Shown here: piece after piece, positions 1 through 60,657 of the stretch
How the letters are laid out: every line of letters starts with the position of its first letter
Position numbering within the stretch: the first letter of the stretch is position 1
Source: a virus
Reading direction: 5' to 3' (one strand)
Virus record (IMG/VR): IMGVR_UViG_3300012201_000001
Coordinates: 1-60,657 of that record
Length of the DNA: 60,657 bases
The notes under the pieces: generated by a model
The model's input: only the letters and a program-made list of their open reading frames with translations
Databases searched by the model: none
What the model was told of the DNA's origin: nothing
Position numbers and translations under genes: made by a program

Positions 1-123
1 AGCGACCGCCGACAAACTGAGTCCCTAGCGCACGTGTCATCGGCCGATCCAATCTGGCTGGCGATCAAACTGGCGCGGGGAGTGCAGCACCTCAAAAGCA
101 TCAATGACGAGGTGACGAAGCTC
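1..123. repeat. Terminal direct repeat, left copy (contig overlap)
   Basis: The first 123 bases are identical to the last 123 bases (60535-60657). This is what an assembler produces when a circular or circularly permuted molecule closes on itself. It implies a unit genome of about 60,534 bp. A true short terminal repeat of the virion DNA cannot be excluded from sequence alone. Confidence 0.95.
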
Positions 124-849
124 GTCGAAAGCGAGGAGTGCGGCATTATTCCTGATCTCCAGTCTGAGCCTGGCTATCTCGTCATAAAGGCATATATGCG
201 CAGCGCGCCGTCGCCACTCTGCAGCATCCACGTCGGAGAGGCCCTGTATCAAATGCGATCGACTCTCGACCATCTCGTCTGCCACTTGACGGAAAGCAAC
301 GGCCAAGTCGTTGAAAACAAAACTGAGTTCCCGATTTTCCTGAAACGAGAGGACTTCCGAGACGACTCGGGCAATCTCACTCGCGCCATCCGCGCCCGTA
401 TCGGCGGCATCCTCCCAGAACATCAAGCACTCATTGAGAGGGAGCAAGCGTTTCAGGGAAAGTACGGTGCGGCCGAAGATGACCCTTTGTGGTGGCTCTA
501 CGAATTGTCGAACTTCGACAGGCACCACTTTCCACATCTCGTCGGACATGCGACGCTCGATGCCCATGCCGACATCACCCCGCAATGGTTTGCCGACAGG
601 TACTTCACTTTGCAGAGCACCAATTTCGGCGCGTTCGAAGGAGAGACAGAAGTCGCCCGCTACCGGATCGACCCCGCCGCCAACGACGTTACCCCGATAG
701 TGCGCGTGCAGGTGAATAGCCATGTTTCCTTCGGCATAGCGTTTGGCAACGAAGGGCCAGGTGCCGGCAGGCCAGTCGTGAGCACGCTCAAGGCGATCGG
801 CGATCGAGTAAGCAGACTTGCCGCCGGATTCTTCGTCAAGGGTTCGTAA
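34..849 (+). CDS. Uncharacterised 271-aa protein, plus-strand accessory gene
   Basis: One of very few plus-strand genes. The protein contains GEALYQMRSTLDHLVCHL (about residues 68-85), an EFPIF segment (about 98-102) and WLYELSNFDRHHFPHLVG (about 151-168). By eye these resemble a bacterial hypothetical family with an RSALDHL-type helix and a later NIDKHR-type helix; no function is known to me. The GTG start at 34 is the only good start in an ORF that stays open back across the contig junction. The reverse frame is also open, but the recognisable motifs are in the plus frame. Its orientation opposes the long minus-strand gene series and its GC is relaxed, so it looks like an independently expressed accessory gene (moron). 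Confidence 0.7.
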   Translation: MSSADPIWLAIKLARGVQHLKSINDEVTKLVESEECGIIPDLQSEPGYLVIKAYMRSAPSPLCSIHVGEALYQMRSTLDHLVCHLTESNGQVVENKTEFPIFLKREDFRDDSGNLTRAIRARIGGILPEHQALIEREQAFQGKYGAAEDDPLWWLYELSNFDRHHFPHLVGHATLDAHADITPQWFADRYFTLQSTNFGAFEGETEVARYRIDPAANDVTPIVRVQVNSHVSFGIAFGNEGPGAGRPVVSTLKAIGDRVSRLAAGFFVKGS

Positions 850-970
850 TTGCCACGCCAGCCTTTCAAGGCGCGAGGGCCGAGTCATTCCCAGCCCTCA
901 GCGACCTTGCCAAGTGTGGCAAGTATATCGTTGCCCTATCAGGCGTCGGAGCTGGCCGACGCTCACGCTT
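850..970. other. Convergent intergenic gap with a small hairpin
   Basis: The plus gene ending at 849 and the minus gene ending at 971 converge here. A perfect 7-bp stem with a 4-nt loop (CTTGCCA/TGGCAAG, 906-923) could act as a weak bidirectional terminator, although no T-run follows on either strand. Confidence 0.35.
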
Positions 971-1480
971 TCATCGCCATCCCGCGCCTCTGCTCTTTGC
1001 TCCTGTGTGAATTTGGACGAGTTGACGGGCGAGCGATTCGACCTCTCGCTTGACGTAGGCGACGGGTCGATAGTTGCGCGGGTCTTCGAGGGGCTTTAAC
1101 TCCGGCGGCAGGCTGTTCATCTCGGCTGCGAAGCCGGGCGCGAAGTCGCGGAAGTGATGGCAGTCGAAGCCCAGCCAATACAGGCGCTCATCGACATCGA
1201 CCAAGACTTTCCTGACGAAGACGTCGTCGCTGTTGATGTGGCCCGCGAAGGTGACGCCGCCGTGGACATCGATATCCTCGAAGGCGTGGTGGAAAACGTC
1301 CTTGCCAGTGAGCGGGTGATCCGGCGGCAGGGCGACATAGCCATTGAGGTGACCCCGGCGGGGATGCCGGATGAAGCAGCCGAGAAGGTCCGCGTGAGTT
1401 ATCCAGGCCCCGCCGTCCGGTTCATGCTGCCATGGGCCTTCGCCCCAAGATGACTTATCGATCACCAGTCGCGGCCTCAC
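971..1480 (-). CDS. Conserved phage hypothetical protein (169 aa)
   Basis: The GTG start at 1480 is preceded by a GAGAGGGG ribosome site and overlaps the upstream gene by 4 bp (GTGA). The protein has blocks typical of a recurring phage hypothetical family: NGYVALPPDHPL near the N-terminus, VHGGVTFAG in the middle, a WLGFDCHHFRDF stretch and a C-terminal YRPVAYVKREVESLARQL helix. The aromatic and His/Asp-rich centre suggests an enzyme-like fold, but I cannot name a reaction. It is the last gene of the leftward series before the convergent gap. Confidence 0.75.
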   Translation of the reverse strand: MRPRLVIDKSSWGEGPWQHEPDGGAWITHADLLGCFIRHPRRGHLNGYVALPPDHPLTGKDVFHHAFEDIDVHGGVTFAGHINSDDVFVRKVLVDVDERLYWLGFDCHHFRDFAPGFAAEMNSLPPELKPLEDPRNYRPVAYVKREVESLARQLVQIHTGAKSRGAGWR

Positions 1481-1662
1481 GCCGTCCCCTCTCGATGCGC
1501 GCCTCGTCCGCCAGGCGCTTGCCGATGGCGCACCCATCGCCGTGCCCTAGCCAGAGCCAGTCGTGCGGCCAGCATTCCCGGCCAGCGCCGCCAGTGGGCC
1601 CAGAAGTCGCTCCGCGGCGCCTCCTCAGGCGCGAGGTCGCCGTAGAGCAGCCCGTCTCCCAT
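1477..1662 (-). CDS. Small hypothetical protein (61 aa)
   Basis: ATG at 1662 shares one base with the TGA of the upstream gene (TGATG) and the end overlaps the next start by 4 bp. The product begins MGDGLLYGDLAPEE and has a Trp-rich centre (FWAHWRRWPGML) followed by an Arg/Ala-rich tail. No family is recognised; the call rests on tight coupling to both neighbours. Confidence 0.5.
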   Translation of the reverse strand: MGDGLLYGDLAPEEAPRSDFWAHWRRWPGMLAARLALARARRWVRHRQAPGGRGAHREGTA

Positions 1663-1862
1663 CAGAGTTGCTCGCAGCTCGTGACCAGCCCGGGCGGGAT
1701 CGTCGCCACGCCGTCCTCGGTCCAGACCCTGATCGCGCCGTCCGCGCCCTCGCGCAGGACCCCGGCGCGCTCCCTGCCGTCGCCCAGCGTCACCCGCACG
1801 GTCCGGTCTCGGAACAGGCGCAGCGTGCGGCGCCAGTAAGCCGCCTGCGGGCCGTCGCTCAC
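1662..1862 (-). CDS. Small hypothetical protein (66 aa)
   Basis: GTG start at 1862 in a GTGA overlap with the upstream gene. The C-terminal two thirds (RTVRVTLGDGRERAGVLREG, then IRVWTEDGVATIPPG) reads as a short all-beta, SH3-like barrel. Function unknown. Confidence 0.55.
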   Translation of the reverse strand: MSDGPQAAYWRRTLRLFRDRTVRVTLGDGRERAGVLREGADGAIRVWTEDGVATIPPGLVTSCEQL

Positions 1863-2104
1863 GTGGCCGCGTCCCGCACCAGCTTGCGCAGCGCCATGAC
1901 CTCGTCCTCGCTGATCCAGCCCTCGGCGGCCCACCTGCCGAACAGGTCCCCACCGTGCTGGGAGAGCGCCTTGCCGAGCGCCTGCCCGGCGACGAACCTC
2001 TCGTCGAGCAGGCGGTCGACCAGGTGGGCCGCTCGCGCTCCCACCTCGCGCAGGATCTCAGCCTGGCTCGGCCTCCGCGCCCGCCCATCCTCATCGATGA
2101 TCAC
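1859..2104 (-). CDS. Small hypothetical helical protein (81 aa)
   Basis: GTG start at 2104 overlapping the upstream stop by 4 bp. The protein starts VIIDEDGRARRPSQAEIL and is largely helical with charged residues (LREVGARAAHLVDRLLDERF). No recognisable domain. It belongs to the chain of micro-genes linked by stop/start overlaps. Confidence 0.55.
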   Translation of the reverse strand: MIIDEDGRARRPSQAEILREVGARAAHLVDRLLDERFVAGQALGKALSQHGGDLFGRWAAEGWISEDEVMALRKLVRDAAT

Positions 2105-2343
2105 GAGCTCGGCCCCTGCCCCGGTCGCTCGGCCGCGAACGTCGCCGCCCGCAGCGCGGACGCCAGGCTGCGCACCGCCCCGTCCTCCTCCCGCGCCGCG
2201 GCGGTGTACAACGCCGCCACGCGCAGCCGGAGCGAGTTGGGAACGCGGCGCCAGCAGCGCGGGCAGATCAGCCGCGGCACGCCGCGCTCGCTCACGCCCA
2301 GCTCCTGGCCGCAACCGTTGACCGGGCACGCGCGCTCAGTCAC
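2101..2343 (-). CDS. Zinc-ribbon-like small protein (80 aa)
   Basis: GTG start at 2343 (GTGA overlap). Two Cys pairs, CPVNGC near the N-terminus and CPRC about 20 residues later, form a probable four-Cys zinc ribbon. The rest is an Ala/Arg-rich helix. It may bind nucleic acid or a host protein; no family is assigned. Confidence 0.55.
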   Translation of the reverse strand: MTERACPVNGCGQELGVSERGVPRLICPRCWRRVPNSLRLRVAALYTAAAREEDGAVRSLASALRAATFAAERPGQGPSS

Positions 2344-2528
2344 CCCTTCCCCTCCACGGCGGCAAGCGCGTACTGCTCCTCCAGTTTGGTGACCTCGGAG
2401 CGCAACCATTGCGCTGCCTCGAAAGCGCCAATCGCATCTAAAGCGCAAGCACTAGTCTCAACCAGCGCCTTGAACGCTTCGGCGCGCTCGACTTCACGGC
2501 GGAGCGTTTCTTGCGAATAGACCGTCAC
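2340..2528 (-). CDS. Small hypothetical helical protein (62 aa)
   Basis: GTG start at 2528 overlaps the preceding 39-aa gene by 4 bp. The sequence is helix-rich (ETLRREVERAEAFKALVE, later SEVTKLEEQYALAAVEG) and could form a short coiled coil. No Shine-Dalgarno is visible, so expression probably relies on translational coupling. Confidence 0.5.
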   Translation of the reverse strand: MTVYSQETLRREVERAEAFKALVETSACALDAIGAFEAAQWLRSEVTKLEEQYALAAVEGKG

Positions 2529-2644
2529 GGGGCCGGGCGACCGTTCACGAATCCGCCCTGCTGATAGAGAACCCAGCCGAGCGATTCGATCCAGCGATAG
2601 ACGACCATGCTCCCGTCTGCGTCGCAAGCGATCTTGAGAATCAC
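2525..2644 (-). CDS. Micro-protein (39 aa)
   Basis: The frame runs from GTG at 2644 to TGA at 2525 and overlaps the genes on both sides by 4 bp, the same junction used throughout this region. The product starts VILKIACDADGSMVVYRW and continues with a Trp/Tyr-rich stretch, a pattern suggesting a tiny beta-sheet protein. It is short and unrecognised, so the evidence is mainly the coupling. Confidence 0.45.
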   Translation of the reverse strand: MILKIACDADGSMVVYRWIESLGWVLYQQGGFVNGRPAP

Positions 2645-3045
2645 TTCTTCTCCTCCACGGCGGCAAGGGCGCTAACAACCTCGACGATGATGGCGTGGGC
2701 ATCAAGTGGCTGCTTGGGCTCGGCAAACCACGGCCCATCGCGATGACTTTCAGAAACCAGTTGCAGCAGTTGAGGGACCGCGTCCCGCACCCGCTCCAGC
2801 TGGACGATACGTTTCCTGGCAAGCTCCAGCTCGGCTTGGATAGGCTGAAACTGAACGTGCCATTTGGCCGCGATCTCACCTGCGGCTGTTTCAAGCATGT
2901 GATCGCGCTCAACCTCTGCTTCCCGTAGGCGCTGGATGACGGCGTCGATGACCTTAGTGTCCATCGAAAAGGCAAGCGACCCGAAGTTCTGGGCTTTCGC
3001 GTCGGCGACCACGCGCTCCAGCGCGTCGAGGTCGAGATCAGTCAC
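2641..3045 (-). CDS. Hypothetical coiled-coil protein (134 aa)
   Basis: GTG start at 3045, 8 bp inside the upstream gene. A long amphipathic helical stretch (IQRLREAEVERDHMLETAAG and the following 30 residues) suggests a coiled coil. The C-terminus is acidic then EEKK. No catalytic motif is visible. Confidence 0.6.
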   Translation of the reverse strand: MTDLDLDALERVVADAKAQNFGSLAFSMDTKVIDAVIQRLREAEVERDHMLETAAGEIAAKWHVQFQPIQAELELARKRIVQLERVRDAVPQLLQLVSESHRDGPWFAEPKQPLDAHAIIVEVVSALAAVEEKK

Positions 3046-3475
3046 GGTAGTGGCCGACCTGCGGGCTCTCGATTGTTCGGTCTGCTGACCACACGTGTCC
3101 GTTAGCACAGACCAGGACGGCGAACAGAACCTGGCTCAGCGTCGGCAGGTTCTCGCCGAGCGGGCGAGAGGCCATCTCTTCTCCTGTTTCACCACACTGC
3201 GGACAGGTCATCTGTCTCACCCCCCTTGACCCAGCCGCAGTTCCTGCTACCGGCTCCCGAAGCAGTTCGTCCCACCAGGGCCAGCTCAGCCCGCCAGGCG
3301 GCAGCTTGGCCCGCTCCCTCTCCACCAGGGCCCGCATCATGCGCGCCGTCAGCGGGTCCGCCTCGGTCGACAGCTCGTCCAGCAGCGCCTGGATCCGCGC
3401 CCGCGCCTTGATCAGCCTCGAGCGCTGACGCGGCGCGAGCCAGTAGCCGAGGTCACGCTCCCTGCGGCTTGGCAT
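3038..3475 (-). CDS. Hypothetical protein with C-terminal zinc ribbon (145 aa)
   Basis: ATG at 3475 shares one base with the HNH gene stop (TGATG). The N-terminal half is basic and helical (RSRLIKARARIQALLDEL); the C-terminal half carries CPQCGETG and later VCANGHVW, a Cx2C...CxxxH pattern typical of a zinc ribbon. Helix plus ribbon suggests nucleic-acid binding; the role is unknown. Confidence 0.6.
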   Translation of the reverse strand: MPSRRERDLGYWLAPRQRSRLIKARARIQALLDELSTEADPLTARMMRALVERERAKLPPGGLSWPWWDELLREPVAGTAAGSRGVRQMTCPQCGETGEEMASRPLGENLPTLSQVLFAVLVCANGHVWSADRTIESPQVGHYRD

Positions 3476-4035
3476 CAGGGTCCCTCCGGATGGCGCGCGG
3501 TCGGGTCGGCCATGCGCGCGAGCTGCTCGTTTGATGCCTTTCGCGCGGCCGCACGTATGCCGCCAACACTGACGGCCCACTCCTCAGGCGTCAGATCGTG
3601 CTTACTGAGATTGCAGTGTTGACAGGCTGGGACCAGGTTCGACGGGGCGTCCGAACCTCCGCGAGTCTTCGGGATGACATGATCGGTCGCGGTCGCTGGG
3701 TCTCCGCAGTAGGTGCAGGTCCCGATGACTCTGGGATTGAGCCTCCGTCGGCGCTGCGCGTCGCGCTCCCGCGCGTCGCCGTATCGGAGCCGAGCAGCCT
3801 CGCTCATCTTGGCCCGTGTCTCTGGGGACCGTTTCTGACCGAGCGGGCCACGGTTGCCGATTTTGGAAGCTGCGATGCGGGCCCTCGTCTGGGCCGAGAG
3901 AACCCGTCCTGCCATCCGAGCTCGACTAGCCGTCCCAATCTTCGCCCGGGTCTCTGCCGAGACAAGGCGGGTTCGATTGCGCAGCGCGATAGCGATCTTT
4001 TGCTCCGGCGTGCAATGGCCTCCCTTAGCTGGCAT
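3475..4035 (-). CDS. HNH homing endonuclease with NUMOD-type repeats (186 aa)
   Basis: The N-terminal part contains repeated NUMOD3-like segments (SAETRAKIGTASRARM, SAQTRARIAASKIGN, SPETRAKMSEAARLRY), the DNA-contacting modules of phage homing endonucleases. The C-terminal part is a canonical HNH nuclease: CTYCGDP, the catalytic TDHVIPKTRGG, then LVPACQHCNLSK. Such enzymes nick or cut a conserved target and spread their own gene. The start chosen is ATG at 4035 (MPAKGGHCTPEQK), 11 bp inside the upstream gene. Confidence 0.85.
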   Translation of the reverse strand: MPAKGGHCTPEQKIAIALRNRTRLVSAETRAKIGTASRARMAGRVLSAQTRARIAASKIGNRGPLGQKRSPETRAKMSEAARLRYGDARERDAQRRRRLNPRVIGTCTYCGDPATATDHVIPKTRGGSDAPSNLVPACQHCNLSKHDLTPEEWAVSVGGIRAAARKASNEQLARMADPTARHPEGP

Positions 4036-4219
4036 TGGCCGGTCCCTGCCTGTACTCGGCGAGTCTCCGGGCATTGCCTTTCTTCGTGCGGCAAATAGTG
4101 CAGTCGGCGTCCGTCGCGTGCGACCTCGGGTCGTAGCAGTAGCACCAGCCGTGCGAGCATCCCGCCCGATGACCCGTTCGCCCTGGAGCTGAGGTAGTAT
4201 GCGTGCGCTTGGCGCTCAT
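4025..4219 (-). CDS. Cys-rich small protein (64 aa)
   Basis: ATG at 4219. Central CSHGWCYCYD and CTICRTKK segments give five Cys plus His, so a zinc-binding fold is likely. Function unknown. It ends inside the start of the HNH gene. Confidence 0.5.
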   Translation of the reverse strand: MSAKRTHTTSAPGRTGHRAGCSHGWCYCYDPRSHATDADCTICRTKKGNARRLAEYRQGPANAS

Positions 4220-4278
4220 TTACCTCGCCTCCACGCGGGCGCGGATGTGCGCGCGGCAAGGCGGAATCGTCGGCTGGT

Positions 4279-4701
4279 TCACTCGTCCGCCTTCGGGCAG
4301 GCCGGATCGCCCGGCTCGCCGTTGACGAAGCAGGACTCGACCGGGCTCGTCGCGTGACACCACCCGCACATGACGCCGGGCTCCTGCGCATCCCGTAGGA
4401 TCTCCCGGAGCAAGGCGCGGTGACCAGCCAGCGCTCCCTCGCGCGTGCAGAACCTCTCGACCCGCTCTACGCGCCCCTCCCGACCCCGCTTGCAGAAGAC
4501 TACCGTCTCCCAGAGCAGCGGGACGCCGCCGTCATGGGGGTTGAAGTCGAGGCCGAGGAACACGGTCGAGACGGTCAGGTCACCGAAGCGGTCGAGAGCG
4601 AGCTGTCGATGCGCGGTTTCGTACCAGCGTGCCCACGTCAAGAGATCCTCCTCCAGGCGCGGGTTGCCCTCCTCGTCGAGAACGTACTTGCCCGTGCCCA
4701 T
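4279..4701 (-). CDS. Conserved phage hypothetical protein (140 aa)
   Basis: The start MGTGKYVLDEEGNPR at 4701, followed by LLTWARWYETAHR and STVFLGLDFNPHDGG...LLWETVVF, matches by eye a hypothetical family common in phage genomes; its function is not established. The C-terminal tail adds a CGWC...CFVNGEPGDPAC cysteine cluster. A 12-codon ORF (4701-4739, GTG start) bridges the gap to the upstream gene by overlapping its stop and this ATG, so coupling is plausible. Confidence 0.7.
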   Translation of the reverse strand: MGTGKYVLDEEGNPRLEEDLLTWARWYETAHRQLALDRFGDLTVSTVFLGLDFNPHDGGVPLLWETVVFCKRGREGRVERVERFCTREGALAGHRALLREILRDAQEPGVMCGWCHATSPVESCFVNGEPGDPACPKADE

Positions 4702-4735
4702 CAGCTCACTTCGGCCCGAAGGGCGTCCACGTCGC

Positions 4736-4933
4736 TCACCTGTTCCGCCACGCTGCCGCCTGCGGGCAGGTCGCGAAGTGAGGCTGGTATCGAGGCACGA
4801 CCACCGGCGCCGTGCCCGGCGCGAAGCCGGGGAAGTCACCGTCGGTCCTGATGCTCACCAGCGCGGCCCGCTCGAACTTGCTGAGAACGTGATACGTGCC
4901 GGCCTGCTCGTCGATGGTGATCGTCCCCCTCAT
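4736..4933 (-). CDS. Small hypothetical protein (65 aa)
   Basis: ATG at 4933 in an ATGA overlap with the upstream gene. Starts MRGTITIDEQAGTYHVLSKF, which looks like a beta-hairpin followed by mixed structure; a single Cys lies near the C-terminus. No family recognised. Confidence 0.55.
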   Translation of the reverse strand: MRGTITIDEQAGTYHVLSKFERAALVSIRTDGDFPGFAPGTAPVVVPRYQPHFATCPQAAAWRNR

Positions 4934-5127
4934 GGCGTCACCCTCGCCGCCTCGTCGAAGAGCTTCTCCGCGTCCGGGTCCGGCTCGGCCAGGTAGTGAC
5001 ATCGGACGGCGTTCTCGCTCAGCGCGTGGGCCAGCGCCAGCTTCCCCGCCAGCCGCGCCGTCTCCGCAGCTCGCTCCCACGCCTCCGCCGCGGCGACCAT
5101 CTCCAGCCTGAACTCCGCGTACGTCAT
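4930..5127 (-). CDS. Small helical hypothetical protein (65 aa)
   Basis: ATG at 5127, overlapping both neighbours by 4 bp. Almost entirely helical (MVAAAEAWERAAETARLAGK). No recognised domain. Confidence 0.55.
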   Translation of the reverse strand: MTYAEFRLEMVAAAEAWERAAETARLAGKLALAHALSENAVRCHYLAEPDPDAEKLFDEAARVTP

Positions 5128-5483
5128 GGCGTCGCCCTCCCCAGCCCGCGCAGCGCCAGCGCGTGGATCAGCTCGCCGTCGACCGGCCCGTCATGGTTCG
5201 GCTCCGTCAGCCTGGCGATGTTCTCCAGGGCCGCGCGCTGCTCCTCATGCCTGGTCGTCTTCGACCGCAGACCTCCGGGGGCTGGATCAGCGAACGTCGG
5301 CTCCGGCTCGTGCTCGTCCGCGCGCAGGACGCAGATCCGCTCGATGCCGTCCTCGTCCTCGGAGACGTGGCCGCACAGGCGCAGCTCGGCGAACTCCGGC
5401 AGGAACACCATCTCGTGGCGCGGAGGCGCGGCGTACGCATGGTCGGCCCCGGTCGTCTTCGACGCGACGCGCCTAGCGCTCAT
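5124..5483 (-). CDS. Hypothetical protein (119 aa)
   Basis: ATG at 5483. The N-terminal third contains a beta-rich segment (EMVFLPEFAELRLCGHVSED), followed by an acidic linker and a helical tail. It overlaps the upstream gene by 11 bp. Function not recognised. Confidence 0.5.
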   Translation of the reverse strand: MSARRVASKTTGADHAYAAPPRHEMVFLPEFAELRLCGHVSEDEDGIERICVLRADEHEPEPTFADPAPGGLRSKTTRHEEQRAALENIARLTEPNHDGPVDGELIHALALRGLGRATP

Positions 5484-5670
5484 CGCGCTGATCCTCCACC
5501 GGAAGCGCGATCTCGTGGCCCCAAACGTGGTCGCACTCGGGGTAGCGGAAGCCGACGCTGACGCGGGCAAGGCCGTCGAGCGCTCCGCCCACCGCCACGC
5601 CCTGACGGACGTGGGCTCGGTTCGGGACTTCCCTCTTGCAGCTCGGACAGGTCACGCGGTCGCGCGGCAT
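5473..5670 (-). CDS. Zinc-finger-like small protein (65 aa)
   Basis: ATG at 5670 in a TGATG junction. An N-terminal VTCPSCKREVP and a later FRYPECDHVWGH give a Cx2C...CxH set typical of a zinc knuckle. Likely a DNA- or protein-binding accessory factor; unassigned. Confidence 0.5.
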   Translation of the reverse strand: MPRDRVTCPSCKREVPNRAHVRQGVAVGGALDGLARVSVGFRYPECDHVWGHEIALPVEDQRDER

Positions 5671-5942
5671 CACCATTCCTGGTACCAGTCCCACTTCGAG
5701 CGCGGGTTGTACGTGCTCAGCGCGTAGAGGCCGTGCTCGTCGACCCCGCCCTCGTGCCCATGCCAGTCCCCCATCTTGGCCGCCAGCTGGTGCAGGTCGC
5801 TCGTCCCGTAATGCTTCGCCATCTCCTCCAGGTCCTCGCCCTCCTCGTACTCTGGGTGGGGCTCGACCTCCGTGTTCTCGTCGTAGGGCTCTAGCTGCTT
5901 CTCCGGGTCCGGCCCCAGGACCCACACCAGGAAGTGACTCAT
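5670..5942 (-). CDS. Phage hypothetical protein with NPxSKWDWY motif (90 aa)
   Basis: Starts MSHFLVWVLGPDPEKQLEPY and ends with YNPRSKWDWYQEW. By eye both ends match a widespread phage family in which the last motif is normally followed by GGRW and a longer domain. Here translation stops right after WDWYQEW, so this is a short form or a C-terminal truncation. Function is unknown. Confidence 0.65.
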   Translation of the reverse strand: MSHFLVWVLGPDPEKQLEPYDENTEVEPHPEYEEGEDLEEMAKHYGTSDLHQLAAKMGDWHGHEGGVDEHGLYALSTYNPRSKWDWYQEW

Positions 5943-6205
5943 CGCAGCACCGCCAGCTCGCGCAGCGGCTCCAGGTATTGCTCCGCCGCCCCGACCAGCG
6001 AGTAGGTCACGGCCACGGGCGGGCCCGCGTCGACGTCGCGCCGCAGCAGCCCCGCCCGCTCCAGGTCGCGCAGCCGCTCGGAGAGGACGCGGTCGCTAAC
6101 GCCCTCGACGTGGGCCAGCAGCCAGTTGAACCGCCTGCCCTCACCGTCGAGCGCGAGCAGGATCTCCGGGGCCCAGCGCCTGCTGAGCAGCTCCAGGCCG
6201 GTCAT
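5939..6205 (-). CDS. HxlR-family winged-helix transcription regulator (88 aa)
   Basis: ATG at 6205 (ATGA overlap). LLSRRWAPEILLALDGEGRR followed by GVSDRVLSERLRDLERAGLL is the HxlR/MarR-like signature: recognition helix and wing for DNA binding. The usual length is 90-120 aa, so this is a compact version. It lies just downstream of the methyltransferase cluster and could control it or host genes; that link is inference. Confidence 0.8.
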   Translation of the reverse strand: MTGLELLSRRWAPEILLALDGEGRRFNWLLAHVEGVSDRVLSERLRDLERAGLLRRDVDAGPPVAVTYSLVGAAEQYLEPLRELAVLR

Positions 6206-6402
6206 CCCCGCTGCACGGCCTCGTCGACCGTGACGGCGGCGTACGAGCTCGGGTTCTGTCGACGGATCGTTTCGAGGACCCGCATCGCGTCCTCCGGGCT
6301 GTCGAACTCGAACCGGCCGATCTCCTGATCCTCCTTCTCCCCCTTCCGAGCGACGATGACCTGGTTGCCTACGACCGTGTAGAGGAAGGTGAACTTGGGC
6401 AT
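6202..6402 (-). CDS. Small hypothetical protein (66 aa)
   Basis: ATG at 6402 preceded by a strong CAGGAGGAG ribosome site, so this begins a translational unit after an 81-bp gap. Starts MPKFTFLYTVVGNQVIVARK, a beta-rich stretch. Its C-terminus VDEAVQRG is also the C-terminus of the protein at 22529-22735, encoded by the same 20 bases. Confidence 0.55.
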   Translation of the reverse strand: MPKFTFLYTVVGNQVIVARKGEKEDQEIGRFEFDSPEDAMRVLETIRRQNPSSYAAVTVDEAVQRG

Positions 6403-6483
6403 TCTCAGCTCCTCCTGCCGTGGTTAGTAGCGGGCCGAAGGATAGTAACCCCACGGGCCCGCGGTGGTCCACACCCCTTCCCT
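6403..6483 (-). promoter_or_regulatory. Intergenic leader with GATAGTAACC motif and hairpin
   Basis: Between the CmoA-like gene and the next gene. It holds GATAGTAACC (6441-6450), a 10-mer also found in the repeat region at 12111-12120, and a GC hairpin built on CCAC...GTGG (about 6451-6470). This may be an operator or attenuator; no clear promoter hexamers were seen. Confidence 0.35.
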
Positions 6484-7242
6484 TTACTTCAGCGCGACCC
6501 ATGCTGAGAAATTCATCCATCGCCAGAACACGTCGACCTCGCGAAAGCCCGCGTCGCGCAGCATGCGCTCGTTCATCGACGGCGGGACCGGGACCTGCAC
6601 GCCCTCCAGCGCCAGCCGCTTGCGGTCGATCTCCTCGCGCGTGTAGCCGTTGGCCGCCTTCATCGCGTGGTAGGTCTCGACCTGGAGCGCCTCCAGCGTC
6701 GCCCCCTCGCCGAGCACCTTCTCCACCAGGACCAGCGCCCCGTCCGGGAGCAAGGCGTCGTAGCACTTGCGGAGGATCCGCTGCCGGTAGTTGATCGGCG
6801 TGAACATCAGCGTCAGCACCGCCTGGACCAGTGACGCCTTGGCGTACGGGAAGTCGGTCCGCAGGTCCGCCTCGTGGAGCTGGATCACGCCCTGGCGGAT
6901 CCAGTCCGCGTAGCGCTCTTGGAATGCCAGCACCATCGGCTCCGAGGTCTCCACGCAGACGTAGCGCACGGTCGCCCCGAAGCGCTTGAGCAGCGGCACG
7001 ATGGCCTCCCCGCGCGAGGTCCCGAGGTCGACCACGTCCGTCCCCGGCTTGACGAACCAGGCCCCGACGTCGAACACCGCCCGGCGCATGACCTCGTACT
7101 GGGGGACGCTCCTCTCCAACATTTCGTCGAAGACATCGGTGACCGCGGCGTTGAATTCCCAGCTCGAGCCCATCGTCTCGTGGATGCCGACGTCGCGCCG
7201 CTCGTCCGGGTCCCTCGCGCGTTCTCCCTGCATGGGGTTCAT
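6484..7242 (-). CDS. CmoA-like carboxy-S-adenosylmethionine synthase / SAM-fold enzyme (252 aa)
   Basis: CmoA converts SAM plus prephenate to carboxy-SAM (CxSAM), used by bacteria for tRNA wobble-uridine modification. This protein follows E. coli CmoA block by block: RSVPQY (CmoA RSVPGY), FVKPGTDVVDLGTSRGEA (FVQPGTQVYDLGCSLGAA), PDGALVLVEK (PGGALVLSEK), KAANGYTREEIDRKR (KRANGYSELEISQKR) and a C-terminal NFSAWVALK (NFGSLVALK). The residue matching the CxSAM-carboxylate-binding Arg199 of E. coli CmoA is present (Arg209, in RKRLALEG). Length is the family norm. The ATG at 7242 overlaps the UDG-like gene by 4 bp, and a DNA cytosine methyltransferase follows upstream in the same unit, so the product may feed DNA rather than tRNA modification. 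An ordinary methyltransferase activity cannot be excluded. Confidence 0.85.
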   Translation of the reverse strand: MNPMQGERARDPDERRDVGIHETMGSSWEFNAAVTDVFDEMLERSVPQYEVMRRAVFDVGAWFVKPGTDVVDLGTSRGEAIVPLLKRFGATVRYVCVETSEPMVLAFQERYADWIRQGVIQLHEADLRTDFPYAKASLVQAVLTLMFTPINYRQRILRKCYDALLPDGALVLVEKVLGEGATLEALQVETYHAMKAANGYTREEIDRKRLALEGVQVPVPPSMNERMLRDAGFREVDVFWRWMNFSAWVALK

Positions 7243-7384
7243 CCTCGCCCTGATCGTGCTTCTGATCGCGCTCGGGACGGCCCTCGGCCTGATCTCGGGC
7301 GCTCACCTGCTGTGGTGGATGATCGCGCTGCTGGCGCTCGCGGTCCTGGTCGGCGGCTGGGCCGCGTTTCCCTGGCGTCGCTGA
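7232..7384 (+). CDS. Small membrane protein, antisense to the UDG-like gene (50 aa)
   Basis: ATG at 7232. The product starts MGFILALIVLLIALGTALGL and continues LLWWMIALLALAVLVGGW, giving two transmembrane helices with a WW pair between them and a basic end. It resembles short hydrophobic proteins (lmo0937-like, with a LWW motif) of Gram-positive bacteria. Nearly every third codon position is G or C, the genome's coding signature, whereas the overlapping minus frame lacks it. No clear ribosome site is seen, so expression is uncertain. If real, it is fully antisense to the UDG-like tail. Confidence 0.5.
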   Translation: MGFILALIVLLIALGTALGLISGAHLLWWMIALLALAVLVGGWAAFPWRR

Positions 7385-7820
7385 GCGCCTCGCGCAGGAA
7401 CCTCTTCGCTCGCCGCACGTTCGCGGCGTCGTTCCACCAGCGGTTGACTCCGGAGGGATGCGGCAGGACCGCGTAGAGCTTGCGCGGCCGATGGCTGAAG
7501 TACCAACAGCACGGCTCCAGCTCGCGCGCGACCGACGCGCCCAGCATCCGCTCGGCGACGCCGCGGCCGACGAAGACGATCATCGCGGAGGCGGCGATCA
7601 GGGACAGGACGCCGTCGTCGATCAGGCGCGGGAACCGGTCGCCCTTCCCGTTCTTGCCAGGCCAGCGGTCGCTCAGGTTAATCCGCAGGGCGCGGGCCCC
7701 GAACGCCTCCTCCGACAAGCCTGAGAGCTCCAGGAGCCTCCGCCCGGACCGGCCGGCCGGGGACAGGGCCGAGGCTGGGTCCGACGTCCTGGAGGGCGCC
7801 TGGCCGACCAGCAGGATCAC
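7239..7820 (-). CDS. Uracil-DNA-glycosylase-like superfamily protein (193 aa)
   Basis: The start is GTG at 7820 (VILLVGQAPSRTSDP), overlapping the methyltransferase stop by 4 bp. GQAPS near the N-terminus, the NLSDRWPG segment and HPSGVNRWWND near residue 140 are the marks of a UDG-fold family seen in phages; the canonical catalytic residues of family 1 UDG are not obvious. The last 45 residues are a low-complexity Arg/Ser/Pro tail whose third codon positions are A/T-rich, unlike the rest, and the opposite strand there carries a better-looking ORF (7232-7384). Its position between CmoA-like and DNA methyltransferase genes suggests a role in recognising or processing modified bases; that is inference. 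Confidence 0.7.
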   Translation of the reverse strand: MILLVGQAPSRTSDPASALSPAGRSGRRLLELSGLSEEAFGARALRINLSDRWPGKNGKGDRFPRLIDDGVLSLIAASAMIVFVGRGVAERMLGASVARELEPCCWYFSHRPRKLYAVLPHPSGVNRWWNDAANVRRAKRFLREALSDARETRPSRRPGPRAPAARSSTTAGERPRSGRGPSRARSEARSGRG

Positions 7821-9259
7821 CGCCCCACTTTCCCCTTGGCCTGGTCCAGGACCTGGCGCACGGAGTCCGCGATCGCCCGCGCCATTGGCGGCGGGACCGC
7901 GCGCCCCAGCCGCTCCCAGCGCTGCGAGTACGTGCCCGTGAGCACGAAGTCGTCCGGGAACCCGCACAGCCGCCGCAGCTCCTCCAGCGTGAACTTGCGC
8001 GCCTGCGTCGGGTGCGCCACGCCCGCGACGCCGCGCCGGTTGTTCTCGGCCACGATGGTCGGCACCGGCTCGCGCTCGTCCGGCCGCACCAGGTTGAAGT
8101 AGCGGTCTGACGACTCCCCGGGCTGGAGGCGGCGGTAGAAGGGCGCCAGCGCGTGGCCCTCCATCGTGATCCGGTAGCCGGTCTCCGGGTCCGTCTCCAG
8201 CACGGCGAAGCGCTGGGCTTGCTTGCCGTCGCCTCCCCCCGCCGCCGCCAGGACCGTCGGCAAGGGTTCGTCGAGGTCCACCCGCATGCGCGGTGACCCC
8301 GACCAGGGCCTGGTTACGATCTGCGCGTCAGTGATCTCGTACTCCTGCATCTGCGCGCCCTGGGCGGCTATAGCCGGGCTTGGCTTGTCGAGGGCGACCG
8401 GAGCGCGTTTCAAACGCGCTCCGCCCCGATAGTTGATGGCAGCAGGGCGGACGCGGTAACGGCTGGCTGAACCGCCGCTGACCCGAATGGTGCCGATTGG
8501 CTCCGTCTCTAGACCGAACGCGGTTCTTCCCTCGTACGCCATGGTGTCTTTGATGACGCCGCCCAGGTGGGGCAGCGCGTCGCGGATCGAGTAGCGGTAA
8601 GGTAGCGGCGTCGGGAACGCCGGCTCGAGGCCGAGGTCCTCCCGTACGCCGATCAGGATCACCCGCCGCCGCGCCTGCGGGACGCCGAGCCACTGCGCGT
8701 CCAGCAGCTTGGCCCGGACCACGTAGCCCTGCGCCGCCAGCTGGGCGTGGATCTCCTTGAAGTAGCCCCTCGCCACCCCGCGCAGGAGCCCGCTCACGTT
8801 CTCCGCCACGAACACCTTGGGCCGGAGCTCCCCGACCAGGCGCGCGAACTCCGTGAACAGGTCGTCCGTCCTCTGGCGGACGTCCGAGTACTTCCGGACC
8901 TCTCCCCAATGCTTCGCCCGGCTCCCGCTCATGCTGAACGAGGCGCACGGCGGTGACCCCTCCAGGACGTCGATCTCCTGGCCCTTGCCCAGCCCGCGCA
9001 CCTCGGCGAGGGCGCGCACGCTCGCGCTCGTCACCTCGCGCACGTCGCGCGGGTCCGGCTCCCAGCCCTGGTTGGCGGCGAACGTCTCCCGCGCCGCGGG
9101 CACGAACTCGGACGCGTACACGGTCCGGAACCCGGCCCAGCGGAAGCCGAGGCAGGAGCCGCCCGCGCCCGTGAAGGTGGAGACCACGTTGTAGCCGTTC
9201 CACGGCACCGCGCGCAGCTCCTCCATCGAGGGGATCCGGTACGGGGGCTTCTCGCTCAT
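7817..9259 (-). CDS. DNA cytosine-C5 methyltransferase with variant motif X, possible carboxymethyltransferase (480 aa)
   Basis: Motif I is STFTGAGGSCLGF (residues 27-39), motif IV GSPPCASFS with catalytic Cys105, motif VI VAENV (about 151-155), motif VIII QARRR (195-199). A target-recognition region fills about 220-400 and motif X is WERLGRAVPPPMARAIA near the C-terminus. Canonical motif X reads (I/L)GNAVPP; here the conserved Asn, which lies at the cofactor, is Arg453 (codon 7901-7903). Changing the equivalent Asn374 of M.MpeI to Lys allows use of carboxy-SAM to make 5-carboxymethylcytosine. With a CmoA-like gene two genes downstream, this enzyme may naturally carboxymethylate DNA. The ATG at 9259 (ATGA overlap) excludes about 50 meaningless residues of the longer frame. 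Target sequence unknown. Confidence 0.88.
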   Translation of the reverse strand: MSEKPPYRIPSMEELRAVPWNGYNVVSTFTGAGGSCLGFRWAGFRTVYASEFVPAARETFAANQGWEPDPRDVREVTSASVRALAEVRGLGKGQEIDVLEGSPPCASFSMSGSRAKHWGEVRKYSDVRQRTDDLFTEFARLVGELRPKVFVAENVSGLLRGVARGYFKEIHAQLAAQGYVVRAKLLDAQWLGVPQARRRVILIGVREDLGLEPAFPTPLPYRYSIRDALPHLGGVIKDTMAYEGRTAFGLETEPIGTIRVSGGSASRYRVRPAAINYRGGARLKRAPVALDKPSPAIAAQGAQMQEYEITDAQIVTRPWSGSPRMRVDLDEPLPTVLAAAGGGDGKQAQRFAVLETDPETGYRITMEGHALAPFYRRLQPGESSDRYFNLVRPDEREPVPTIVAENNRRGVAGVAHPTQARKFTLEELRRLCGFPDDFVLTGTYSQRWERLGRAVPPPMARAIADSVRQVLDQAKGKVGR

Positions 9260-9495
9260 TGTCGCGTCGCACGCGTGCGACGACCCGCCCTGCCGCCCCT
9301 GCTCACCGTGACGGTCACGCACTCCGTCGGCTCCGGCAGCGATCTCGGGTCCACGTCGGCCACGTCGCGCATCGCGTCCGCGATCGTCAGCGCGGGCATC
9401 ATCGAGCAAGGGCACAGAACGCGTCGACGGTCCCCAACCTTGTAGAGCCTGCGGCAGCGCGGGCAGCGCGCGCAGCGCCTAGCCTGCTCCGTCAT
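9256..9495 (-). CDS. Cys-rich zinc-binding small protein (79 aa)
   Basis: ATG at 9495. CARCPRCRRLY near the N-terminus and CPCS about 20 residues later form a likely zinc ribbon. The C-terminal half is acidic then basic. It is coupled to the methyltransferase by an ATGA overlap and starts 17 bp inside the ParB-like gene. Function unknown. Confidence 0.55.
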   Translation of the reverse strand: MTEQARRCARCPRCRRLYKVGDRRRVLCPCSMMPALTIADAMRDVADVDPRSLPEPTECVTVTVSRGGRAGRRTRATRQ

Positions 9496-10009
9496 CAAAC
9501 TGGAACCCGCAGCGGGGGCAGGTGTGCGCCAGCGCCCCGTTCGGGCTCGCCTCCGGGAACTCCACCGGAGCCTCCGCCGCCAGCTTCTTGATCAGCCGCT
9601 CCACGTCCCCGCGCTCCCACGCGGCCGCGGCCACGCCCTCCTCGTCCAGCGAGCCGAGGATCCGCGCCAGCATCGCGTCGTCGTAGCGGCTGAAGTCCGA
9701 CGTCCGGTTGTCCGCGAGCATGATCTCCAGCGCCTGCTGGGAGTCGCCCTTGATCGGCAGCCGGTGGACCTGCATGCTCGCCCGCCCCAGCGATAACGCC
9801 GCCTGGTAGGTGTGGTTGCCGGCCAGGATGTAGCCGTCCTCGGAGATCACGATGGCGCGGAACTGGCCGTGGGCCGCCAGCGACTGCGCGATCAGCTCCG
9901 GGTCCGCGGCGCGCGGGTTGGCGGGGTGCTGCCTGAGCTCCTCGACGTCGACCGTCTCCAGGTTCAGCTCGGGCAGGATCCGGCGCGCCTGCTTGACCTT
10001 GGCCGCCAC
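9479..10009 (-). CDS. ParB/Srx-fold nuclease-like domain protein (176 aa)
   Basis: LNLETVDVEELRQHPANPRA followed by LIAQSLAAHGQFRAIVISED and ILAGNHTYQAALSLG is the ParB N-terminal/sulfiredoxin fold: the HPANPR box and the GNHTYQA (GNGRxRAA-like) box. In phages such domains often stand beside or fused to DNA methyltransferases and may bind or nick DNA. The C-terminus carries a short CPRC zinc motif. GTG start at 10009. Confidence 0.8.
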   Translation of the reverse strand: MAAKVKQARRILPELNLETVDVEELRQHPANPRAADPELIAQSLAAHGQFRAIVISEDGYILAGNHTYQAALSLGRASMQVHRLPIKGDSQQALEIMLADNRTSDFSRYDDAMLARILGSLDEEGVAAAAWERGDVERLIKKLAAEAPVEFPEASPNGALAHTCPRCGFQFDDGAG

Positions 10010-10018
10010 GCGCGAAGT

Positions 10019-10372
10019 CTACCGTCGCCGTGCCTGCCGCGCGCGCTGCCATCGCTCGCGGTCCTCCGTCGACGGCAGGAGGCCGCCCGGCCGCTCCTGC
10101 GTGCTGGCGTAGAGACGCTCCCCGAACCCCACTCCTGCCCGCGCGCTCAGCGATGCCACGTCCAGCGCGCACCAGCCCGCAGCGCACCGATGGTCGTCCG
10201 CCGCGCGCTGCGCCTTCGGCCGCGTCTCCTCGTCGACCAGGACTCCGCACGCCGGGCAACCCCAGCGGAAGCGGTAGACCGGGTTGGAGTAGCCGCCGCC
10301 CTGGAGGAGCACGTACACGACGCGCTGGCGCTCGCTGGTCGACGGCAGGGAAACGACGGCGCTTTGGTTCAC
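10019..10372 (-). CDS. Hypothetical protein with Cys pair (117 aa)
   Basis: GTG at 10372 in a GTGA overlap with the resolvase stop. A WGCPACGVLVDEETRPKAQR stretch resembles one half of a zinc ribbon, and DDHRCAAGWCALD may supply the other ligands. No family recognised. Confidence 0.55.
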   Translation of the reverse strand: MNQSAVVSLPSTSERQRVVYVLLQGGGYSNPVYRFRWGCPACGVLVDEETRPKAQRAADDHRCAAGWCALDVASLSARAGVGFGERLYASTQERPGGLLPSTEDRERWQRARQARRR

Positions 10373-10884
10373 GGCAACGCCTCCTGGCGCGTGCGCAGCG
10401 CCAGCTCGGTCACCTTCACGGACAGGCAGGGCTCCCCGAACTGCTTGCGCTCGTGCGACTCCACGATCGCGTTGTCGTCGAGCACCACGTACGCCTGCGT
10501 GAGCGAGTCGTAGACCGCGCGCACCAGCTTGTCCAGGTCCGGCTTGGTCACCTTCTCGGCCGGCGCGCTGCGCAGGAGCTGGCCCGCGTTCTTGCCGCTC
10601 CCGTAGTGACCGGCGGGGCGGGCGAAGTTGAACTCCAGCTCCACCATCGCCGCCTCCATCGGCCTGTCCATCCCGGCCGCGACGCGCGCGCTGCGGGCGG
10701 CGTCTATCACCCGACCCGCCCAGCGCAGCAACTCCGTCTGGTTGTCGGGGATCAGTATCGTCTTCCCCGTCAAACGACCCCGCCCTGGAACCGGGCGCAG
10801 GCTACCCTTCGGCGTCGGTTCCCCGAACACGGTGAACTCCAGGACCCTGCCGGCGACCTCGACGCTCACGTCCGTTCCCTCCAT
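10369..10884 (-). CDS. RusA-like Holliday-junction resolvase (171 aa)
   Basis: The C-terminal half has the RusA hallmarks: KPDLDKLVRAVYDSLTQ, then VVLDDNAIVE with the paired acidic residues that bind Mg2+, then a KQFG segment. RusA resolves four-way junctions in phage recombination or packaging. The N-terminus FTVFGEPTPKGSLRPV is the usual family opening. ATG at 10884 (MEGTDVSVEVAGR) gives the normal family length; the longer frame upstream reads as noise. Confidence 0.88.
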   Translation of the reverse strand: MEGTDVSVEVAGRVLEFTVFGEPTPKGSLRPVPGRGRLTGKTILIPDNQTELLRWAGRVIDAARSARVAAGMDRPMEAAMVELEFNFARPAGHYGSGKNAGQLLRSAPAEKVTKPDLDKLVRAVYDSLTQAYVVLDDNAIVESHERKQFGEPCLSVKVTELALRTRQEALP

Positions 10885-10961
10885 GCATGCCAGGCCAAGT
10901 GCAAGAGAAAGGCAGTGACCAGAATCGCAATCGTCAGTGCCATCAGCGCTTGGTCGGTCAT
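10866..10961 (-). CDS. Single-pass membrane micro-protein (31 aa)
   Basis: ATG at 10961 lies in an ATGA overlap with the upstream stop. The product starts MTDQALMALTIAILVTAFLL and ends HLAWHAWRERT: one transmembrane helix with a basic end. The end overlaps the resolvase start by 19 bp. Role unknown. Confidence 0.5.
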   Translation of the reverse strand: MTDQALMALTIAILVTAFLLHLAWHAWRERT

Positions 10962-11161
10962 CGCTTGCGCGCCTCTTCTGCCGCCGTGTTGTGGAGGTCC
11001 ATGAGCGCGCGCCCTGCGAGTTCCTCATCCTGCCGGAGCAGCTCGGGTGACATCGGGATCACGACCTCCAGCCCGTCCGGGTGGAGGAAGCCGACGATGA
11101 CCTGTCCGGGGTAGTTGACGCGGAACCGCTCGAGCCGCTCCGCCAGCCCTCGCGCCGTCAT
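10958..11161 (-). CDS. Small hypothetical protein (67 aa)
   Basis: ATG at 11161 (ATGA). Starts MTARGLAERLERFRVNYPGQ, then a beta segment VIVGFLHPDGLEVVI and a helix. No family recognised; position and coupling support it. Confidence 0.55.
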   Translation of the reverse strand: MTARGLAERLERFRVNYPGQVIVGFLHPDGLEVVIPMSPELLRQDEELAGRALMDLHNTAAEEARKR

Positions 11162-11490
11162 CGCCCCGCCCTCCGCCTGCGGTAGTAGCCGCCCGGCCGT
11201 GCCTCCCACACCTCGACCTTGGTCGCCGGTCCGCCCACGCCCTGGTCCTCCCAGCGCTGCTTGACCTCCGTCGCCTCGACCCCGTCCAGGACCTGCTCGA
11301 TGGCGACCAGCACGCCGTCCGAGACGCCGACCACCAGGTCACCGACGACCGCCTGCTCCAGCAGCGAGCGCCGCCTCGGCTTCTTCGGCTCCGTGCCGGG
11401 GATGGTCGTCTGCCCGATCGCGAGCGACCCGTCGACCATGCCTGCGATCCCTCTCCGCTTCGTCTGCGTCGCCGTGGCTTCGTCCGTCAT
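11158..11490 (-). CDS. Hypothetical protein (110 aa)
   Basis: ATG at 11490 (ATGA with the HNH gene). Basic N-terminus, central helical LLEQAVVGDLVVGVSDGVLV and a C-terminal basic GGYYRRRRAGR tail. Possibly nucleic-acid binding by charge alone. Confidence 0.5.
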   Translation of the reverse strand: MTDEATATQTKRRGIAGMVDGSLAIGQTTIPGTEPKKPRRRSLLEQAVVGDLVVGVSDGVLVAIEQVLDGVEATEVKQRWEDQGVGGPATKVEVWEARPGGYYRRRRAGR

Positions 11491-12020
11491 CTCTCGAACC
11501 TCGCTTGTTCCTTCCACGAGCCGAACGACGGCGGCTCGACACCGTTGAGGTCGGCGACCTCGCACACGTACCCGAATCGCCGGTTGGCCGGCCACTCCGT
11601 CCCGTCCTGGTCGAAGAACAGCAGCGCCAGCGATCCCTTGGCCGCCAGCGCCGCCGTCACGTACCGCCGCAGCTCCTCCACCGCCGCGCTCTGGAGCGCC
11701 GACCGCAGCTCGCGGTCCAGCCCGTGACCGACGCGCCCCGTGACCGCGCGGTGATGCGCGCGGCAGAGGCAAGCGCAGACGAGGTGCGACGAGCTCCAGG
11801 GCTCCCGCTCCCGCCCGAAGTTGTGGTGGCGCTCCAGCAAGACGGTGGTCCCGCATCCGAGGACCTCGCAGCGACCCGCCCGCATCACGACGCTCCGCTC
11901 GTGCTCGATCCACGCCCGCCACTCCGCCGCCTTCGTCGAGACCGGCCGCAGGCGCTGCCCGCGCTCGAACCTGCTCCTGGTTCGCAGCGGCGTCCTCCGC
12001 CTCAGCTCCGAGCGCCTCAA
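11487..12020 (-). CDS. HNH-type / NinG-like nuclease (177 aa)
   Basis: Starts from TTG at 12020, which has a GAGAGGTG ribosome site eight bases upstream. The basic N-terminus leads into RAGRCEVLGCG, then ERHHNFGRERE and LVCACLCRAHHRAVTG, giving the Cys/His pattern of HNH or NinG-type recombination nucleases. It lies beside the helicase and the repeat region, suiting a role in replication or recombination rather than homing. Exact substrate unknown. Confidence 0.7.
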   Translation of the reverse strand: MRRSELRRRTPLRTRSRFERGQRLRPVSTKAAEWRAWIEHERSVVMRAGRCEVLGCGTTVLLERHHNFGREREPWSSSHLVCACLCRAHHRAVTGRVGHGLDRELRSALQSAAVEELRRYVTAALAAKGSLALLFFDQDGTEWPANRRFGYVCEVADLNGVEPPSFGSWKEQARFER

Positions 12021-12179
12021 CCGACTATCACCTCTCCACTATCTCCTCCGTCGCCCCCGGTCCCTTCCTCGACCCGGGGTTAACTATCACCCCCCTCCTA
12101 TAGGAGGGGTGATAGTAACCGGGGAGAGCAGGACCTCCGGGCGGACTATCAGGGACGACTATCAAGGAACTATCACACC
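12021..12179. repeat. ACTATC repeat cluster with palindrome, candidate replication origin or operator
   Basis: Seven copies of ACTATC lie in 151 bp: forward at 12024, 12038, 12083, 12145, 12158 and 12169, inverted at 12111. The two central copies bound a near-perfect 34-bp palindrome (12083-12116) with a CTCCTATAGGAG core. The last three are spaced 13 and 11 bp apart, iteron-like. The region separates the RepA/DnaB-like ATPase gene from the HNH gene and is AT-richer than its surroundings. It could be the origin bound by a replication protein or an operator array. Confidence 0.55.
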
Positions 12180-13589
12180 TCACCCGATCTCCTCCTGGTC
12201 CTCCGGCGCGGGCCGGTCGAGGTCCTCCTGGACGTTGCCCGGGTCCAGCTCGTAGCGCCCGTCGGCGAGCCTGATGACCAGGCCCCGCTTGACCATCCGT
12301 CCGAGCGCGGTCAGCATCCGCGCCACGTCGTCCTTGGTCGCCTTCATGCCCAGCGCCGAGCGCAGGGCTCCGGGGTCCTGCGCCCCCTCCCGCAGCTCGG
12401 CCAGGACCCGCTGCGGCAGCGGGAGCTGCTTGGCGAGCGACTCGTCCGTGATCTTCTCCGTGAAGTCAAACCGGATGTCCTCCCCCTGGCGCTCGATCAC
12501 GATCCCCAGCGGCGCCATCTTCCAGGAGTAGTTGGCCTTGGTGTGCTTTAGCACCAGCTCCTGCCGCGTCGCCGTCGCCTCCCGCTCCCCGGCCAGGTAG
12601 AACATCTGCCGCGCCAGCCACTGCTTGGAGACCGAACCGTAGCTCTTGAGCGGCGTCTCCCCGCTCCCGTTTTGGCGCATCGCCTCCCCGGTCACGTGGT
12701 CGATCAGCAGCCAGGTGACGTCGGTCCCGCTGACCTCGCGGATGGTGGTGAACGCCTTGATCGCCGCCTCCGCCGGGTCCGCCTCCGCGTGGGCGACCCC
12801 GAACGCCTGGTTGACCGCGTCGACGATGACCAGGCCGAAGCCGTTCTCCGTCACCAGGTCGGCGATCGCCTCCGCGTCGTCCGCCAGCCTGCGCCTGCAC
12901 GCGCGGTAGGCCACCGCCCGCGGCGAGAGCCTGGCGCCCCGAGCTACCGCGTTCAGCCGGTCCTGCCAGATCTCGCGCGTCGCCTCCCAGTCCAGGATGA
13001 GCACCGGCGCCGTCTCGGCCACGGTCCAGCCCGTGAACACGCTGCTGCCGGATTCCACGGAGAGCGCGACCGCCGCCGCCAGCGTCGACTTGCCGGTCCC
13101 GCCCTCCCCATAGAGCAAGGTCGGCATCCCCCGCGGCAGCATCGGCCCCAGCAGGTAGCGCAGCGGGGTCGAGCGCGCCTCCGGGTCCGTGCGCTGGAGC
13201 GGCTCCCCCTGGCGCTCCAGGCGCACCACCTCGCGACAGAAGAGGTCCAGGTACTGGCCCCAGTCACCCGTCACCCGCTCCCCCAGACGTTTGGCGATCC
13301 CCTCCCGCGTCCGCGGCGCGAGCAGGTTCATGACCCCCCACTCGATCACCCCGTCGACCGTGCCCGCGCTCGGGCAGCTGATGGTGAGCTCCCCGTCGAA
13401 GGAGTTGCTGCTCAGGTGCTCCTTGAGGTGGGTGACCTTGATCGTGACCGCGCCCATCCGCGCCACCCAGCCCAGCGCGATCCGCTCCAGCTCCGGCGCC
13501 CGCTCCGCCCGCGCCAGGACCGGCTTGGCGCCCTCCTGGACCGCCTGGCGCGCCGCCTCCCGTCCGACGGTCGTCTTAGCGGTCCCCAA
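12180..13589 (-). CDS. RepA/DnaB-like replicative helicase ATPase (469 aa)
   Basis: Walker A GEGGTGKST at about residues 160-168, a Walker B-like GLVIVDAVNQAF around 228-239 and LLIDHVTG further on place this in the AAA_25/RepA-type RecA-fold family of hexameric helicases. A family-specific N-terminal part (1-140) and a C-terminal winged-helix-like segment (LPQRVLAELREGAQDPGALR) flank the core. A TTG start at 13589 has a strong AGGAGG seven bases upstream. No polymerase or primase gene is present, so this is probably the phage's main replication initiator or helicase, using the host replisome. Confidence 0.82.
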   Translation of the reverse strand: MGTAKTTVGREAARQAVQEGAKPVLARAERAPELERIALGWVARMGAVTIKVTHLKEHLSSNSFDGELTISCPSAGTVDGVIEWGVMNLLAPRTREGIAKRLGERVTGDWGQYLDLFCREVVRLERQGEPLQRTDPEARSTPLRYLLGPMLPRGMPTLLYGEGGTGKSTLAAAVALSVESGSSVFTGWTVAETAPVLILDWEATREIWQDRLNAVARGARLSPRAVAYRACRRRLADDAEAIADLVTENGFGLVIVDAVNQAFGVAHAEADPAEAAIKAFTTIREVSGTDVTWLLIDHVTGEAMRQNGSGETPLKSYGSVSKQWLARQMFYLAGEREATATRQELVLKHTKANYSWKMAPLGIVIERQGEDIRFDFTEKITDESLAKQLPLPQRVLAELREGAQDPGALRSALGMKATKDDVARMLTALGRMVKRGLVIRLADGRYELDPGNVQEDLDRPAPEDQEEIG

Positions 13590-14058
13590 GCCGCAGCCTC
13601 CTCTCGCCCAGCTCGTAGGCCACCTGGAGCCCCCGGCGCTCGGTCCACTCCGTCGGCCGCGGCCAGGTCGCGATCAGCCGCGCCTCGTCCTGGAGCTGCG
13701 CGGTCGAGAGGTTGACGACGTCGTCCCCGTGGCCGCGGTTACCGACCAGGCGCAGGTCGAAGCAGAACGCCTCCTCGGCGGTCGCCCCGTCCCAGAGCTC
13801 CGCCAGCGCCTCCCGCCAGCCCTTCATCGACTCCGTCTCCGGCAGGCCCAGCAGCTCGCGGACGTGAATCCGCAGCGCCACGTCCCGCTCCGTGGCCGCG
13901 GTCGTCGGCACGCCCGAGCCCCCAGGATCGACCAGGAGCCGCTCAAAACCCTCCCCCGCCTGCTCCTCCGCGTCGGCCGCTTCGAGCACGCCTTGGACCT
14001 CCTGCCAGGTCAGGCGGCGTTCCAGCGCGAGCTCGGTCAGCCGCGTCGCCAGGCTCAC
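13576..14058 (-). CDS. Hypothetical protein (160 aa), possible helicase partner
   Basis: GTG start at 14058 (GTGA overlap), ends with TAA 14 bp inside the helicase gene. The N-terminus is helical (RLTELALERRLTWQEVQGVL). The middle carries LRIHVRELLGLPETESMKGW. No domain recognised. Position immediately upstream of the helicase suggests a loader or regulator, as inference only. Confidence 0.6.
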   Translation of the reverse strand: MSLATRLTELALERRLTWQEVQGVLEAADAEEQAGEGFERLLVDPGGSGVPTTAATERDVALRIHVRELLGLPETESMKGWREALAELWDGATAEEAFCFDLRLVGNRGHGDDVVNLSTAQLQDEARLIATWPRPTEWTERRGLQVAYELGERRLRLGDR

Positions 14059-14219
14059 GTGGCCCCTCTCCGGCGGGCTCTCCGCCGCGCTTCCTTAAGG
14101 CGGTCGTTCGCCCGCTGTCTCTCCAGCGCCGGTGTGGTCGGCCGCCACCCGCAGTTCCTGCACGTCGCGCGCATCCTCGTCCCGCAGTAGCGGCAGGGGA
14201 ACGATGTCGGCCTCGTCAT
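14055..14219 (-). CDS. Zinc-ribbon micro-protein (54 aa)
   Basis: ATG at 14219. FPCRYCGTRM and ATCRNCGW give a compact four-Cys zinc ribbon followed by a strongly basic helix (RLKEARRRARRR). Likely nucleic-acid binding. Confidence 0.6.
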   Translation of the reverse strand: MTRPTSFPCRYCGTRMRATCRNCGWRPTTPALERQRANDRLKEARRRARRRGAT

Positions 14220-14455
14220 CGCGGCCTCCCCGGCTCGTCCGGCCGCTCCTCGTCGCCCAGCCAGCGCTCCTGCTCGAAGCGCTCCATGACCTGCTGGATC
14301 GGCTTGTCGGTCAGGTAGTGGACGACGTGCGCGATCACCTGCTCCGCCTCCCGCTGCGCCTCCGAGCCGGTGCCCTTGACCAGGTGCTCGATCTCGATCG
14401 TCAGCTCGAGGATCGAGGTCGCCCCGTCGGGGATCAGCCTCCACTTCAGGACCAT
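14216..14455 (-). CDS. Small hypothetical protein (79 aa)
   Basis: ATG at 14455, inside the upstream gene by 10 bp, with an ATGA overlap downstream. Starts MVLKWRLIPDGATSILELTI, a beta-rich part, then helices (AEQVIAHVVHYLTDKPIQQV). Unrecognised. Confidence 0.55.
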   Translation of the reverse strand: MVLKWRLIPDGATSILELTIEIEHLVKGTGSEAQREAEQVIAHVVHYLTDKPIQQVMERFEQERWLGDEERPDEPGRPR

Positions 14456-14640
14456 CGCGGATCCCGCTTCACCAGGCAGGCGCGGTCGAGGTCGACCGAG
14501 ACGCGGTTCACGCCCTCCTCGCCGACCAGGTAGCGACCGCACAGCTCCCTCGTCCTCCACACGCGACCGCGGAACTCGAACTGGTCCCCCGGCCGCGCCG
14601 GAGCCTGCGGGCGCTCCCCGTCGGTCGACGCGTCATTCAT
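14446..14640 (-). CDS. Small hypothetical protein (64 aa)
   Basis: ATG at 14640. The centre FEFRGRVWRTRELCGRYLVG followed by RVSVDLDRACLV is beta-rich. No family recognised. Confidence 0.5.
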   Translation of the reverse strand: MNDASTDGERPQAPARPGDQFEFRGRVWRTRELCGRYLVGEEGVNRVSVDLDRACLVKRDPRWS

Positions 14641-15091
14641 GGATCGCTCCTCTTTGCGTCGGCTCCACGCCGGTCGACGCCCAGCGGTAGCCGCGGCCGC
14701 TCGGGTCAGGCGCCCGCGCCAGGCGCCCCCGCGCCATCGCGTCGGCGACGTTCCGCTGCTGCGTCTGCCACTCCAGGTCGCCGGGGTGGACGCAGAGCGA
14801 GTCGTCGCAGCGGTGAGCTGCGACGTAGACCTTGCCGTCCTCCGGCGGAGGGCCCACCGTCAGCAGCAGGGCGGCGCGGTGGGCGTTGACCAGCCCGACC
14901 TCGACGCTCAGGTGGAAGCGCCCGTAGACGCGGAACGCCTTGACGAGCTTGAGCTTGGGCGGCCGGCTCTTGACCACCGCGCCCATCCAGTGCCAGCAGT
15001 CGTCGTACGGGTCCAGGCGCTCGTCGCACCAAGGACCGTTGACCAGGTTCCAGAACCGCGCCTCGACCGCGCGCGTCATCCTGCTCGCCAT
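14633..15091 (-). CDS. HNH endonuclease, phage homing type (152 aa)
   Basis: RFWNLVNGPWCDERLDPYDD and CWHWMGAVVKS form the N-terminal HNH beta-hairpin found in phage homing nucleases. The catalytic region is AHRCDDSLCVHPGDLEWQTQ, followed by RNVADAMARGRLAR, the usual C-terminal helix. ATG at 15091 shares one base with the nuclease stop upstream. Probably a free-standing homing endonuclease between replication genes. Confidence 0.82.
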   Translation of the reverse strand: MASRMTRAVEARFWNLVNGPWCDERLDPYDDCWHWMGAVVKSRPPKLKLVKAFRVYGRFHLSVEVGLVNAHRAALLLTVGPPPEDGKVYVAAHRCDDSLCVHPGDLEWQTQQRNVADAMARGRLARAPDPSGRGYRWASTGVEPTQRGAIHE

Positions 15092-16503
15092 CAACCCTCC
15101 CGTTCTCCGACGCGACGCGACTTGAAAGCGGGTGGGCCCAGCGTCCAGCGCGCGAGCCCAGCGTCGACCAGCGGCGCCTTCATCTTCGAGGGCACCTTCT
15201 CCTCCGCGATCCCCGGCGGGTACATGACCGCCTCCCCCGCCCAGCCCGCCAGCTTGAGGTGCTGCACGATCTCCAGCGCCCGCGCCTGGTTCGCCCGCCA
15301 CTGCTGCTTGTGCGGGCGCAGGAACCCGACCTCCAGCCCGTTCACGATCAGCGCGTCGCGCTCCTTGAGGAACGCCTGCAGCGCCTCCCGCTGGCCGGCC
15401 GCCATCGCCCTGGTCCGGATCCACCGCTGCGCCAGCTCCAGCGCGCCCTCGGGGTCGAACGGGACCAGGCGCGCCTCCGGCAGCGAGGCGGCGCAGGTCG
15501 TCCGCAGCGCGCAGGTCTCGCAGGCGGCGCACCCGGTCGGCGGCGCGTCCCGCTGCTGCCAGCGCTGCGCCAGCCCGTAGAGCACGCCCCGCCACCATTC
15601 GTCCAGGTCGCCGCGCATGTACGTGATCACCATCGGCTCGCCCCGGTAGCGGATGTGGTCGATCTCCGTCTCCACCTCCTCCAGGGAGCCGCCGAGCTGC
15701 GCGTCGAGGAACGCGAGCTGGGCGTAGAACCGGCGCTGGAACTCGTGCGGGATCACGCGGTGGTCGGACCCGTTCGCGGTCGGCGCCTCATCGTCCAGGG
15801 CGCGCCCCCCGCTCGCCTGCCAGCCGGTCTTGTAGTCGCGGATGCGGACGATCCGCGGCGGGTCATCGAGGTCCTCGCCGTCCATGCGGTCGATGCGGTC
15901 CACGCGGCCGACTAGCCAGCACCAGCCCGCGTCGGCGCGCAGCGTGTGCTCGATGGCGGGCCTGCGCCCGAGGACCAGCAGGCGGTGGGCCTCCAGGAGA
16001 CGCGAGGAGCAGAAGCCCTGCACCAGGTCGACTGCCTCCCCGTAGCGGTTGGGGTCCGCGCCCGGCGCCCGGAAGAACGCCTCGCGCACCAGGCGCTCGA
16101 CCTCCGACAGCATCGACTCCTCGCCCCGCGCCAGGCAGAGCTGCCAGTAGGCGTGGATGGCGTCGTGGATCACGGAGCCGAACTCCGCGTCCGGCGAGTG
16201 CGCGTCCTGGTGCTGCGCGCACTGCAGGAAGTCCTCGACCCACGACCGGCGCAGCTCTGGCCTGCCGTCCTCCGCCAGCGGGACCTCGACGTGGTCGGGC
16301 GTCCAGCGCTCGCGCAGCCTGCGCAGCGCCGCCGGCCCCGTCCGCGGCAGGCGCTTGACGTGGCGCTTCGCGCAGAGGTACGCGGTGTGGCGGTCGGGGT
16401 GCGTGTGCGCGCACATCCAGACCGGGCGCTTGTCGGCCGTGACGAGCGCGTAGTAGCCCCTCCCCGGGGCGGGGACCTTTCGATAGGTCGGTCGCATGGT
16501 CAT
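15091..16503 (-). CDS. RecB/Cas4-type PD-(D/E)XK exonuclease (470 aa)
   Basis: Motifs of the RecB nuclease family are in order: FGSVIHDAIHAYW (about residue 100), GRVDRIDRMDG (about 198-208) and VRIRDYKTGW, the DxK catalytic motif (about 220). A later CAACETCALRTTC gives four Cys that, in Cas4/AddB relatives, hold an iron-sulfur cluster. An N-terminal zinc-like MCAHTHPDRHTAYLCAKRH precedes the fold. The enzyme probably resects DNA ends for phage recombination. ATG at 16503 has an ATGA overlap with the upstream gene. Confidence 0.85.
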   Translation of the reverse strand: MTMRPTYRKVPAPGRGYYALVTADKRPVWMCAHTHPDRHTAYLCAKRHVKRLPRTGPAALRRLRERWTPDHVEVPLAEDGRPELRRSWVEDFLQCAQHQDAHSPDAEFGSVIHDAIHAYWQLCLARGEESMLSEVERLVREAFFRAPGADPNRYGEAVDLVQGFCSSRLLEAHRLLVLGRRPAIEHTLRADAGWCWLVGRVDRIDRMDGEDLDDPPRIVRIRDYKTGWQASGGRALDDEAPTANGSDHRVIPHEFQRRFYAQLAFLDAQLGGSLEEVETEIDHIRYRGEPMVITYMRGDLDEWWRGVLYGLAQRWQQRDAPPTGCAACETCALRTTCAASLPEARLVPFDPEGALELAQRWIRTRAMAAGQREALQAFLKERDALIVNGLEVGFLRPHKQQWRANQARALEIVQHLKLAGWAGEAVMYPPGIAEEKVPSKMKAPLVDAGLARWTLGPPAFKSRRVGEREG

Positions 16504-16760
16504 CTCCTGAGGCGGGCGATGATTCGGGCGATCAGCGTAGGGCGAGGCTGCTCCGCGGTCACGGCCTCCACCACGCCGACGGCGAGCTCGAGCCCTGAGC
16601 GGCAGAGCGGGGTCGCCCCGCCGGTCAGGAAGGCGGCGTTGCACTTCTCGCAGCCGCGGCGGTGCTCGGCGAGCTCACGCAGCGGGTCGCAGATGGCAGC
16701 CGCGAGCTGCTTCAGGTAGAGCATGCCGAGGATCAGGTCCCTGTAGGCGCGGTCACTCAC
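16500..16760 (-). CDS. Small hypothetical protein (86 aa)
   Basis: ATG at 16760. A central RGCEKCNAAFL and a later CRSG may bind zinc. N-terminal helix LILGMLYLKQLAAAI is hydrophobic. Unknown function. Confidence 0.5.
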   Translation of the reverse strand: MSDRAYRDLILGMLYLKQLAAAICDPLRELAEHRRGCEKCNAAFLTGGATPLCRSGLELAVGVVEAVTAEQPRPTLIARIIARLRR

Positions 16761-17065
16761 CCGACGACCCGCGCCTCGATCCCGCAGAGCATGATCTCGG
16801 GCGTCGTCAGCCTCCGCTTGGCGATCTCCCTCTCGAAGGGCCAGGCGATTTTACGCAGCTCGTAGGCCCGGTCCACCAGCGCCTGGTATCCCTCCGGCGC
16901 CTTGTAACCAGGGAGCGCCTCAGGAGGAACTCCGGCGAGGATCGCGATGGTGTCTGCCTTGATCTCCTCGCTGCTCTTGAGCGGGGGCCATTTGAGAATC
17001 TGGCTCTCCGCCTCGGTGACCTCGATGTAGCAGACGTCCCACTCGGGGTCGAGCACGAGCCTCAT
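16757..17065 (-). CDS. Hypothetical protein (102 aa)
   Basis: ATG at 17065, sharing one base with the upstream stop. Starts MRLVLDPEWDVCYIEVTEAE; the rest is helical with LVDRAYELRKIAWPFEREI. No domain recognised. Confidence 0.55.
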   Translation of the reverse strand: MRLVLDPEWDVCYIEVTEAESQILKWPPLKSSEEIKADTIAILAGVPPEALPGYKAPEGYQALVDRAYELRKIAWPFEREIAKRRLTTPEIMLCGIEARVVG

Positions 17066-17301
17066 CAGAGGGTCAGCCTCAGCGGGATCGCTGCGATGGC
17101 CGCTGGCGACGGGGAGCGGGTCTCCCGAAGATCATGCTCGAACTCGGCCTGGTCGTCCTCGAGGTGGGCGGCGATCCGCGTGATCACGGCGATCACCGGA
17201 ACCCCGCGCTCCGTCCTGCCCTCCCAGACCCGGCCCGGGACCGAGACGCCGTTGCTGATCAGCTCGACCACGCGGTCCGTGCTCTCGATGGTGATCCTCA
17301 T
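17065..17301 (-). CDS. Small hypothetical protein (78 aa)
   Basis: ATG at 17301 (ATGA overlap with the Gp3-like gene). MRITIESTDRVVELISNGVS and RVWEGRTERGVPVIAVITRI suggest a small beta barrel; the family is reminiscent of phage proteins with VPxRVWEG motifs. Confidence 0.55.
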   Translation of the reverse strand: MRITIESTDRVVELISNGVSVPGRVWEGRTERGVPVIAVITRIAAHLEDDQAEFEHDLRETRSPSPAAIAAIPLRLTL

Positions 17302-18650
17302 GTCGACCCCTCCAACGGCGGCAGGCCGCGCAGCCGCTCGCGCAGCCAGTCGGCGTGCTCCACGCGCAGCTCGGCGAACTTGGAGACCTCGCTCCCCGTC
17401 TCCGCGTTCATCGCCCGGATCGCCGCCCGCAGGCGCTCCAGCGCCTCCCCTCGCCAGGGGTTGGCGACGGAGGAGAACGGACGCCCCGGATCCTCCAGCC
17501 CGCCCGCCAGCTCCTTCAGCTCGTCGAGCTGGGCGCGGACCAGGAAGGGGCCCGGCTCCGAAGGCTCGCCAGGCAGGCCGGGTTCGGCGGAGCGGCCCTC
17601 GGCGGGCTCGCGGGACTCCTGGTCCCCGACCGCCGCCTTGGCCGTCCTAGGGCCTCGCAGGTCCTCCGGCACCAGGTGCTCCGGAAGCAGCCCCGCCACC
17701 GAGTCCACGGTCAGCCCCAGCGGGCTCGCGTTCAGGCGCTTGAGCGTCTCCCGCTGCGGCTCCGAGAGGAAGACCTCGCTGAGCGGGATCGCCGCCCAGC
17801 GCTGGACCTCGCGGACGTCGAAGCGCAGGGCGCAGGTCCAGTGCACCGACTTGACGCCGCGGTAGGTGGTCGTCGCCTTGCGGACCAGGGTCAGCGGCAC
17901 CCCCGCCGTCCGCCCCGCCAGCGAGGCCACCTTGAGGTCGAAGTCTGACTGCAGGTCCTTGATGCTGTTCACCGACCCCGTCGCCAGCTCCATGATCCCC
18001 AGCCACTTGCAGTAGTCCGGGTGCGAGGGGTCGGTCGCCGGGTGGAGCAGGACCGCGCGCAGGATCGCCACCGCCTTGCACGACGCGTCGGGGTCGTGAT
18101 CGGCCGCCAGCATCTGCTTGGTCTTGCTCGGGTCCTGCGGGTCCGGCTGCTCGGTCAGGTGCAGGTACTTCGGGCAGTCGCGGCCCCAGCAGCGCACGCG
18201 GTAGCGCGCCTGGCCGGAGGTCGAGGGCAGCGGCTCCGCGGCCTGGCCGGTCGCCCTCTCGATCCGCACCGCCCATGCCTCCTCGGTCGTGACCGCGTAG
18301 TCCGGCGACTCCGCGCTGTAGCCGTGGCCCTTGCACTTGAGGCCGCGCTGGCTGCCGTAGGCGCGGTTGTTGAGGTTGAACACCAGCTCGTCGCCGTCGC
18401 GGGTCTTGGCGTCCCATTCCTGGTAGAGCATCATCCGCAGCGCCTTGGGCTCGTGGCCGTAGATCTCCTGCACGTCCTCGGGCGCCTCGTCGAGGACGAA
18501 GTAGTCCGTCTCCGTCGGGTAGGTGCCGCGCATCGGCTCGGAGCGCGCGGCGCGCGTCCTGCCCGCGGCGGTGTTCCTGACGCGGACGCCGAGCCGGACC
18601 CGAAAATCACGACCAATCCTTCTGGCCTCGGACAACTCTGCGATCGGCAT
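17298..18650 (-). CDS. Gp3-like (recombination-directionality-factor-like) protein (450 aa)
   Basis: The segment RVRLGVRV...TDYFVLDEAPEDVQEIYG, then RGLKCKGHGY and CPKYLHL, followed by GSVNSIKDLQSDFDL and AGVPLTLVRK, follows the order of the Gp3-like family. The family name comes from the phiC31 excision factor, but most members lie in replication modules and bind zinc. No integrase is present here, so a replication or recombination role is more likely than excision. The ATG at 18650 has AGGAGG nine bases upstream. Codons 4-16 use AT-ending synonymous choices unlike the rest, and the first 14 residues are duplicated at the start of the adjoining HNH gene (see findings). Confidence 0.65.
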   Translation of the reverse strand: MPIAELSEARRIGRDFRVRLGVRVRNTAAGRTRAARSEPMRGTYPTETDYFVLDEAPEDVQEIYGHEPKALRMMLYQEWDAKTRDGDELVFNLNNRAYGSQRGLKCKGHGYSAESPDYAVTTEEAWAVRIERATGQAAEPLPSTSGQARYRVRCWGRDCPKYLHLTEQPDPQDPSKTKQMLAADHDPDASCKAVAILRAVLLHPATDPSHPDYCKWLGIMELATGSVNSIKDLQSDFDLKVASLAGRTAGVPLTLVRKATTTYRGVKSVHWTCALRFDVREVQRWAAIPLSEVFLSEPQRETLKRLNASPLGLTVDSVAGLLPEHLVPEDLRGPRTAKAAVGDQESREPAEGRSAEPGLPGEPSEPGPFLVRAQLDELKELAGGLEDPGRPFSSVANPWRGEALERLRAAIRAMNAETGSEVSKFAELRVEHADWLRERLRGLPPLEGST

Positions 18651-19111
18651 CAGGCCGCCCTCCTGCGAACTCGGTAGCTTAGGCGACAGGTCCGGCACGA
18701 GCGATAACCGCGCCTGTCGACGTAGGTGTTCGTCTCGTCATAGGGATGCCCGCGGGGGCAATGCGTCCTGCTGAGATAGCGGGCTACGAGGACGTCCGGC
18801 CCCGGGCCACGCAGCACGTTCTCCCGGCGAGTGACGGGCTCTATGTGAAGCGGATTCACGCACCATCGATGTCGGCAGAGATGGTCAGCTTCTCGCCCTG
18901 CAGGGAACGCCCCGATCATCTCCTGATAGAGAACTCGATGAACTAGCTGCAGACTGCAGCCGAAACTGACCGTTGCATAGCCAGCGCTCTGATGGCCGCC
19001 GCTCCATTCCCAGCAGCCGAAGCTTGTCGGGCGGACTCTGGAGAGAATCGAGTCGACCGTGTTTCGAAAACGGCCTACGCGGCGCGCCTCGCTCAGCTCT
19101 GCGATGGGCAT
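18650..19111 (-). CDS. HNH homing endonuclease fused to the native start of the Gp3-like gene (153 aa)
   Basis: The first residues MPIAELSEARRVGR are the same, but for one Ile/Val, as those of the following gene. They are in the genome's usual GC-rich codons, while the neighbour's copy is recoded. After them comes a standard HNH endonuclease: FGCWEWSGGHQSAGYATVSF, then EADHLCRHRWCVNPLHIEPV and RRENVLRG, then a CPRGHPY...CRTC zinc tail. The stop shares one base with the next ATG (TGATG). The start at 19111 has an AAAGGAG ribosome site. It looks like a homing gene that captured the start of its target and brought a replacement start. Confidence 0.88.
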   Translation of the reverse strand: MPIAELSEARRVGRFRNTVDSILSRVRPTSFGCWEWSGGHQSAGYATVSFGCSLQLVHRVLYQEMIGAFPAGREADHLCRHRWCVNPLHIEPVTRRENVLRGPGPDVLVARYLSRTHCPRGHPYDETNTYVDRRGYRSCRTCRLSYRVRRRAA

Positions 19112-19179
19112 CGGTCATTCTCCTTTAGTTGTCGTGGTTGTCGTGGACTTTCGCGTTTTCGGCGACGCCCATGGCCGTT
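19112..19179 (-). promoter_or_regulatory. Leader with tandem GTCGTGG motifs
   Basis: GTCGTGGTT (19131-19139) and GTCGTGGAC (19140-19148) stand in tandem upstream of the HNH/Gp3-like pair. Read on the minus strand this is AACCACGAC, repeated ahead of other genes in 19.1-25.5 kb. Confidence 0.4.
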
Positions 19180-20325
19180 CTAGCTCTCGACTGATGGTTG
19201 GTATTCCTCCTTCGACATGCCGAATGTCCACGCGACTGCGCTTGCGCAATCCCGCAGGCCTGGATCGACTCTTATCAAATAGTTTTTCCAGGTCCCATCC
19301 GGCTCCTCGGTGCTATTCGTGACCTCGACAGCTACCAACGCCTCATCGTTAGGTTGCTCAACACGTAGCAGGCGGCGTCGCTTGCCGAGTTGGTCCTTGT
19401 CCTCGTGCACGATCTTGGCGTCGACTTCGGCCATGAAGCGATCCACGCCCATACGCTCAAGCATCACTCGGCGGACTTCGACGTTCGGCTCCTCAGTCAC
19501 GTGCTTGGCCGTAATCCAGTCCGGCCGGACGACCACGAAAGCCGGGACCATCACGCCATGCCAGAAATAGAGGTTCTCGATGTCCGACTCAAGGGCCGCG
19601 TACTTCTGGTGATGTAGACGGCGCATCCCGAGACGGTCGTCGCGCTCCACACTCACCTTCGGCTTCGCCACCCAGTAGAGCGTGTCGTCGGTCCAGTAGA
19701 GGAGCCATGCGCCAGCGACAAAGGCCTCAAACAGGGGTTTCGCCCAGCGATCGACCACCGGCTTACCGAGTTGGTCCGCACCGAAATGAGTCGTGACGAT
19801 CCACGACAGGTCCCAGCCGTACCACCACCACACTTGCAAACACCAGGCGGCGAACCTCTGCATCGACTCGCGGGCGTCGCGGGCGTCGAGGGCGTCGCGG
19901 GCGACGAGGGCGGCGCGGGCGACGCGGGCGGCGCGGGCGTCGAGGGCGTCGCGGGCGTCGCGGGCGTCGCGGGCGGCGAGGGCGTCGCGGGCGGCGAGGG
20001 CGGCGCGGGCGACGCGGGCGGCGCGGGCGGCGCGGGCGTCGAGGGCGTCGCGGGCGTCGCGGGCGTCGCGGGCGTCGAGGGCGGCGCGGGCGTCGCGGGC
20101 GGCGCGGGCGGCAGGCGACCGCTTGAACCATTCATCGAGAATGCTGTTCACGCTTCGCAATAGCGCAGGCTCCTCGTGGACCGACCAGCCCGGTCCTAGG
20201 CGTCGAACCTGCCGCTTGATACCCAAGGCGCTCAGGTAGCGAGCCAGGTGCCGCTCTACCCCAGCCTCATTGAGAGAGCTGGGGTAGTCACATGCGGCCT
20301 CGTAACGCTGTCGGTCAGTCGCCAC
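19180..20325 (-). CDS. DUF6745-like protein with Ala/Arg/Asp repeat domain (381 aa)
   Basis: The C-terminal half has the DUF6745 signature: FWHGVMVPAFVVVRPDWITA, VRRVMLERMGVDRFMAEV, NSTEEPDGTWKNYLIRVDP and AVAWTFGMSKEEYQPSVES. The domain is of unknown function and is often paired in bacteria with the protein encoded just upstream. Residues about 72-154 are an ARD/ARA tripeptide-type repeat (19866-20111) made of 9-bp units; all six frames are open there. GTG start at 20325 overlaps the upstream TAG by one base. Confidence 0.8.
   Translation of the reverse strand: MATDRQRYEAACDYPSSLNEAGVERHLARYLSALGIKRQVRRLGPGWSVHEEPALLRSVNSILDEWFKRSPAARAARDARAALDARDARDARDALDARAARAARVARAALAARDALAARDARDARDALDARAARVARAALVARDALDARDARESMQRFAAWCLQVWWWYGWDLSWIVTTHFGADQLGKPVVDRWAKPLFEAFVAGAWLLYWTDDTLYWVAKPKVSVERDDRLGMRRLHHQKYAALESDIENLYFWHGVMVPAFVVVRPDWITAKHVTEEPNVEVRRVMLERMGVDRFMAEVDAKIVHEDKDQLGKRRRLLRVEQPNDEALVAVEVTNSTEEPDGTWKNYLIRVDPGLRDCASAVAWTFGMSKEEYQPSVES
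19866..20111. repeat. Degenerate GC-rich 3/9-bp repeat encoding (A-R-[AD])n
   Basis: A run of about 245 bp made of variants of gcgggcgtc, gagggcgtc, gcgggcgac and gcgggcggc. It is a coding repeat in the DUF6745-like gene and could change length by replication slippage. Confidence 0.8.
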
Positions 20326-20627
20326 TAATCAGCAAGCCGCCTGATCTCTGACGGCGTGTACTCTCGCTGCCGAACGATCCGGTACAAACCCGGCTCGATC
20401 GTCTGCGTCGCATGCTCGGCGTGGCGCAGTTCGGGCGCAGCCATGATTCGGGCGAACACGGATTCTGCCTTCTCGAACAGTTCGACCTTGCCGCCGACCA
20501 GTTCGTGCATATGGCCCGTGACCTCGCCCTCGGCGATGATCACGCGCTTGGGTCGCACGCGCTTTGCGCCTTCGGGAATATCCTCCACCGGGACCAGCAG
20601 GACGTCGCCTTGCCTGTAAATGCTCAT
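20325..20627 (-). CDS. Conserved protein partner of the DUF6745-like gene (100 aa)
   Basis: MSIYRQGDVLLVPVEDIPEG, VIIAEGEVTGHMHELV, AEHATQTIEPGLYRIVRQRE and YTPSEIRRLAD form a pattern I recognise from small proteins commonly encoded beside DUF6745 genes. The fold looks beta-rich; no function is known. ATG at 20627, with a possible GGAGAT ribosome site a few bases upstream. Confidence 0.7.
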   Translation of the reverse strand: MSIYRQGDVLLVPVEDIPEGAKRVRPKRVIIAEGEVTGHMHELVGGKVELFEKAESVFARIMAAPELRHAEHATQTIEPGLYRIVRQREYTPSEIRRLAD

Positions 20628-20638
20628 CGCTATCTCCT

Positions 20639-20953
20639 TCACGCTTGAATCCGGGTCGTCATTTCGAGTCTCGTTAGCGTCTCGCCGCCGCGATGCTTGA
20701 GTACCTTCGACCTCTTCGCCGTCGACTTGCGCGGCCGTCCGACCGGGCGCTCGAGCAGGCGGAACGACTCCACGTGGTCGCGCCTGAACAGCCACATGCG
20801 GCCGACCTTGCGGCCGGGCAGCCGCTTGGCGCGGAGCGCGCGCCGGGCGGCTGCCCGGTCGGCCCGGTCCACCTCCAGCGCCAGCTTGGCGACCTGCGAC
20901 TGCTGCAGCCGGAGCAGCGCCGCGACCTCGGCCGTGGTCATCTCTGAGCTCAC
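20639..20953 (-). CDS. MerR/excisionase-like helix-turn-helix DNA-binding protein (104 aa)
   Basis: MTTAEVAALLRLQQSQVAKL followed by LPGRKVGRMWLFRRDHVESF is a HTH_17-type DNA-binding fold with a wing that places Trp/Phe before Arg. A basic C-terminal tail (RPRKSTAKRSKV) follows. A GTG at 20953 has a strong AGGAGGT ribosome site, so I take that start, though an ATG at 20941 is possible. Such proteins are excisionases or transcription regulators. Confidence 0.75.
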   Translation of the reverse strand: MSSEMTTAEVAALLRLQQSQVAKLALEVDRADRAAARRALRAKRLPGRKVGRMWLFRRDHVESFRLLERPVGRPRKSTAKRSKVLKHRGGETLTRLEMTTRIQA

Positions 20954-21015
20954 CGGTTCACCTCCTCGGTCCTCGTGGTTAAACGCCCCGGAAACCCTCG
21001 CGCCGGACCGACGGA

Positions 21016-22412
21016 TTATAGGTGAACGCGGGGCCCGTGGGCGAGCTCTTTCTCCTCCACCGCGCGGTAGAACCGGGCGGGGTTGGGGAGAACCTGTTCC
21101 ACGCTCTGTTTCAAACCCAGCCCGTCCTGGAACGCGACCTTGGCGCGGTCCACGACGCGGTCGGGGAGGCGGCCGCGGAACGCCTCTCGGAGGACCGCCT
21201 TCGACCGCCCTCCGCGCTCCACGACGTCGCGCGGCAGCGAGAGCGCCAGCTCCACCAGCGGCCGGTGCAGGAAGGGGAGGCGGCACTCCACCCCGCTCGC
21301 CATGAAGACCTTGGTTGCAGCGGGCGAAGTTCTTGCGCGCCTGGTCCAGCACCAGGTCGCGGCGGTAGGGGTGCCAGCCCTTCTGCCGGACCCCGTGGTA
21401 GGCGAACCCGTACGAGGCCCACAGCTCGTCCGAGCCCTCGCCGCTGAACACGACCTTGAACCCGTCCTCGCACATCCGGCGCGCCAGCAGAAGGCACGGC
21501 CAGCCGATCTCGACCTGAGCCTTGTGCGACATCTCGATCACGCGCACCACCTCGGCCAGATCCTCTGGCGTCGGCGTCGGGACCTCGACCTCGCGCAGCT
21601 CGAGCCCCAGCTCGGCCGCCACCAGGCGCGCGCTCCGGAGGTCCTGCGAGCGCGGATCGTGGACCGCCGCGTAGCAGACCAGGCCCGGCATCTGCCTCGA
21701 CGCCAGGAGCGCGATGGCGGAGGAGTCCAGCCCCCCGGAGAGGAGCGAGCAGACGGGCACGTCGCTGATCAGGCGCTCCACCACCCCGGCCTCCAGCAGC
21801 TCGCCCACGCGCGCGGCCGCGGCCTCGAAGCTGATGCGCGGGTCGGGGGCGATGGGCGGCTCGTACCAGCGATGGCGCGTCGCCGGCCCCGTCCGGCGTC
21901 ATCGTCCAGCGTTCCCCCGGCCCCACGTCGACGACCTGGTCGACGCCGAGCGCGGCCAGGCCCTTGCGCTCCGACGCGAAGCAGCCTCGGCCGGCGCAGA
22001 GCGGGACCTCCCCGAAGCGGTCCCGCGCCAGGTAGAGCACGCTCCCGTCGCGCGACCAGGCGACCGCGAACATCCCCTCCAGCCGCGGCAGCGCGTCCGC
22101 TCCCCACTCGTCCAGCGCGGTCGCCAGGACCTCGGTGTCCCCAGTGGTCGTGAACTTCCGCCCCCGGCGCTCAAGGTCTCGCCGGACGCGGGCGTGGTTC
22201 CAGATCTCCCCGTTGAACACGATCCCCGTCCGCCCGCGGCGCATCGGCTGGTTGGAGCGCGCGTCCGGGTCCAGGATCGCCAGCCGGGTGTGCCCCAGCG
22301 TCAGGTCGCCGAGGACGGTCAGCCCGCGCGCGTCCGGACCCCGGTGGGCGAGCGCGTCCACCGCCTCGCCGAAGCGATCCGGGAGGCCGTAGGAGCCCAC
22401 GATCCCGCACAC
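21016..22412 (-). pseudogene. Asparagine synthetase (glutamine-hydrolysing), two frameshifts
   Basis: The reading frame starts at GTG 22412 as MCGIVGSYG with the Cys2 glutaminase nucleophile, then HRGPDARG, FNGEIWNH and SRDGSVLYLARDRFGE. At about 21870-21890 the frame must shift to continue with RWYEPPIAPDP and the ATP-pyrophosphatase loop LLSGGLDSSAIA. At about 21309-21316 an extra C (AACCAAGG in place of AACAAGG) shifts it again into VFMASGVECRLPFLH. Both are one-base insertions. The restored protein is about 464 residues, shorter than cellular AsnB. Either the gene is decaying or the assembly has two errors; the neighbours are intact. Confidence 0.8.
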
Positions 22413-22468
22413 GCGGCTGAATCCTACCCGTGGCGCGTCCGTGGCGCAGAAAGGGCCTCCGAGGGCAC

Positions 22469-22509
22469 AAAAAAAGGACCCCGCGGGCAGCGTGCCCGCG
22501 GGGATCCAC
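22469..22509 (-). terminator. Rho-independent terminator, leftward
   Basis: An 11-bp perfect GC stem (CCCCGCGGGCA/TGCCCGCGGGG, about 22479-22503) followed on the minus strand by a run of seven T (22475-22469). It lies between the 22.5-25.5 kb unit and the asparagine synthetase gene and should end leftward transcription. Confidence 0.9.
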
Positions 22510-22528
22510 CGCCGAACCGTTCCGAAGT

Positions 22529-22735
22529 CTAGCCGCGCTGCACGGCCTCGTCGACGCCGACCTCTCCGTTGCTGAGCGCGTCGACCGCCTCGATGATGGC
22601 GGCCACGCTCAGCTGCAGCGCGTTGGCGATCGTGGCGACCTTGTCGGCGTCCGAGCAGTTCGGCTCCGGCAGGTCGTTCAAAAGGTCCTGAGCCTCCTCC
22701 GCCCAGCGCTTCGCGCGCTGGAGCTCGGGCCTCAT
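22529..22735 (-). CDS. Small hypothetical protein (68 aa)
   Basis: ATG at 22735 (ATGA overlap). Helical with an acidic centre (RWAEEAQDLLNDLPEPNCSD). Ends in VDEAVQRG, the same C-terminus as the 66-aa protein at 6202-6402, encoded by identical 20 bp. It is the last gene before the terminator. Confidence 0.55.
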   Translation of the reverse strand: MRPELQRAKRWAEEAQDLLNDLPEPNCSDADKVATIANALQLSVAAIIEAVDALSNGEVGVDEAVQRG

Positions 22736-22842
22736 CGGAACAGCCCCAGCAGGACGCCGAAGCTGATCGCCAGCCCGACCATCGCCAGCGCCAGCCCGGC
22801 GCAGCCGAGCATCAGCGGAAAGAGGAGCGCGTGGCGGTTCAT
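22732..22842 (-). CDS. Small membrane protein (36 aa)
   Basis: ATG at 22842 overlaps the secreted-protein gene by 4 bp. The product starts MNRHALLFPLMLGCAGLALA and ends MVGLAISFGVLLGLFR: one or two membrane helices. Function unknown. Confidence 0.5.
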   Translation of the reverse strand: MNRHALLFPLMLGCAGLALAMVGLAISFGVLLGLFR

Positions 22843-23435
22843 CGGGCGTCACCGGCCAGGGCGAACGTCATCACCTGAGCGATGGGTCCGTTCTCGTCGC
22901 TCCAGGAGTTCCCCAGCCAGAGGTGCGGGAACGCGTCGCCGTTGTGGGGGTAGCAGAGCTTGTCGACGTGAACCGTGCCGTCGCCAGGCTGGACGCTGAT
23001 CGACGGCTGGCCGCGACCCGCCGCCGAGGAGATGACGATCCCCGAGGCCCGGGCCGTGCTCGGCTGCTTCGTGCTGGCCTTCACGGTGTCGATGCAGAAG
23101 CTCGAGAAAGGGAGCCGCGGCGGTGTGAGCTGGAAGGCGGCGCCGCCCCCCGGGACTCCAACGCACACGGGAGCGGTCTGGTCCGCGCCGTTCGGGCAGC
23201 CTGCTCCGGCGAGCAGGACGAAGCGACCTGTCTGCGGGTCGAGGAACAGGTCCCATTTGACGTAGACCTGCACCTCGTGCTGGCTCATCACGCCGCCCCA
23301 TGACAGCGTCTCCTGCGGGAAGCTCACGGCGGGGATCTCCCGTCCGGGGAGGACAGGATCTGGAACCGCGGCCTGGGATGACGGTGCCAGGAGCAATGTC
23401 ATAGCGGCGAGGGTGAACGAGGTGATCCGGCTCAT
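22839..23435 (-). CDS. Secreted protein with signal peptide (198 aa)
   Basis: The N-terminus MSRITSFTLAAMTLLLAPSS then QAAVPDP is a classic signal peptide with a cleavage site near residue 23. The mature part holds several Cys (AGCPNGAD, APVCVG, FCIDT, LCYPH) that could form disulfides and a beta-rich ending. I cannot name a family. The start is placed at 23435, eight bases after GGAGG. It may act outside the host cell or in the envelope. Confidence 0.65.
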   Translation of the reverse strand: MSRITSFTLAAMTLLLAPSSQAAVPDPVLPGREIPAVSFPQETLSWGGVMSQHEVQVYVKWDLFLDPQTGRFVLLAGAGCPNGADQTAPVCVGVPGGGAAFQLTPPRLPFSSFCIDTVKASTKQPSTARASGIVISSAAGRGQPSISVQPGDGTVHVDKLCYPHNGDAFPHLWLGNSWSDENGPIAQVMTFALAGDAR

Positions 23436-23460
23436 CGGGTTTTCCTCCAAATGGATGAAC

Positions 23461-23484
23461 GGCGGGCGCGTGGTTGCGCCCGCC
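23461..23484. other. Perfect 9-bp hairpin in intergenic leader
   Basis: GGCGGGCGC and GCGCCCGCC (23461-23469 and 23476-23484) with a GTGGTT loop, between the secreted-protein gene and the DUF932 gene, next to GTCGTGGTT (23492-23500). No T-run follows, so attenuation or RNA processing is as likely as termination. Confidence 0.5.
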
Positions 23485-23502
23485 CCGTGTCGTCGTGGTT
23501 TC

Positions 23503-24582
23503 TTAGAACTTGACCTTCTCCAGGATCCGCCCCGCTGCCCGGTCGAGCTTGGTCCGCTCGTCCGCGAAGGGGATCGTCTGCGAGTGCCGCGTGAGGCCCT
23601 GGACCATGCCCCACACGCTCCGCGGGTCGCCGTCCTGCGCGGCGTTGACCGCGTCGAAGCCGAGCCCCAGCGTCTTCCGCGGGATGTTCAGCGCCCGGAT
23701 CCCGAACAGCTTGTCGAGCACGCCCTCCTTGGTGTCCGCGATCAGCGTCACCTGCGCCCGCTTGATGATCGCCTCCACCTCGGACGCGGACTCGTTCTCG
23801 TACGCCTTGAGCGCGACCTCCCAGCGGTCGACCCGCTCCTGGAGGTTGCCGACGTGGATCACCTTCAGCTCCAGCACGTCGCTGGCGCCCCAGATGATGT
23901 GGTTGCCGCACATCTGGTTGTAGAGGAACCGGGTCAGCTTGAGCGCCCCCGCGCCGACCTCGCTGTTCTCCGCGATCACCCCGCGCCAGGTCGGGGCCTC
24001 CCCGTCGGGGTTGACGTCGAGCGAGGCGTTCTGCGAGCGGAGCATCGCGAACATGTCGTGATCGGACGCGTACAGCGCCGGCCAGTCGCCCATGCTCGCC
24101 CGGACGTCCGGACGCGCGGGCTCCCAGCCGAGCTGCGCCAGGTTGAGCAGCCGCTCCGCGACCTCGTGGTTCCAGATCCGGCTGTAGCGGTCGCTCGTGA
24201 CCGCGCGGACCAGGTAGGTCCCGTTGCGGTGCAGGAGCAGCGACGCCTGCGTGCTCGGGTTCTGGTCCCTGGAGTCGAGCCCGTGGTTGAGGTTCTGCGC
24301 CGCCAGCTCGACCGGCAGCTTCGCCAGGTAGTCGGACGGCGCGCCCACGCGCGCGCAGAGCTGCTTCATCGCCCAGTTGGTGAGGGTCGCCTGGTCGCCC
24401 TCGTCGCCGCGGAGCATCAACTCCTCGCCGGAGGGGATGACGCGGAGGTCCGCCCAGTCGACGTCGGCCTCGACCGCCGTCCCCGCGTAGCCGCGTGTCG
24501 CCGCGTAGAGGTCCTCCAGGCTGGCGAAGCGCTCGTCAGCCGGTCGGGTGGCCCACTGTTTGTGCGCCTTGAAAAGTTCCAT
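23503..24582 (-). CDS. DUF932-family phage/plasmid protein (359 aa)
   Basis: LTNWAMKQLCARVGAPSDYL, TYLVRAVTSDRYSRIWNHEV, WRGVIAENSEVGAGALKLTR and FLYNQMCGNHIIWG match the DUF932 family found in phages and plasmids. The function is unknown although the family often lies near recombination or antirestriction genes. ATG at 24582 sits directly after CCCACGACG, one copy of the recurring motif, with AGGAGA upstream of it. Confidence 0.8.
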   Translation of the reverse strand: MELFKAHKQWATRPADERFASLEDLYAATRGYAGTAVEADVDWADLRVIPSGEELMLRGDEGDQATLTNWAMKQLCARVGAPSDYLAKLPVELAAQNLNHGLDSRDQNPSTQASLLLHRNGTYLVRAVTSDRYSRIWNHEVAERLLNLAQLGWEPARPDVRASMGDWPALYASDHDMFAMLRSQNASLDVNPDGEAPTWRGVIAENSEVGAGALKLTRFLYNQMCGNHIIWGASDVLELKVIHVGNLQERVDRWEVALKAYENESASEVEAIIKRAQVTLIADTKEGVLDKLFGIRALNIPRKTLGLGFDAVNAAQDGDPRSVWGMVQGLTRHSQTIPFADERTKLDRAAGRILEKVKF

Positions 24583-24615
24583 CGTCGTGGGTCTCCTGGA
24601 AATGGCCGGAGCGGG

Positions 24616-24798
24616 TTACTCCGACCTCGGGTTATCTTCGTCTGGGAGCGCCGCCAAACGGAGCGGCGCCGCGGGGTCTTCTTCGTCGACCGTGTGGCTG
24701 TGCCGCTCACAGACCGGGAGCCAGCCGTGACCGTAGCGGTCGAAGCGCAGGGCGACCGCGACCTCATCGCAGCCGCCCCAGTCGCAGGTCCCGCTCAC
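24616..24798 (-). CDS. Cys/His-rich small protein (60 aa)
   Basis: GTG at 24798 (GTGA overlap). CDWGGCDEVAVALRF followed by VCERHSH gives a treble-clef-like zinc motif. The tail is acidic. Unassigned. Confidence 0.55.
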   Translation of the reverse strand: MSGTCDWGGCDEVAVALRFDRYGHGWLPVCERHSHTVDEEDPAAPLRLAALPDEDNPRSE

Positions 24799-25463
24799 TT
24801 CGCGGGCGTCGCCTTGACGGTGAGGCCCTCCGCCTTGGCCGCGCGCTCCGCCTGTGCCGCGGTCTCGAACACGCCCTTGAGCACGCGGTTCAGCTTGCCC
24901 ATGACGATCACGTGGAAGCCGCCGCGGGAGGCGGTCGCGACCTTCACGCCCTCCTTCTTGCCCTCCGCGTAGTGGTCCGTGCGCGGGTGCTCGCCGTTCG
25001 GCTTGCCCGGCTGCTGCTTGATCGCCTTCGCGATCAGATCCCCGGCGCCGGGGATGATCGCGTTGGCGCGGGCGCGGCTCCGCGCCTTGCCCGGCAGCTT
25101 GACCTTCGCCGCCGCCTGGCCGCGCATCGCCGTCTTGACGCGCTCCTGCTTCTCGGCGCGCTTCGACTTCTTCTCCCGGTGGAGCTGCGCCGCCTTGGTG
25201 AACGGCTGAACGTCCTGCTGCTGCTGGCTCGTCGTGGGTGTGTCGCTCATCTCTGCGCTGCCCTCCTCGGACGTGTCGGCCTCTCGGGCTTCGGCCTCTG
25301 CCTGGCGCTCGCGCGCCTCCTCCTGTTGTCGCCTGCGCTCGCGGTGCACGTCGACCAGGGCCGCGCGCTCCGCCGCGTCCTGCGCCTGGCGCGCCTCGAT
25401 CTCCGCCCACGCAGCGTCGATCTCCGGCTGTACCTTGGCGCGGATCCGCTCTCGCTCCGTCAT
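24795..25463 (-). CDS. Hypothetical protein, coiled-coil N-terminus and basic C-terminus (222 aa)
   Basis: The first 70 residues are a strongly charged coiled coil (RAALVDVHRERRRQQEEARE). Residues 75-150 are basic and rich in Lys/Arg, and the end GFHVIVMGKLNRVLKGVFET looks like a folded beta-alpha unit. ATG at 25463 follows an AGGAGGAAA ribosome site. Possibly a DNA-binding or host-takeover protein. Confidence 0.6.
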   Translation of the reverse strand: MTERERIRAKVQPEIDAAWAEIEARQAQDAAERAALVDVHRERRRQQEEARERQAEAEAREADTSEEGSAEMSDTPTTSQQQQDVQPFTKAAQLHREKKSKRAEKQERVKTAMRGQAAAKVKLPGKARSRARANAIIPGAGDLIAKAIKQQPGKPNGEHPRTDHYAEGKKEGVKVATASRGGFHVIVMGKLNRVLKGVFETAAQAERAAKAEGLTVKATPAK

Positions 25464-25865
25464 CGAACATTTCCTCCTGCGTTTCCGTCTGTCGTGGTTT
25501 ACGTCGTTCTGCGCCGACCGCGCCGACCTGCATGGTCATGCCCCGTGGTGTCCGATGTGACTCGGTTCTCGTAGAGGTCCTGCCCGCTCGCCGTCAGCCG
25601 TGCCCCCGCTCCGTCGCGCGTCAGCTCTCCGCTGCTCGGGGGTCGTCTCTCCTGGCGGGTCATCGCGTTGTGGACCTGCGCCGTGGGGTGGTCGGTCTGC
25701 CTCGATCTTCGCGTCCTCCCGGTTTCTGAGCGCGCCGCCTGACCGGGAGGGCCGATGCCCGTTCCCCGCCGTGCGCCCTGTGCAGTTGCCCCCCCCCGCT
25801 GCGGGGCTCTCGCCTCTCGGACCGCCGATCTTGGGTTTGTGAACCGGTGCGTTGCCGCGCTGACC

Positions 25866-25891
25866 ATTGTAGGGTGAAACCAGCGTGTCAA
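25866..25891 (-). promoter_or_regulatory. Sigma70-like promoter, leftward
   Basis: On the minus strand TTGACA (25891-25886) is followed 14 bp later by TACAAT (25871-25866). Both hexamers are excellent but the spacer is shorter than the usual 17 bp. It lies just after a terminator and ahead of the 25.46-22.5 kb unit. Confidence 0.45.
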
Positions 25892-25926
25892 CGCGCCCAT
25901 ATAAGGGGAAGGACGGGACGGAAGGA

Positions 25927-25963
25927 AAAGCGGAGGCCAGGCGACCCGACGACGCCCGGCCTC
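25927..25963 (-). terminator. Rho-independent terminator at the end of the structural/lysis unit
   Basis: GAGGCC-A-GGCG pairs with CGCC-C-GGCCTC (25933-25963), a 10-bp stem with one mismatch, followed on the minus strand by CGCTTTTCCTTCC. It ends the transcript of the virion and lysis genes. Confidence 0.75.
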
Positions 25964-26024
25964 TGCAACCACGACGACCGGAGGAAGCCGGTCGGCGAAC
26001 CTGAATTCTAGCCCTTCCGCCTCC

Positions 26025-26537
26025 TCAGCTCGCCCCGGCGGCGTAGGCGGGCCAGGGGCCCAGCCAGCTGGCGATGAACTCGGCCTGGACCTGGCGCAGG
26101 GGCCGACCGTCGGTGCACACGGCCCGCTTGGCCGCGTTCTCCGCGGTGTCCTTGGCGGCGTGCGCCTTCTCCGGGGTCAGGTTCAGCATGTCGTCCGGGT
26201 GGCCGCCCAGCTCCAGCGGGAGGCGGTGGTCCTCCTCGTAGTCGGCCGGGTTGGTGTCCGGCAGGGCGAGCGCGATGATCTGCGACTCCTTCACCGAGCT
26301 CGTGTACGAGCTGGGCGGGCGGATCGTCGCCGTCCAGCCCACCACGCAAATCGTCTGCCGGATGGTGTCCGGGCGAACATCGGGGTTGAGGACGCAGTAG
26401 GTAATTTCACCTACATGGCAAGGGTCGGTTGCAACTGCGGCTGTAGGTGAAGGAGAGGGAGAAGGCGGTGCTGGCGCAGCTAACCCGCCGCAAGCGGCGA
26501 GCACCAGCACCGCGAGAGGAAAGAAGTTAGCCTTCAA
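26025..26537 (-). CDS. Secreted lipoprotein with HNH-like domain (170 aa)
   Basis: The N-terminus LKANFFPLAVLVLAACGGL has a lipobox (LAAC), so the mature protein is probably a lipoprotein. After a Pro/Ser linker comes a DPCHVG...YCVLNPDVRP segment, then EEDHRLPLELGGHPDD and MLNLTPEKAHAAKDTAENAA: an HNH-like family common in secreted bacterial proteins. It may degrade DNA at the cell surface, for example to exclude other phages; that is inference. A TTG start at 26537 overlaps the upstream stop by 4 bp (TTGA). Confidence 0.72.
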   Translation of the reverse strand: MKANFFPLAVLVLAACGGLAAPAPPSPSPSPTAAVATDPCHVGEITYCVLNPDVRPDTIRQTICVVGWTATIRPPSSYTSSVKESQIIALALPDTNPADYEEDHRLPLELGGHPDDMLNLTPEKAHAAKDTAENAAKRAVCTDGRPLRQVQAEFIASWLGPWPAYAAGAS

Positions 26538-26842
26538 GGCTCCAGCACTCCATCGCGCAGCCAACCGTGCCACTGCTCGTTGTTGACGTTGAGGCTGGGA
26601 CTAACAGTGATCAGTGGAGGCTTGCCTGTGCGATCCCATTTGCCGTGCGGTGGTTCCGTCTCCGGGCAATCGAGGCAGATCAAGCCAGCCGGTGTCATCA
26701 CCCCAAGATGCGGGAAGGGCCGAGGCGATGTGTCGTAATCCTCCACCTCGTGCATGCGCCACACCATCGCCCCCACCTTAGCCCCGCCTTCAGGGAACCA
26801 GCAATCGCCTACCGACTCGACCATGAAACAGGCATGGCCCAA
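26534..26842 (-). CDS. Phage hypothetical protein (102 aa)
   Basis: The C-terminus PPLITVSPSLNVNNEQWHGW followed by LRDGVLEP resembles a family of phage proteins ending in GWLRDG (DUF6527-like), usually with a Cys cluster; here CLDC lies in the middle. The start is uncertain among several in-frame Met codons. Third-position GC is lower than elsewhere. Confidence 0.5.
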   Translation of the reverse strand: MGHACFMVESVGDCWFPEGGAKVGAMVWRMHEVEDYDTSPRPFPHLGVMTPAGLICLDCPETEPPHGKWDRTGKPPLITVSPSLNVNNEQWHGWLRDGVLEP

Positions 26843-26851
26843 GGAACAGAC

Positions 26852-27343
26852 TTAACCCGCGTGACTATATCCGGCCTGACCGCCGAACTGGCCACCGAAA
26901 GGACCGGTGACGTAGGTGTAGGAACCGTTCCAGTTGTCGCTCCACATGTCGGCAGCGTTGCCGGCACCGATCCTCGTGTCGCAGACGTAGACGTTGTTGC
27001 TGGCAGGCAAGCAGGTGACTCCCCACGAAGCTTGTCCATACCAGGCAGCGCGACCTTGCAGCGTGGCACTGCCCATGTAGAAGCCGTCGGTGGTCCAGAC
27101 GATGGTTCGGCCGAAAGCCTGGCCGGTGCAGTCGTTGCCGACGACCACGTTCTGAAAGCTGACGTAGGCATATCGCCCGGTGGCGTAGTTCCAGTAGCTC
27201 TGGTCGACCCGGTTGCCATACTTGGCGTAGTACCAACCGCTGCAGGCGGCTTGAACCGGTGAGGGAGCAGCCGCGGACCTAACTGTCACGGCCCCCACAG
27301 CGAGCAGGACCGCGATTGCAAAGACGGCCAGCCAACGCTTCAT
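26852..27343 (-). CDS. Secreted aromatic-rich protein (163 aa)
   Basis: MKRWLAVFAIAVLLAVGAVT with a cleavage site near QAA is a signal peptide. The mature part is rich in Tyr, Trp, Asn and Gly (SGWYYAKYGNRVDQSYWNYA, later AAWYGQASWG) and has four Cys, suggesting a disulfide-bonded beta fold of the kind that binds glycans or proteins. ATG at 27343 overlaps the amidase stop, so it belongs to the lysis group. Confidence 0.6.
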   Translation of the reverse strand: MKRWLAVFAIAVLLAVGAVTVRSAAAPSPVQAACSGWYYAKYGNRVDQSYWNYATGRYAYVSFQNVVVGNDCTGQAFGRTIVWTTDGFYMGSATLQGRAAWYGQASWGVTCLPASNNVYVCDTRIGAGNAADMWSDNWNGSYTYVTGPFGGQFGGQAGYSHAG

Positions 27344-28179
27344 GACCCGAGCGCCTTCCGCAGCCACGCGACCAAGCTCCGCAGCCAGGGCCACACGTCC
27401 TCGGGAGGAGCTGGCGGGCTGGGCTCCGGAGTGGGCGTGACCGTTGGCGGGGGCAGCGCTGGCTCCACGGTCGTCATCGGCGGAGGCGGCGGCGTCGCGG
27501 GGACCGGAGCGGGCAGGGTGACCGCCTCGGGCACCGCCGGCGGGTGGGCCAGGGCGTAGGTCCGCGCGTAGAGCACGACCCCGAGCGCGGCCTTGATCTC
27601 GTCCCAGCTGTAGATCGCCGCCAGGTGGAGCAGCTCGGTGTCCGTCCAGGTCCGGCCGCTCAGCTTGGCCCCCGCCCGGTTGATGATCCAGTCGACGTCG
27701 AGCGCGTCCGGACATGCCGTCGACGCCCCCTGGCACTCCCGATGCCCGAGCACGCCCCCGCCGTCGGCGCGGTGGGCGAGCGGGATCTTGCGCCTGCGGC
27801 TGACGTCGGCCACCAGCTCCGCCGACGCCTCGTAGAGCGCGATCGTGCGCGGACCGTCGAAGTCGCCGTCGTCCTCGTGCTCGATCGTGATCGAGTCCAG
27901 GTTCGAGCCCGGGTTGACGTCATAGGTGCCGTTGGTCCAGGCCGCGTCCTTCTCGGCCACGTACTGGATCACGCGCCCGTCCAGGCAGACCCCGTAGTGC
28001 GAGCTCGCCTGCTGCGCCGGGTTCATGAACCGAGCCCGCGCCGCGCTCTCCGCCCCCACCATGGTGTGGAGCACGATCCAGGTGTTCGGGTCGTCGGCGG
28101 TCCAGGTCGGGTTGTGGCCGTCTCGGTTCGCCGAGTAGTTCGGGCTCGGCACCCACGTCGCCTTGGCGTAGTCGGTCAT
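27340..28179 (-). CDS. Endolysin: N-acetylmuramoyl-L-alanine amidase (279 aa)
   Basis: Amidase_2/PGRP fold: WIVLHTMVGAESAARARFMN (zinc His), ASSHYGVCLDGRVIQYV, then ITIEHEDDGDF and VLGHRECQGASTACPD with the second zinc His and the Cys ligand. It cleaves the amide bond between muramic acid and the stem peptide. After about residue 205 comes a Pro-rich linker and a short VWPWLRSLVAWLRKALGS amphipathic helix that may target the membrane. No signal peptide, so it relies on the adjacent holin. Confidence 0.9.
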   Translation of the reverse strand: MTDYAKATWVPSPNYSANRDGHNPTWTADDPNTWIVLHTMVGAESAARARFMNPAQQASSHYGVCLDGRVIQYVAEKDAAWTNGTYDVNPGSNLDSITIEHEDDGDFDGPRTIALYEASAELVADVSRRRKIPLAHRADGGGVLGHRECQGASTACPDALDVDWIINRAGAKLSGRTWTDTELLHLAAIYSWDEIKAALGVVLYARTYALAHPPAVPEAVTLPAPVPATPPPPPMTTVEPALPPPTVTPTPEPSPPAPPEDVWPWLRSLVAWLRKALGS

Positions 28180-28316
28180 GACCCGTCCTCGTGCTCGCCC
28201 TGGCCCTGCTCCCTTTCCTTCTCGGCGCGCAAGCGCGCCTCCTCGAGCCGGGGGTGGTCGTCGGGCAGGCCGGAGGGGTTCTCGTGCCGGTCGTCCGGCA
28301 CCTGCTCGGGAGCCAC
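28176..28316 (-). CDS. Charged micro-protein (46 aa)
   Basis: GTG at 28316 lies two bases after the holin-like stop. Very hydrophilic, ending EEARLRAEKEREQGQGEHED. It may be a regulator of lysis; the evidence is position only. Confidence 0.45.
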   Translation of the reverse strand: MAPEQVPDDRHENPSGLPDDHPRLEEARLRAEKEREQGQGEHEDGS

Positions 28317-28318
28317 CC

Positions 28319-28693
28319 TCAGTTGACCAGGGCGGTCGTGCGCGGGTGGTCCTTGAGCAGGTTCCACACGAACTGCGTCTCCCCGTAGACCGTGAGGAAG
28401 GCGACCAGCAGCGTCGCCGAGGACGTGCCGTCCAGCTTCAGCCCCCCGGTCAGGTAGAGCGCGATCGCCGCGATCAGGACCGCCGCCCCGATCGTGATCA
28501 GCTTCATCTGCGGCCCGTCGGCCGGAATCCACTTGTAGACCGTCAGCGGGGCCAGCAGGCCCCAGCCGACCACGAGCGCCCCCGCGACGGTGGCCGCGGT
28601 GGGCGAGCTGGTCGGGGCGTCCGCCGCGACCAGGAGCAGGAGCACGACCGCGCCGAGAAGAACGAGCATGAGTGCAGCCAGCAGTTGCTTCAT
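28319..28693 (-). CDS. Holin-like membrane protein (124 aa)
   Basis: Three or more hydrophobic segments (LLAALMLVLLGAVVLLLLVA, AATVAGALVVGWGLLAPLTV, ITIGAAVLIAAIALYLTGGL and a weaker fourth) and a basic C-terminus ending HPRTTALVN. Size and position just before the amidase fit a holin that forms membrane lesions for lysis. No family name is certain. Confidence 0.7.
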   Translation of the reverse strand: MKQLLAALMLVLLGAVVLLLLVAADAPTSSPTAATVAGALVVGWGLLAPLTVYKWIPADGPQMKLITIGAAVLIAAIALYLTGGLKLDGTSSATLLVAFLTVYGETQFVWNLLKDHPRTTALVN

Positions 28694-28728
28694 GGCGCGA
28701 AGTATGCACCGCCGAGGAGAGCTTCGGC

Positions 28729-28974
28729 TCAGGGTGCGACCTTGCGCCAGGTCTGCCCGTCCACCGCCTCGACGGTCCGGTCTCCCCGCGTCAGGCCGGT
28801 GGTCAGCCTGTTCGCGGCGACGAGCACGATGCTGCCCGCCGCGACCCCCGCCGGGAGCCCCGGGCTCTGCGACAGCAGCGGCGCGAGGGATCCCGCCAGG
28901 AGCGCCGCCGCCGCGTCGGTGTCGCTCAGGCCGGGTACCGTGACGTCGAACGTCAACCTCATCGTGAGAGCCAT
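28729..28974 (-). CDS. Small hypothetical protein (81 aa)
   Basis: The ATG at 28974 has GGAGGAG eight bases upstream. MALTMRLTFDVTVPGLSDTD followed by Ala/Gly-rich hydrophobic stretches; possibly membrane-associated or virion-associated. Unrecognised. Confidence 0.5.
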   Translation of the reverse strand: MALTMRLTFDVTVPGLSDTDAAAALLAGSLAPLLSQSPGLPAGVAAGSIVLVAANRLTTGLTRGDRTVEAVDGQTWRKVAP

Positions 28975-28989
28975 GTCGTCAACTCCTCC

Positions 28990-30579
28990 TCATTGAGTCA
29001 CGGTGACGCGCAAAAAGCCGCCGAAGATTTTGAACGAGTTCTGCCCCTCCTGCTCGATCAGCGCCCGCGCAGTGTAGGTCCCGGCCGCTATCACCGTGTC
29101 AGCCGACCTCCAGCTCTGGGTCTGCCGGATGAGGCCGAACGGCCACTCGATGCGGGGGTTGGCGAGCTGGCCCTGGACGTCGTCCCAGGCGTCGCGGCGG
29201 GGCGCGGCGAGCGTGTTGTCCCACTCCTCCATCTGCGCGTCCATGGCCCCCTCGAGGACGAAGGTCGCCCCCGCCCCGACGACCGTGAACTGGCCGCTGG
29301 CGAGGGTGATGATGCCGTTCTGGGCCGGCCCCGGGTAATCGGAGTCGCGGGCCGGGATCGCCAGGTCGACCACGATCGTCTGCGTCTTCGAGGCCGGCTG
29401 CCCGGCGCCGCCGCCCGTCGGGTTGTACGGGATGCCGAGCGAGTGGGTCTCCAAGATCCGGATCCGGCGGTAGGCGTCGTCGAAGTGGGAGGCGAGGTCG
29501 ATCAGCTTCTCCGCGTCGCGCTCGACCAGCAGGTCCACGACCTCGCCCTTGCCGCGTCGCGGCGGGTTCAGGTTCCAGCCTCGGATCCTCCACAGCGTGG
29601 CGACGTTGCCGCCCCACGGATCGTTGAGCTGGAGGACGGCGTCGTCGCCGAGCCCGTAGGTCCCGAAGGCCGGAGGCTTGGCGCCGGCCACCGAGATCGT
29701 CGCCGCGTCGACCGGCGAGACCGTCCGCGCGGCGCGCTTCTGCGTCCAGGCGAGGAGGGCAGCCGCCTGGCTGACGGCGCGAAAGGACGACGTCCCTTGG
29801 AGCAGCGGGCGGCCGACGTCCAGGGCCTTGACCCGGGAGAGGAGCACGTGCCCCGACCCGTCGTCGCCGATCCCGAACTGCTCGTTGGCGATGTCCGACC
29901 CGTCCTCCCTCCAGTCGTACCTCGCGATCGCCCCGCCGGGCAGGTCCCACGACACGATGCCGCCCCCGCGCGTCCCCATCTGCGGGAAGCCGAAGGCGAG
30001 CCGGTGCCGGAAGGTAGAGCCCGACCAGTAGCCGTCGAGCGAGAACTCGAAGCCCCCCTGCTGGTTGGCGAGCTCCTGCGCCGCCTCCGAGACCGGCTTG
30101 AGGTCCGTGGTCAGGTAGGAGATGGTGCGCGCCGTCCCGGTCGTGAGCGAGGCGTCGGAGGGGAGGTCGACGCGGAGGTCGCCGCCCACCTTCGCCGCCG
30201 CCTGCACCAGGAGGTCCTTGAGGATGAGCCCCTGGTCGACGCCGGCGTAGGTCACGTCCGGGTCCACGTACCGCTTGTCGAAGTAGCACCAGGTCTCCCG
30301 GCCGGAGAGCGTGAGAACCTTCCGGGTCGAGTCGTACTCGCGCCCGGTGATGATGCCCGCGTAGACGACCGCCCCGTCCCGCTCGACCACGACCTCGTAC
30401 GCCCACGTGGTCGTCACGGTCTTCGCATCGAGCGCTGAGGTCGTGAGCTTGCTCAGGGGCAGCTCCGCCTGCCAGGATCCGGCCCCGTTGCGCTCCCTCC
30501 CGAAGTTCGCCTTGACGAGGGGCAGCTCCGCCGCCAGCTTGCCCGTCAGCAGCGAGACGGACTTGTACCGATACGCCAT
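28990..30579 (-). CDS. Minor tail protein / tail hub (529 aa)
   Basis: The N-terminal half (VSLLTGKLAAELPLVKANFG, then AYEVVVERDGAVVYAGIITG, LTLSGRETWCYFDKRYV) reads like the tail-tip hub/baseplate proteins that follow Dit in siphophages. It is followed by a long beta-rich middle (GFEFSLDGYWSGS) and a C-terminal domain after a Gly/Pro-rich hinge (NPTGGGAGQPAS). It comes third after the tape measure, the usual place of a tail-associated adhesion component. Confidence 0.75.
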   Translation of the reverse strand: MAYRYKSVSLLTGKLAAELPLVKANFGRERNGAGSWQAELPLSKLTTSALDAKTVTTTWAYEVVVERDGAVVYAGIITGREYDSTRKVLTLSGRETWCYFDKRYVDPDVTYAGVDQGLILKDLLVQAAAKVGGDLRVDLPSDASLTTGTARTISYLTTDLKPVSEAAQELANQQGGFEFSLDGYWSGSTFRHRLAFGFPQMGTRGGGIVSWDLPGGAIARYDWREDGSDIANEQFGIGDDGSGHVLLSRVKALDVGRPLLQGTSSFRAVSQAAALLAWTQKRAARTVSPVDAATISVAGAKPPAFGTYGLGDDAVLQLNDPWGGNVATLWRIRGWNLNPPRRGKGEVVDLLVERDAEKLIDLASHFDDAYRRIRILETHSLGIPYNPTGGGAGQPASKTQTIVVDLAIPARDSDYPGPAQNGIITLASGQFTVVGAGATFVLEGAMDAQMEEWDNTLAAPRRDAWDDVQGQLANPRIEWPFGLIRQTQSWRSADTVIAAGTYTARALIEQEGQNSFKIFGGFLRVTVTQ

Positions 30580-31692
30580 CTACGGCTGGTAGGGGACGAG
30601 CCCCCAGAGCGCAGCGTGGGAGCCGTTGATGATGTTCCCGGGCGCAAGGAAGAGGTCGAGCCTGGTCACCGGGGTGCCAACCACTCGCGTCTTGCCTCCC
30701 CAGATGCCTTCCTGCTGGGTTCCGGTCGTGTCCGCGCTCATGTAGCCGTAGCGGCTGGTGAGGAGCTTGTTTCCGACCGCTCCCGCGTACATCGCCAGCT
30801 TCGCATCTCCCTGCCCAAAGTAGCCTGCGATAGCGGTGGCAGCAGGAATGACTCCCAGCGAGATACCAGTCGCAGCCAAGGCTTCAGCTGCTGCCACCGC
30901 AGACGCTGCGCCGTTCAGGTTCTGGCTGTCATAGGTTGCGGTGGAAACATTATTCAACCGAGCTCGCAGCTCGGCCGTGACAGCTGAGGAGTCACCGCGC
31001 ATGTACCACTCAATGCCGAGGTTACGGAAGCCAGGTGGGATCAAGTTCGTAGTGCCACCAGTCGAGTTGAGGAAGGTAATCAAGGCTGTCGCTGCCGGAT
31101 AGCGGGAGTCGGTGCCGACCAGGATCTCATCTAGCAACACTGGCTGCGCTCCAGCAGGAGCGCGCCGGTCGGTGATGACTGTTTGCGGAATAGTCGAGGT
31201 CGCGTGGACGATCGAGAGCTGGGCCAGGATCAGCGAGTTGGCCGGCGCGGCGGGCACCGCCGGCGACCCCGACGGCGTGCCGGTCACCATCTCTATCGTC
31301 GGCAGGTCCAGGGAGCCGGAGTAGAACTGGTCCTGGTAGCGTGCGACCGCCAGGTCGATGCGGTCCAGGGTCGCGTGCGCGGGGTTGGGGCCGAGGACGT
31401 TGATGTCCAGCGTCGCGTCGTTGTAGAGGTGATACATGCCCTGCGTCGCCGCCTGCGTTCCGCGCACGAAGCAGGCGCCCGCCACGACGTGCACGAAGCC
31501 GTCCGGGGTCCCGGTCGCGTTGACCTTCAGGTCCTGGCAGGTGCCGCGCGTGTAGACCACGCCCTGCCGGAAGCTGAGCGAGGCGTCGAGCGTCCGGCGG
31601 AACGCCGCCGCGGAGGTGCGCAGCTTGTTCGCCTCCACGTCGGTCGCCGGGCCCTGCGCCATCCACATCTCAGGCGCGACGAGAACGGTCAT
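30580..31692 (-). CDS. Minor tail protein, possible receptor-binding (370 aa)
   Basis: The N-terminal 165 residues (GVVYTRGTCQDLKVNATGTP, VHVVAGACFVRGTQ, LDRIDLAVARYQDQFYSGSL) resemble the conserved shaft domain of actinophage minor tail proteins. From about residue 170 the codons become less GC-rich, and a Ser/Ala/Thr-rich C-terminal domain follows (ARLNNVSTATYDSQNLNG). This is the profile of an exchanged receptor-binding tip. Confidence 0.7.
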   Translation of the reverse strand: MTVLVAPEMWMAQGPATDVEANKLRTSAAAFRRTLDASLSFRQGVVYTRGTCQDLKVNATGTPDGFVHVVAGACFVRGTQAATQGMYHLYNDATLDINVLGPNPAHATLDRIDLAVARYQDQFYSGSLDLPTIEMVTGTPSGSPAVPAAPANSLILAQLSIVHATSTIPQTVITDRRAPAGAQPVLLDEILVGTDSRYPAATALITFLNSTGGTTNLIPPGFRNLGIEWYMRGDSSAVTAELRARLNNVSTATYDSQNLNGAASAVAAAEALAATGISLGVIPAATAIAGYFGQGDAKLAMYAGAVGNKLLTSRYGYMSADTTGTQQEGIWGGKTRVVGTPVTRLDLFLAPGNIINGSHAALWGLVPYQP

Positions 31693-31705
31693 CTAGGCAT
31701 CCTCC

Positions 31706-33148
31706 TCACCACCACGCATCGCGGTAAAGGACCTCAGCTTGCGAGCCCGCGCCAGGTCCGCCGGTTCGGTAGTGGATCGTGTTCGTCCCCGGGGCGAGGC
31801 TCCACCAGGAGGTGGCCGCGTCCAGCGTGTCCGCCCGGTTGGTCGCCCCGTTCAGGAGCACGGAGTGGAGGTCGTGGTCGAGCTCCAGCACGTCCCCGTT
31901 CGCCATGTTGTAGTTGAGGATGATGGACTCGTTGGACTCCACGCGGTCCAGGTAGAGGGGCCCGGTCACCGGCCCGGCGAGCGCCTTGATCCTGCTGACG
32001 GGCTTGCTGACCGCGGTCCCGCCGCTGGCGATCTGCGAGAACCCCGCCGCCCCGCCCCCGCCGCCCACGGCTCCGGCCGTCACCCCCATCAGCGGCGAGG
32101 CCCACGCCTGGACCGCCGACGACAGGTCGCCGCGGACCTCGGTGGTGTAGAAGGTTCGCGCCACCGCCGTCCCCTCGTCGCGCACCGTGACCATGACCTG
32201 GACCGGGCCCGTCGCCCCGGTCACCAGCGTCACGCTGAGCTGCTGCCAGCTTCCCGTCGTGTTCACCACCGCGGCGCTCGAGGCCACGACCGCGTTCGTC
32301 ACGTCGCGCGCGAGGAGCCTGATCGAGCCGCCCGCCGTCGTCAGGTTGACCCAGCAGGTGAACGTGTACGAGGTGCCCGGCAGCAGGTTGGTAAGCGTCG
32401 GCTGGCGGACGCCCTGGTTGGTCGACGCCCCGGAGGTCACGAGCTTGCCCGACGCGCCGGAGACGTGGACCGTGCCCGTGTCCCTGGTCAGCGTCGCCCC
32501 CGCCGCCAGGTCGGTCGCCACCGTCGTCACCCAGCCGCCATCGCTCGCGGCCGCGGAGACAAAGCCGCCGTTCTGAACGATGCGGACCATCGTCGACGGG
32601 ACCCCCGGCAGCGCGGCGGCGTTGGCGACCACGCCCGCGTTGGTGCCCGCCGTCCCGAACGGGATGGTCACGTCCTGCAGCGTGCCCGAGTACATCAGCG
32701 GGTCGAGCGCGGAGAACAGCGCCAGCACCCCCTCCTGCGCCTTGAAGGGGAAGGTGCGGTCGACCTGGAAGCTCAGCCGACGCGGCCGGCCGACGAACAG
32801 CAGCGGCCCGAGGTCGGGGTGGTTCAGCGTCAGCCCGAGGTCGTCCGACGACTCCGCGAAGGCGACCTTGAGCGCCTGCATCAGCACCGCCTTCGCGAGG
32901 CCGCCGAAGGTGTCCGGGTGGACGAGCATGGCGAAGACCAGGTCGCGCTTGGCGGTCGTCTCCACGCCCCCGAACAGCCCGTCTGTCGCCGCCCGCTCCA
33001 CGTCGCCGTCGACGACCGGCGGCAGGTCGAGCCCGTCCACGGTCTGCATCGAGTAGGCCGTGCCCTGGCCGAACACCAGCGAGCGGAGCTGGGCCTGCCA
33101 CGCGCCCGCGGGGACCGGCCAGGACTGCACCCGCGCCGGCAGCGTCAT
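31706..33148 (-). CDS. Distal tail protein (Dit)-like with carbohydrate-binding insert (480 aa)
   Basis: The N-terminal 160 residues (LVFGQGTAYSMQTVDGLDLP, DLVFAMLVHPDT, RTFPFKAQEGVLALFSALDP) form a Dit-type core. Residues about 190-330 are a beta-sandwich insertion with TLTNLLPGTSYTFTCWVNLT, like the CBM_4_9 modules seen in evolved Dits that bind host glycans. The C-terminus returns to the tail fold (LELDHDLHSVLLNGATN, ending VLYRDAWW). It directly follows the tape measure. Confidence 0.78.
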   Translation of the reverse strand: MTLPARVQSWPVPAGAWQAQLRSLVFGQGTAYSMQTVDGLDLPPVVDGDVERAATDGLFGGVETTAKRDLVFAMLVHPDTFGGLAKAVLMQALKVAFAESSDDLGLTLNHPDLGPLLFVGRPRRLSFQVDRTFPFKAQEGVLALFSALDPLMYSGTLQDVTIPFGTAGTNAGVVANAAALPGVPSTMVRIVQNGGFVSAAASDGGWVTTVATDLAAGATLTRDTGTVHVSGASGKLVTSGASTNQGVRQPTLTNLLPGTSYTFTCWVNLTTAGGSIRLLARDVTNAVVASSAAVVNTTGSWQQLSVTLVTGATGPVQVMVTVRDEGTAVARTFYTTEVRGDLSSAVQAWASPLMGVTAGAVGGGGGAAGFSQIASGGTAVSKPVSRIKALAGPVTGPLYLDRVESNESIILNYNMANGDVLELDHDLHSVLLNGATNRADTLDAATSWWSLAPGTNTIHYRTGGPGAGSQAEVLYRDAWW

Positions 33149-35031
33149 CCGAACCTCCGCAGCTTCCGAAGTTCCCAGCCCACGTCGCGGGCGATGTCCT
33201 GCGCGTCGGCGTCGACCTCATTGAAGTGGTTGGTCACGCTCACCTGCGCCGGGGTCGCGGAGTCCGGGCGCGCGCTCAGCGCCGCCATCAGGCGCTCGGA
33301 CACGTCGTTGTTGAGCACCGTCCCCGGCCGGTCGGGGACGTACAGCTCGCGCCCCCGCTCGCCGAACCATGAGGGGACCCCCACGGGCGGTCGCCCGCCG
33401 CCCTGGAACTCCTCCTGAGCGCCGTGCCCGCCCGCGTGCACCCCGGGGGCGCGAGCGCCGGTGATGGTGAGCGTGGTCGTGACGTCGAGCGGGATGTTCT
33501 TCAGGGTGTCGATGTAGCCCTGGAGGTACTTGCGGAGGGCCGAGTCCGGCGCCAGCGCGTTGGTCAGGCGCTGCAGCTCGTCGCGGAAGATCTTCGCCTC
33601 CTGCTGACCGTTCAGCGTCTCGTGGTTCGCGGCCGCCTGGTCGCGGGCCAGCTTGACGGTGGCGATCGCCTCGTCCACGTAAGCCTGCTTGAGGGAGAGC
33701 GCGTCGTCCGTCGCCCGCTGCTGCGCGTCGGAGAGCTGCTGCTGCGCGTCGCGCAGGTCCTTGGCCGCCCTCTGCGCCTGCGCGGAGCCGCCTCCGTACG
33801 CCCGCACCGCGTCGTTGTAGTCCTTCTGCGCAGCCGCCGCCGCGTCCGCCGCGTCCGCGATGTCCTGCTGGTCCTTCGCCCCCTGGTGTTGGGCGTCGGT
33901 GAGGCGATGCTGCGCCTGCTCCATCGCGATCTGCGAGCTGATGAAGGCGAGGTCGGCGTTGTACAGGTCCTCCATCGCCTTGGCTTCGTCCAGCGCCGAC
34001 TGCGCCGCGTCCTTCATCGCCTGCGCCTGGTCCTTGGCCGCGTAGGTCGCCTTCTGCGCGGCCTCGTACTCCTCGCGCAGCGCGTACGCCGCGCGCAGGG
34101 TGCTGACCCGGCTTCCGGCGTGCGCGTCGAGCGTCTTCTGGATGGACTCGTTCAGGTGCTGGTTGACGTAGATGTTCTGTAGCGAGGCCTCGACGTTCGC
34201 CTTCTTCGCCTGCACCACCGGGCCGCCGATGATCGCCGCCAGCTCGTCCTCGCGCTCCTTGAGCTGCGCCTCCTCGCGCTGGTACTGCTTGACGCGCTCG
34301 ATCTCCTCTTGCGTGATCGAGAGGTTGACCGCCTTCCCCAGCGCGGCCAATCCCGCCGCCCCCTGCTCGAGGACGGGGATCAACGCGGTGCCCGAGCGGC
34401 CGAAGGCGGCGAACAGGAGCGCGTTGCGCTGCGCCTGGTCCCCGGTCGACGTGTAGGCCCGGGCGACGTTCTCCAGCGTCGCCATCAGGTCGAGGTTGCC
34501 CTTGGAGTCGCGCTGGGCCTCGACCCCGAACTTCGCCAGCTTCTCCGGCGCGAGCTCCAGGTTCTTCGTCAGCCGGAAAACGGCCAGGCTCGCGTCATCC
34601 GTGTTGACGCCCACGATGTGGAGGACGCCCACCAGCTTCGACGCCTCGGCGGCCGACGCTCCGGACACGCGCTGGAACTTCGTGATCTCGGTGACCAGCC
34701 CCTCGTAGCGCTCCCCGGCGGCGTTGGCGGCCACCGCGATCGCCGTGATCGCGCCCACGGCCGAGAGGCCGACGCCGAACTTCCCCAGCGTGCCGGCGAT
34801 GTTCTGGAGCGCGCCCGCCGCCCGCCCCGCCGGAGGGCTGATCTGCTCGATGTCGTGGATCAGGTTGCCCACCGACTTGCCGAACGCCTGGTTGCCCTCC
34901 GCGGCGTCCTTCATCTGCTTCTTGTGCGCGGCGGAGAACCCCTTCGACTTCGCCTGCGTCTTGTCCAGCGCCGTGTCGTCGATGCGGACCCGGCTGACCA
35001 GGTCGGGCAGCGCGCGCTCGTTGCCTGCCAC
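33145..35031 (-). CDS. Tape measure protein (628 aa)
   Basis: An alpha-helical Ala/Gln/Lys-rich protein with a hydrophobic segment near the N-terminus (FGVGLSAVGAITAIAVAANA) and long heptad-like stretches (ALDEAKAMEDLYNADLAFIS, AQHRLTDAQHQGAKDQQDIA). It lies between the tail chaperones and the Dit gene. It sets tail length and is short for a tape measure, implying a tail of roughly 90-100 nm using the usual 0.15 nm per residue. The C-terminus holds a GERGRELYVPDRPGTV segment typical of actinophage tape measures. Confidence 0.88.
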   Translation of the reverse strand: MAGNERALPDLVSRVRIDDTALDKTQAKSKGFSAAHKKQMKDAAEGNQAFGKSVGNLIHDIEQISPPAGRAAGALQNIAGTLGKFGVGLSAVGAITAIAVAANAAGERYEGLVTEITKFQRVSGASAAEASKLVGVLHIVGVNTDDASLAVFRLTKNLELAPEKLAKFGVEAQRDSKGNLDLMATLENVARAYTSTGDQAQRNALLFAAFGRSGTALIPVLEQGAAGLAALGKAVNLSITQEEIERVKQYQREEAQLKEREDELAAIIGGPVVQAKKANVEASLQNIYVNQHLNESIQKTLDAHAGSRVSTLRAAYALREEYEAAQKATYAAKDQAQAMKDAAQSALDEAKAMEDLYNADLAFISSQIAMEQAQHRLTDAQHQGAKDQQDIADAADAAAAAQKDYNDAVRAYGGGSAQAQRAAKDLRDAQQQLSDAQQRATDDALSLKQAYVDEAIATVKLARDQAAANHETLNGQQEAKIFRDELQRLTNALAPDSALRKYLQGYIDTLKNIPLDVTTTLTITGARAPGVHAGGHGAQEEFQGGGRPPVGVPSWFGERGRELYVPDRPGTVLNNDVSERLMAALSARPDSATPAQVSVTNHFNEVDADAQDIARDVGWELRKLRRFG

Positions 35032-35615
35032 CTACGGCATCCTCGCCTGCATCAGGAAGGTCGCCAGGTCGCCCGCGTCCCCGCCGCGGGTGCGCTCGGG
35101 TCGCGGCGGGGCCGGGCGCACGAGCGCGGCGACCTGCGCCAAGGTCAGGCTCCAGAAGTCGCCGGGACGGACTCCGAGCTGGCCGACGACGCTACGGAAG
35201 ATATCTGCCCAGGCGAGCCGTTCGCCGCGCTGGAGGAACCTTTTGGGTCGCCCGCGTCTCTCGCCTCGGCGCGCGGCACCGCCTGCTCCCACGCCTCGTC
35301 CAGCGCCGTCACGTATCCCTGCAGGACCCCCCACTGACCGCGCTGGCCCATGACCTGCATGACCAGCGCCTTAACCAGGTCCTTGGTCACCGTGCGGTCG
35401 TGGCGCAGCCCCGCCGCCAGCCCGGCCACGAGGGCCGTCAGCGTCTTGCCCCTGCGGAAGCCGCCGCCGATCCCGTCCAGGTAGTCCAGCAGCGAGCCGC
35501 ACTCCTCCTCGATCTCCAGCAGCGAGTCGAGCGTGAACCGCAGCCGGCGCTCGGTCCCGTCCGCGAGCGTGACCGGCACCCCCGCGGCGCGGAGCTGCAC
35601 TCCCTCTGACGCCAT
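35032..35615 (-). CDS. Tail assembly chaperone G-T fusion made by -1 frameshift
   Basis: Translation starts at 35615, follows the 156-aa frame to the slippery CCCAAAA (minus strand, 35247-35241), slips back one base and ends at 35032, giving about 194 residues. The T part carries RPKRFLQRGERLAWADIFRS and a helical VRPGDFWSLTLAQVAALV. This is the classical gpG/gpGT arrangement of long-tailed phages; the fusion guides assembly of the tube around the tape measure. Confidence 0.85.
35145..35615 (-). CDS. Tail assembly chaperone G (156 aa)
   Basis: Zero-frame product of the chaperone gene. Beta-rich N-terminus (MASEGVQLRAAGVPVTLADG) and FTLDSLLEIEEECGSLLDYL, followed by a helical domain and a Ser/Ala-rich tail. 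It resembles tail chaperones placed between tail tube and tape measure. ATG at 35615. Confidence 0.85.
   Translation of the reverse strand: MASEGVQLRAAGVPVTLADGTERRLRFTLDSLLEIEEECGSLLDYLDGIGGGFRRGKTLTALVAGLAAGLRHDRTVTKDLVKALVMQVMGQRGQWGVLQGYVTALDEAWEQAVPRAEARDAGDPKGSSSAANGSPGQISSVASSASSESVPATSGA
35241..35247 (-). other. -1 ribosomal frameshift site CCCAAAA
   Basis: In the zero frame the codons are C CCA AAA; slipping one base keeps both tRNAs paired (CCC and AAA). The downstream GT frame is open only after this point. Confidence 0.85.
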
Positions 35616-35688
35616 TCTCTTCGTCTCTCTCCTTCCTCGGGCTTCGAGGCCGAGCCTTGCCGCCCTGCGCGGGCTTGCTGCTACGGGA

Positions 35689-36249
35689 TCACGGGATCGC
35701 GACCGCCGTCTCGTTAAGGACGATGCTGACCCACGAGCCGTCGGAGATCCGCGGGATGACCGCGGCCTCGAAGGCCGGGATCGTGTAGTCCTCCTCGGTC
35801 AGGCCGAGGGCGGGGAACGAGGCCAGGATCGCCTTCCAGATGACGAAGTGAACGTCGCCCGCCACCGCGTCCGCGCCCACCGCCTGGCCCTCGATCTTGA
35901 AGTAGTTGAGGAGGTCGGTATTCTTCGCCGCCCAGGTCGCGACCTGGTTCGGCGTCGTGCCCGTGTCCGCGACCGCGGTCGTGAAGAAGACGCTCAGCGC
36001 GTCCAGGTTGACCTTGCCGTGCGTGATCGCCACGTGCATCGAGCGCCATACCGCCTGCGCGTCGAGCAGCGTGTTATCCCCGCGCAGCTCCTTGGCGTCG
36101 ATGGTCCCCGTGATCGGCATCGACTTCGCGCCCACGATGTCGACCGAGGTCGCGTTGTAGGTCGCCGTGCCCCCGGCCGGGTCCGTGAGCAGCTTCGTGA
36201 CCTTGATGTCCTTGACCGCGAAGATCTTCGAGACGTGCGAGAGCGCCAT
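35689..36249 (-). CDS. Major tail (tube) protein (186 aa)
   Basis: MALSHVSKIFAVKDIKVTKL, ATSVDIVGAKSMPITGTIDA, ELRGDNTLLDAQAVWRSMHV and GLTEEDYTIPAFEAAVIPRI form a beta-sheet protein of tail tube type. It precedes the chaperones and follows the tail terminator in minus-strand order, as expected. Tube subunits stack as hexameric rings around the tape measure. Confidence 0.82.
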   Translation of the reverse strand: MALSHVSKIFAVKDIKVTKLLTDPAGGTATYNATSVDIVGAKSMPITGTIDAKELRGDNTLLDAQAVWRSMHVAITHGKVNLDALSVFFTTAVADTGTTPNQVATWAAKNTDLLNYFKIEGQAVGADAVAGDVHFVIWKAILASFPALGLTEEDYTIPAFEAAVIPRISDGSWVSIVLNETAVAIP

Positions 36250-36338
36250 CAGCTAGTTCTCCTTCTGCCGGGCTCCGACAGGGTCCGCTCGGTCGACCTG
36301 CGCGGCCATCCGCGCAGATGCTATCAGGCGGGGCCCCG

Positions 36339-36770
36339 CTAGAGGACCCTGTAGATCTCCGCCGTGATCGGGACCCGGACCACGTTGTCCTCGTCCGTGA
36401 CCAGGCGCGGTCCTATCAGCGTCACCAGCGTCCCGTAGACGACCTTGGGCGCGGTCGCCAGCCGCGACCCGATCAGCCGCGCCGCGACCGCCTGTGCCAG
36501 CGTCGTCGACTCCAGGCGGGCCCCGCTCTGCAGGTTGCGGATCGGCATCCAGACCTCGACCTGGATCTGCTCCACCGCCGTCGAGGCCGCCCCGTCCTCC
36601 AGCTTGTCGGGCACCACCGCGATCCCCTCGTGGACGACCACGTACGGGCTCGCGGTCCCGTCCGCCTTGACCAGCCTGGTGTTGACCGGGGCCTTGTCCG
36701 CGTAGACGGTCACCCCCAGGCCCTGCGCCTCCAGGAACGCCTTGATCGCCCCGCTCGTGGTCGCGCTCAA
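36339..36770 (-). CDS. Tail terminator protein (143 aa)
   Basis: SGAIKAFLEAQGLGVTVYAD at the N-terminus and EQIQVEVWMPIRNLQSGARL in the middle resemble the lambda gpU-like tail terminator family, which caps the tail tube. Its place between the HK97 gp10-like protein and the tail tube gene agrees. Confidence 0.72.
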   Translation of the reverse strand: MSATTSGAIKAFLEAQGLGVTVYADKAPVNTRLVKADGTASPYVVVHEGIAVVPDKLEDGAASTAVEQIQVEVWMPIRNLQSGARLESTTLAQAVAARLIGSRLATAPKVVYGTLVTLIGPRLVTDEDNVVRVPITAEIYRVL

Positions 36771-36774
36771 GCCC

Positions 36775-37122
36775 TCAGCGCAGCCTCCGCAGGTAGAGCA
36801 GCGCCGGGCGCATGAACGCGCGCGGCTTCTCCTTCACGGTCCCGAACTCGGTCCAGATCGCGTAGAAGAGGCGGGTGCCGAAGTCGAAGTAGCGCTGCGC
36901 CTTGCCTCCGCCCTCGGCCGGCGGCAGCTCGCCCTCGTTGAGCGTGATCGACTCCCGCAGCGTGCCCGTCCGGAACGGAGCGCGAGCCCGCGCGTACGTG
37001 AGCGCGCGGAGGAGCGCGTCGAGCGTCGACGCGTGGTGGGTCTCGCGGAAGTCAGCCAGCGCCTGCGCGAGGCCCTTGTTGAACGCCGTCGCGTCGACGA
37101 ACATGTCTGGTTCGTTCGCCAT
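36775..37122 (-). CDS. HK97 gp10-like head-tail protein (115 aa)
   Basis: ARARAPFRTGTLRESITLNE followed by YAIWTEFGTVKEKPRAFMRP is the HK97 gp10 signature (RTGxLRxSI and FGTxxxxAxPFMRP). The protein joins head and tail. GTG or ATG start at 37122, adjoining the stopper gene. Confidence 0.87.
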   Translation of the reverse strand: MANEPDMFVDATAFNKGLAQALADFRETHHASTLDALLRALTYARARAPFRTGTLRESITLNEGELPPAEGGGKAQRYFDFGTRLFYAIWTEFGTVKEKPRAFMRPALLYLRRLR

Positions 37123-37457
37123 CAGCTCACGGCCTCACCGAGGACGACCTCCTCGCACATGACCTGGAGCGCCTGCCGCGCCTCGTCTGGCGAGAGGATG
37201 CTCTGGACCTGGAAGATCCGGCCCTGGAAGGTCAGCCGCATCCGGTTGTTCAGGTCGCCGCGGTAGCGCATGGTGACGCGGTGCGTGATTTTCTCCTCGA
37301 GCTGGGACGCCTGGAGCGCCTCGCGGCCGAGCAGGGGCGCCACGTGCGCCCACACCGTCGCCACGTCCTGCCAGCTCTCGACCGTGAACCCCTCGGCGTC
37401 GGTCGTGGGCACGATTGCCTGCAGCTTGACCCGGTAGTTGAGCCGGCCGATCCTCAC
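37122..37457 (-). CDS. Head-closure (SPP1 gp16-like) protein (111 aa)
   Basis: IGRLNYRVKLQAIVPTTDAE, then WQDVATVWAHVAPLLGREAL and ITHRVTMRYRGDLNNRMRLT match the phage head-tail joining/stopper family that plugs the portal vertex after packaging. A one-base overlap joins it to the gp10-like gene. Confidence 0.85.
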   Translation of the reverse strand: MRIGRLNYRVKLQAIVPTTDAEGFTVESWQDVATVWAHVAPLLGREALQASQLEEKITHRVTMRYRGDLNNRMRLTFQGRIFQVQSILSPDEARQALQVMCEEVVLGEAVS

Positions 37458-37467
37458 GGACCGGGCC

Positions 37468-37677
37468 TCAGAAGGGGGTCCCCTGCGGGAGGTCGAGGTC
37501 TACCTGGACCCCCTCGTCGCAGGCGTACGGCAGGTTGTTGATCGTCGTGCCCCCGCAGTCCACGTGGTGGGCGGTCGCGGAGTGGCAAGCGGCGATGAAC
37601 GTGTCCAGCGCGGTCTTGATCGCGGCGTCCTCGGTCGGGGCGGAGTTCGGGATCTTTACGTGGATGAAGGCGGCCAT
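37468..37677 (-). CDS. 69-aa hypothetical protein, paralogue of 40011-40220
   Basis: Starts MAAFIHVKIPNSAPTEDAAI and has a DCGGTTINNLPYACDEG segment. The same pattern (IHIKIKNSTAAEDA, IDVGGTVIGGVRPLADES) occurs in the 69-aa protein at 40011-40220. The two genes flank the glycosyltransferase/oxidoreductase group. No known family; a small virion or scaffold component is possible. Confidence 0.6.
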   Translation of the reverse strand: MAAFIHVKIPNSAPTEDAAIKTALDTFIAACHSATAHHVDCGGTTINNLPYACDEGVQVDLDLPQGTPF

Positions 37678-37687
37678 TGGCCGCAGT

Positions 37688-38284
37688 CTAAGCGACCGCG
37701 AACGGCTTGAGCTGCGCGATGATCTCCTCCACGCCCTCGGGCACGATCAGCGCCTGGACGCGCTCCAGGTCCACCGCCTCCCGGTTCTCGTACCAGTGAC
37801 CGCAGAGGAGCTTGATGCCCTGGATCGCGTGCCAGCTCTGGCCGGCCGGGGACCCGGCCACGAACCTGATCACCAGGTTCGCCAGCGGCATCATGGGCAG
37901 GAACGGCCACCAGGTCCCGAACGCGGGCGCGATCCGCGGCGGCTTGGTCGCGCCGTTGAACACGTAGTTGGTCGAGGGCCACGTGACCTGCGCCCCGTCG
38001 CCGCCCGTGTACTTGACGCTGGTGATCGACTGGACCGGCCCCCGGAGGAGCTCGATCGGCTCGTTCACGTAGGGGAACCCGTCCATCGTCTGGTCCCACG
38101 TCTGCGTCATGAAGGCGTAGGCGGCGCGGTCCTCGATCAGCTGCCGCGCCGAGCTGATCATGTCCGCGATCAGGTCGTCGTCGGCGTCGATGTCGACGCG
38201 CAGCCACGCCTTGGCGACCTCGACCGAGATCGGCTCCGCCACCGGGGCCGTGACCAGGGTCAGCCCTGCGCCCATCGCCGCCAA
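37688..38284 (-). CDS. Head-tail connector, gp6-like (198 aa)
   Basis: ISVEVAKAWLRVDIDADDDL then IADMISSARQLIEDRAAYAF is the hallmark of the phage gp6-like connector family. The middle holds PIELLRGPVQSITSVKYTGG. It forms the ring beneath the portal. Confidence 0.88.
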   Translation of the reverse strand: MAAMGAGLTLVTAPVAEPISVEVAKAWLRVDIDADDDLIADMISSARQLIEDRAAYAFMTQTWDQTMDGFPYVNEPIELLRGPVQSITSVKYTGGDGAQVTWPSTNYVFNGATKPPRIAPAFGTWWPFLPMMPLANLVIRFVAGSPAGQSWHAIQGIKLLCGHWYENREAVDLERVQALIVPEGVEEIIAQLKPFAVA

Positions 38285-38303
38285 TGGTAGCCCCGCCGCC
38301 TCG

Positions 38304-38876
38304 TCACCGCGCGAAGTAGTAGTCGAGCACGACCTCGTCCACGAACCTCCAGCGAACCCCTGCGCTCAGCCAGCGCTCGATCAGCAGCCAGTCCAGCGCG
38401 TAGGTCCCGCCCTCCCACTGCGCGACGTCGAACAGTTCCCGCCGCGCCAGCAGCGTCGACCCGTCGACGTGGCTGACCTGCGGCGGGTCCAGGACCTCCA
38501 GCTCGCGGCCGTCCTGCGGGTAGTTGAGCCGACCGTAGGCGAACCCCGCCTCCGGGCTCGCGTCGAGCGCGGCTACCAGGACCTCCAGCGCCCGCGGTCG
38601 GTAGGCGTTGTCGTCGTCCAGGAAAGCGAGCAGTTCCCCGCCCGCCACGGCCACCCCGTGGTTGCGCGGCGCAGCCCCCAGCTTGCCCTCGTGCTCCGGC
38701 AGCGCCGTCACGAACAGGCGCTCACCGCTCAGCCGAGGGTCCCCCGCGAGCTCCGGGTCCGGACCGTCGCTGATGATCAGGTGCTCCCAGTCCTCGTAGG
38801 TCTGCGCGCGCACGCTCGGGACGCAGCGCTCGATCAGCAGCTCGCGGCGCTGCCAGGTCGCCGTGATCACGCTCAC
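38304..38876 (-). CDS. Family-2 glycosyltransferase (190 aa)
   Basis: GT-A fold: VITATWQRRELLIERCVPSV, GAAPRNHGVAVAGGELLAFL and the metal-binding DDDN motif (about residue 110), then LLARRELFDVAQWEGG. These enzymes move a sugar from a nucleotide-sugar to an acceptor. The GTG at 38876 overlaps the oxidoreductase stop (GTGA). Acceptor unknown: virion protein, modified DNA or host glycan. Confidence 0.85.
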   Translation of the reverse strand: MSVITATWQRRELLIERCVPSVRAQTYEDWEHLIISDGPDPELAGDPRLSGERLFVTALPEHEGKLGAAPRNHGVAVAGGELLAFLDDDNAYRPRALEVLVAALDASPEAGFAYGRLNYPQDGRELEVLDPPQVSHVDGSTLLARRELFDVAQWEGGTYALDWLLIERWLSAGVRWRFVDEVVLDYYFAR

Positions 38877-39889
38877 CCGCGGCAGAGCTCGACCACCCTT
38901 CGCGCCGCGCTGACGCAGCTCGCGATCTTCCCCGGCAGGACGTGGAGGTCCTTGCCCCGCAGCGCGACCAGGGCCGGGCGGGCGTCCGTCGCCTCGGCGT
39001 CCGGCAGGACCGCGCGCACGGTGAGCATCGACTCCACGTCGTGGACCTGGCGCAGCTCGGGGACGTAGCGGGAGGCAGCGTTCAGGATCTCCTGCCAGCG
39101 CCAGCCGATGCGAAACGGCCCGGCGTCGATGATCTCACCCGCGCCGGGCGGGATCAGGGGCTCGAGGCCGACGTTGCGCGAGAGGACGCTGCGCTCCACG
39201 TCGTAGATCATGTGCCGCCCGTCCGGCAGCGGGTCCACCGAGCAGAAGGGGCCGTCGAGGACGACCAGGCTGAACGCCCGCAGGTGCGTCGGCAGGCGGG
39301 CGAGGAGGACCTCGACCACCTCCCACTGCAGCGGCTCGGGCCAGCCCCGCCCGTAGGTCGCGTGGACCACCCGGTCGTAGCGCGCCAGCTCGCGCTCGGA
39401 GACGGTCACCTCCTGCACCACCTCGACGCCGCAGATCGCCAGCTCCCTCCACAGCAGGCCGCGCAGCCGGTCGACGTCGACGAAGGTCTCGTCGGTCGTC
39501 AGCAGCAGCAGGTCGAGCGGGTGCGCGCTCTCCATCAGCGTGTTCACGGGCCGCCAGCCGGTCAGCCCGGCCTCGGCGAGGAAGGATCGGTAGCGTTCCG
39601 GGGTCGTTCGCGAGCCGGTTACGGCGACGCCGTAGTGGTGGTGCGCGTCGCGCACGATGGCGTCCGCGAAGCGGGCCTCGAACATCGCCGCGTTGTCCTT
39701 GCACTCGGCCGCGGTCTCCGGGCTTCGAGGGTAGTGATAGCCGCGGTGGATCCGGCCCTGGTTGGCGCGCGTCGCCCCCAGCAGGAGCTCCCGCCGTCGC
39801 TCGTACAGAGTGACCTGGTGACCGTCCCGCGCCAGGTCCGCCGCCGAGACGCAGCCGTAGACCCCGCCGCCGACGACCGCCACCCTCAC
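38873..39889 (-). CDS. FAD-dependent oxidoreductase, DAO family (338 aa)
   Basis: The N-terminus VRVAVVGGGVYGCVSAADLA is a Rossmann GxGxxG FAD-binding motif, followed by the second strand VTLYERRRELLLGATRANQG and RIHRGYHYPRSPETA. The D-amino-acid-oxidase/2-hydroxyacid-oxidase family fits; the substrate is unknown. GTG at 39889 (GTGA overlap). An oxidoreductase between two glycosyltransferases suggests sugar remodelling, as inference. Confidence 0.82.
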   Translation of the reverse strand: MRVAVVGGGVYGCVSAADLARDGHQVTLYERRRELLLGATRANQGRIHRGYHYPRSPETAAECKDNAAMFEARFADAIVRDAHHHYGVAVTGSRTTPERYRSFLAEAGLTGWRPVNTLMESAHPLDLLLLTTDETFVDVDRLRGLLWRELAICGVEVVQEVTVSERELARYDRVVHATYGRGWPEPLQWEVVEVLLARLPTHLRAFSLVVLDGPFCSVDPLPDGRHMIYDVERSVLSRNVGLEPLIPPGAGEIIDAGPFRIGWRWQEILNAASRYVPELRQVHDVESMLTVRAVLPDAEATDARPALVALRGKDLHVLPGKIASCVSAARRVVELCRG

Positions 39890-39978
39890 GAGCGACCCGC
39901 CAGGAGCGCCAGGAACGACCGTACGGCCCGCCACCAGCCCTCCCGGGCTGCCGCTCCCCTGAGCTCCCTCCACGCCAC
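39886..39978 (-). CDS. Possible micro-protein (30 aa)
   Basis: GTG at 39978, stop overlapping the oxidoreductase start by 4 bp. The product starts VAWRELRGAAAREGWWRAVR and ends SFLALLAGRS, an amphipathic helix. Too short to identify. Confidence 0.35.
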   Translation of the reverse strand: MAWRELRGAAAREGWWRAVRSFLALLAGRS

Positions 39979-40010
39979 CCTGATCGTCCTGGAGCGCAGG
40001 AGGAGCGCGC

Positions 40011-40220
40011 TCAGAGGATGTCGCCGAACCCGCGCTTGATCTTGGTCAGGTCGGACTCGTCGGCGAGGGGGCGCACGCCGCCGATCACGGTCCCGCCGAC
40101 GTCGATCAGGTGACCCGTGCGGCTGCGGAGGGTCGTGATGAACGACGTGAAGTCGGCCGCGACCAAGGCGTCCTCCGCCGCGGTCGAGTTCTTGATCTTG
40201 ATGTGGATCTCCAGCGGCAT
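40011..40220 (-). CDS. 69-aa hypothetical protein, paralogue of 37468-37677
   Basis: MPLEIHIKIKNSTAAEDALV, then TGHLIDVGGTVIGGVRPLAD. Same length and conserved positions as the other 69-aa gene. It lies between the methyltransferase and the oxidoreductase, so duplication followed by insertion of the cassette is plausible. Confidence 0.6.
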   Translation of the reverse strand: MPLEIHIKIKNSTAAEDALVAADFTSFITTLRSRTGHLIDVGGTVIGGVRPLADESDLTKIKRGFGDIL

Positions 40221-40229
40221 GGCGGAAGT

Positions 40230-40802
40230 CTATCCCTGGAGCATCAGCCTCGGGTCGCTGTAGACCGCGAGCGTGTCTACCAGGTGGCTCATCTTCAGCG
40301 GCCACTCGTCGAGCGCGGGCTTGATCCCCGGGCAGGTCTCCTCGTCGTAGTCGTGGAACGCGATCACGCCCCCGAACGGGACCACCAGCTCCATCGCCCA
40401 GTCGCGGTCGTGGCGGACGTCCGCGAGCTCGTGCCCGCCGTCCACGAAGACCAGCCCGAAGTAGCGGTGCGGGACCGCGGGCCCGCCGCCGTTCTCGCGC
40501 AGCTCCGCCGCCCCCTGCGACGTCCCGACGCAGACCTTGACCCGGCCCTTGAGGCCGAAGCGCTCGACGTTCGCGCAGAAGGCCGCCAGCGAGTCGTGTC
40601 CCGTGTGGGGGTCGACCGACCAAACGTCCTCCGCGCCCGCCAGGCCCATGATCACCGTGCTGTAGCCGAACGCGCTCCCGATCTCCAGCACCCGGCGGCC
40701 CTTCGCCAGCAGCGCCAGCTCCGCCGCCTCGGCCGCGGTTAGCGAGGTGAAGATCGGCGGCAAGCCGGGCTCCACCTCAACGTCGCGCCAGGTGAGCCTC
40801 AC
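40230..40802 (-). CDS. Class I SAM-dependent methyltransferase (190 aa)
   Basis: Motif I is RRVLEIGSAFGYSTVIMG (GxSxGxS type), followed by VWSVDPHTGHDS and later FGLVFVDGGHELADVRHDRD and GGVIAFHDYDEETCPGI. This is the MT_24-like O-methyltransferase family often linked to sugar or cephalosporin-type methylation. GTG at 40802 (GTGA). Likely methylates a sugar or phosphate placed by the neighbouring glycosyltransferases. Confidence 0.85.
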   Translation of the reverse strand: MRLTWRDVEVEPGLPPIFTSLTAAEAAELALLAKGRRVLEIGSAFGYSTVIMGLAGAEDVWSVDPHTGHDSLAAFCANVERFGLKGRVKVCVGTSQGAAELRENGGGPAVPHRYFGLVFVDGGHELADVRHDRDWAMELVVPFGGVIAFHDYDEETCPGIKPALDEWPLKMSHLVDTLAVYSDPRLMLQG

Positions 40803-42346
40803 TCAGGCGCGACCGGGTCCGGCAGCACGCGCAGCCCCGCCTCCGCCGCCCGCTCCCGCGCCGCCTGGCCCTGCGCCCTGCGCAGCCTCTCCTCGAAGCG
40901 CAGCTTGTCCGTCTCCGCGTGCCTCTGCCCGAGCTGGTAGACCTCGTCGTCCTCGCCCTTCTTGAAGATCGGGTGCATGTGCTCGACCAGGGAGCCGAGC
41001 GCCATCGCGAAGGCTCCCCGCATCCGCGCCGCGGTCACGATCTCGTCGTCCACGAACCAGTGCCGGTAGGTCTCGTGGCAGACCACGCCCGGACCGTCCC
41101 ACGACGCCCCCACCGCGTCCACGTACTCGCGCCGGATCAGCAGGTGGGTCGCGTGCTCGCCCCGCATCACGCGCGGGTTGGAAAGGTCGTTGGTCCCGAT
41201 CACCAGGTGGCGCTCGGTCGCCGTCCCCACCGCGTGGTCGAGCCAGCCCGCGTGGAAGCGGACGTCGTCGCCGACGATGAAGATCCACGGCTCCCTGGTC
41301 TGCCGGAACCCGTCGTTGACCTTCTCGCTGAAGCGGCCGGGCCGGAAGCGACCGTCGGGGTCCTCGCGCGGGACGGGGTGGAGGACCGTCGCCCCCGCCT
41401 CCCGCCAGGCCTTGATCGTCTCCTCGTCGTCGCGGTCCGCGATCGCGTAGCAGGTCGCCAGCCCGGTCGAGGCGCGCAGCGAGTCCATGAAGGGCGCCGC
41501 GTTCCCCGGCCGGCGCATCACCGGGACCAGGACCGCCACCCGCTCCGTCGCCGGGGGCGGCACCGCCTGCCGCCAGAAGTCCGGCTCCGCCAGCCAGAGC
41601 GACTTGTGGTGCGTCGAGCGCGCGCCCGTGAACACGTGGACGGGGATCCCCAGCGACCCCGCGCGGAGGCAGAACGAGAGGTCCTCGCTGATGAGCTGGC
41701 CCTTCTGGGTCGGGTTGGGCGCGCGGTCGTACCAGGCGGCCCCGAACTTCTCGTTGATGCGCTCGAACACGCCCCGGTGGACCACGATCAGCGCGCTCCC
41801 CGTCCCCGCGCAGCGCGTCAGCCCGTTGACCGGGTAGCTCGCGCGGGCGTGGAACCCGGTCGGGCCCGCCTGCTCCTCGCCGTTCTTGGCCCCGTCGACC
41901 CAGTCGAAGATGGTCACGCTCGGCCGCGTGCGGAACCCTCCCTGGCCGTCCGGCTGGACCTCGCGCTGGGCGAAGCAGAGGCCGCCCACGATCGGTCGCT
42001 CCTCGGCGTCCGCGAACGAGAGTAGCTTCTCCAGCGTGTCCGGCTCGAAGCCCATGTCCGTGTCCGTCCAGAACAGCCAGGGCGCGCCCTCGGGCTCCTC
42101 CAGGAACCACTCCACGACCTTGTTGCGGGCGGCGATCAGCCCGTCCGTCCCGGCGCGCATCGCGATGTAGCCGCCGTTCAGGATCCGCTGGTGCCGCGAG
42201 AGGTCGAGCGCGAACAGCTGCATGACCGACTCGTGCCAGGAGTAGCTGACCGAGACGTCGTGGACGAAGGCGAGCTTGACCGCGTCCGGTCCGGAGCTGG
42301 CGGGCTTGCTCCGGCCGCTACTCCTGCGGCGCGCGGCGCGCGACAC
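40799..42346 (-). CDS. Two-domain glycosyltransferase (515 aa)
   Basis: The N-terminal GT-A domain has FVHDVSVSYSWHESVMQLFA, ARNKVVEWFLEEPEGAPWLF and WTDTDMGFEPDTLEKLL with the DxD motif. A second domain after a PPPATERVAVLVPVMRRPGN boundary repeats the fold (WIFIVGDDVRFHAGW). The gene starts at GTG 42346 within the 81-aa gene; other upstream starts give no plausible protein. It likely adds more than one sugar. Acceptor unknown. Confidence 0.82.
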   Translation of the reverse strand: MSRAARRRSSGRSKPASSGPDAVKLAFVHDVSVSYSWHESVMQLFALDLSRHQRILNGGYIAMRAGTDGLIAARNKVVEWFLEEPEGAPWLFWTDTDMGFEPDTLEKLLSFADAEERPIVGGLCFAQREVQPDGQGGFRTRPSVTIFDWVDGAKNGEEQAGPTGFHARASYPVNGLTRCAGTGSALIVVHRGVFERINEKFGAAWYDRAPNPTQKGQLISEDLSFCLRAGSLGIPVHVFTGARSTHHKSLWLAEPDFWRQAVPPPATERVAVLVPVMRRPGNAAPFMDSLRASTGLATCYAIADRDDEETIKAWREAGATVLHPVPREDPDGRFRPGRFSEKVNDGFRQTREPWIFIVGDDVRFHAGWLDHAVGTATERHLVIGTNDLSNPRVMRGEHATHLLIRREYVDAVGASWDGPGVVCHETYRHWFVDDEIVTAARMRGAFAMALGSLVEHMHPIFKKGEDDEVYQLGQRHAETDKLRFEERLRRAQGQAARERAAEAGLRVLPDPVAPE

Positions 42347-42563
42347 GCTTCTCGCCTGGGTCCGCGCTCGCGGTCTCAAGGGCGCGGTTGGAGACCGGCC
42401 CGTTGTTGCGCTGGAACGGCGTCGGGTCGTCCGTGAACATGCTCGGGTAGAGCCTCACGACCGGGTCCTCGGCGTCGACCGTCTCCCCGAAGCTGATCGC
42501 CCGCGGCTGACCGTCGATCGCCACGTACGCGTTCTGCTTGCTGTAGACGACCTTCCCGCTCAC
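42318..42563 (-). CDS. Small virion-associated hypothetical protein (81 aa)
   Basis: GKVVYSKQNAYVAIDGQPRA followed by ETVDAEDPVVRLYPSMFTDD and a basic tail. The pattern (small beta domain, PxMFxDD) is often seen in small head-tail proteins of actinophages near the capsid gene. Function not established. Confidence 0.55.
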   Translation of the reverse strand: MSGKVVYSKQNAYVAIDGQPRAISFGETVDAEDPVVRLYPSMFTDDPTPFQRNNGPVSNRALETASADPGEKRVARRAPQE

Positions 42564-42745
42564 GACGCGTACCCCAGCTCGACCAGCGCCGCGTCGATCT
42601 CCGCCAGCTTCTCCTTGTCCTCGTTGGAGGTCGCCGCCTGACGGTCCGCGAGCAGCGCGTGGACCGCAGCGTCCGAGCTCGCGGCAGCGGCCACCAAGTC
42701 CGCCGACCTCGCTTTCTTGCTCGCGGTCTTCTTCTCTTCAGGCAT
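42560..42745 (-). CDS. Small helical protein (61 aa)
   Basis: MPEEKKTASKKARSADLVAA, then a helical segment with SNEDKEKLAEIDAALVELGY. ATG at 42745 has AGGAGG upstream. It looks like a minor scaffold or decoration component; unassigned. Confidence 0.5.
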   Translation of the reverse strand: MPEEKKTASKKARSADLVAAAASSDAAVHALLADRQAATSNEDKEKLAEIDAALVELGYAS

Positions 42746-42937
42746 CTCTCTGCGCCTCCTGTTAGTCGGGTTCTCCGAGGGTGAAGTGTAAGGGGCTGGC
42801 GCTCCATCCGCCAGCCGGGGCTGGACCACCCTCCGACCTAGGGTTTAGAATCCGGCCCCCGAGGAGAGCAGACCTCCCCGAGCGCCGGACTTCTAGTCTA
42901 TGCGCAACCTGCTCCCCCGTTCACGAGGAGGGCAGAG
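42746..42937. promoter_or_regulatory. Divergent intergenic region
   Basis: It separates the minus gene at 42745 from the plus gene at 42938. It holds a perfect hairpin GGCTGGCG/CGCCAGCC (42794-42816) and a TCCGGC...GCCGGA stem ahead of the plus gene. Divergent promoters are expected here; no convincing -35/-10 pair was found. Confidence 0.45.
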
Positions 42938-43651
42938 ATGCCAAGCAAGACCGTCGACAAGACCTCGGCCAACGGAGCCTCCAGGACGGCGCAGCTCGCT
43001 GAGGTCGAGACCATCGTCCTTCCCCGGCTCGCGCGGGTCACGCTGAGCATCACCGTCATGGGCACCCGCCCGCTCATCGTCCACCGCTTCAGCGAGAAGG
43101 CTCGCAAGAGCATCGTCGACCCCCCCGCGCGGGGGGCGGTCCGGGAGAAGCGCGATCAGGCGTTCCAGCGGCGCGAGTTCGAGGCTTCGATGTACCGCTT
43201 CAAGGACGGAGGCCACGGATTCCCCGCCGTCGCCTTCAAGGCCGCGATCGTCAACGCCGCCGAGGCGTTCCCCAAGCTTCACATGACCACGCTCAAGAAG
43301 TGGATCTACGTCAGCGGCGAGACGATCGACGGCAGCGCGGACCTGGTCCGCCTGCGCGGGCCGGAGCCGAAGCAACGCGAGGACTACGTCCGCCTCAAGA
43401 GCGGGATGAAGACGACCACCGATGTTCACTGGCGCGCCGAGTACTGGCCCTGGAAGACCGACCTCGTCGTGACCTATCCCGGCATGATGTTCCCCAAGGA
43501 GAGCATCCTCGCCCTGGTCGACGCGGCCGGGTTCGGCGGGGTCGGCGAGTGGAGGCCGAGCTCACCCGAATCGAAGACCGGCAGCTACGGCACCTTCGAG
43601 GTCTCCGAGGATTTTGAGGGCGCCCTGAACAAGCGGGGTCGCGGGCGGTGA
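42938..43651 (+). CDS. Conserved phage protein of unknown function, plus-strand (237 aa)
   Basis: The core VTLSITVMGTRPLIVHRFSE, GFPAVAFKAAIVNAAEAFPK, MTTLKKWIYVSG and GVGEWRPSSPESK match a family I recognise from many phages, always uncharacterised, often with the partner that follows here. ATG at 42938 has a strong GAGGAGGG ribosome site. It is opposite in orientation to the structural genes and overlaps the next plus gene by 4 bp (ATGA-type). Role unknown; recombination or DNA maintenance is possible. Confidence 0.8.
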   Translation: MPSKTVDKTSANGASRTAQLAEVETIVLPRLARVTLSITVMGTRPLIVHRFSEKARKSIVDPPARGAVREKRDQAFQRREFEASMYRFKDGGHGFPAVAFKAAIVNAAEAFPKLHMTTLKKWIYVSGETIDGSADLVRLRGPEPKQREDYVRLKSGMKTTTDVHWRAEYWPWKTDLVVTYPGMMFPKESILALVDAAGFGGVGEWRPSSPESKTGSYGTFEVSEDFEGALNKRGRGR

Positions 43652-44091
43652 GCACCAAGCTCTCCAAGCGCGCTCAGACCGAGATCCTCACCATCGTCGA
43701 GAGCAAGGGCGACGTTAGCCCCGAGGACGTGCTGGAGCGGGCGCGCAGCCCGCGTTCAGCCCTCCACGGCCTGATCGAGTGGGACGTTCGCAAGGCAGGC
43801 CTCGCCTATCAGCTGGAGCAGGCCCGCGACCTCATCCGCCAGGTCCGCGTCATCTTCTACCGCGACGACCTGCCGCCGCTCGACGTGAGGGCGCTGCTCA
43901 GCGTCGAGGCCGACGGCCGACGAGTGTTCAAGAGCGTGCAGGCGATCTCCGAGGACGGCGACCTCCGCCGCCAGGTCATGCAGCAGATGAAGCTCGACGT
44001 GGAGCGCCTGGTCGCCAAATACAACACCTTCAAGGAGTTCTGGCCCCTGCTCCGGGCCACGCTCCGGCGGAAGAGGAAGCGGAGTGCCTGA
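43648..44091 (+). CDS. Conserved partner protein, plus-strand (147 aa)
   Basis: LIEWDVRKAGLAYQLEQARD then LIRQVRVIFYRDD, followed by KSVQAISEDGDLRRQVMQQM and VAKYNTFKEFWPLL. The EWD...YxLxQARxLI block is the mark of a small family usually found right after the preceding gene. GTG start at 43648. After the gene come the GG-periodic array and a terminator. Confidence 0.75.
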   Translation: MSTKLSKRAQTEILTIVESKGDVSPEDVLERARSPRSALHGLIEWDVRKAGLAYQLEQARDLIRQVRVIFYRDDLPPLDVRALLSVEADGRRVFKSVQAISEDGDLRRQVMQQMKLDVERLVAKYNTFKEFWPLLRATLRRKRKRSA

Positions 44092-44125
44092 AATGGGTGC
44101 CCGAAATGGGCGGGGCACTTTGTCA

Positions 44126-44340
44126 TGGAGGGGCCGGGCTGGGTCGGCATTGGCCTGGCGCGGCGGAGCGAGGCGAGGCGTGGTGCGGCTTAGCTAGGCA
44201 GGCGAGGCCGGTTAGGGCCAGGAGTGACGTGGACAGATCGGGCATGGAGAGGCAGGCGCGGAATGTCCGGGCAGGCAAGGCTCGGTCAGGCGGGTCTTGG
44301 CCTGGCAAGCTCAGGCACGGTTGGTCATGGATCGGGGAGG
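44126..44340 (+). repeat. Degenerate pentanucleotide array with GG every 5 bases
   Basis: Read on the plus strand in steps of five the sequence shows GG at fixed positions, for example (44276-44340) caagg ctcgg tcagg, then cttgg cctgg, then tcagg cacgg, then catgg atcgg ggagg. The phase shifts twice, and the other three bases vary freely. About 43 units lie between the two-gene module and its terminator. No protein-coding signature. GG-N3 spacing could form two-layer G-quadruplexes in RNA or DNA. No known feature type fits. Confidence 0.75.
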
Positions 44341-44373
44341 GAGGAGGTCTGCTCTTCTCCCTCCATTTTTTTG
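44335..44373 (+). terminator. Rho-independent terminator of the plus-strand module
   Basis: GGAGGGAGGAG pairs with CTTCTCCCTCC (44336-44365, one mismatch) and is followed by ATTTTTTT on the plus strand. It ends the rightward transcript just before the capsid gene's stop. Confidence 0.85.
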
Positions 44374-44380
44374 CTCGACG

Positions 44381-45844
44381 CTAAGTCTGATTTAGCAATC
44401 GAAATCCTTGATTGTTGATCGAGCCGCCTCCGACGCGCGCCCAGGCGAACCACCCCCTCTGTCCGGTCGGCCGGTTGTTGGTGATGTCGAACAGCGCGGG
44501 GATGAGCTCCACGTTCATGCCGCCCCTCCTCGCAACCAGATAATTTTTGAAGTCGCCGACGACGAGCTGGTTGAACGAGCCCGTGGTGTTGACCACGTCG
44601 GCCATGTACGGGTTCTCGTAGGTCGACTTGCCCATCAGGAAGTCTGCCCACGGGGCGGGCAGGTTCACGGTCGTCGCGTGGAAGACGTTGGCCGTGCCGA
44701 AGCGCCGGACGGCGTTGTTGGCGCCCACCGACATCATCCAGCTCGCCCCCCGGCGGAAGCGCTGCGGCAGCGCCTTCCAGACGTTGTAGACGTCGACCTC
44801 GCCGAACGCCCCGGCCGTGGTCAGCCGGACCTCGTCGTTGGTGTCCGCGTCCAGCGCGGTGACCAGGCCCATCGGCTCGTTCGTGCCGGAGCCGACAGCG
44901 AACTTCTGGACCAGCAGCTCGCTGTAGCCCTCGGCCAGCAGCCGCTGCATCTGGTCGGCGAAGGTCGGGTAGTCCATCCCCACCTCGATCGAGTAGGGGA
45001 TGAAGCCGCGGGCCATGAACACGGTCACCGTCGGCTGCGCGAGCGTGGGGCTCGCGTCACCGGCCGTTGCACCCTCAGCCTGGAACGTCCAGGACACCCC
45101 GGCCGAGGAGACGCCCTTCCAGGCGTTCGTGTTCACCTCCGCGACGGTGACCAGGTTCTCGTCCAGGAACGGGTTGCCCGAGCCCTGCGCGGTCAGGATG
45201 ATGCTCGGGTCGATGAAGACCGGGATCCCGTAGCCTCCGGCCGCGCTCGTGCCCTCGGACATGGCGCGGTACTCCTCGAAGGCGAGCATCGCGTCGCGCT
45301 CGTCGTCCGTCCACAGCGGCGTGGGCTGGGTGACGCCCTTCATCCAGGCGTTCCGGTAGTCCTCGTTCTCGGTCACGACCACCCGCCGCGCGATGTCCGT
45401 CGACTTGCGGATGGTCGAGGAGACCTGGACCAGCTGGTCCTCCCGCAGGTGGCCGGCGGCGACCTTGCTGTCGAGCAGGCGGAGCGCCGCGTCGCGCACC
45501 TCGCCCCTCGGCATCCGGCCCACGTCGCGGACGTCGACGCCGAGGCTCTTCTTGAGGTTCATGTACGGGCTCTCGATGGCCGCGGGCTTGTCGCGCAGCG
45601 TCTTCATGATCGAGTTGTGGCGCTCGATCCTCTTGATCGCGGCGGCGCGGATCTTGAGCATGAGGTCGACCCCGGCCTGCTCCTCGTCGGACAGGTCCCG
45701 GAGCTCCCCCTCGTCGGTCTGGATGGTCCTGCGGACCCTCGCCTCCAGAGCCTCGGCGATCTCCCTCAGCTCCTCCGGCTGGTGGCCGCGCAGCGCCTCC
45801 TCCGAGTCGGGGAGGGCGACGTCGTCCTTCTTTTCAACTGCCAC
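44381..45844 (-). CDS. Major capsid protein, HK97 fold (487 aa)
   Basis: The N-terminal 115 residues are a charged helical scaffold-like delta domain (EELREIAEALEARVRRTIQT). The capsid domain begins after about residue 150 and has SEGTSAAGGYGIPVFIDPSI, ITQ-type Gln/Gly loops, VGSGTNEPMGLVTALDADTN and WMMSVGANNAVRRFG, ending in VGGGSINNQGFRLLNQT. It follows the prohead protease, as in HK97-like phages. The last 12 codons are AT-richer than the rest (see findings). Confidence 0.9.
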   Translation of the reverse strand: MAVEKKDDVALPDSEEALRGHQPEELREIAEALEARVRRTIQTDEGELRDLSDEEQAGVDLMLKIRAAAIKRIERHNSIMKTLRDKPAAIESPYMNLKKSLGVDVRDVGRMPRGEVRDAALRLLDSKVAAGHLREDQLVQVSSTIRKSTDIARRVVVTENEDYRNAWMKGVTQPTPLWTDDERDAMLAFEEYRAMSEGTSAAGGYGIPVFIDPSIILTAQGSGNPFLDENLVTVAEVNTNAWKGVSSAGVSWTFQAEGATAGDASPTLAQPTVTVFMARGFIPYSIEVGMDYPTFADQMQRLLAEGYSELLVQKFAVGSGTNEPMGLVTALDADTNDEVRLTTAGAFGEVDVYNVWKALPQRFRRGASWMMSVGANNAVRRFGTANVFHATTVNLPAPWADFLMGKSTYENPYMADVVNTTGSFNQLVVGDFKNYLVARRGGMNVELIPALFDITNNRPTGQRGWFAWARVGGGSINNQGFRLLNQT

Positions 45845-45878
45845 TGGCGTGCTCCTGTTTGGTTTTGGTTTTGTGCTG

Positions 45879-47450
45879 CTACCTCTCGACCGGCGGAGCC
45901 TTGACCAGCTCCAGCGCGGTCAGCGCCTGCCGAGCCTTCGCCGCGCTCGCCCCTGCTCGTTCGCTCGTTCCGTTTCCGCCACCGGCACTCCCCGTGCTCG
46001 GCCGCGCGGTGACTCCGACGAACTCCGAGGTCAGCGAGCGCGACCGCAGCGCGGCGGTCGCGGACGTGTACGCGGGGAAGGTGACCGGGCCGAACTCGGC
46101 GACCCGGACCTCGAGGAGCGTGCGCTCGGGCAGCGCGCGCGGGTTGTGATCGGAAGGTTTGGGGTGGTCGACCCACTGGTCCGACTCCACGCTGAAGCGC
46201 CAGGAGGCGCCGTACTGGCCGTTGTCGAGCCCTTCCATGATCAGCTCCGGGATCCCCCGGAACAGCGGGGCCTCGTAGGCGGCGCCGGTCTTGCTCTCCT
46301 CCAGGGTCTCGATCACGCCCATCGGTTTGGAGCCCATCATCGCGTCGCGCCCGTGCTGGAACAGCAGCCGGATGTTGGCGCGGTCCTCCTCGAAGGTCCG
46401 CTTGAAGGCTCCCGGCGCGACCTGCTCCATGAAGTTGCCCTCGAACAGGTCGTTGATCTCGGCCCACTCGTTGAACTTCGCGAACTCCCCGTAGATGACC
46501 GGCTTGGCGGGCAGGCCCTCGCCCGCGTCCCGCTGCCTCAGCTCGACGTTCATCGAGCGGTAGCCGAACGTCGGGTGCTCGAGGGCGTGCTCGTGCCCCT
46601 GCGGGTCCGCGCTCTTGGATCCGCTCGCCGCCTGGACCGCCTTCATGTGGGCGTCGAGGTGCGCCTGCGCCGCGGCGCGGTTGGTCAGGCCCTGCGTCTG
46701 CGGCAGCCTGCTCAGCGCGTTGCGGACCCCGTCCGCGTTGGGCGGACCGCCCGGCGTGCGGTGGTGCGGGAGCGCGTACGACGCCCGGTTGCCAGCGTCT
46801 CCGGCCTTGCGTCCGGCGCAGATCGCGGAGTAGCACGGACCGGGGCTGGCCTTGGCCGAGCAGCTCGCCATCGCCTTGTCGCCGTCCCACGGCGCGGTGT
46901 CCACGGCGCGCTCCTCCAGATGCTCCTCCTCGCTGCGCGGGTCGCCGCAGTCGACGCAATCGTCCTCGCGCAGGACCTCGTCGATCAGCATCGTCGCCGA
47001 CGTCACCGTCCTCACCCCCGCCGCGCGGTCTCCGCGCGAGAACGCCGCCCCGGCCGCGGCCAGGACCTCGTCCAGCACCTGGCCCCGCTCGGACCCGCCG
47101 AGGCCGGCGGCGAAGCGGTCCGCCTCGCTCGCCAGCTCGTGGAGCTGGCCGACGAGCTTCGAGCGCCGCTGCTGGTGTCGGGAGCGCTCCGCGCCCTCGC
47201 CGTCGACCTGCGAGTTGGAGAGGTGGCGGGCAGCCTGGAGGAGCTGCTTGTAGCGGGCTCGCGATCTCTCGCGCTGCGCGTCGGTCACCATCGGCTCCGC
47301 TCCCTTCTCGTTGGCGTAGAGGGCCGCGAGCTGCTTGTTCGCGTCAGCCTTGGTGGCGTGACAACCCTCGACCTTGCCGTCCGATTGCTTGACGACGGCG
47401 TAAGGCTTGGAGGCGGGGCAGCCGTGGCCGAGCTCAACTTTCCACGGCAT
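45879..47450 (-). CDS. Capsid maturation (prohead) protease with N-terminal extension (523 aa)
   Basis: The C-terminal 230 residues carry the prohead protease motifs: PVIYGEFAKFNEWAEINDLF, FMEQVAPGAFKRTFEEDRAN, IRLLFQHGRDAMMGSKPMGV (His nucleophile-partner region) and WRFSVESDQWVDHPKPSDHN, ending LLEVRVAEFGPVTFPAYTSA. The N-terminus has a HATKADANKQLAALYANEKG segment and a CVDCGD zinc-like site plus a YALPHHRTPGG block, an arrangement common in actinophage proteases. It cleaves the delta domain during maturation. Confidence 0.85.
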   Translation of the reverse strand: MPWKVELGHGCPASKPYAVVKQSDGKVEGCHATKADANKQLAALYANEKGAEPMVTDAQRERSRARYKQLLQAARHLSNSQVDGEGAERSRHQQRRSKLVGQLHELASEADRFAAGLGGSERGQVLDEVLAAAGAAFSRGDRAAGVRTVTSATMLIDEVLREDDCVDCGDPRSEEEHLEERAVDTAPWDGDKAMASCSAKASPGPCYSAICAGRKAGDAGNRASYALPHHRTPGGPPNADGVRNALSRLPQTQGLTNRAAAQAHLDAHMKAVQAASGSKSADPQGHEHALEHPTFGYRSMNVELRQRDAGEGLPAKPVIYGEFAKFNEWAEINDLFEGNFMEQVAPGAFKRTFEEDRANIRLLFQHGRDAMMGSKPMGVIETLEESKTGAAYEAPLFRGIPELIMEGLDNGQYGASWRFSVESDQWVDHPKPSDHNPRALPERTLLEVRVAEFGPVTFPAYTSATAALRSRSLTSEFVGVTARPSTGSAGGGNGTSERAGASAAKARQALTALELVKAPPVER

Positions 47451-47457
47451 GGTACAC

Positions 47458-47766
47458 CTAGAAGACCTCCAGGATGCCGACCTTGCGCACCGGCACCTCC
47501 GGCGAGTCGGTGATCTTGACCCACACGTCGTACGTGCCCGCGACCAGCGAGACCGCGCCGCCCGGACCGACCAGGCAGCGCGCCATCCAGGTCCCGAACT
47601 GGTCCTGCTCCCAGGACCCGACCTTGAAGTCGGGGCCCGCCGGGGCCACGCCGTGGGCCGGGAAGGCGAGCTGGACCGCGTCCAGGTGCGGGTCGTAGGG
47701 AGCTCCGTTGATGGTCACCGTGGTCGGCACCTTCACGTACTCCAGGGTCAGCGCCGACGCCCGCAT
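47458..47766 (-). CDS. Small virion-associated protein, Ig-like (102 aa)
   Basis: ATG at 47766, a TGATG junction with the upstream gene. VPTTVTINGAPYDPHLDAVQ, FGTWMARCLVGPGG and GTYDVWVKITDSPEVPVRKV form a beta sandwich like those decorating phage heads or tails (the DVWVKITDSPE string is frequent in such proteins). Probably a minor capsid or decoration protein. Confidence 0.6.
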   Translation of the reverse strand: MRASALTLEYVKVPTTVTINGAPYDPHLDAVQLAFPAHGVAPAGPDFKVGSWEQDQFGTWMARCLVGPGGAVSLVAGTYDVWVKITDSPEVPVRKVGILEVF

Positions 47767-48992
47767 CAGACCGGCTCCTCCACGCGGGCGCGCTCCTCGA
47801 CCCAGCCGCTCCTCAAGTCGCCGAAGATGATGAACCATCGGCCGCTCGGCGTGTCCAGCAACCAGCCCGAGCGGGGATCTCCGCTGACCACGCTGATGTC
47901 CTTGACGGTCAGGATCGAGGCCGCCAGCAGCGGCCCGCGGTAGCGCCAGATCGGCCGCTGCCGGTTGGCCGGCCCCGGTCGGACCAGTGAGGCGAAGAAG
48001 CCGGGCTGCGCCACGACCGGGGTCACGTCCAGCATCGACCCGCTGTCCACGCCCACCCCCGCCTCGCCGATGCCGGTGAGCAGGATGTTCAGTGCCGCGT
48101 CCAGGCCGCCGCCTGCGTCGCCCGCCCCGGCCAGGGTCACGGACGTCACGCCCTCGCTGCCCGCGCCCGCGTCGGCGGCCGTGCTCAGCGCGACGCCCGA
48201 GATCGCGTCGGCCGCGCCTGACGCCTCCCCCACCTCGCCGGCCGATCCGAGCAGGACGTTGGCGGCCGCCTCCGTGGCCGTCGCGCCGTCCGACGCGGAC
48301 ACCGCCACGGGAACCCCCGGAGGGGCTGCCGCCAGGAGGGGGCCGTCGTACCTCCAGTACGGGCGCTGGCGATGAGCCGGACCAGGGATCTCGTCGCCGT
48401 AGTCGCCCTGCTTCCAGCCTTCGGAGCCGAAGAAGCCCGGCTGCGGGAGCGAGAAGACCGTCGCGCCGTCCGTCGCCACTGCCGCCTCGTCGGCCCCGCC
48501 GACGCTGATGTTCGGGCTCGCGTCCGCGCCAGCCCCCGCGTCGCTCGGCGTCGCGAGCAGGATGTTGGTCGCGCTCTCGGTCCCGGTCCCCGTTTCCGTC
48601 GCGGTGGACGCGAGCAGGACGTTGGTGGCCGCGTCCGCGTCCGCGCCCGTCTCCGTCGCCAGGTTGTCGAGCAGGATCGCGCTCGCGTCTTCCGCCGCCG
48701 CCGCCAGGTCGGCGGCGGAGATCAGCCCCGAACCGAGACTGCCCGCGCCGGGGCTGAGGAGCGCCCCCCGATGCCAGAGGTAGGGCCGGTAGTAGTAGCG
48801 CGGACCCGGCAGGTCCTCGAACTGCGAAGCGAAGTACCCCGGCTGGGCCAGCACCACCACGCTCGCGGCGTCGGTCGCGGTCGCGGCGTCGGCCCCGCTG
48901 ATCGCGTTCAGCGTCGGCGGGGCATCAGAGACGAGCGGTTGCCGGTAACGCCAGATCGGCAGCCGGGTGATCGGCCCGGTCGTGTTAGCCAT
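47766..48992 (-). CDS. Repetitive virion-associated protein (408 aa)
   Basis: Four degenerate copies of a [I/Y]WRYRGPLLAA-like motif, each preceded by a (R)QRP segment (for example ANRQRPIWRYRGPLLAA near residues 340-356), alternate with acidic Ala/Thr/Gly/Asp repeats of about 17 residues (TETGADADAATNVLLAS and variants). Such low-complexity repeat proteins are typical of phage structural or adhesive proteins. No domain name. Confidence 0.6.
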   Translation of the reverse strand: MANTTGPITRLPIWRYRQPLVSDAPPTLNAISGADAATATDAASVVVLAQPGYFASQFEDLPGPRYYYRPYLWHRGALLSPGAGSLGSGLISAADLAAAAEDASAILLDNLATETGADADAATNVLLASTATETGTGTESATNILLATPSDAGAGADASPNISVGGADEAAVATDGATVFSLPQPGFFGSEGWKQGDYGDEIPGPAHRQRPYWRYDGPLLAAAPPGVPVAVSASDGATATEAAANVLLGSAGEVGEASGAADAISGVALSTAADAGAGSEGVTSVTLAGAGDAGGGLDAALNILLTGIGEAGVGVDSGSMLDVTPVVAQPGFFASLVRPGPANRQRPIWRYRGPLLAASILTVKDISVVSGDPRSGWLLDTPSGRWFIIFGDLRSGWVEERARVEEPV

Positions 48993-50295
48993 TCAGCCCG
49001 CCGAGCCCGATCCCGGCCGACGGGAACTTGCCCGAGATGTCGGTGGCTGCCGGGGCGGTGTCGGGCGCGAACGCCAGCAGCCCGTTGTTCAGCTCGCCAG
49101 CCCCGGCCCCGCTCGTCACCAGCCCCTTCAGCAGCTTGATGTAAGCCACCTGCGCCGACACGTCGACCGCGGACACGAAGTCCACGTCCCTGGTCAGCGG
49201 AACGGATGCCAGCGTCACCGCCGGCGGCTGGGCCGACGTGTAGCTGGTCAGCTTGTAGGCGCAGAGCCAGCGCTTGGTCACGTTGCCGCTGATCGTGTGC
49301 GTGAGCTGGGCTTGGTTGGACACGTTCACCGCCATCACGTAGCAAGCCTCGTCGGGGTCCATGAACGGGCTCGCTGCCGTGCCCACGCTGACGATGGTGC
49401 CCGCGTCAGCCGTCAGGTAGTCGGCGGCCAGGCTGGTCGCCTCGGCGTTGGTCAGCGCGCGCCGGAAGGCCATGAACTGGTACCAGGTCCGGGTCGCGGG
49501 AGCCGTGGCCCCCGCGTTGTCGCCCGTGTAGTAGATCTTCAGCCGGTTGGCGTTCGAGGCCGTCAGGACCTGGACGTTGGACGAGCCCGAGAAGGCGTTC
49601 ACGCTTTGCCGCTTCACGCTCACCACGCCCGTGCTCACGCCCGAGCCCGCGTGCGGCTTGATGAACATGTAGTCCGGTTCGATCACGGTCGGGCCGCCCG
49701 GGATCGGCGTCGTCTGCGCGCCACCGACGAATCCGTAGCCGCTGTCCGCGAGCTGCCAGGCGATGACCCCGTTCTGGAGCACCTGCGTCAGCCCGGACAG
49801 GGTTGTGAACTCGTAGGAGTCGGTGGCCGCGGTCGTGACCGAACCGGAGTTCACCATGTCGAAGCGAACCACCGTGATCATCGGCTCACCGGGCAGGATC
49901 ACCGTCCGCGCCCGCCAGGTGAACCCGTTGGCGTCCTGCGCGCTGGTCCCGCTGTCGTAGTAGGCCCGCACCGCCCGCACCGCCGCGCTCGAGAGCTCGC
50001 TCAGCGTGTAGGTCGGGTCCTCGGACGCCAGCCAGACCGAGCCCACGTGCGAGTAGATGTGCATGATGCTGTCGGCCTTGCTGGTGGCGAGGCTGATTTG
50101 CGAGATCGACTGCGCGCTGGCGTCCATCTCGTACCAGGGCACCCCGCCCATGCCCCCGTAGGCGGGCACGAAGCCCCGCCGCACCCCGTCCCCGTTGCTG
50201 TTGGTGTAGGTGGTGTCGGTCTCGGTCGTGTTGTTGCCCGGAGGCCCGCCCGAGATCCCGGTCTGCGTCTGCGTGCTCTTGACAAGCCCGCTCAT
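48985..50295 (-). CDS. Hypothetical structural protein (436 aa)
   Basis: Beta-rich and Thr/Ser/Ala-rich, with MSGLVKSTQTQTGISGGPPG at the N-terminus, AFRRALTNAEATSLAADYLT in the middle (a LamG-like hint) and IKLLKGLVTSGAGAGELNNG near the end. Overlaps the downstream gene by 8 bp. Probably a head- or tail-associated protein; function unknown. Confidence 0.55.
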   Translation of the reverse strand: MSGLVKSTQTQTGISGGPPGNNTTETDTTYTNSNGDGVRRGFVPAYGGMGGVPWYEMDASAQSISQISLATSKADSIMHIYSHVGSVWLASEDPTYTLSELSSAAVRAVRAYYDSGTSAQDANGFTWRARTVILPGEPMITVVRFDMVNSGSVTTAATDSYEFTTLSGLTQVLQNGVIAWQLADSGYGFVGGAQTTPIPGGPTVIEPDYMFIKPHAGSGVSTGVVSVKRQSVNAFSGSSNVQVLTASNANRLKIYYTGDNAGATAPATRTWYQFMAFRRALTNAEATSLAADYLTADAGTIVSVGTAASPFMDPDEACYVMAVNVSNQAQLTHTISGNVTKRWLCAYKLTSYTSAQPPAVTLASVPLTRDVDFVSAVDVSAQVAYIKLLKGLVTSGAGAGELNNGLLAFAPDTAPAATDISGKFPSAGIGLGGLNG

Positions 50296-50296
50296 C

Positions 50297-51397
50297 TCAG
50301 CGCGGCCCTGGCTTGCCGACCGACGCGAAGAAGCCAGGGGCCGGCGGCGCCTGCTGGAACGTCAGCAGCCACGACTCGCTGCTCTCGCTGATCGTGCTCG
50401 TCAGCACCCCGCGCGGGCTGGCCTGCGTCCCGGCCAGGATCTGGTGCTGGCCGCTGGCGTGCGCGTTGACCGTGCTGTTGATGCCGTCGTACTGCGTGCC
50501 CACCGTCCAGCCCGTGGTCGGGACCGAGTTGGTGGTGTCCGTCGAGAGCGTGCCCGCCGCGCTCCGCTGCACGCCCACCAGCTCGAGGAGCAGGTCGCCC
50601 GCCTGCGTGGTCCCCGAGGCGGCGGTGCTGTCCAGGCTCGTGCTCGCCGAGGCGCCGGTGGCGTTGTTGACCACCGTCAGGTCGAGCGGTCCCGCGCCCG
50701 CGACGCCGCTGAACTCGTAGATCGTGTAGGCCCAGCCCAGCGCCGCCCCGCCGCCGCCGATGGTGATGTTCCAGGTCCAGGACTGGGAGCCGCCCGGGTT
50801 GCTCGCCATGTAGTACGCCCGCGAGCCGCCGTTGGGCGCGCCGTTGTTCTTGGTCGCCAGCGGCGCCGTCCAGCCGGTCGGGACGTCGATGGTGGTCGAG
50901 GCCCCGGCCCCGCTGTAGGAGGAACTCGCCAGCGCGACCAGCAGGCTCCCCGCCGTGAAGCTGACCGCGGTCGATGTGAACGATGTCTGCCCGTCGACCG
51001 TCGAAGCACCGCCGACCTGCTGTACGAAGAGGATCATCGCCGCGCCTGTGATGGCCAGGGCCAGGCTCCAGCCGTGTCGTCGATAGGCGGCGCGGCGGCG
51101 CGGGTTGGTCGCCCACTCGTACCAGCGCCCACCGATGCGAGTCACCATCTCTAATCGGCGCTTGCGTTTCTTCTGGCTCTTGCGCGGGCGCAGCTCTCGG
51201 TGCTTGAGCGCGTTCTCGGCCAGGTGCTCGAGCTCGCCGACGCGAAGTTGCGCGTCAGCCCAGCGCACCAGCTCGGCCCAACTAAGGCGGCTCAGCTCCT
51301 CGACGAGCCGGTTCAGCCTCGGGTCTGCGTTGCGGCCAATCTCCTTGCCTTTGACGCCGCCGCGACCGGCGAGCCACGCCAGCAGGCCCCCAAGCAT
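50297..51397 (-). CDS. Hypothetical protein with TM segment and beta-rich domain (366 aa)
   Basis: An N-terminal helical, basic region (KHRELRPRKSQKKRKRRLEM) is followed by a hydrophobic SLALAITGAAMILFVQ segment and a long beta-rich domain (TAVSFTAGSLLVALASSSYS, TWNITIGGGGAALGWAYTIY). It ends in PGFFASVGKPGPR, similar to a motif of the repetitive protein at 47766-48992. Could be two fused parts; no family recognised. Confidence 0.5.
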   Translation of the reverse strand: MLGGLLAWLAGRGGVKGKEIGRNADPRLNRLVEELSRLSWAELVRWADAQLRVGELEHLAENALKHRELRPRKSQKKRKRRLEMVTRIGGRWYEWATNPRRRAAYRRHGWSLALAITGAAMILFVQQVGGASTVDGQTSFTSTAVSFTAGSLLVALASSSYSGAGASTTIDVPTGWTAPLATKNNGAPNGGSRAYYMASNPGGSQSWTWNITIGGGGAALGWAYTIYEFSGVAGAGPLDLTVVNNATGASASTSLDSTAASGTTQAGDLLLELVGVQRSAAGTLSTDTTNSVPTTGWTVGTQYDGINSTVNAHASGQHQILAGTQASPRGVLTSTISESSESWLLTFQQAPPAPGFFASVGKPGPR

Positions 51398-51754
51398 CTA
51401 GTCATCGACCTCGATCCACTGCTGCAGCGTCAGCGAGGCTCCAGCTCCCACGTTGGACGTGACTCGATACATCCCGCCGGGATCGACCGGGAAGACGAAG
51501 ACCTGACGCGCCGTCAGCAGGACGCCAGCGGCCAAGCCAGCAACCGACTCCGAGAGAAACGTGGCGCCGCCGAGTACAGTGCGATAACCCGCCATCGCCT
51601 GCCCGCCCGCGGCCGCAGCGCAGACGACGGAGACGATGACTAGGCGTCGAAAAGGGCCGTTGATGTAGTCGGTATCGAGCGCGCGGTTGATCGTCTGATC
51701 GGTCGCCGAGTAGCTGCTCCGGCGGTCGCTGATGTTGCCAAGAGGTACAGCCAC
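51398..51754 (-). CDS. Hypothetical protein (118 aa)
   Basis: MAVPLGNISDRRSSYSATDQ, then a hydrophobic VIVSVVCAAAAGGQAMAG segment and a beta ending (SLTLQQWIEVDD). Codons are less GC-rich than neighbours. Unassigned. Confidence 0.5.
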   Translation of the reverse strand: MAVPLGNISDRRSSYSATDQTINRALDTDYINGPFRRLVIVSVVCAAAAGGQAMAGYRTVLGGATFLSESVAGLAAGVLLTARQVFVFPVDPGGMYRVTSNVGAGASLTLQQWIEVDD

Positions 51755-51755
51755 A

Positions 51756-52487
51756 CTAATTCATTGCCACAACCCAAACGTCACGCAGGGTGATCGAGCC
51801 TGTCGCTACCGTGGGAGTGACCGTGAGCGTCAGCGTCTTGGCCACGGTGCCGTCGAGTGAGGCCACGTTGGCCACCGCCGTGCCCCCACCTGGCATCCAC
51901 TTGGCCTTATCTGAGGCCAGCGATGCGTCGCTGTTCGCCAGGCCCACAACGCCATGCGCGAGCAACGTCAGAGACGTCGCTAATGGACCGGTGGCCAGTG
52001 CCTTGAGCCAGAGGTCGATCGTGAACAGGTTGTCAGTCACTGCCACCGGATCGGGGATGATCGCACCGCTGGCGACGATCAGGGTGTCGCCGACGACGCC
52101 AGTGCCGTATCGGAGCCGGAAGGTGAGGGTGCCTGGCGTGGTGACGACGTTGGACTCCTTGCCCATGCCGTGCAACCAGAGACACTTGCCGGGGAAGCTG
52201 AAGAAGTTGGCGGGCAGGGTGAGGATTGTCGCCTGCGACAGGATTGTCTCTGCTGCCGCTGTGACCGCCACCGCGTCGTTGACCGCCCACGGCTGCATCA
52301 TCTCGAACATCGCATAGGCGCCGCCCTCGATCGCAGGCAGGATGCCGTTGCGTTTCATCCAGCGCGCACGTTTCTCAGCTGGCCAGGCCCGAATGTGTTC
52401 AGGCAGCAGGATGCGGTTGGCGTCGAGATCGTAGCCCGCGATGAGGCGCGGCCCACTGCCGCCGATCGGGAACATCTTAGGGTCCAT
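51756..52487 (-). CDS. Hypothetical structural protein (243 aa)
   Basis: Starts MDPKMFPIGGSGPRLIAGYD, with ILLPEHIRAWPAEKRARWMK and a jelly-roll-like C-terminal part rich in Thr/Val (TLTLTVTPTVATGSITLRDV). ATG at 52487 has a GGAGG seven bases upstream, inside the HNH gene end. Codons are less GC-rich than the genome norm. Confidence 0.55.
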   Translation of the reverse strand: MDPKMFPIGGSGPRLIAGYDLDANRILLPEHIRAWPAEKRARWMKRNGILPAIEGGAYAMFEMMQPWAVNDAVAVTAAAETILSQATILTLPANFFSFPGKCLWLHGMGKESNVVTTPGTLTFRLRYGTGVVGDTLIVASGAIIPDPVAVTDNLFTIDLWLKALATGPLATSLTLLAHGVVGLANSDASLASDKAKWMPGGGTAVANVASLDGTVAKTLTLTVTPTVATGSITLRDVWVVAMN

Positions 52488-52914
52488 CGCTGCCTCCTAA
52501 AACGCGGGGGATTATGTCGTGAGATCCGCAATTCGCGCAGACAAGCTCAATACCTTTGCCATGGCTACCCAGGCGTACCTGTAGATTCTCAGGGCGGTTG
52601 TCCATCTTGTTTCCGTTGAGATGATGGACCGTTTCTTCCGCAAGCAGCCGCCGGCCCAGGACTTGCTCCACAACCCAGCGATGCTCTAAAACACGACCCA
52701 TCCGATCTGCACCGGGAGTGCCCTTGGCAACCATGATTCGGATATAGCCGCCAGAGGTTTTAGTCCGATTCCCGATTGCATGCAATGTACGAGCAAGGGC
52801 CCGCTTTTGGATTGCCTCGGCTGTATGTGGACCGTGCCAGCCTCTGCCTGTGCCTCGATAGAGCCCTCGCTTCATACGAGATTGACGCATTCTTTCCGCA
52901 CCTGTCATTCCCAT
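52477..52914 (-). CDS. HNH homing endonuclease in the structural region (145 aa)
   Basis: RMGRVLEHRWVVEQVLGRRL, then EETVHHLNGNKMDNRPENLQ and VRLGSHGKGIELVCANCGSH, the HNH_3 type with the HHLNGNKxDNRxENL core. The ATG at 52914 shares a base with the stop of the preceding structural gene. That gene's last 46 codons or so are strongly recoded (see findings). It is a probable homing endonuclease that targets the conserved end of that gene. Confidence 0.88.
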   Translation of the reverse strand: MGMTGAERMRQSRMKRGLYRGTGRGWHGPHTAEAIQKRALARTLHAIGNRTKTSGGYIRIMVAKGTPGADRMGRVLEHRWVVEQVLGRRLLAEETVHHLNGNKMDNRPENLQVRLGSHGKGIELVCANCGSHDIIPRVLGGSDGP

Positions 52915-53507
52915 CAACTCTGGGTCAGGGTTGAGGTAAGTTGCCAACTCGCCGCCGATGTTTTTGTTCCTAAGTTCACGACTGAACGGTTCAGCATGGT
53001 GCCTGAACCGTCGGCGACTGCGTTGAAGATCGCCCATTCGTTCCACTGAAAGTTCGCGTCGCCCGTCGCGAACGTGGACCGGAAGGTGACCACGTTGGCC
53101 GCCCGCGAGGGGAAGGTGGCGTCCATCGCCTTGCGGATGCGGTCGGTCACGTTGACCGCGCCCTGGAGGTTGGTTTGCCCGAGGGCGAACGCGGCCGACG
53201 AATCGCCCACCCCCAGCGCGGCGTTGGCGTTGTTGTAAGCGGTGATGCCTGCCCCGATCAGCCCGTCGAGCATGATCGCCGTGCCGCCGTTGACCAGGGT
53301 GTTGAAGCCCAGCTTTTCGAGGAGCGGTTGGATGCCGAAGCGGGCAAGGATCAGCCGCCCGCGTCGCTCGAGCTCCAGGCCCTTGATCCCCTTCGCGATC
53401 AGGTCCTCCTCGACCGCGAACTTTCGCTCCAGGTCCTCCGGCCGCCAGGCGGTGGCGACCGCGCGCCCGAACAGCCGACCCGGCGCCATCGTAGCGGCGG
53501 CGCTCAC
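52914..53507 (-). CDS. Conserved tail or head structural protein (197 aa)
   Basis: The C-terminal half holds VVTFRSTFATGDANFQWNEW and IFNAVADGSGTMLNRSVVNL, GTKTSAASWQLTSTLT, a pattern common in phage structural proteins. The N-terminal half is helical (EDLERKFAVEEDLIAKGIKG). From about residue 152 the codons switch to TTA, TCA, GGA, ACA, AAA and AGT, which the genome otherwise avoids. Confidence 0.65.
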   Translation of the reverse strand: MSAAATMAPGRLFGRAVATAWRPEDLERKFAVEEDLIAKGIKGLELERRGRLILARFGIQPLLEKLGFNTLVNGGTAIMLDGLIGAGITAYNNANAALGVGDSSAAFALGQTNLQGAVNVTDRIRKAMDATFPSRAANVVTFRSTFATGDANFQWNEWAIFNAVADGSGTMLNRSVVNLGTKTSAASWQLTSTLTQS

Positions 53508-53836
53508 GGCTGCTCTCCGATCATCCTGTCCACGATGGCCGACTCGGAGATGCTCCCAGCGTCCTTGGCCCCGAACAGGGTGCCCTCCAGCGGCCGGAAG
53601 GCGACCAGGCCCTCGCCCTCCAGCTCCTGCGCCGTGAAGATCGCCTCGTCGCCGTCATCGAAGCGGACCTCGTAGGCGTGCTCGAAATGCTCGCCGGGGA
53701 GGGCGGTCCCGGTCACCGCCGCCAGGCGACCGAGGGGGGCTCGCTCGATCGTTCCCTCCCGGCCTGCGAAGCGCGCGCGCCCATCGGTGAGCTCCCCCAC
53801 CTCCGGCCGCACTTTGACCTTCACCGCGCGCAGCAT
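53504..53836 (-). CDS. Hypothetical beta-rich protein (110 aa)
   Basis: KVRPEVGELTDGRARFAGRE, then a SH3/KOW-like part with YEVRFDDGDEAIFTAQELEG. ATG at 53836 is near a GGAG site. Probably a portal-associated factor; unassigned. Confidence 0.5.
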   Translation of the reverse strand: MLRAVKVKVRPEVGELTDGRARFAGREGTIERAPLGRLAAVTGTALPGEHFEHAYEVRFDDGDEAIFTAQELEGEGLVAFRPLEGTLFGAKDAGSISESAIVDRMIGEQP

Positions 53837-53861
53837 ATCGCACGCTCCCTCCGCGCGACGC

Positions 53862-55397
53862 TCATTGCTCGCCGATCCGCGGGCGCGGCGGGACCTTGCT
53901 CTTGGCCGCGGGCTTGCCGCCCGCGGGCGCCGGCGAGGGCGGCTTCTGGCCGTTCCCCGGCGACGGGGCGGGCAGCACGGGCTGGCCTCCGCCTCCGCTC
54001 GTCGGGAACAGCGTCCCCGGCGGCTGGAGCTGGACCGAGACCAGGCCCGTGTGCTGGCCCTTGAGCAGCGCCATGTTGCGGCCCACCACCGCGATCACCG
54101 CCGCGTCCGGCTTGTAGCCGTCCTTGATCAGGTTGCCGATCGTCACCGCGTCGACCGAGGCGATCTCCGCCAGGTCCTTCTCGTCCTCGCGCAGGATCGG
54201 CATGTCCGTGCCGTCGAACCACAGCTCGCTGTCGCCCGGGACCGCGGCCGCCTTGGCGAGCGCGCTGCACAGGTCCTGCATGGTCGGGTAGACCCAGGTG
54301 TCGCTGAAGTTGCGCCGCGCCGGCCCCCAGTTGCCCGCGTTCAGCGCCGAGCCCTGCATCCCCTCCGAGATCTGGAGCACGCTCGCCGGGACCCGGCTCA
54401 GCATCGCGATCCGGGTCTCGCCCTTGCCTTGGACCTCCGTGAACTCCATCTGCCGCAGGTTCGAGCCCACCACCGTCGCGTCCGCGCCCTCCGAGAGGTA
54501 GATGGTCCGGTAGGCGTTGGCCAGGCCCTCGTGCTTGGCCTTGATCCGCTCCACCGCCTGGTTGAAGAGCTCGACGTTGACGGGCAGGCCCTTGACCACC
54601 ATGTTCGGCGTGCCGCCGTTCTCGAAGAACTTCAGCTTGTGCTCGGTCGCCAGTCGGTCGCCCACCATGTCGCGCAGGCCGGGCGTCATCCAGCTCATCC
54701 CGATCCCCGGCGACTCCGGGTCCGGGAGCGGGCTCCAGTGGATGATCTCGTCGGGCATGAAGGTGACCGGCGCGTGCTGCGACTGGAAGCCGCCGACCTG
54801 GTAGGCGTAGCCGAGCAGCTCGCCGTCGATGGCGTGCCGCGGGTCCTCCGGCTCCAGGTCACTCCCGTAGAGGATCCCCGTCCAGTCCGGGCGCAGCGGC
54901 CACAGCCGTCCGCGGATCCCGTCGGGGCGCGGGAAGTCGGGCTGGATGGCGACGTAGGCGTTGCCCGCCAGCCCCGCGTGCCACTCCATCTTGGAGACCA
55001 GCTCCCCGGTCGTCCCGTTCGGCCACGGGTGCTCCAGGAGCTGGAGGCTCTGGTCGGTCCAGATCCTGCGCGGCGAGATCTTGTGCCAGGGCACGTTGCG
55101 GTAGGCGAAACGCATCCCGCTCAGCGTCAGCGCCCGCACCATCTGGGCAGCGAAGGCGGGCGGGCAGGACCTCAGCGCGCTCAGGTAGCCGGGGAGCGTG
55201 GTCGCCACCTCCCGCGCCCGGGCGCCGAGCAGCGTCTGCTGCGGACCCAGGCCCGAGACCTGGTAGGTCCGGTTGTTGAAGATGAACTGCGTCGCCAGCG
55301 GGATGATGTAGTTCTGGATGTACCAGTCGACCGAGTTGCCCTGGCGGGCGAGCGCGGTCTCCCGCCTCTCGGCGACCCGCGAGATCAGGTCAGCCAC
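53862..55397 (-). CDS. Portal protein (511 aa)
   Basis: HK97/Siphovirus-type portal pattern: PAFAAQMVRALTLSGMRFAY, KMEWHAGLAGNAYVAI, DEIIHWSPLPDPESPGIG, LATEHKLKFFENGGTPNMVV, EFTEVQGKGETRIAMLSRVP (stem/crown) and LNAGNWGPARRNFSDTWVYP. A Pro/Gly/Lys-rich C-terminus follows. It forms the dodecameric DNA gate. GTG start at 55397. It lies between terminase and protease as expected. Confidence 0.92.
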   Translation of the reverse strand: MADLISRVAERRETALARQGNSVDWYIQNYIIPLATQFIFNNRTYQVSGLGPQQTLLGARAREVATTLPGYLSALRSCPPAFAAQMVRALTLSGMRFAYRNVPWHKISPRRIWTDQSLQLLEHPWPNGTTGELVSKMEWHAGLAGNAYVAIQPDFPRPDGIRGRLWPLRPDWTGILYGSDLEPEDPRHAIDGELLGYAYQVGGFQSQHAPVTFMPDEIIHWSPLPDPESPGIGMSWMTPGLRDMVGDRLATEHKLKFFENGGTPNMVVKGLPVNVELFNQAVERIKAKHEGLANAYRTIYLSEGADATVVGSNLRQMEFTEVQGKGETRIAMLSRVPASVLQISEGMQGSALNAGNWGPARRNFSDTWVYPTMQDLCSALAKAAAVPGDSELWFDGTDMPILREDEKDLAEIASVDAVTIGNLIKDGYKPDAAVIAVVGRNMALLKGQHTGLVSVQLQPPGTLFPTSGGGGQPVLPAPSPGNGQKPPSPAPAGGKPAAKSKVPPRPRIGEQ

Positions 55398-55542
55398 GGC
55401 GCGGTCCCTTGCTCACCCGCGAGCCCTGCGCCGTCAGCTTGATCTTGCTCGAGCTCTTCGGCGCTCGCCGTCCCTTGACCACCTGCGGCTGCGGCGTGTC
55501 CGGCTTGAACATGTCCCCGAACGAGCTCAGCGTCAGCGGCAT
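55390..55542 (-). CDS. Basic micro-protein (50 aa)
   Basis: ATG at 55542 shares one base with the HAD-like stop and overlaps the portal start by 8 bp. Starts MPLTLSSFGDMFKPDTPQPQ and is then Lys/Arg-rich (VVKGRRAPKSSSKIKLTA). Role unknown. Confidence 0.5.
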   Translation of the reverse strand: MPLTLSSFGDMFKPDTPQPQVVKGRRAPKSSSKIKLTAQGSRVSKGPRRG

Positions 55543-55841
55543 CAGCGGAACTCCCCCTCGGTGACGAACGAGAAGCCCGCGCCCTCGGCCTCGGCCTGGT
55601 CGCCGTTGTTGCTGACGTAGAGGCAGAGGTCGGCCGGGAACAGCGCCTTGGCCGCGCGCAGGCAGTCGCCGCGCGTCGCACCGTCGAGCACGACCGGGAA
55701 CCCCTGCGGTTTGGCGCTGGAGGGCGACACGATGACCACGTCAGCACCCGCGTCGCGCAGCCGCTCTAGCAGGCTCACGGCGACCGGCCCCGCCGAGGTC
55801 TCGATCGTCCCGTCCACGTCGAGGCAGATCAGCACCCTCAC
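55542..55841 (-). CDS. HAD-like small phosphatase domain protein (99 aa)
   Basis: VRVLICLDVDGTIETSAGPV is a DxDGT nucleophile loop, followed by LLERLRDAGADVVIVSPSSA (motif II Ser), then a LFPADLCLYVSNNGDQAEAE acidic region. The cap is minimal; the family is polynucleotide kinase/phosphatase-like or a general HAD. GTG at 55841 (GTGA overlap). Location between terminase and portal suggests head assembly or DNA-end processing, as inference. Confidence 0.7.
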   Translation of the reverse strand: MRVLICLDVDGTIETSAGPVAVSLLERLRDAGADVVIVSPSSAKPQGFPVVLDGATRGDCLRAAKALFPADLCLYVSNNGDQAEAEGAGFSFVTEGEFR

Positions 55842-56143
55842 CGGCCGACCCCCTGCGCGTCCGCCAGGTCGTCGACGTCGCGGACCGGGGTCACGTCGCG
55901 CACGCGGCGCGGCGGGATCGGCCGGCCCAGCAGCTCCTCCGCGGGCGTCATGTTCGACAGGTCCGGCGGCGCCTGCTCCGGAAACGCTCCGCGGCCGTCC
56001 GACCAGCCAAGCGAGAGCGCGGCACGGCTCCAGGAGGCGGCGATCACGACGGCGCGAAGCGTAAGCCCTGCGCCGTAGCTCGCGGCGTACAAGACCGCGA
56101 AGGCCGCCGTCGCCAGCGCCCGCCCGACCCGCCTCGCCCTCAT
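55838..56143 (-). CDS. Membrane-anchored hypothetical protein (101 aa)
   Basis: An N-terminal hydrophobic LATAAFAVLYAASYGAGLTL helix after a basic start, then a second hydrophobic part, and an acidic tail. ATG at 56143 (ATGA overlap with TerL). Unrecognised. Confidence 0.5.
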   Translation of the reverse strand: MRARRVGRALATAAFAVLYAASYGAGLTLRAVVIAASWSRAALSLGWSDGRGAFPEQAPPDLSNMTPAEELLGRPIPPRRVRDVTPVRDVDDLADAQGVGR

Positions 56144-57582
56144 CCGACGTCGTAGTTGAACGCGGGCTGCGGCGCCAGGTTCTGGTCCACCGCGCTGAAG
56201 TATGCGAACTGCCCCGCCATCGCGGCGTCGATGAAGCTCCGCCCGGTAGGCAGCTCTTTAGTCGCCCGCTGCCCGAAACGGTCCGACTTGATGACCAGGT
56301 TGTCGACGTGGCGCGCCAGGCGCGGGTCCCCGTCATGGGTCAGCTTGTGCTCCATCACCCCGTCCCGGAACCGCTGCCAGAGGGCGACGTAGCGGGGCGC
56401 GTTGGTCGGCACCGCCAGGACCTCCATCTTCACGTCCTGACCGAGCTCGATCAGGACCCACGTCCACAGCGTCTCGTCCGCGGCCAGGGCGCGGACGTCG
56501 TAGCGCTGCCGCGTCTGCTTGATCGCCTCGGCCACATCGCGCGGGTCCACGCGCCCCTGCTCCGGCTCCCAGACGTCGATCACGAACAGGTGGCCGTCGA
56601 GCGTGCAGCCGACCAGGGCCGTGCAGTCCCTGGCCCGGGAGCCGTCGAAGCCGACCACGATCGGCTCGCCCTCGCGCACGCGCCGCTCCCGGTAGCAGCT
56701 CGACCAGGCGCCGGACGGCAGCGCGGCGTTGCGCGTCGCCGTCCACTGGCCGAGGCGGAAGCGGCGGAACTCCGACTCCGGCGTCGTCGAGAGGCTGGCC
56801 ACGAAGTCCTCCTCGTTCAGGAACCCGCCGTCGTCGTCCAGGGCCGGGTTGCACTCCCGCCAGACCTTGGGGTCCGTGTGGTCGCAGTCCGGGTCCCCCG
56901 GCTCGAACGCGGTGAAGTAGAAGCCGGGGTCCTCCAGCTCCCCGCTCTGCACCTTCTTGCCGTGCGTGTAGAGCGAGTAGGCCAGCGACTCCTTCTCCCA
57001 GCCCGGGGTGCTGATCCCGACCATCATCGGCTGCGCCCGCGCCGCCGACCCCAGGCTCATCGTCGTCCACAGCTTGTCGGTCGGCTGCATCGCCACCTCG
57101 TCGAACAGCGTGAACGAGGGCGAGAGTCCCATCTGGAGCGAGACCTCCGAGGAGAGGACGCGGAGGATGGTCCCCGTCGACGGCACCTCCATGTGGAAGC
57201 GGTAGGGCACCACCATCGAGGCGATCTCGTCGTCCTGCTCCACGATCCGCTTGACCTCGTCGAAGGCGCGGCTGGCCTGGAGCCGGTCGCCGGCCACGTA
57301 GTAGACCTCGCCTCCCTCCTCGCCCATCAGCGCCTCGTAGAGGGAGAGCGCGGCGAACAGGTAGGTCTTGCCGTTCTTGCGCGGCATCTGCACGTAGGCG
57401 CGGCGGTGCTTGCGCCTGCGGTCCGGCCGCAGCTCGAGGAGACCGCGCAGGATCCCCCGCTGGAAGGGGAGCAGGCGGACCGGCTCCCCGCGCCGCTCCC
57501 CGCGCGTCAGCCTGCAGTGCCGCTCGATGAACGTCGCCGCCAGGTCGCCCTCGGTGACCGGGCGCGCGCGCCTACTCGGCAC
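56140..57582 (-). CDS. terL: Terminase large subunit (480 aa)
   Basis: Terminase_1-type ATPase/nuclease: Walker A VQMPRKNGKTYLFAALSLYE (about residues 65-84), Walker B-like FTLFDEVAMQP (about 170) with MMVGISTPGWEKESLAYSLY after it, and a nuclease domain with VGFDGSRARDCTALVG (catalytic Asp) and VIDVWEPEQGRVDP. It packages DNA into the prohead. A GTG start at 57582 lies 11 bp inside the small subunit gene. Confidence 0.93.
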   Translation of the reverse strand: MPSRRARPVTEGDLAATFIERHCRLTRGERRGEPVRLLPFQRGILRGLLELRPDRRRKHRRAYVQMPRKNGKTYLFAALSLYEALMGEEGGEVYYVAGDRLQASRAFDEVKRIVEQDDEIASMVVPYRFHMEVPSTGTILRVLSSEVSLQMGLSPSFTLFDEVAMQPTDKLWTTMSLGSAARAQPMMVGISTPGWEKESLAYSLYTHGKKVQSGELEDPGFYFTAFEPGDPDCDHTDPKVWRECNPALDDDGGFLNEEDFVASLSTTPESEFRRFRLGQWTATRNAALPSGAWSSCYRERRVREGEPIVVGFDGSRARDCTALVGCTLDGHLFVIDVWEPEQGRVDPRDVAEAIKQTRQRYDVRALAADETLWTWVLIELGQDVKMEVLAVPTNAPRYVALWQRFRDGVMEHKLTHDGDPRLARHVDNLVIKSDRFGQRATKELPTGRSFIDAAMAGQFAYFSAVDQNLAPQPAFNYDVG

Positions 57583-58036
57583 GCCTGAGCTGAACGACCT
57601 TCGCCTTGAGCGTGTCCAGGGAGGACTGGGGCTTGGAGGGCGCGAGCTGCTTGCGGTCCCGCATCGACATCCCCAGCATCGCCAGCACCTGGAGCAGGCT
57701 CTTCTTCATCTCGAACAGGGCGTGCGCGTTCTGCGGCGTCGGGTTGCGCAGGTAGCGGTTGTACGCCAGCCGCGTCTGGTCCTCGGACTCGCAGCAGAGC
57801 TCGACCAGCGGAGTGTCGCGCTCGGTCAGCGCGGTGAAGTGGAGCCAGAGGTGACGCCAGAGCTTCTTCCCCGCCGGACCCAGCTGCGGCGGCGGCGCGG
57901 GGATCTCGCTCTCCTGGCGGAGCGGGAACGCCACCAGCTCGCCCTGCCCGGCGTGGCGAACGGGCTGGAACGTCCCCCGACGCCTGTGCTCCTCCGCGCT
58001 CTTGCGGTTGCTGCCGCCCGACCCGATCCCGCCCAC
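57572..58036 (-). CDS. terS: Terminase small subunit, P27-like (154 aa)
   Basis: The N-terminal Gly/Ser/basic GGIGSGGSNRKSAEEHRRRG, then PPPQLGPAGKKLWRHLW and helical VELCCESEDQTRLAYNRYLR with LLQVLAMLGMSMRDRKQLAP, match the P27-family small terminase that binds packaging sites. GTG start at 58036. Position next to TerL and HNH supports it. Confidence 0.88.
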   Translation of the reverse strand: MGGIGSGGSNRKSAEEHRRRGTFQPVRHAGQGELVAFPLRQESEIPAPPPQLGPAGKKLWRHLWLHFTALTERDTPLVELCCESEDQTRLAYNRYLRNPTPQNAHALFEMKKSLLQVLAMLGMSMRDRKQLAPSKPQSSLDTLKAKVVQLRRAE

Positions 58037-58051
58037 GGCCTCAGCTCCAGG

Positions 58052-58210
58052 TCACGACCGCTCACCGAACACCAGGAGCCGGAGGTAGAACCGGGCCAGC
58101 CAGCGGACCCTCCACCAGGGCGACCGGGTCGAGTAGGTCCGCCACGTGCGGCGGTCGAAGTCCAGGTTGCGCCGGATCGCCGCCCAGCGGGACTCGATCA
58201 TGCCGACCAT
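58052..58210 (-). CDS. Basic micro-protein (52 aa)
   Basis: ATG at 58210. Arg- and Trp-rich, with DFDRRTWRTYSTRSPWWRVR. Small, next to small terminase and HNH. No family recognised. Confidence 0.45.
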   Translation of the reverse strand: MVGMIESRWAAIRRNLDFDRRTWRTYSTRSPWWRVRWLARFYLRLLVFGERS

Positions 58211-58233
58211 CTTGGCACGCGGCGAGCGGCGCG

Positions 58234-58746
58234 TCACGCGACGTTGAACGGCCGGGCCTTTTTTTGCTGCACGCGCGCGAGCGAAACTGGCAGCGGGTGT
58301 CGGCGGCTGGGCTCGAACACGCGCGCACCCCTCCCCCCCCGGTCCCTCGTCCCCGCAGCGCCGACCTCGGCCGCGTTGCAGGCGCGGCAGGCGACCATGA
58401 GGTTGACCCTGGCGCTGGTCCCTCCCGCGGAGAGGGGAACGATGTGGTGGACGGTCAGTTCCTCCGCCACGTGGGCGCTCCGGCCCGCCAGCCCTGGACA
58501 CCAGCCGCCGAAGAGGGCTCGCCACTCGGCCACCATCTGCCGGGCCAGCGCTTGGTACTCGGCGTCGTAGCCTCGCTCGGTTGGGGTTCCTCGCGCCTGC
58601 TCCAGCTCAGCCTGATGCTCGGGGCAGCGGCTCCCCTCGGCCGGCCTCCCGCACACGATGCATTGCTTTCGATGAGTCGGGCGGGGCGATCTCGCTTGAC
58701 CTCCCCGCTCCTCGCTCTCCCTGCTAGGCGCCTTCGGTGCCGCCAC
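58234..58746 (-). CDS. HNH endonuclease of the packaging module (170 aa)
   Basis: CIVCGRPAEGSRCPEHQ (zinc site), then LTVHHIVPLSAGGTSARVNL and MVACRACNAAEVG, the HNH motif with catalytic His pair. A nuclease beside the small terminase is typical of cos phages (HK97 gp74-like) and assists genome cleavage. A GTG start at 58746 gives the full zinc site. Confidence 0.85.
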   Translation of the reverse strand: MAAPKAPSRESEERGGQARSPRPTHRKQCIVCGRPAEGSRCPEHQAELEQARGTPTERGYDAEYQALARQMVAEWRALFGGWCPGLAGRSAHVAEELTVHHIVPLSAGGTSARVNLMVACRACNAAEVGAAGTRDRGGRGARVFEPSRRHPLPVSLARVQQKKARPFNVA

Positions 58747-58834
58747 CGTCTCCGCCGCCTTCGTCCGGTCCGGGCGCTGGCTCCGGCTGGGGCTCGGGCT
58801 TCGGGTCGTCCGGTCCGCTCTCCATGTTCCTCAT
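58724..58834 (-). CDS. Acidic Pro/Gly-rich micro-protein (36 aa)
   Basis: ATG at 58834 has a strong GGAGGAG eight bases upstream. Starts MRNMESGPDDPKPEPQPEPA and is acidic. The end overlaps the HNH start by 23 bp. Confidence 0.45.
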   Translation of the reverse strand: MRNMESGPDDPKPEPQPEPAPGPDEGGGDGGGTEGA

Positions 58835-58886
58835 CGCTGGCTCTCCTCCTTGCTCGATGTGCGGGGCCTTGATGGTACTCGGTCCC

Positions 58887-59201
58887 TCAGCGGCAGGGGC
58901 GACCCTCGTGCTTGCCCACGTTCGGGGGATGATCGCTCGACCGGCCTGGTCCGCGGCAGACCTGCGGAGGCGGCGCGGGACGCGGCGTCGGAGGTTGCGC
59001 GCTCGGCGCGATGACCGGCGAGGGCGGCGACGCCTCGACCGAGGGCACGATCTCGGGCGGCGACGAGGCATGGATCGGAGGCGTGATCACGGGACTCCGC
59101 GTAGGCGGTCCCGCGGGCCACAGCATCACGACCGCGACCAGGCCCACGAACACCGCCACCGCGAGCAGGTCCCTCAGCATCGTCCGGCTGCGAGCGATCA
59201 C
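58887..59201 (-). CDS. Membrane protein with Pro-rich domain (104 aa)
   Basis: GTG at 59201 (GTGA). Basic N-terminus, TM helix DLLAVAVFVGLVAVVMLWPA, then a Pro/Ser-rich extracytoplasmic tail (VITPPIHASSPPEIVPSVEA). Topology like a spanin or anchor. Unassigned. Confidence 0.55.
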   Translation of the reverse strand: MIARSRTMLRDLLAVAVFVGLVAVVMLWPAGPPTRSPVITPPIHASSPPEIVPSVEASPPSPVIAPSAQPPTPRPAPPPQVCRGPGRSSDHPPNVGKHEGRPCR

Positions 59202-59626
59202 CTTCGATCATGCTCCTCGATCAGGTCCAGCAGCCGCCGGCGATCTCGCAGCCGCCAGTGACCGACCAGCGTGTAGCCGGCCGCGAACATCAGGAACATG
59301 GCCTCCAGCAGGACCGTGCGCGCGGTCAGGATCGGGGCGTCCGGGAAACTCAGCGCCCAGAGGCCGACCAGCAGCCCGGGCGGCGAGATCACGCAGCGCA
59401 GCGCGGCCTCGCGCACGGCGTTGGTGGCCGTGATCATCGCCTCGCCGTCGTGCCCGGAGCGCTGCAGACGCCGCCGGTCGCGCAGGTAGGTGACGAGGGC
59501 GACCGGGCCGAGGATCGCCGAGTAGGCGAAGCACAGGGTCCAGGCCGCCTCGGTCAGGAACGGGAGCAGCAGGTGCGGGCCACCGGGCCAGCCGCGCAGG
59601 ATCTCCAGGTTGACCCAGTCGAGCAC
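59198..59626 (-). CDS. Multi-pass membrane protein (142 aa)
   Basis: GTG at 59626. Hydrophobic segments around residues 18-48 (LLLPFLTEAAWTLCFAYSAI), 78-96 (VISPPGLLVGLWALSFPDAP) and 105-123 give three or four helices; the charged loop RDRRRLQRSGHDGEAM is between. Similar to holin/anti-holin-type genes, but the lysis genes lie elsewhere. Function unknown. Confidence 0.55.
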   Translation of the reverse strand: MLDWVNLEILRGWPGGPHLLLPFLTEAAWTLCFAYSAILGPVALVTYLRDRRRLQRSGHDGEAMITATNAVREAALRCVISPPGLLVGLWALSFPDAPILTARTVLLEAMFLMFAAGYTLVGHWRLRDRRRLLDLIEEHDRR

Positions 59627-59628
59627 GG

Positions 59629-59826
59629 TCAGGATCGGAGCTGGCGCGTTCGGACCTGCAAGGCCCGGACGCGCGCATCGACCCCCTGCTTGCGGCGGTC
59701 CACCTCCGCGAGCTGCATGTCGACCACCTTCTTGTCGTGCGCGTCGAACACCCGCCGACGCTCCAGGTTCTCCGGCGTCATCGATCGTCTCTCCTCGAAC
59801 TTGGGCTTCCTCTTGAACAGCCTCAA
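59629..59826 (-). CDS. Basic coiled-coil small protein (65 aa)
   Basis: TTG at 59826 overlaps the upstream stop by 4 bp (TTGA). Very basic N-terminus RLFKRKPKFEERRS, then a coiled coil (RRRVFDAHDKKVVDMQLAEV). Unassigned. Confidence 0.5.
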   Translation of the reverse strand: MRLFKRKPKFEERRSMTPENLERRRVFDAHDKKVVDMQLAEVDRRKQGVDARVRALQVRTRQLRS

Positions 59827-60137
59827 GGCGCTGGCGTCGATTGTGGGCCATGCGCGCCCGTGATGCTCGCGATCAGCCGCTCGTTGACCTCGGTCAGCCG
59901 CTCGTTCTGCTCGACCAGGCTCGCTCCCGTGGCTACCGACCTCTGCGCCGCCTCTTTCCAGGTGTCGCGTTGCTCGCGCATCTCGTCCAGCCTGGCCGCC
60001 GCGACCTTCTCGCTCGCCTCCACCTCGCGCTTGAAGCGGAGCTGGCCGGTCACGAGCAGGCCGAAGAAGGTCATCCCGATCAGGATCAGCAGCGCCGCCA
60101 GCGGGAGCTGCGCGATCGCCACCGGGTCCAAGCTCAC
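59823..60137 (-). CDS. Membrane-anchored coiled-coil protein (104 aa)
   Basis: GTG at 60137 (GTGA). One TM helix LPLAALLILIGMTFFGLLVT, then a long heptad-rich helix (FKREVEASEKVAAARLDEMR, RSVATGASLVEQNERLTEVN). Rz-like or DUF-type phage membrane proteins have this layout. Function unknown. Confidence 0.55.
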   Translation of the reverse strand: MSLDPVAIAQLPLAALLILIGMTFFGLLVTGQLRFKREVEASEKVAAARLDEMREQRDTWKEAAQRSVATGASLVEQNERLTEVNERLIASITGAHGPQSTPAP

Positions 60138-60364
60138 AGCAGGTCCTCGAGCCGGACCCCCGGGTCCGCCAGCGCCTCGTGCGCGGCGATCACCTCGTCG
60201 CTGTCGATCGGATCGCTGGCGTCGGTCACGATCTCGTCGACCGTCCACTCGCGCAGGCACTCCTCGCAGCGGTGGTGGGTCAGGCGCTCTCGCCCTGACC
60301 GCTGGACGACCACCACGACGCGCTCTGCCGGAGCGCCGCACCCGCAGCTCGTCATCCCCGGCAT
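60134..60364 (-). CDS. Zinc-binding small protein (76 aa)
   Basis: The N-terminus CGCGAPAERVVVVVQR then HHRCEECLREW gives a CxC...CxxC zinc finger with His. The C-terminal half is acidic. It is the first minus-strand gene of the long leftward series, next to the divergent gap. Confidence 0.55.
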   Translation of the reverse strand: MPGMTSCGCGAPAERVVVVVQRSGRERLTHHRCEECLREWTVDEIVTDASDPIDSDEVIAAHEALADPGVRLEDLL

Positions 60365-60567
60365 CGTCGCTCGCTACTCTGAGTGAACCGCCTCCGGATT
60401 ACAAGCCGCTTAACAGTCTCGCGACGCCTCGAAGCAGGCTCGGCAGACGCAGCTCAAGCGATGCCCGTTCCGCTTGGTCGGAGCCCGTCGCCGCATCTCG
60501 CTCAGGTCCTTGCCCCTGATAGCGGAGGAACAGCAGCGACCGCCGACAAACTGAGTCCCTAGCGCAC
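60365..60567. promoter_or_regulatory. Divergent control region at the genome junction
   Basis: About 200 bp between the leftward gene at 60364 and the plus gene (start 60568 = 34). It should hold promoters for both directions. A stretch on the minus strand (about 60390-60415, GCGGCTTGTAATCCGGAGG) resembles the anticodon arm of tRNA-Thr(TGT) with one base missing, but the acceptor and T arms are absent, so it is not a tRNA. Its resemblance to an attachment-site remnant is noted only. No -35/-10 pair is convincing. Confidence 0.35.
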
Positions 60568-60657
60568 GTGTCATCGGCCGATCCAATCTGGCTGGCGATC
60601 AAACTGGCGCGGGGAGTGCAGCACCTCAAAAGCATCAATGACGAGGTGACGAAGCTC
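60535..60657. repeat. Terminal direct repeat, right copy
   Basis: Exact copy of bases 1-123. It carries the start of the plus-strand gene at 34-849, whose GTG start is repeated at 60568, so the partial ORF at the right edge is not a second gene. Confidence 0.95.

Follow-up and report, generated by a model that had tools for sequence, protein, structure and literature searches.

An HNH nuclease gene in the viral DNA studied here (IMG/VR record IMGVR_UViG_3300012201_000001, 60,657 nucleotides, referred to as the window) very probably forms part of a mobile homing cassette that captured the native start of the adjoining Gp3-like gene and supplied this gene with a replacement start; homing and immunity are presumed for it. 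The locus comprises the following features:

19120..19125, minus strand: RBS-like AAGGAG, judged by sequence to be presumably the target's native site, now serving the HNH gene
19070..19111, minus strand: putative captured native Gp3-like start, codons 1–14, now HNH codons 1–14 (sequence, codon usage, and analogy to empty sites in two other systems)
18650..19111, minus strand: HNH nuclease gene, 153 aa, HNH_3, phrog_826, with its start borrowed from the target gene
18658..18664, minus strand: RBS-like AGGAGGG within the 3' end of the HNH gene, a candidate site serving the Gp3-like gene
18600..18650, minus strand: replacement Gp3-like start, codons 1–17, silently diverged, with atypical codons
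17298..18650, minus strand: target gene, Gp3-like (PF18897), recombination directionality factor-like, 450 aa

The HNH gene extends from an ATG at 19111 to a TGA stop at 18652–18650 and the Gp3-like gene from an ATG at 18650 to its end at 17298, the stop of the first overlapping the start of the second as TGATG. The window HNH protein matched Pfam HNH_3 (E = 5.5e-9) and phrog_826 (E = 3.3e-41). Residues D76-H77, C79, C84, N86, and H89, as well as C118, H122, C139, and C142, are all present and are invariant or nearly so across the family alignment (A3); the nuclease keeps the conserved catalytic and zinc positions. A group I intron or an intein was considered and rejected. Rfam gave no group I intron match at the locus (best E > 0.6), and the HNH ORF stops before the target start; the gene has its own start and its own stop, followed by a new start, and does not lie inside an intron or intein. 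In the Streptomyces phage Samy (L061), an HNH gene is located two genes upstream of a phiC31 gp3-type recombination directionality factor (RDF) gene, hence HNH genes near RDF-type genes are not unique to the window.

The original prediction, made from the letters of the window, held that the HNH and Gp3-like genes begin with nearly the same 14 residues. Identity was found at 13 of these 14 residues and at 30 of the 42 bases, from the predicted starts at 19111 and 18650. The HNH N-terminus is MPIAELSEARRVGR, continuing with -FR, and the Gp3-like N-terminus is MPIAELSEARRIGR (MPIAELSEARRIGRDFR in a longer reading), so that the peptide match runs slightly past residue 14 (...GR-FR versus ...GRDFR). 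Among the 3580 ATG, GTG, and TTG positions on both strands of the window, the next-best start resembled the HNH N-terminus at only 6 of 13 residues. As no other start in the window comes near it, chance is excluded as the source of the shared peptide. It is also extremely improbable that the peptide is, if not a coincidence, a leader of this HNH family. Some HNH matches do align from query residue 1–5, but their N-termini are unrelated to MPIAELSEARR, and in each of the further cases described below the HNH gene matches the N-terminus of its own target, with no common leader. Occurrence of the peptide elsewhere in the HNH family had been set beforehand as a refutation; relatives from viral contigs, genomes, and cultured phages carry unrelated leaders, namely short and varied N-termini and never the window's peptide. 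Three Gp3-like relatives, in turn, have an N-terminus of the MxIxxL...GRIRLG type (MTILTLQRRLHESGRIRLG; VVPIANLHRRIPEAGRIRFG; MSPPIEDLH...GHIRLG). The absence of the peptide from the HNH relatives together with the similar N-terminus in the Gp3-like relatives indicates that the leader belongs to the target gene.

Codon usage differed between the two copies. Relative codon adaptiveness was 0.48 for HNH codons 1–14 and 0.38 for the HNH body, compared to 0.21 for Gp3-like codons 1–14 and 0.82 for Gp3-like codons 18 onward. GC3 values were 0.77 (HNH codons 1–14), 0.62 (Gp3-like codons 1–14), and 0.97 (Gp3-like codons 18 onward). Ranked among 14-codon stretches from other genes, the Gp3-like start fell in the lowest 1.6% and the HNH copy in the lowest 9.4%. 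Of the codon contrast that had been predicted, the untypical Gp3-like start was thus recovered, but the HNH copy is only moderately typical and contains GCA, GTA, and CGT. Codons 1–16 of the Gp3-like gene are atypical and usual usage is back at about codon 17, as had been anticipated. Judged by this shift in adaptiveness, the HNH copy would be the original start and the Gp3-like copy the newcomer. At the 13 identical residues, 7 codon differences were observed versus 5.9 expected from two independent draws from this genome's usage (P = 0.32). The two starts are saturated at silent positions and no more different than saturation, and the count was therefore rejected as proof of selected recoding. 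For the window alone, the order of the two copies is not beyond doubt, given the small sample and a difference count only at saturation. Phages, viral contigs, GTDB contigs, and 296 genomes belonging to one phylum yielded no uninterrupted relative of the Gp3-like gene in the window. A degenerate DNA pattern written for the N-terminal peptide that the two genes share had no match either, and the neighbouring exonuclease, TerL, and capsid genes used as queries retrieved no syntenic relative. As none was found in these collections, the order of events in the window is read from codon usage and from analogy.

In two other systems, empty sites compared at the sequence level identify the native copy. 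The first was found by scanning HNH relatives for an N-terminus in common with the next gene. In the IMG/VR contig IMGVR_UViG_3300037760_000080 (L033), the nuclease starts with MDLTDTTRLAAIIN followed by TYPGEEW, and the next gene starts with VDITEITRLAAVINTVRPDWP. The IMG/VR contigs L069 and L071 carry the target gene of L033 uninterrupted, so that they are empty where L033 is occupied. The first 42 nt of the L069/L071 gene are the nuclease start of L033 (42/42), and the sequence upstream of the first ATG is likewise identical (60/60 nt). The replacement start of L033 agrees with the native one at 30 of 48 positions, after which identity returns (111/120 downstream). It retains 10 of 14 residues and hence also carries amino acid changes. 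Native-start capture was upheld for this L033-type element, as the uninterrupted gene matches the HNH start and not the present start of the target. In L036, most of the nuclease is gone and both starts are retained; by its sequence, this looks like a decayed element that kept both starts as expected.

These alleles also speak to a local duplication, in which the Gp3-like 5' end doubled in place, an HNH gene inserted between the two copies, and silent drift then separated them. Such a history would lead to the same final layout, and the window has no empty allele to set against it. In L033, however, the captured copy equals the empty allele (42/42) and the other copy does not (30/48), with nearly identical flanks around them; drift in place would not alter one copy so fast amid conserved flanks. 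As the layout is moreover found at HNH genes much more often than with permuted flanks, we regard local duplication as improbable.

L033 (4669-4887) and L036 additionally contain a small cysteine-rich ORF (MDLTDELPDYRCCTLAPDHPGTC...), whose first five codons are native target codons and behind which the target start is found again as a fresh, exact copy. It is either a further, nested insertion or a gene that L069/L071 lost via recombination between 15-bp repeats.

The second system comes from cultured phages. An HNH gene directly precedes a DNA methylase gene in the Gordonia phages Pollux, Floral, EMsquaredA, Marteena, and Matteo. The other relatives among the matches listed had no HNH gene under the match; two of them, Agueybana and Zirinka, were read, and in these empty alleles the methylase starts with MTLTLTDLFCGAGG. 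The HNH gene of Matteo starts with ATGACCTTGACCCTCACCGACCTC followed by CCAGAG (MTLTLTDL followed by PERIR). It agrees with the native start of Agueybana, the closest empty allele read, at 20 of 24 nt, the captured stretch being only 8 codons, and the upstream sequence is identical at 39 of 40 positions. The Matteo methylase restarts with GTGCTGACGTTAACTGACCTTTTCTG, followed by a gene body that is 93/100 identical. In the occupied alleles of Matteo and Pollux, the target carries a codon-shifted replacement start. Again, the uninterrupted methylase matches the HNH start rather than the target's present start. When 24 named phage HNH regions were taken, the start-sharing pattern occurred only in Pollux. 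As the pattern is present in cultured Gordonia phages, it can no longer be suspected to be an artefact of metagenome assembly. Furthermore, a single laboratory strain supports the growth of phages with either allele, which makes this a directly testable system. Two systems with empty alleles thus support the predicted insertion into a native gene, whose start would have been kept by the HNH gene, of an element carrying a start and a ribosome site.

A survey of 180 distinct HNH loci with flanks was carried out with a score threshold of at least 48. A shared gene end was detected at 9 of the 180 loci, compared to 0 for permuted flanks and 1.8 for non-HNH intervals, and the matches of the latter consisted largely of exact or nearly exact repeats. 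Among the nine, L135 is unconvincing as a case. Besides the window and L033, inspection supported L103, L156, L183, L176, and L160 at 5' ends, as well as the mirror-image 3'-end cases L175, L020, and L084. The HNH gene was found in either orientation relative to the target. Replacement and remnant were 50–92% identical in protein and 56–69% in DNA. GC3 was closer to the gene body in the remnant than in the replacement in seven of the nine cases with a comparable body, the exceptions being L156 and L183. The proposed search for other HNH genes sharing their N-terminus with the next gene was thus productive (L033, Pollux/Matteo, and further loci), and the start-borrowing arrangement appears to recur in several unrelated phages, two of them with close insertion-free relatives.

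L103 stems from a bacterial genome. Its HNH gene is antisense to the target, the native start stub spans about 35 codons, and a silently diverged replacement start is found on the target. In L175 (2100-2900), the HNH gene lies at the 3' end of a target resembling a Holliday junction resolvase; the replacement C-terminal end stands before the HNH gene, and the native C-terminal end, IIDWEVFKELIRDSDYE, lies just behind it, overlapping the start of the next gene. A search for empty sites of three of these loci gave distant homologs at best for L175 and nothing for L103 and L156. Not counted as cases were L085 (DUF5131 start, little divergence), L179, L135, and L054 (repeats), L210/L211 (paralogs), and low-complexity matches. 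The HNH gene of L085 starts with MTTTKIEW, and the next gene, with its DUF5131-like start (TKIEWTD), begins with MTNVNTKIEWTD in nearly the same codons; from its sequence, this is a possible further start capture. L160 and L135 have a similar stretch adjoining the HNH gene (HPSAHSFNH and HSSAHSFNH).

The duplication, the codon shift, and the fusion are matters of observation, as are the layout of every case and the history of the two systems with empty alleles; cleavage, homing, immunity, and the donor are what we infer. The cassette would consist of the nuclease gene, a ribosome site, and a copy, silently diverged, of the target's first ~17 codons, inserted at about codon 14–16 of the native Gp3-like gene. 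The native start left upstream would have become the start of the HNH ORF, placing translation of the nuclease under the target's own signals. With the carried start completing it, the target would stay functional and would be translated from that start and the ribosome site inside the 3' end of the nuclease gene. In co-infecting phages, the nuclease is expected to cut uninterrupted alleles near codons 14–16; the cassette would then be copied during repair, with one homology arm formed by the upstream sequence including the native start and the other by the gene body. With its native site interrupted at about codon 14 and a carried start that has diverged, the occupied allele is predicted to be uncut and thereby immune. 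Silent divergence would also prevent recombination between the two starts and hence deletion of the nuclease. The replacement was probably derived from a diverged orthologous gene of an earlier host phage.

To call this start recoded to be resistant, as the original prediction did, may be too strong; it may simply be the start of a diverged ortholog. Passive divergence takes the replacement to be the orthologous start of the previous host phage, co-converted with the element, with the recoding unselected and any immunity a by-product. It differs from the explanation given above solely in whether cleavage immunity shaped the replacement, and its chances come close to even without reaching it. 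The codon difference count, at saturation and not above, is as this reading expects, and the amino acid changes in the L033 replacement are those of an ortholog. On the other hand, in every case the replaced stretch is short and stops beside the site of insertion, as would be expected if a replacement persisted only around the cut site, and a donor ortholog was not found.

Introns and inteins allow homing nucleases to reside inside essential genes by splicing out. We lean slightly towards the broader view that phage HNH genes include widespread, unrecognised natural home-and-rescue cassettes, which carry a cleavage-resistant, silently rewritten 5' or 3' end of the target, need neither intron nor intein to home into essential genes, and may borrow the target's start. 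If so, homing nucleases could enter essential genes without splicing, using the first or last codons and a differently spelled spare end. Odd codon usage at gene ends adjoining HNH genes would thereby be explained. Annotation would be misled by such elements, since the HNH start and the target start both look ordinary.

The likeness to a mobile element at the fungal mitochondrial atp6 gene, which had been pointed out from the sequence, was confirmed insofar as the fungal 3'-end elements are the closest known kind. Mobile endonuclease ORFs are found at the 3' ends of mitochondrial atp6, atp9, cox2, and nad3 in Glomus and of atp6 in Allomyces macrogynus (PMC3630166), and an endonuclease ORF at the 3' ends of atp6 and cox2 in Phlebia radiata (PMC4019555). 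In these as in the phage elements, the endonuclease ORF sits at the target end, the gene end is doubled, and the joined end is foreign and diverged; the left-behind native end matches element-free relatives (PMC3630166, PMC4019555), as it does in L033 and the Gordonia phages. The gene end likewise occurs twice around the window HNH gene (13/14 residues, 30/42 bases). The fungal elements affect carboxy-terminal ends and encode LAGLIDADG or GIY-YIG nucleases in mitochondria, whereas the phage case involves an HNH nuclease at a 5' end, and only in the phage case is the native start reused to translate the nuclease. The phage element works like the fungal family and is not a member of it.

Free-standing phage HNH homing endonucleases include the T4 mob genes, the Skunavirus HNH, and the HNH_3 of ICP1, and the accessible parts of these reports give double-strand-break repair as the accepted model of their mobility (PMC2988022, PMC12724721, PMC10448857). 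According to the same parts, they share with the window an HNH_3 nuclease in its own ORF beside a conserved gene, and their patchy presence has its counterpart in the L033 and Gordonia elements; start capture with a replacement start is not described in the accessible text of these open phage homing nuclease papers (PMC2988022, PMC10448857, PMC12724721). The phage variant occurs mostly at 5' ends and resembles a natural home-and-rescue cassette. In the engineered home-and-rescue drive HomeR, the rescue copy is recoded to resist cutting. HomeR is Cas9-based and operates in insects, whereas the phage cassette is natural and replaces only ~8–35 codons of one gene end. Both combine a homing nuclease in an essential target gene with an encoded rescue, as far as the accessible part of the HomeR report describes it (PMC7968924).

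Other minus-strand genes of the window showed unusual features. The DUF6745-domain gene at 19180-20325 contains a long Ala-Arg-Asp repeat at 19883-20118 (ARDARDALDARAAR...). An asparagine-synthase-type gene at 20642-22412 is present in two frames, with the glutamine amidotransferase part at 21114-22412 and the synthase part at 20642-21808, likely due to a frameshift or a sequencing error. The HxlR-domain gene at 5942-7306 has a GC3 of 0.54, compared to 0.82–0.98 for the other genes measured, and is likely a recent import.

Follow-up and report, generated by a model that had tools for sequence, protein, structure and literature searches.

A phage HNH endonuclease gene and the diverged gene end beside it as a putative homing element, with candidate counterparts in other tailed phages

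Free-standing nucleases must spare the genomes that carry them, even though the nuclease gene need not interrupt the nuclease's target site. How this might be accomplished is a question raised by one locus of an IMG/VR virus record of 60,657 bp (here ‘the window’, i.e., the whole stretch of DNA analysed). At this locus a small structural gene, gene A, changes its codon usage well ahead of its stop codon, and that stop codon overlaps the start of a gene for an HNH endonuclease, HNH2. Does the altered end of A belong to the gene in which it is found, that is, or did it instead arrive along with the nuclease gene? The features involved are as follows.

52914-53507, minus strand: gene A, encoding a small tail-type structural protein of 197 aa
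53052-53507, minus strand: native 5' part of A, codons 1-152 (GC3 137/148)
52914-53051, minus strand: putatively replaced 3' end of A, codons 153-197 plus stop (GC3 24/41)
53022-53045, minus strand: A codons 155-162 (WNEWAIFN), a 24-nt identity among the window and the relatives L002 and L003
52477-52914, minus strand: HNH2 gene, a free-standing HNH endonuclease gene encoding 145 aa (GC3 67/136)
51756-52487, minus strand: gene B, downstream of HNH2 and within a segment of GC3 0.79
50977-52482, minus strand: block of intermediate GC3 (0.79), consisting of B, C and D codons 1-141, with an abrupt end inside D

Gene A matches phrog_23653, of unknown function (E 2.1e-32), and its phage relatives carry annotations as hypothetical proteins or minor tail proteins. 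HNH2 matches phrog_20891, HNH endonuclease (E 1.3e-25), with HNH_3 as its sole Pfam match (E 4.9e-9, above the cut-off of that family). An earlier, sequence-only reading had described a TGATG overlap of the A stop with the HNH2 start, which is located at 52916-52912, and the HNH2 stop in turn overlaps the start of gene B. A GTG-started, 189-aa frame at 52477-53046 in the ORF list was rejected as an upstream read-through of HNH2 into A. HNH2 lies outside of any intron, as A is one intact ORF that ends at the HNH2 start. With A intact, and with no Rfam family reaching its gathering score in the window, and so no known group I or group II intron, an intron reading was dropped. No relative carrying HNH2 itself was found.

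The change in codons had been placed after about residue 152 of A, and the computed change point is codon 153. Particularly, GC3, in counts that leave out ATG and TGG, falls from 0.93 (137/148) over codons 1-152 to 0.59 (24/41) over codons 153-197 (Fisher p = 9.8e-7). Penalised (BIC) segmentation over eight genes, i.e., portal, a 110-aa gene, A, HNH, B, C, D and E, yields four GC3 segments. The first, of 0.96, extends up to A codon 152, the second, of 0.51, runs from A codon 153 (nt 53051) to HNH2 codon 144 (nt 52485), the third, of 0.79, covers B, C and D codons 1-141, and the fourth, of 0.96, takes in the rest. The A tail and HNH2 are indistinguishable in composition (p = 0.7). A difference in GC3 exists between the tail, counted from codon 163, and both the A body (p = 7.7e-7) and B (p = 0.0037), with HNH2 also differing from B (p = 4.4e-9). 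As the A tail thus is like HNH2 and unlike both the A body and B, tail and HNH2 can be taken as a single unit.

That this step is a matter of chance or of local codon-usage variation within A, unrelated to the HNH gene, is barely credible. Such a view can point to GC3 steps not being rare in this genome, as A ranks 7th among the 87 called genes by change-point likelihood. The low-GC3 unit has its other boundary at the HNH/B junction, however, its A portion matches the HNH gene in composition, and association tests over other phages, as given below, are significant without the window. In terms of the size of its tail drop (-0.37), A is second among the 68 genes of at least 80 codons, behind a called gene at 7239-7820. 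The latter, in which GC3 goes down to 0.38 from codon 157 over a repetitive, arginine-rich tail, probably is a frameshift or a miscalled frame. Strong GC3 change points are seen as well within 30580-31692 (0.96 to 0.70) and 19180-20151 (0.96 to 0.72). There is no HNH_3 or HNH match beside 30580-31692, and the gene at 19180-20325 contains a long run of ARAARDARDA-like repeats.

Relatives of A without an HNH neighbor allow the end of the gene to be viewed in its unaltered context. Among these are L002 (79% identity), L003 (62%) and L004 (61%), which are the same contigs as L017-L019, and in all three the site following A is empty, with no HNH gene found there by motif scan plus tblastn. Motif scanning found no HNH gene near A in 70 IMG/VR relatives, and a scan of genome contigs with A gave four loci at which tblastn with HNH queries found no HNH gene. 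Over those 70 relatives plus the four genome loci, tblastn returned a single weak HNH match, in L050 (E 5e-4). In HNH-free A genes, GC3 over the last 45 codons is about equal to that of the rest. The largest drop among 58 distinct such genes is -0.24, in a moderately GC-rich gene, versus the -0.37 of the window, and in L002 the GC3 of A is 0.89 over the last 46 codons versus 0.83 before. The sequence-only reading had named homologues sharing the altered codons as the outcome that would count against it. What the HNH-free homologues display instead are body-like 3' codons, with no drop comparable to that of the window.

Codons 155-162 of A, situated at the junction, form its longest stretch of DNA that L002 and L003 both match exactly, and positions 53022-53045 may be viewed, on sequence grounds, as a candidate crossover or target region. 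GAA157, which had been included among the altered codons, is not recoded, the same codon being present in two HNH-free relatives. As codons 155-162 are identical in L002 and L003, true divergence may start, indeed, only at about codon 163. Same-residue codons identical to those of L002 number 20/37 over codons 111-152 and 15/34 over codons 153-197; with synonymous identity low on both sides of the junction, the A tail is best called a diverged homologous end. A test for sequence incongruence of the tail gave a weak result (nt p = 0.012 and 0.037, aa not significant) that is confounded by GC. As for the earlier claim of a synonymous replacement, the end indeed has changed but not purely synonymously, since 38 of 45 tail residues match L002. 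The amino-acid changes in the swapped end argue for the import of a homologous end over a strictly synonymous replacement. The stretch from 53051 to 52477 probably represents, as judged from these features, a homing element, that is, a free-standing HNH gene along with the adjacent 3' end of its target gene, the latter originating from a diverged homologue.

The neighborhood downstream of HNH2 can suggest something else, namely that a block of about 2 kb (A tail, HNH, B, C and the start of D) was acquired from a lower-GC phage through homologous recombination, the HNH gene having been a passenger. GC3 from B to D codon 141 is 0.79, against 0.96 beyond, and so resembles the 0.66-0.85 of L002 genes. 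In addition, B is only 30% identical to its L002 counterpart (over 177 aa) versus 79% for A. As a sufficient account, such a module exchange nevertheless is rather unlikely. The A tail and HNH constitute a separate step of 0.51 that is distinct from B, tail shifts across loci are predicted by HNH adjacency, and plain exchange would not yield the displaced fragments of sister loci that are considered below. Module exchange and homing can both hold, as homing drags flanks along, and the difference between B and A in identity to L002, together with the adjoining 1.5-kb intermediate block, makes a wider exchange around the element likely too. Possibly, that is, the block at 50977-52482 came in together with the element or around it.

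An HNH gene of this type follows immediately after an A-family gene in L194, L185, L255, L224 and L210 as well. A total of 77 A ORFs was found, from which the dropping of identical ones and of those of fewer than 100 codons left 6 that have an HNH gene and 58 that lack one, L050 having been left out of the former set due to its weak HNH match. The mean GC3 shift of the last 12 codons is -0.28 in the 6 genes with an HNH neighbor versus 0.00 in the 58 without (MWU p = 2.6e-4). Excluding the window and comparing with 29 GC-rich HNH-free A genes gives p = 0.0015. Over 45 codons, the shift differs between A genes with and without an HNH gene at p = 0.003, becoming marginal (0.05) with the window excluded. 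The shift in these other A-HNH pairs falls mostly within about the last 12 codons and is strongest in the last 8-12. As it fades over 45 codons elsewhere, the replaced stretch of the window appears to be unusually long.

Short shifts beside an overlapping start could be due, in part, to the HNH initiation region. By extension, ribosome binding for the HNH gene might take place within the end of A, which as such would have been selected for being A/T-rich, with nothing imported, and the concentration of the shift within the last 8-12 codons of A-HNH pairs is as that would predict. For the window, this explanation seems very improbable. An initiation region usually is shorter than 135 nt, whereas the shift here spans 45 codons, i.e., those 135 nt. 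HNH-free A genes are without the shift even though L002, L003 and L004 also have a frame starting close behind A, and start selection is unable to create displaced native ends.

The association of tail shifts with HNH genes was surveyed over 202 clusters of HNH loci, as merged from distinct loci. Upstream tails adjacent to HNH genes move toward HNH GC3 by a mean of 0.073 (127 genes, 17 above 0.2), versus 0.025 for the tails of other genes (643 genes, 32 above 0.2). The difference is significant both with the window (p = 2e-5) and without it (p = 1e-4). A looser comparison (102 adjacent, 710 other, p 4.6e-9) has been superseded by this stricter, clustered one. Shifts at the starts of genes were left unused, as gene starts tend to be of low GC3 and some are miscalled inside the HNH gene. 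The two largest tail shifts are those of gene A of the window and of a gene in L170 (810-2547) that, from its sequence, appears to be terminase-like. In the latter, which stands beside an HNH1-type gene, tail GC3 is 0.45 versus 0.87 for the body; no displaced end was found at L170.

A 5' mirror of the HNH2 arrangement had been proposed for 18.6 kb, and it is real: a native start is fused to a second HNH gene of the window, HNH1, and a re-spelled copy opens the gene that follows.

18650-19111, minus strand: HNH1 gene (Pfam HNH_3, E 5.5e-9)
19070-19111, minus strand: displaced native start of the RDF-like gene, which is the first 14 codons of HNH1
18609-18650, minus strand: replacement 5' end of the RDF-like gene, 14 codons
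17298-18650, minus strand: RDF-like gene (Gp3-like/RDF-like, Pfam E 1.6e-16)

HNH1 opens, that is, with what are apparently the start codon native to the next gene, along with its ribosome-binding region and its first 14 codons. Its ORF begins with the native MPIAELSEARRVGR and the RDF-like gene begins with the re-spelled MPIAELSEARRIGR, the replacement differing from the native copy in 12/42 nt and 1/14 residues. Segmentation places the GC3 change point of the RDF-like gene at codon 16/17. For the proteins of 15091-16503 and 17298-18650, HNH-free homologues were found neither in viral contigs nor, for the latter, in phages. Which of the two copies is native thus is judged by location and by what the remainder of the gene looks like. 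The HNH_3-like gene at about 14.6 kb has a GC3 of 0.92 and no change point, and so is not counted as end-replacing.

Displacement of this sort was looked for in other phages as a second copy of the end of an HNH-neighboring gene, located across the HNH gene. Pairs taken from different loci, with similar GC, served as the null. The HNH gene was located in 266 loci, of which 211 remained after dropping identical ones, with 193 testable for 5' ends and 205 for 3' ends. For 5' ends the scores are 66 (window, 18.6 kb), 66 (L156) and 61 (L137), against a null maximum of 57 among 5457. For 3' ends they are 77 (L155) and 67 (L217), against a null maximum of 64 among 5575. All five displaced-end loci, in other words, score above every cross-locus null. 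On the four contigs besides the window, these loci are positioned as follows.

L155, 2048-2830: 3' form
L217, 1619-2779: 3' form
L137, 2465-2975: 5' form
L156, 2318-2940: 5' form

In L217 a tail gene, related to mycobacteriophage hypothetical and minor tail proteins, ends in DTLTISAGALSASVTLAS, and the GC-rich TLTIAAGALTASVTLAS, with a stop of its own, is present just past the HNH gene, where it overlaps a start of the next frame. The corresponding ends in L155 are IIDWQVFKELIEGSDYE and IIDWEVFKELIRDSDYE, with IIDWEVFKELIRDSDYE overlapping the GTG of the next gene, and the target in this case is related to annotated phage Holliday junction resolvases. A phage homologue of the gene behind the L137 element was sought, and none was found. 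Over the five native/replacement pairs, third positions differ in 51/78 cases versus 34/156 for first plus second positions (p = 1.8e-10). Differences mainly at third positions indicate a separately selected homologue rather than a decaying duplicate, and ‘recoded’, the term employed by the sequence-only reading, is for the same reason better read as ‘replaced by a diverged homologue’.

Two additional 5' candidates look real by eye, L159 (score 52; 2135-2189 and 2838-2901) and L164 (score 50; 2440-2476 and 2913-2949). Both are below the null maximum, at a null p of about 0.001-0.002, and they stand outside of the five counted. L127, scoring 91, was rejected as an antisense reading of seemingly related tail domains located at a distance of about 550 bp past the HNH gene, and matches in L125, L168 and similar loci were set aside as low-complexity.

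A displaced native 3' remnant also had been suggested as something to be found downstream of HNH2. It is absent, the anchored test giving a score of 40 (null p 0.074). A tblastn search of three A tails against the window returned A itself as the only significant one among the matches listed.

With tail and HNH2 viewed as a homing element, events might proceed in the following manner. In a mixed infection, the HNH protein would cut an HNH-free A near the conserved 3' coding region. The break would be repaired from the HNH-bearing genome, with crossing over perhaps occurring in the conserved stretch at about codons 153-162. It is within this stretch that the composition changes and that the 24-nt identity is found. 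The recipient would thereby gain the HNH gene along with the donor's diverged A tail, and A would stay whole, as is consistent with the intact ORF seen in the window. The diverged tail presumably would mismatch the recognition site, leaving the new carrier protected. In sister elements, the old gene end would be pushed past the HNH gene, and a short fragment overlapping the next start is what is present in L155 and L217. The 5' versions would act likewise at gene starts, as the arrangements at 18.6 kb and in L137 and L156 suggest, and at the 52.5-kb site the old gene end would have gone.

The sequence-only reading had spoken of a general strategy, and recurrence in other phage contigs along with the tail shifts give the idea good support from independent loci, but the HNH gene at about 14.6 kb shows nothing of the kind. 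With somewhat better than even confidence, it can be suggested that gene-end-replacing homing elements, a class as yet without a name, are widespread in tailed phages. In these a free-standing HNH gene would be accompanied by a re-spelled 5' or 3' target end as a resistance cassette. Insertion would be flush, the target would remain whole, and the old end would be displaced as a short fragment, perhaps still of use to the start of the next gene. The stretch at 52.5-53.05 kb would then be a mature member minus its fragment and that at 18.6 kb a 5' member retaining it.

Similar arrangements are known from elsewhere. In the yeasts Torulaspora and Lachancea, each homing of a WHO element gives FBA1 a new 3' end, which has been proposed to be resistant, and a fragment of the displaced 3' end is left past the endonuclease gene (Coughlan et al. 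2020, PMC7282813). As there, the window has an endonuclease gene beside a full-length target with a diverged donor 3' end. The displaced 3' fragment of WHO elements is matched in L155 and L217, though not at 52.5 kb. WHO elements are yeast nuclear and employ an HO/intein-type nuclease with a zinc-finger domain, their target is FBA1, and their cleavage has been shown by experiment. The phage elements, by contrast, have an HNH_3 nuclease, various targets and a 5' form too, and have been identified by sequence. By analogy, the 52.5-kb element can be seen as working like WHO elements but as standing outside of the WHO family, given its other nuclease and the lack here of a displaced end.

Fungal mitochondrial mobile ORFs (mORFs) likewise bring foreign C-termini, i.e., to atp6 in Allomyces and to atp6, atp9, cox2 and nad3 in Glomus (PMC3630166). 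The likeness is in an in-frame foreign C-terminus with mostly synonymous differences, followed by an endonuclease ORF and a displaced native end, whereas the enzymes there are LAGLIDADG or GIY-YIG and the setting is mitochondria. Among phages, free-standing homing endonucleases of T4-like phages co-convert DNA flanking their targets, as seen with intronless homing and marker exclusion (PMC2988022), and a recipient is assumed to be resistant once donor sequence replaces its site (PMC12724721). Shared with those systems are the free-standing phage nuclease gene and, on the reading proposed here, flanking co-conversion and a recipient made resistant by replacement of its site. T4 sites, however, are described as being hundreds or thousands of bp away from the nuclease gene (PMC2988022), and the available portions of the T4-like literature describe no displaced gene-end fragment flush with a nuclease gene. 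On this comparison, the phage element would be an extension of known co-conversion by phage homing endonucleases. HEG-islands, which are found at exchange boundaries, have at least two nuclease genes bracketing them (Barth et al. 2023, PMC10448857). As with these, a nuclease gene here is present where relatedness to L002 drops, from A to B, but the unit as described here consists of one nuclease gene plus a gene end. Phage end replacement with a displaced fragment is undescribed in the accessible parts of the literature found, which includes PMC2248197 and lies mostly outside of subscription papers.

If this interpretation is correct, then carrying one's own resistant target end would be a phage answer to the problem of self-cleavage, as has been proposed for the yeast WHO elements, and convergent evolution of a single trick with unrelated nucleases would be indicated. 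Mosaic ends of conserved phage genes (tail, terminase-like in L170, Holliday-junction-resolvase-like in L155) would be explained, as would the short pieces of genes found duplicated next to HNH genes, and cleavage regions would become predictable from sequence. The native/replacement pair at 18.6 kb makes the idea testable directly in vitro.

Other HNH_3 or HNH matches in the window are at 14.7, 18.8, 3.6 and 58.4 kb. Two of these are matches to PF01844 HNH, at 3595-3717 and 58369-58482, both on the minus strand, with the 58.4-kb match about 5.5 kb from HNH2 and the portal gene in between.
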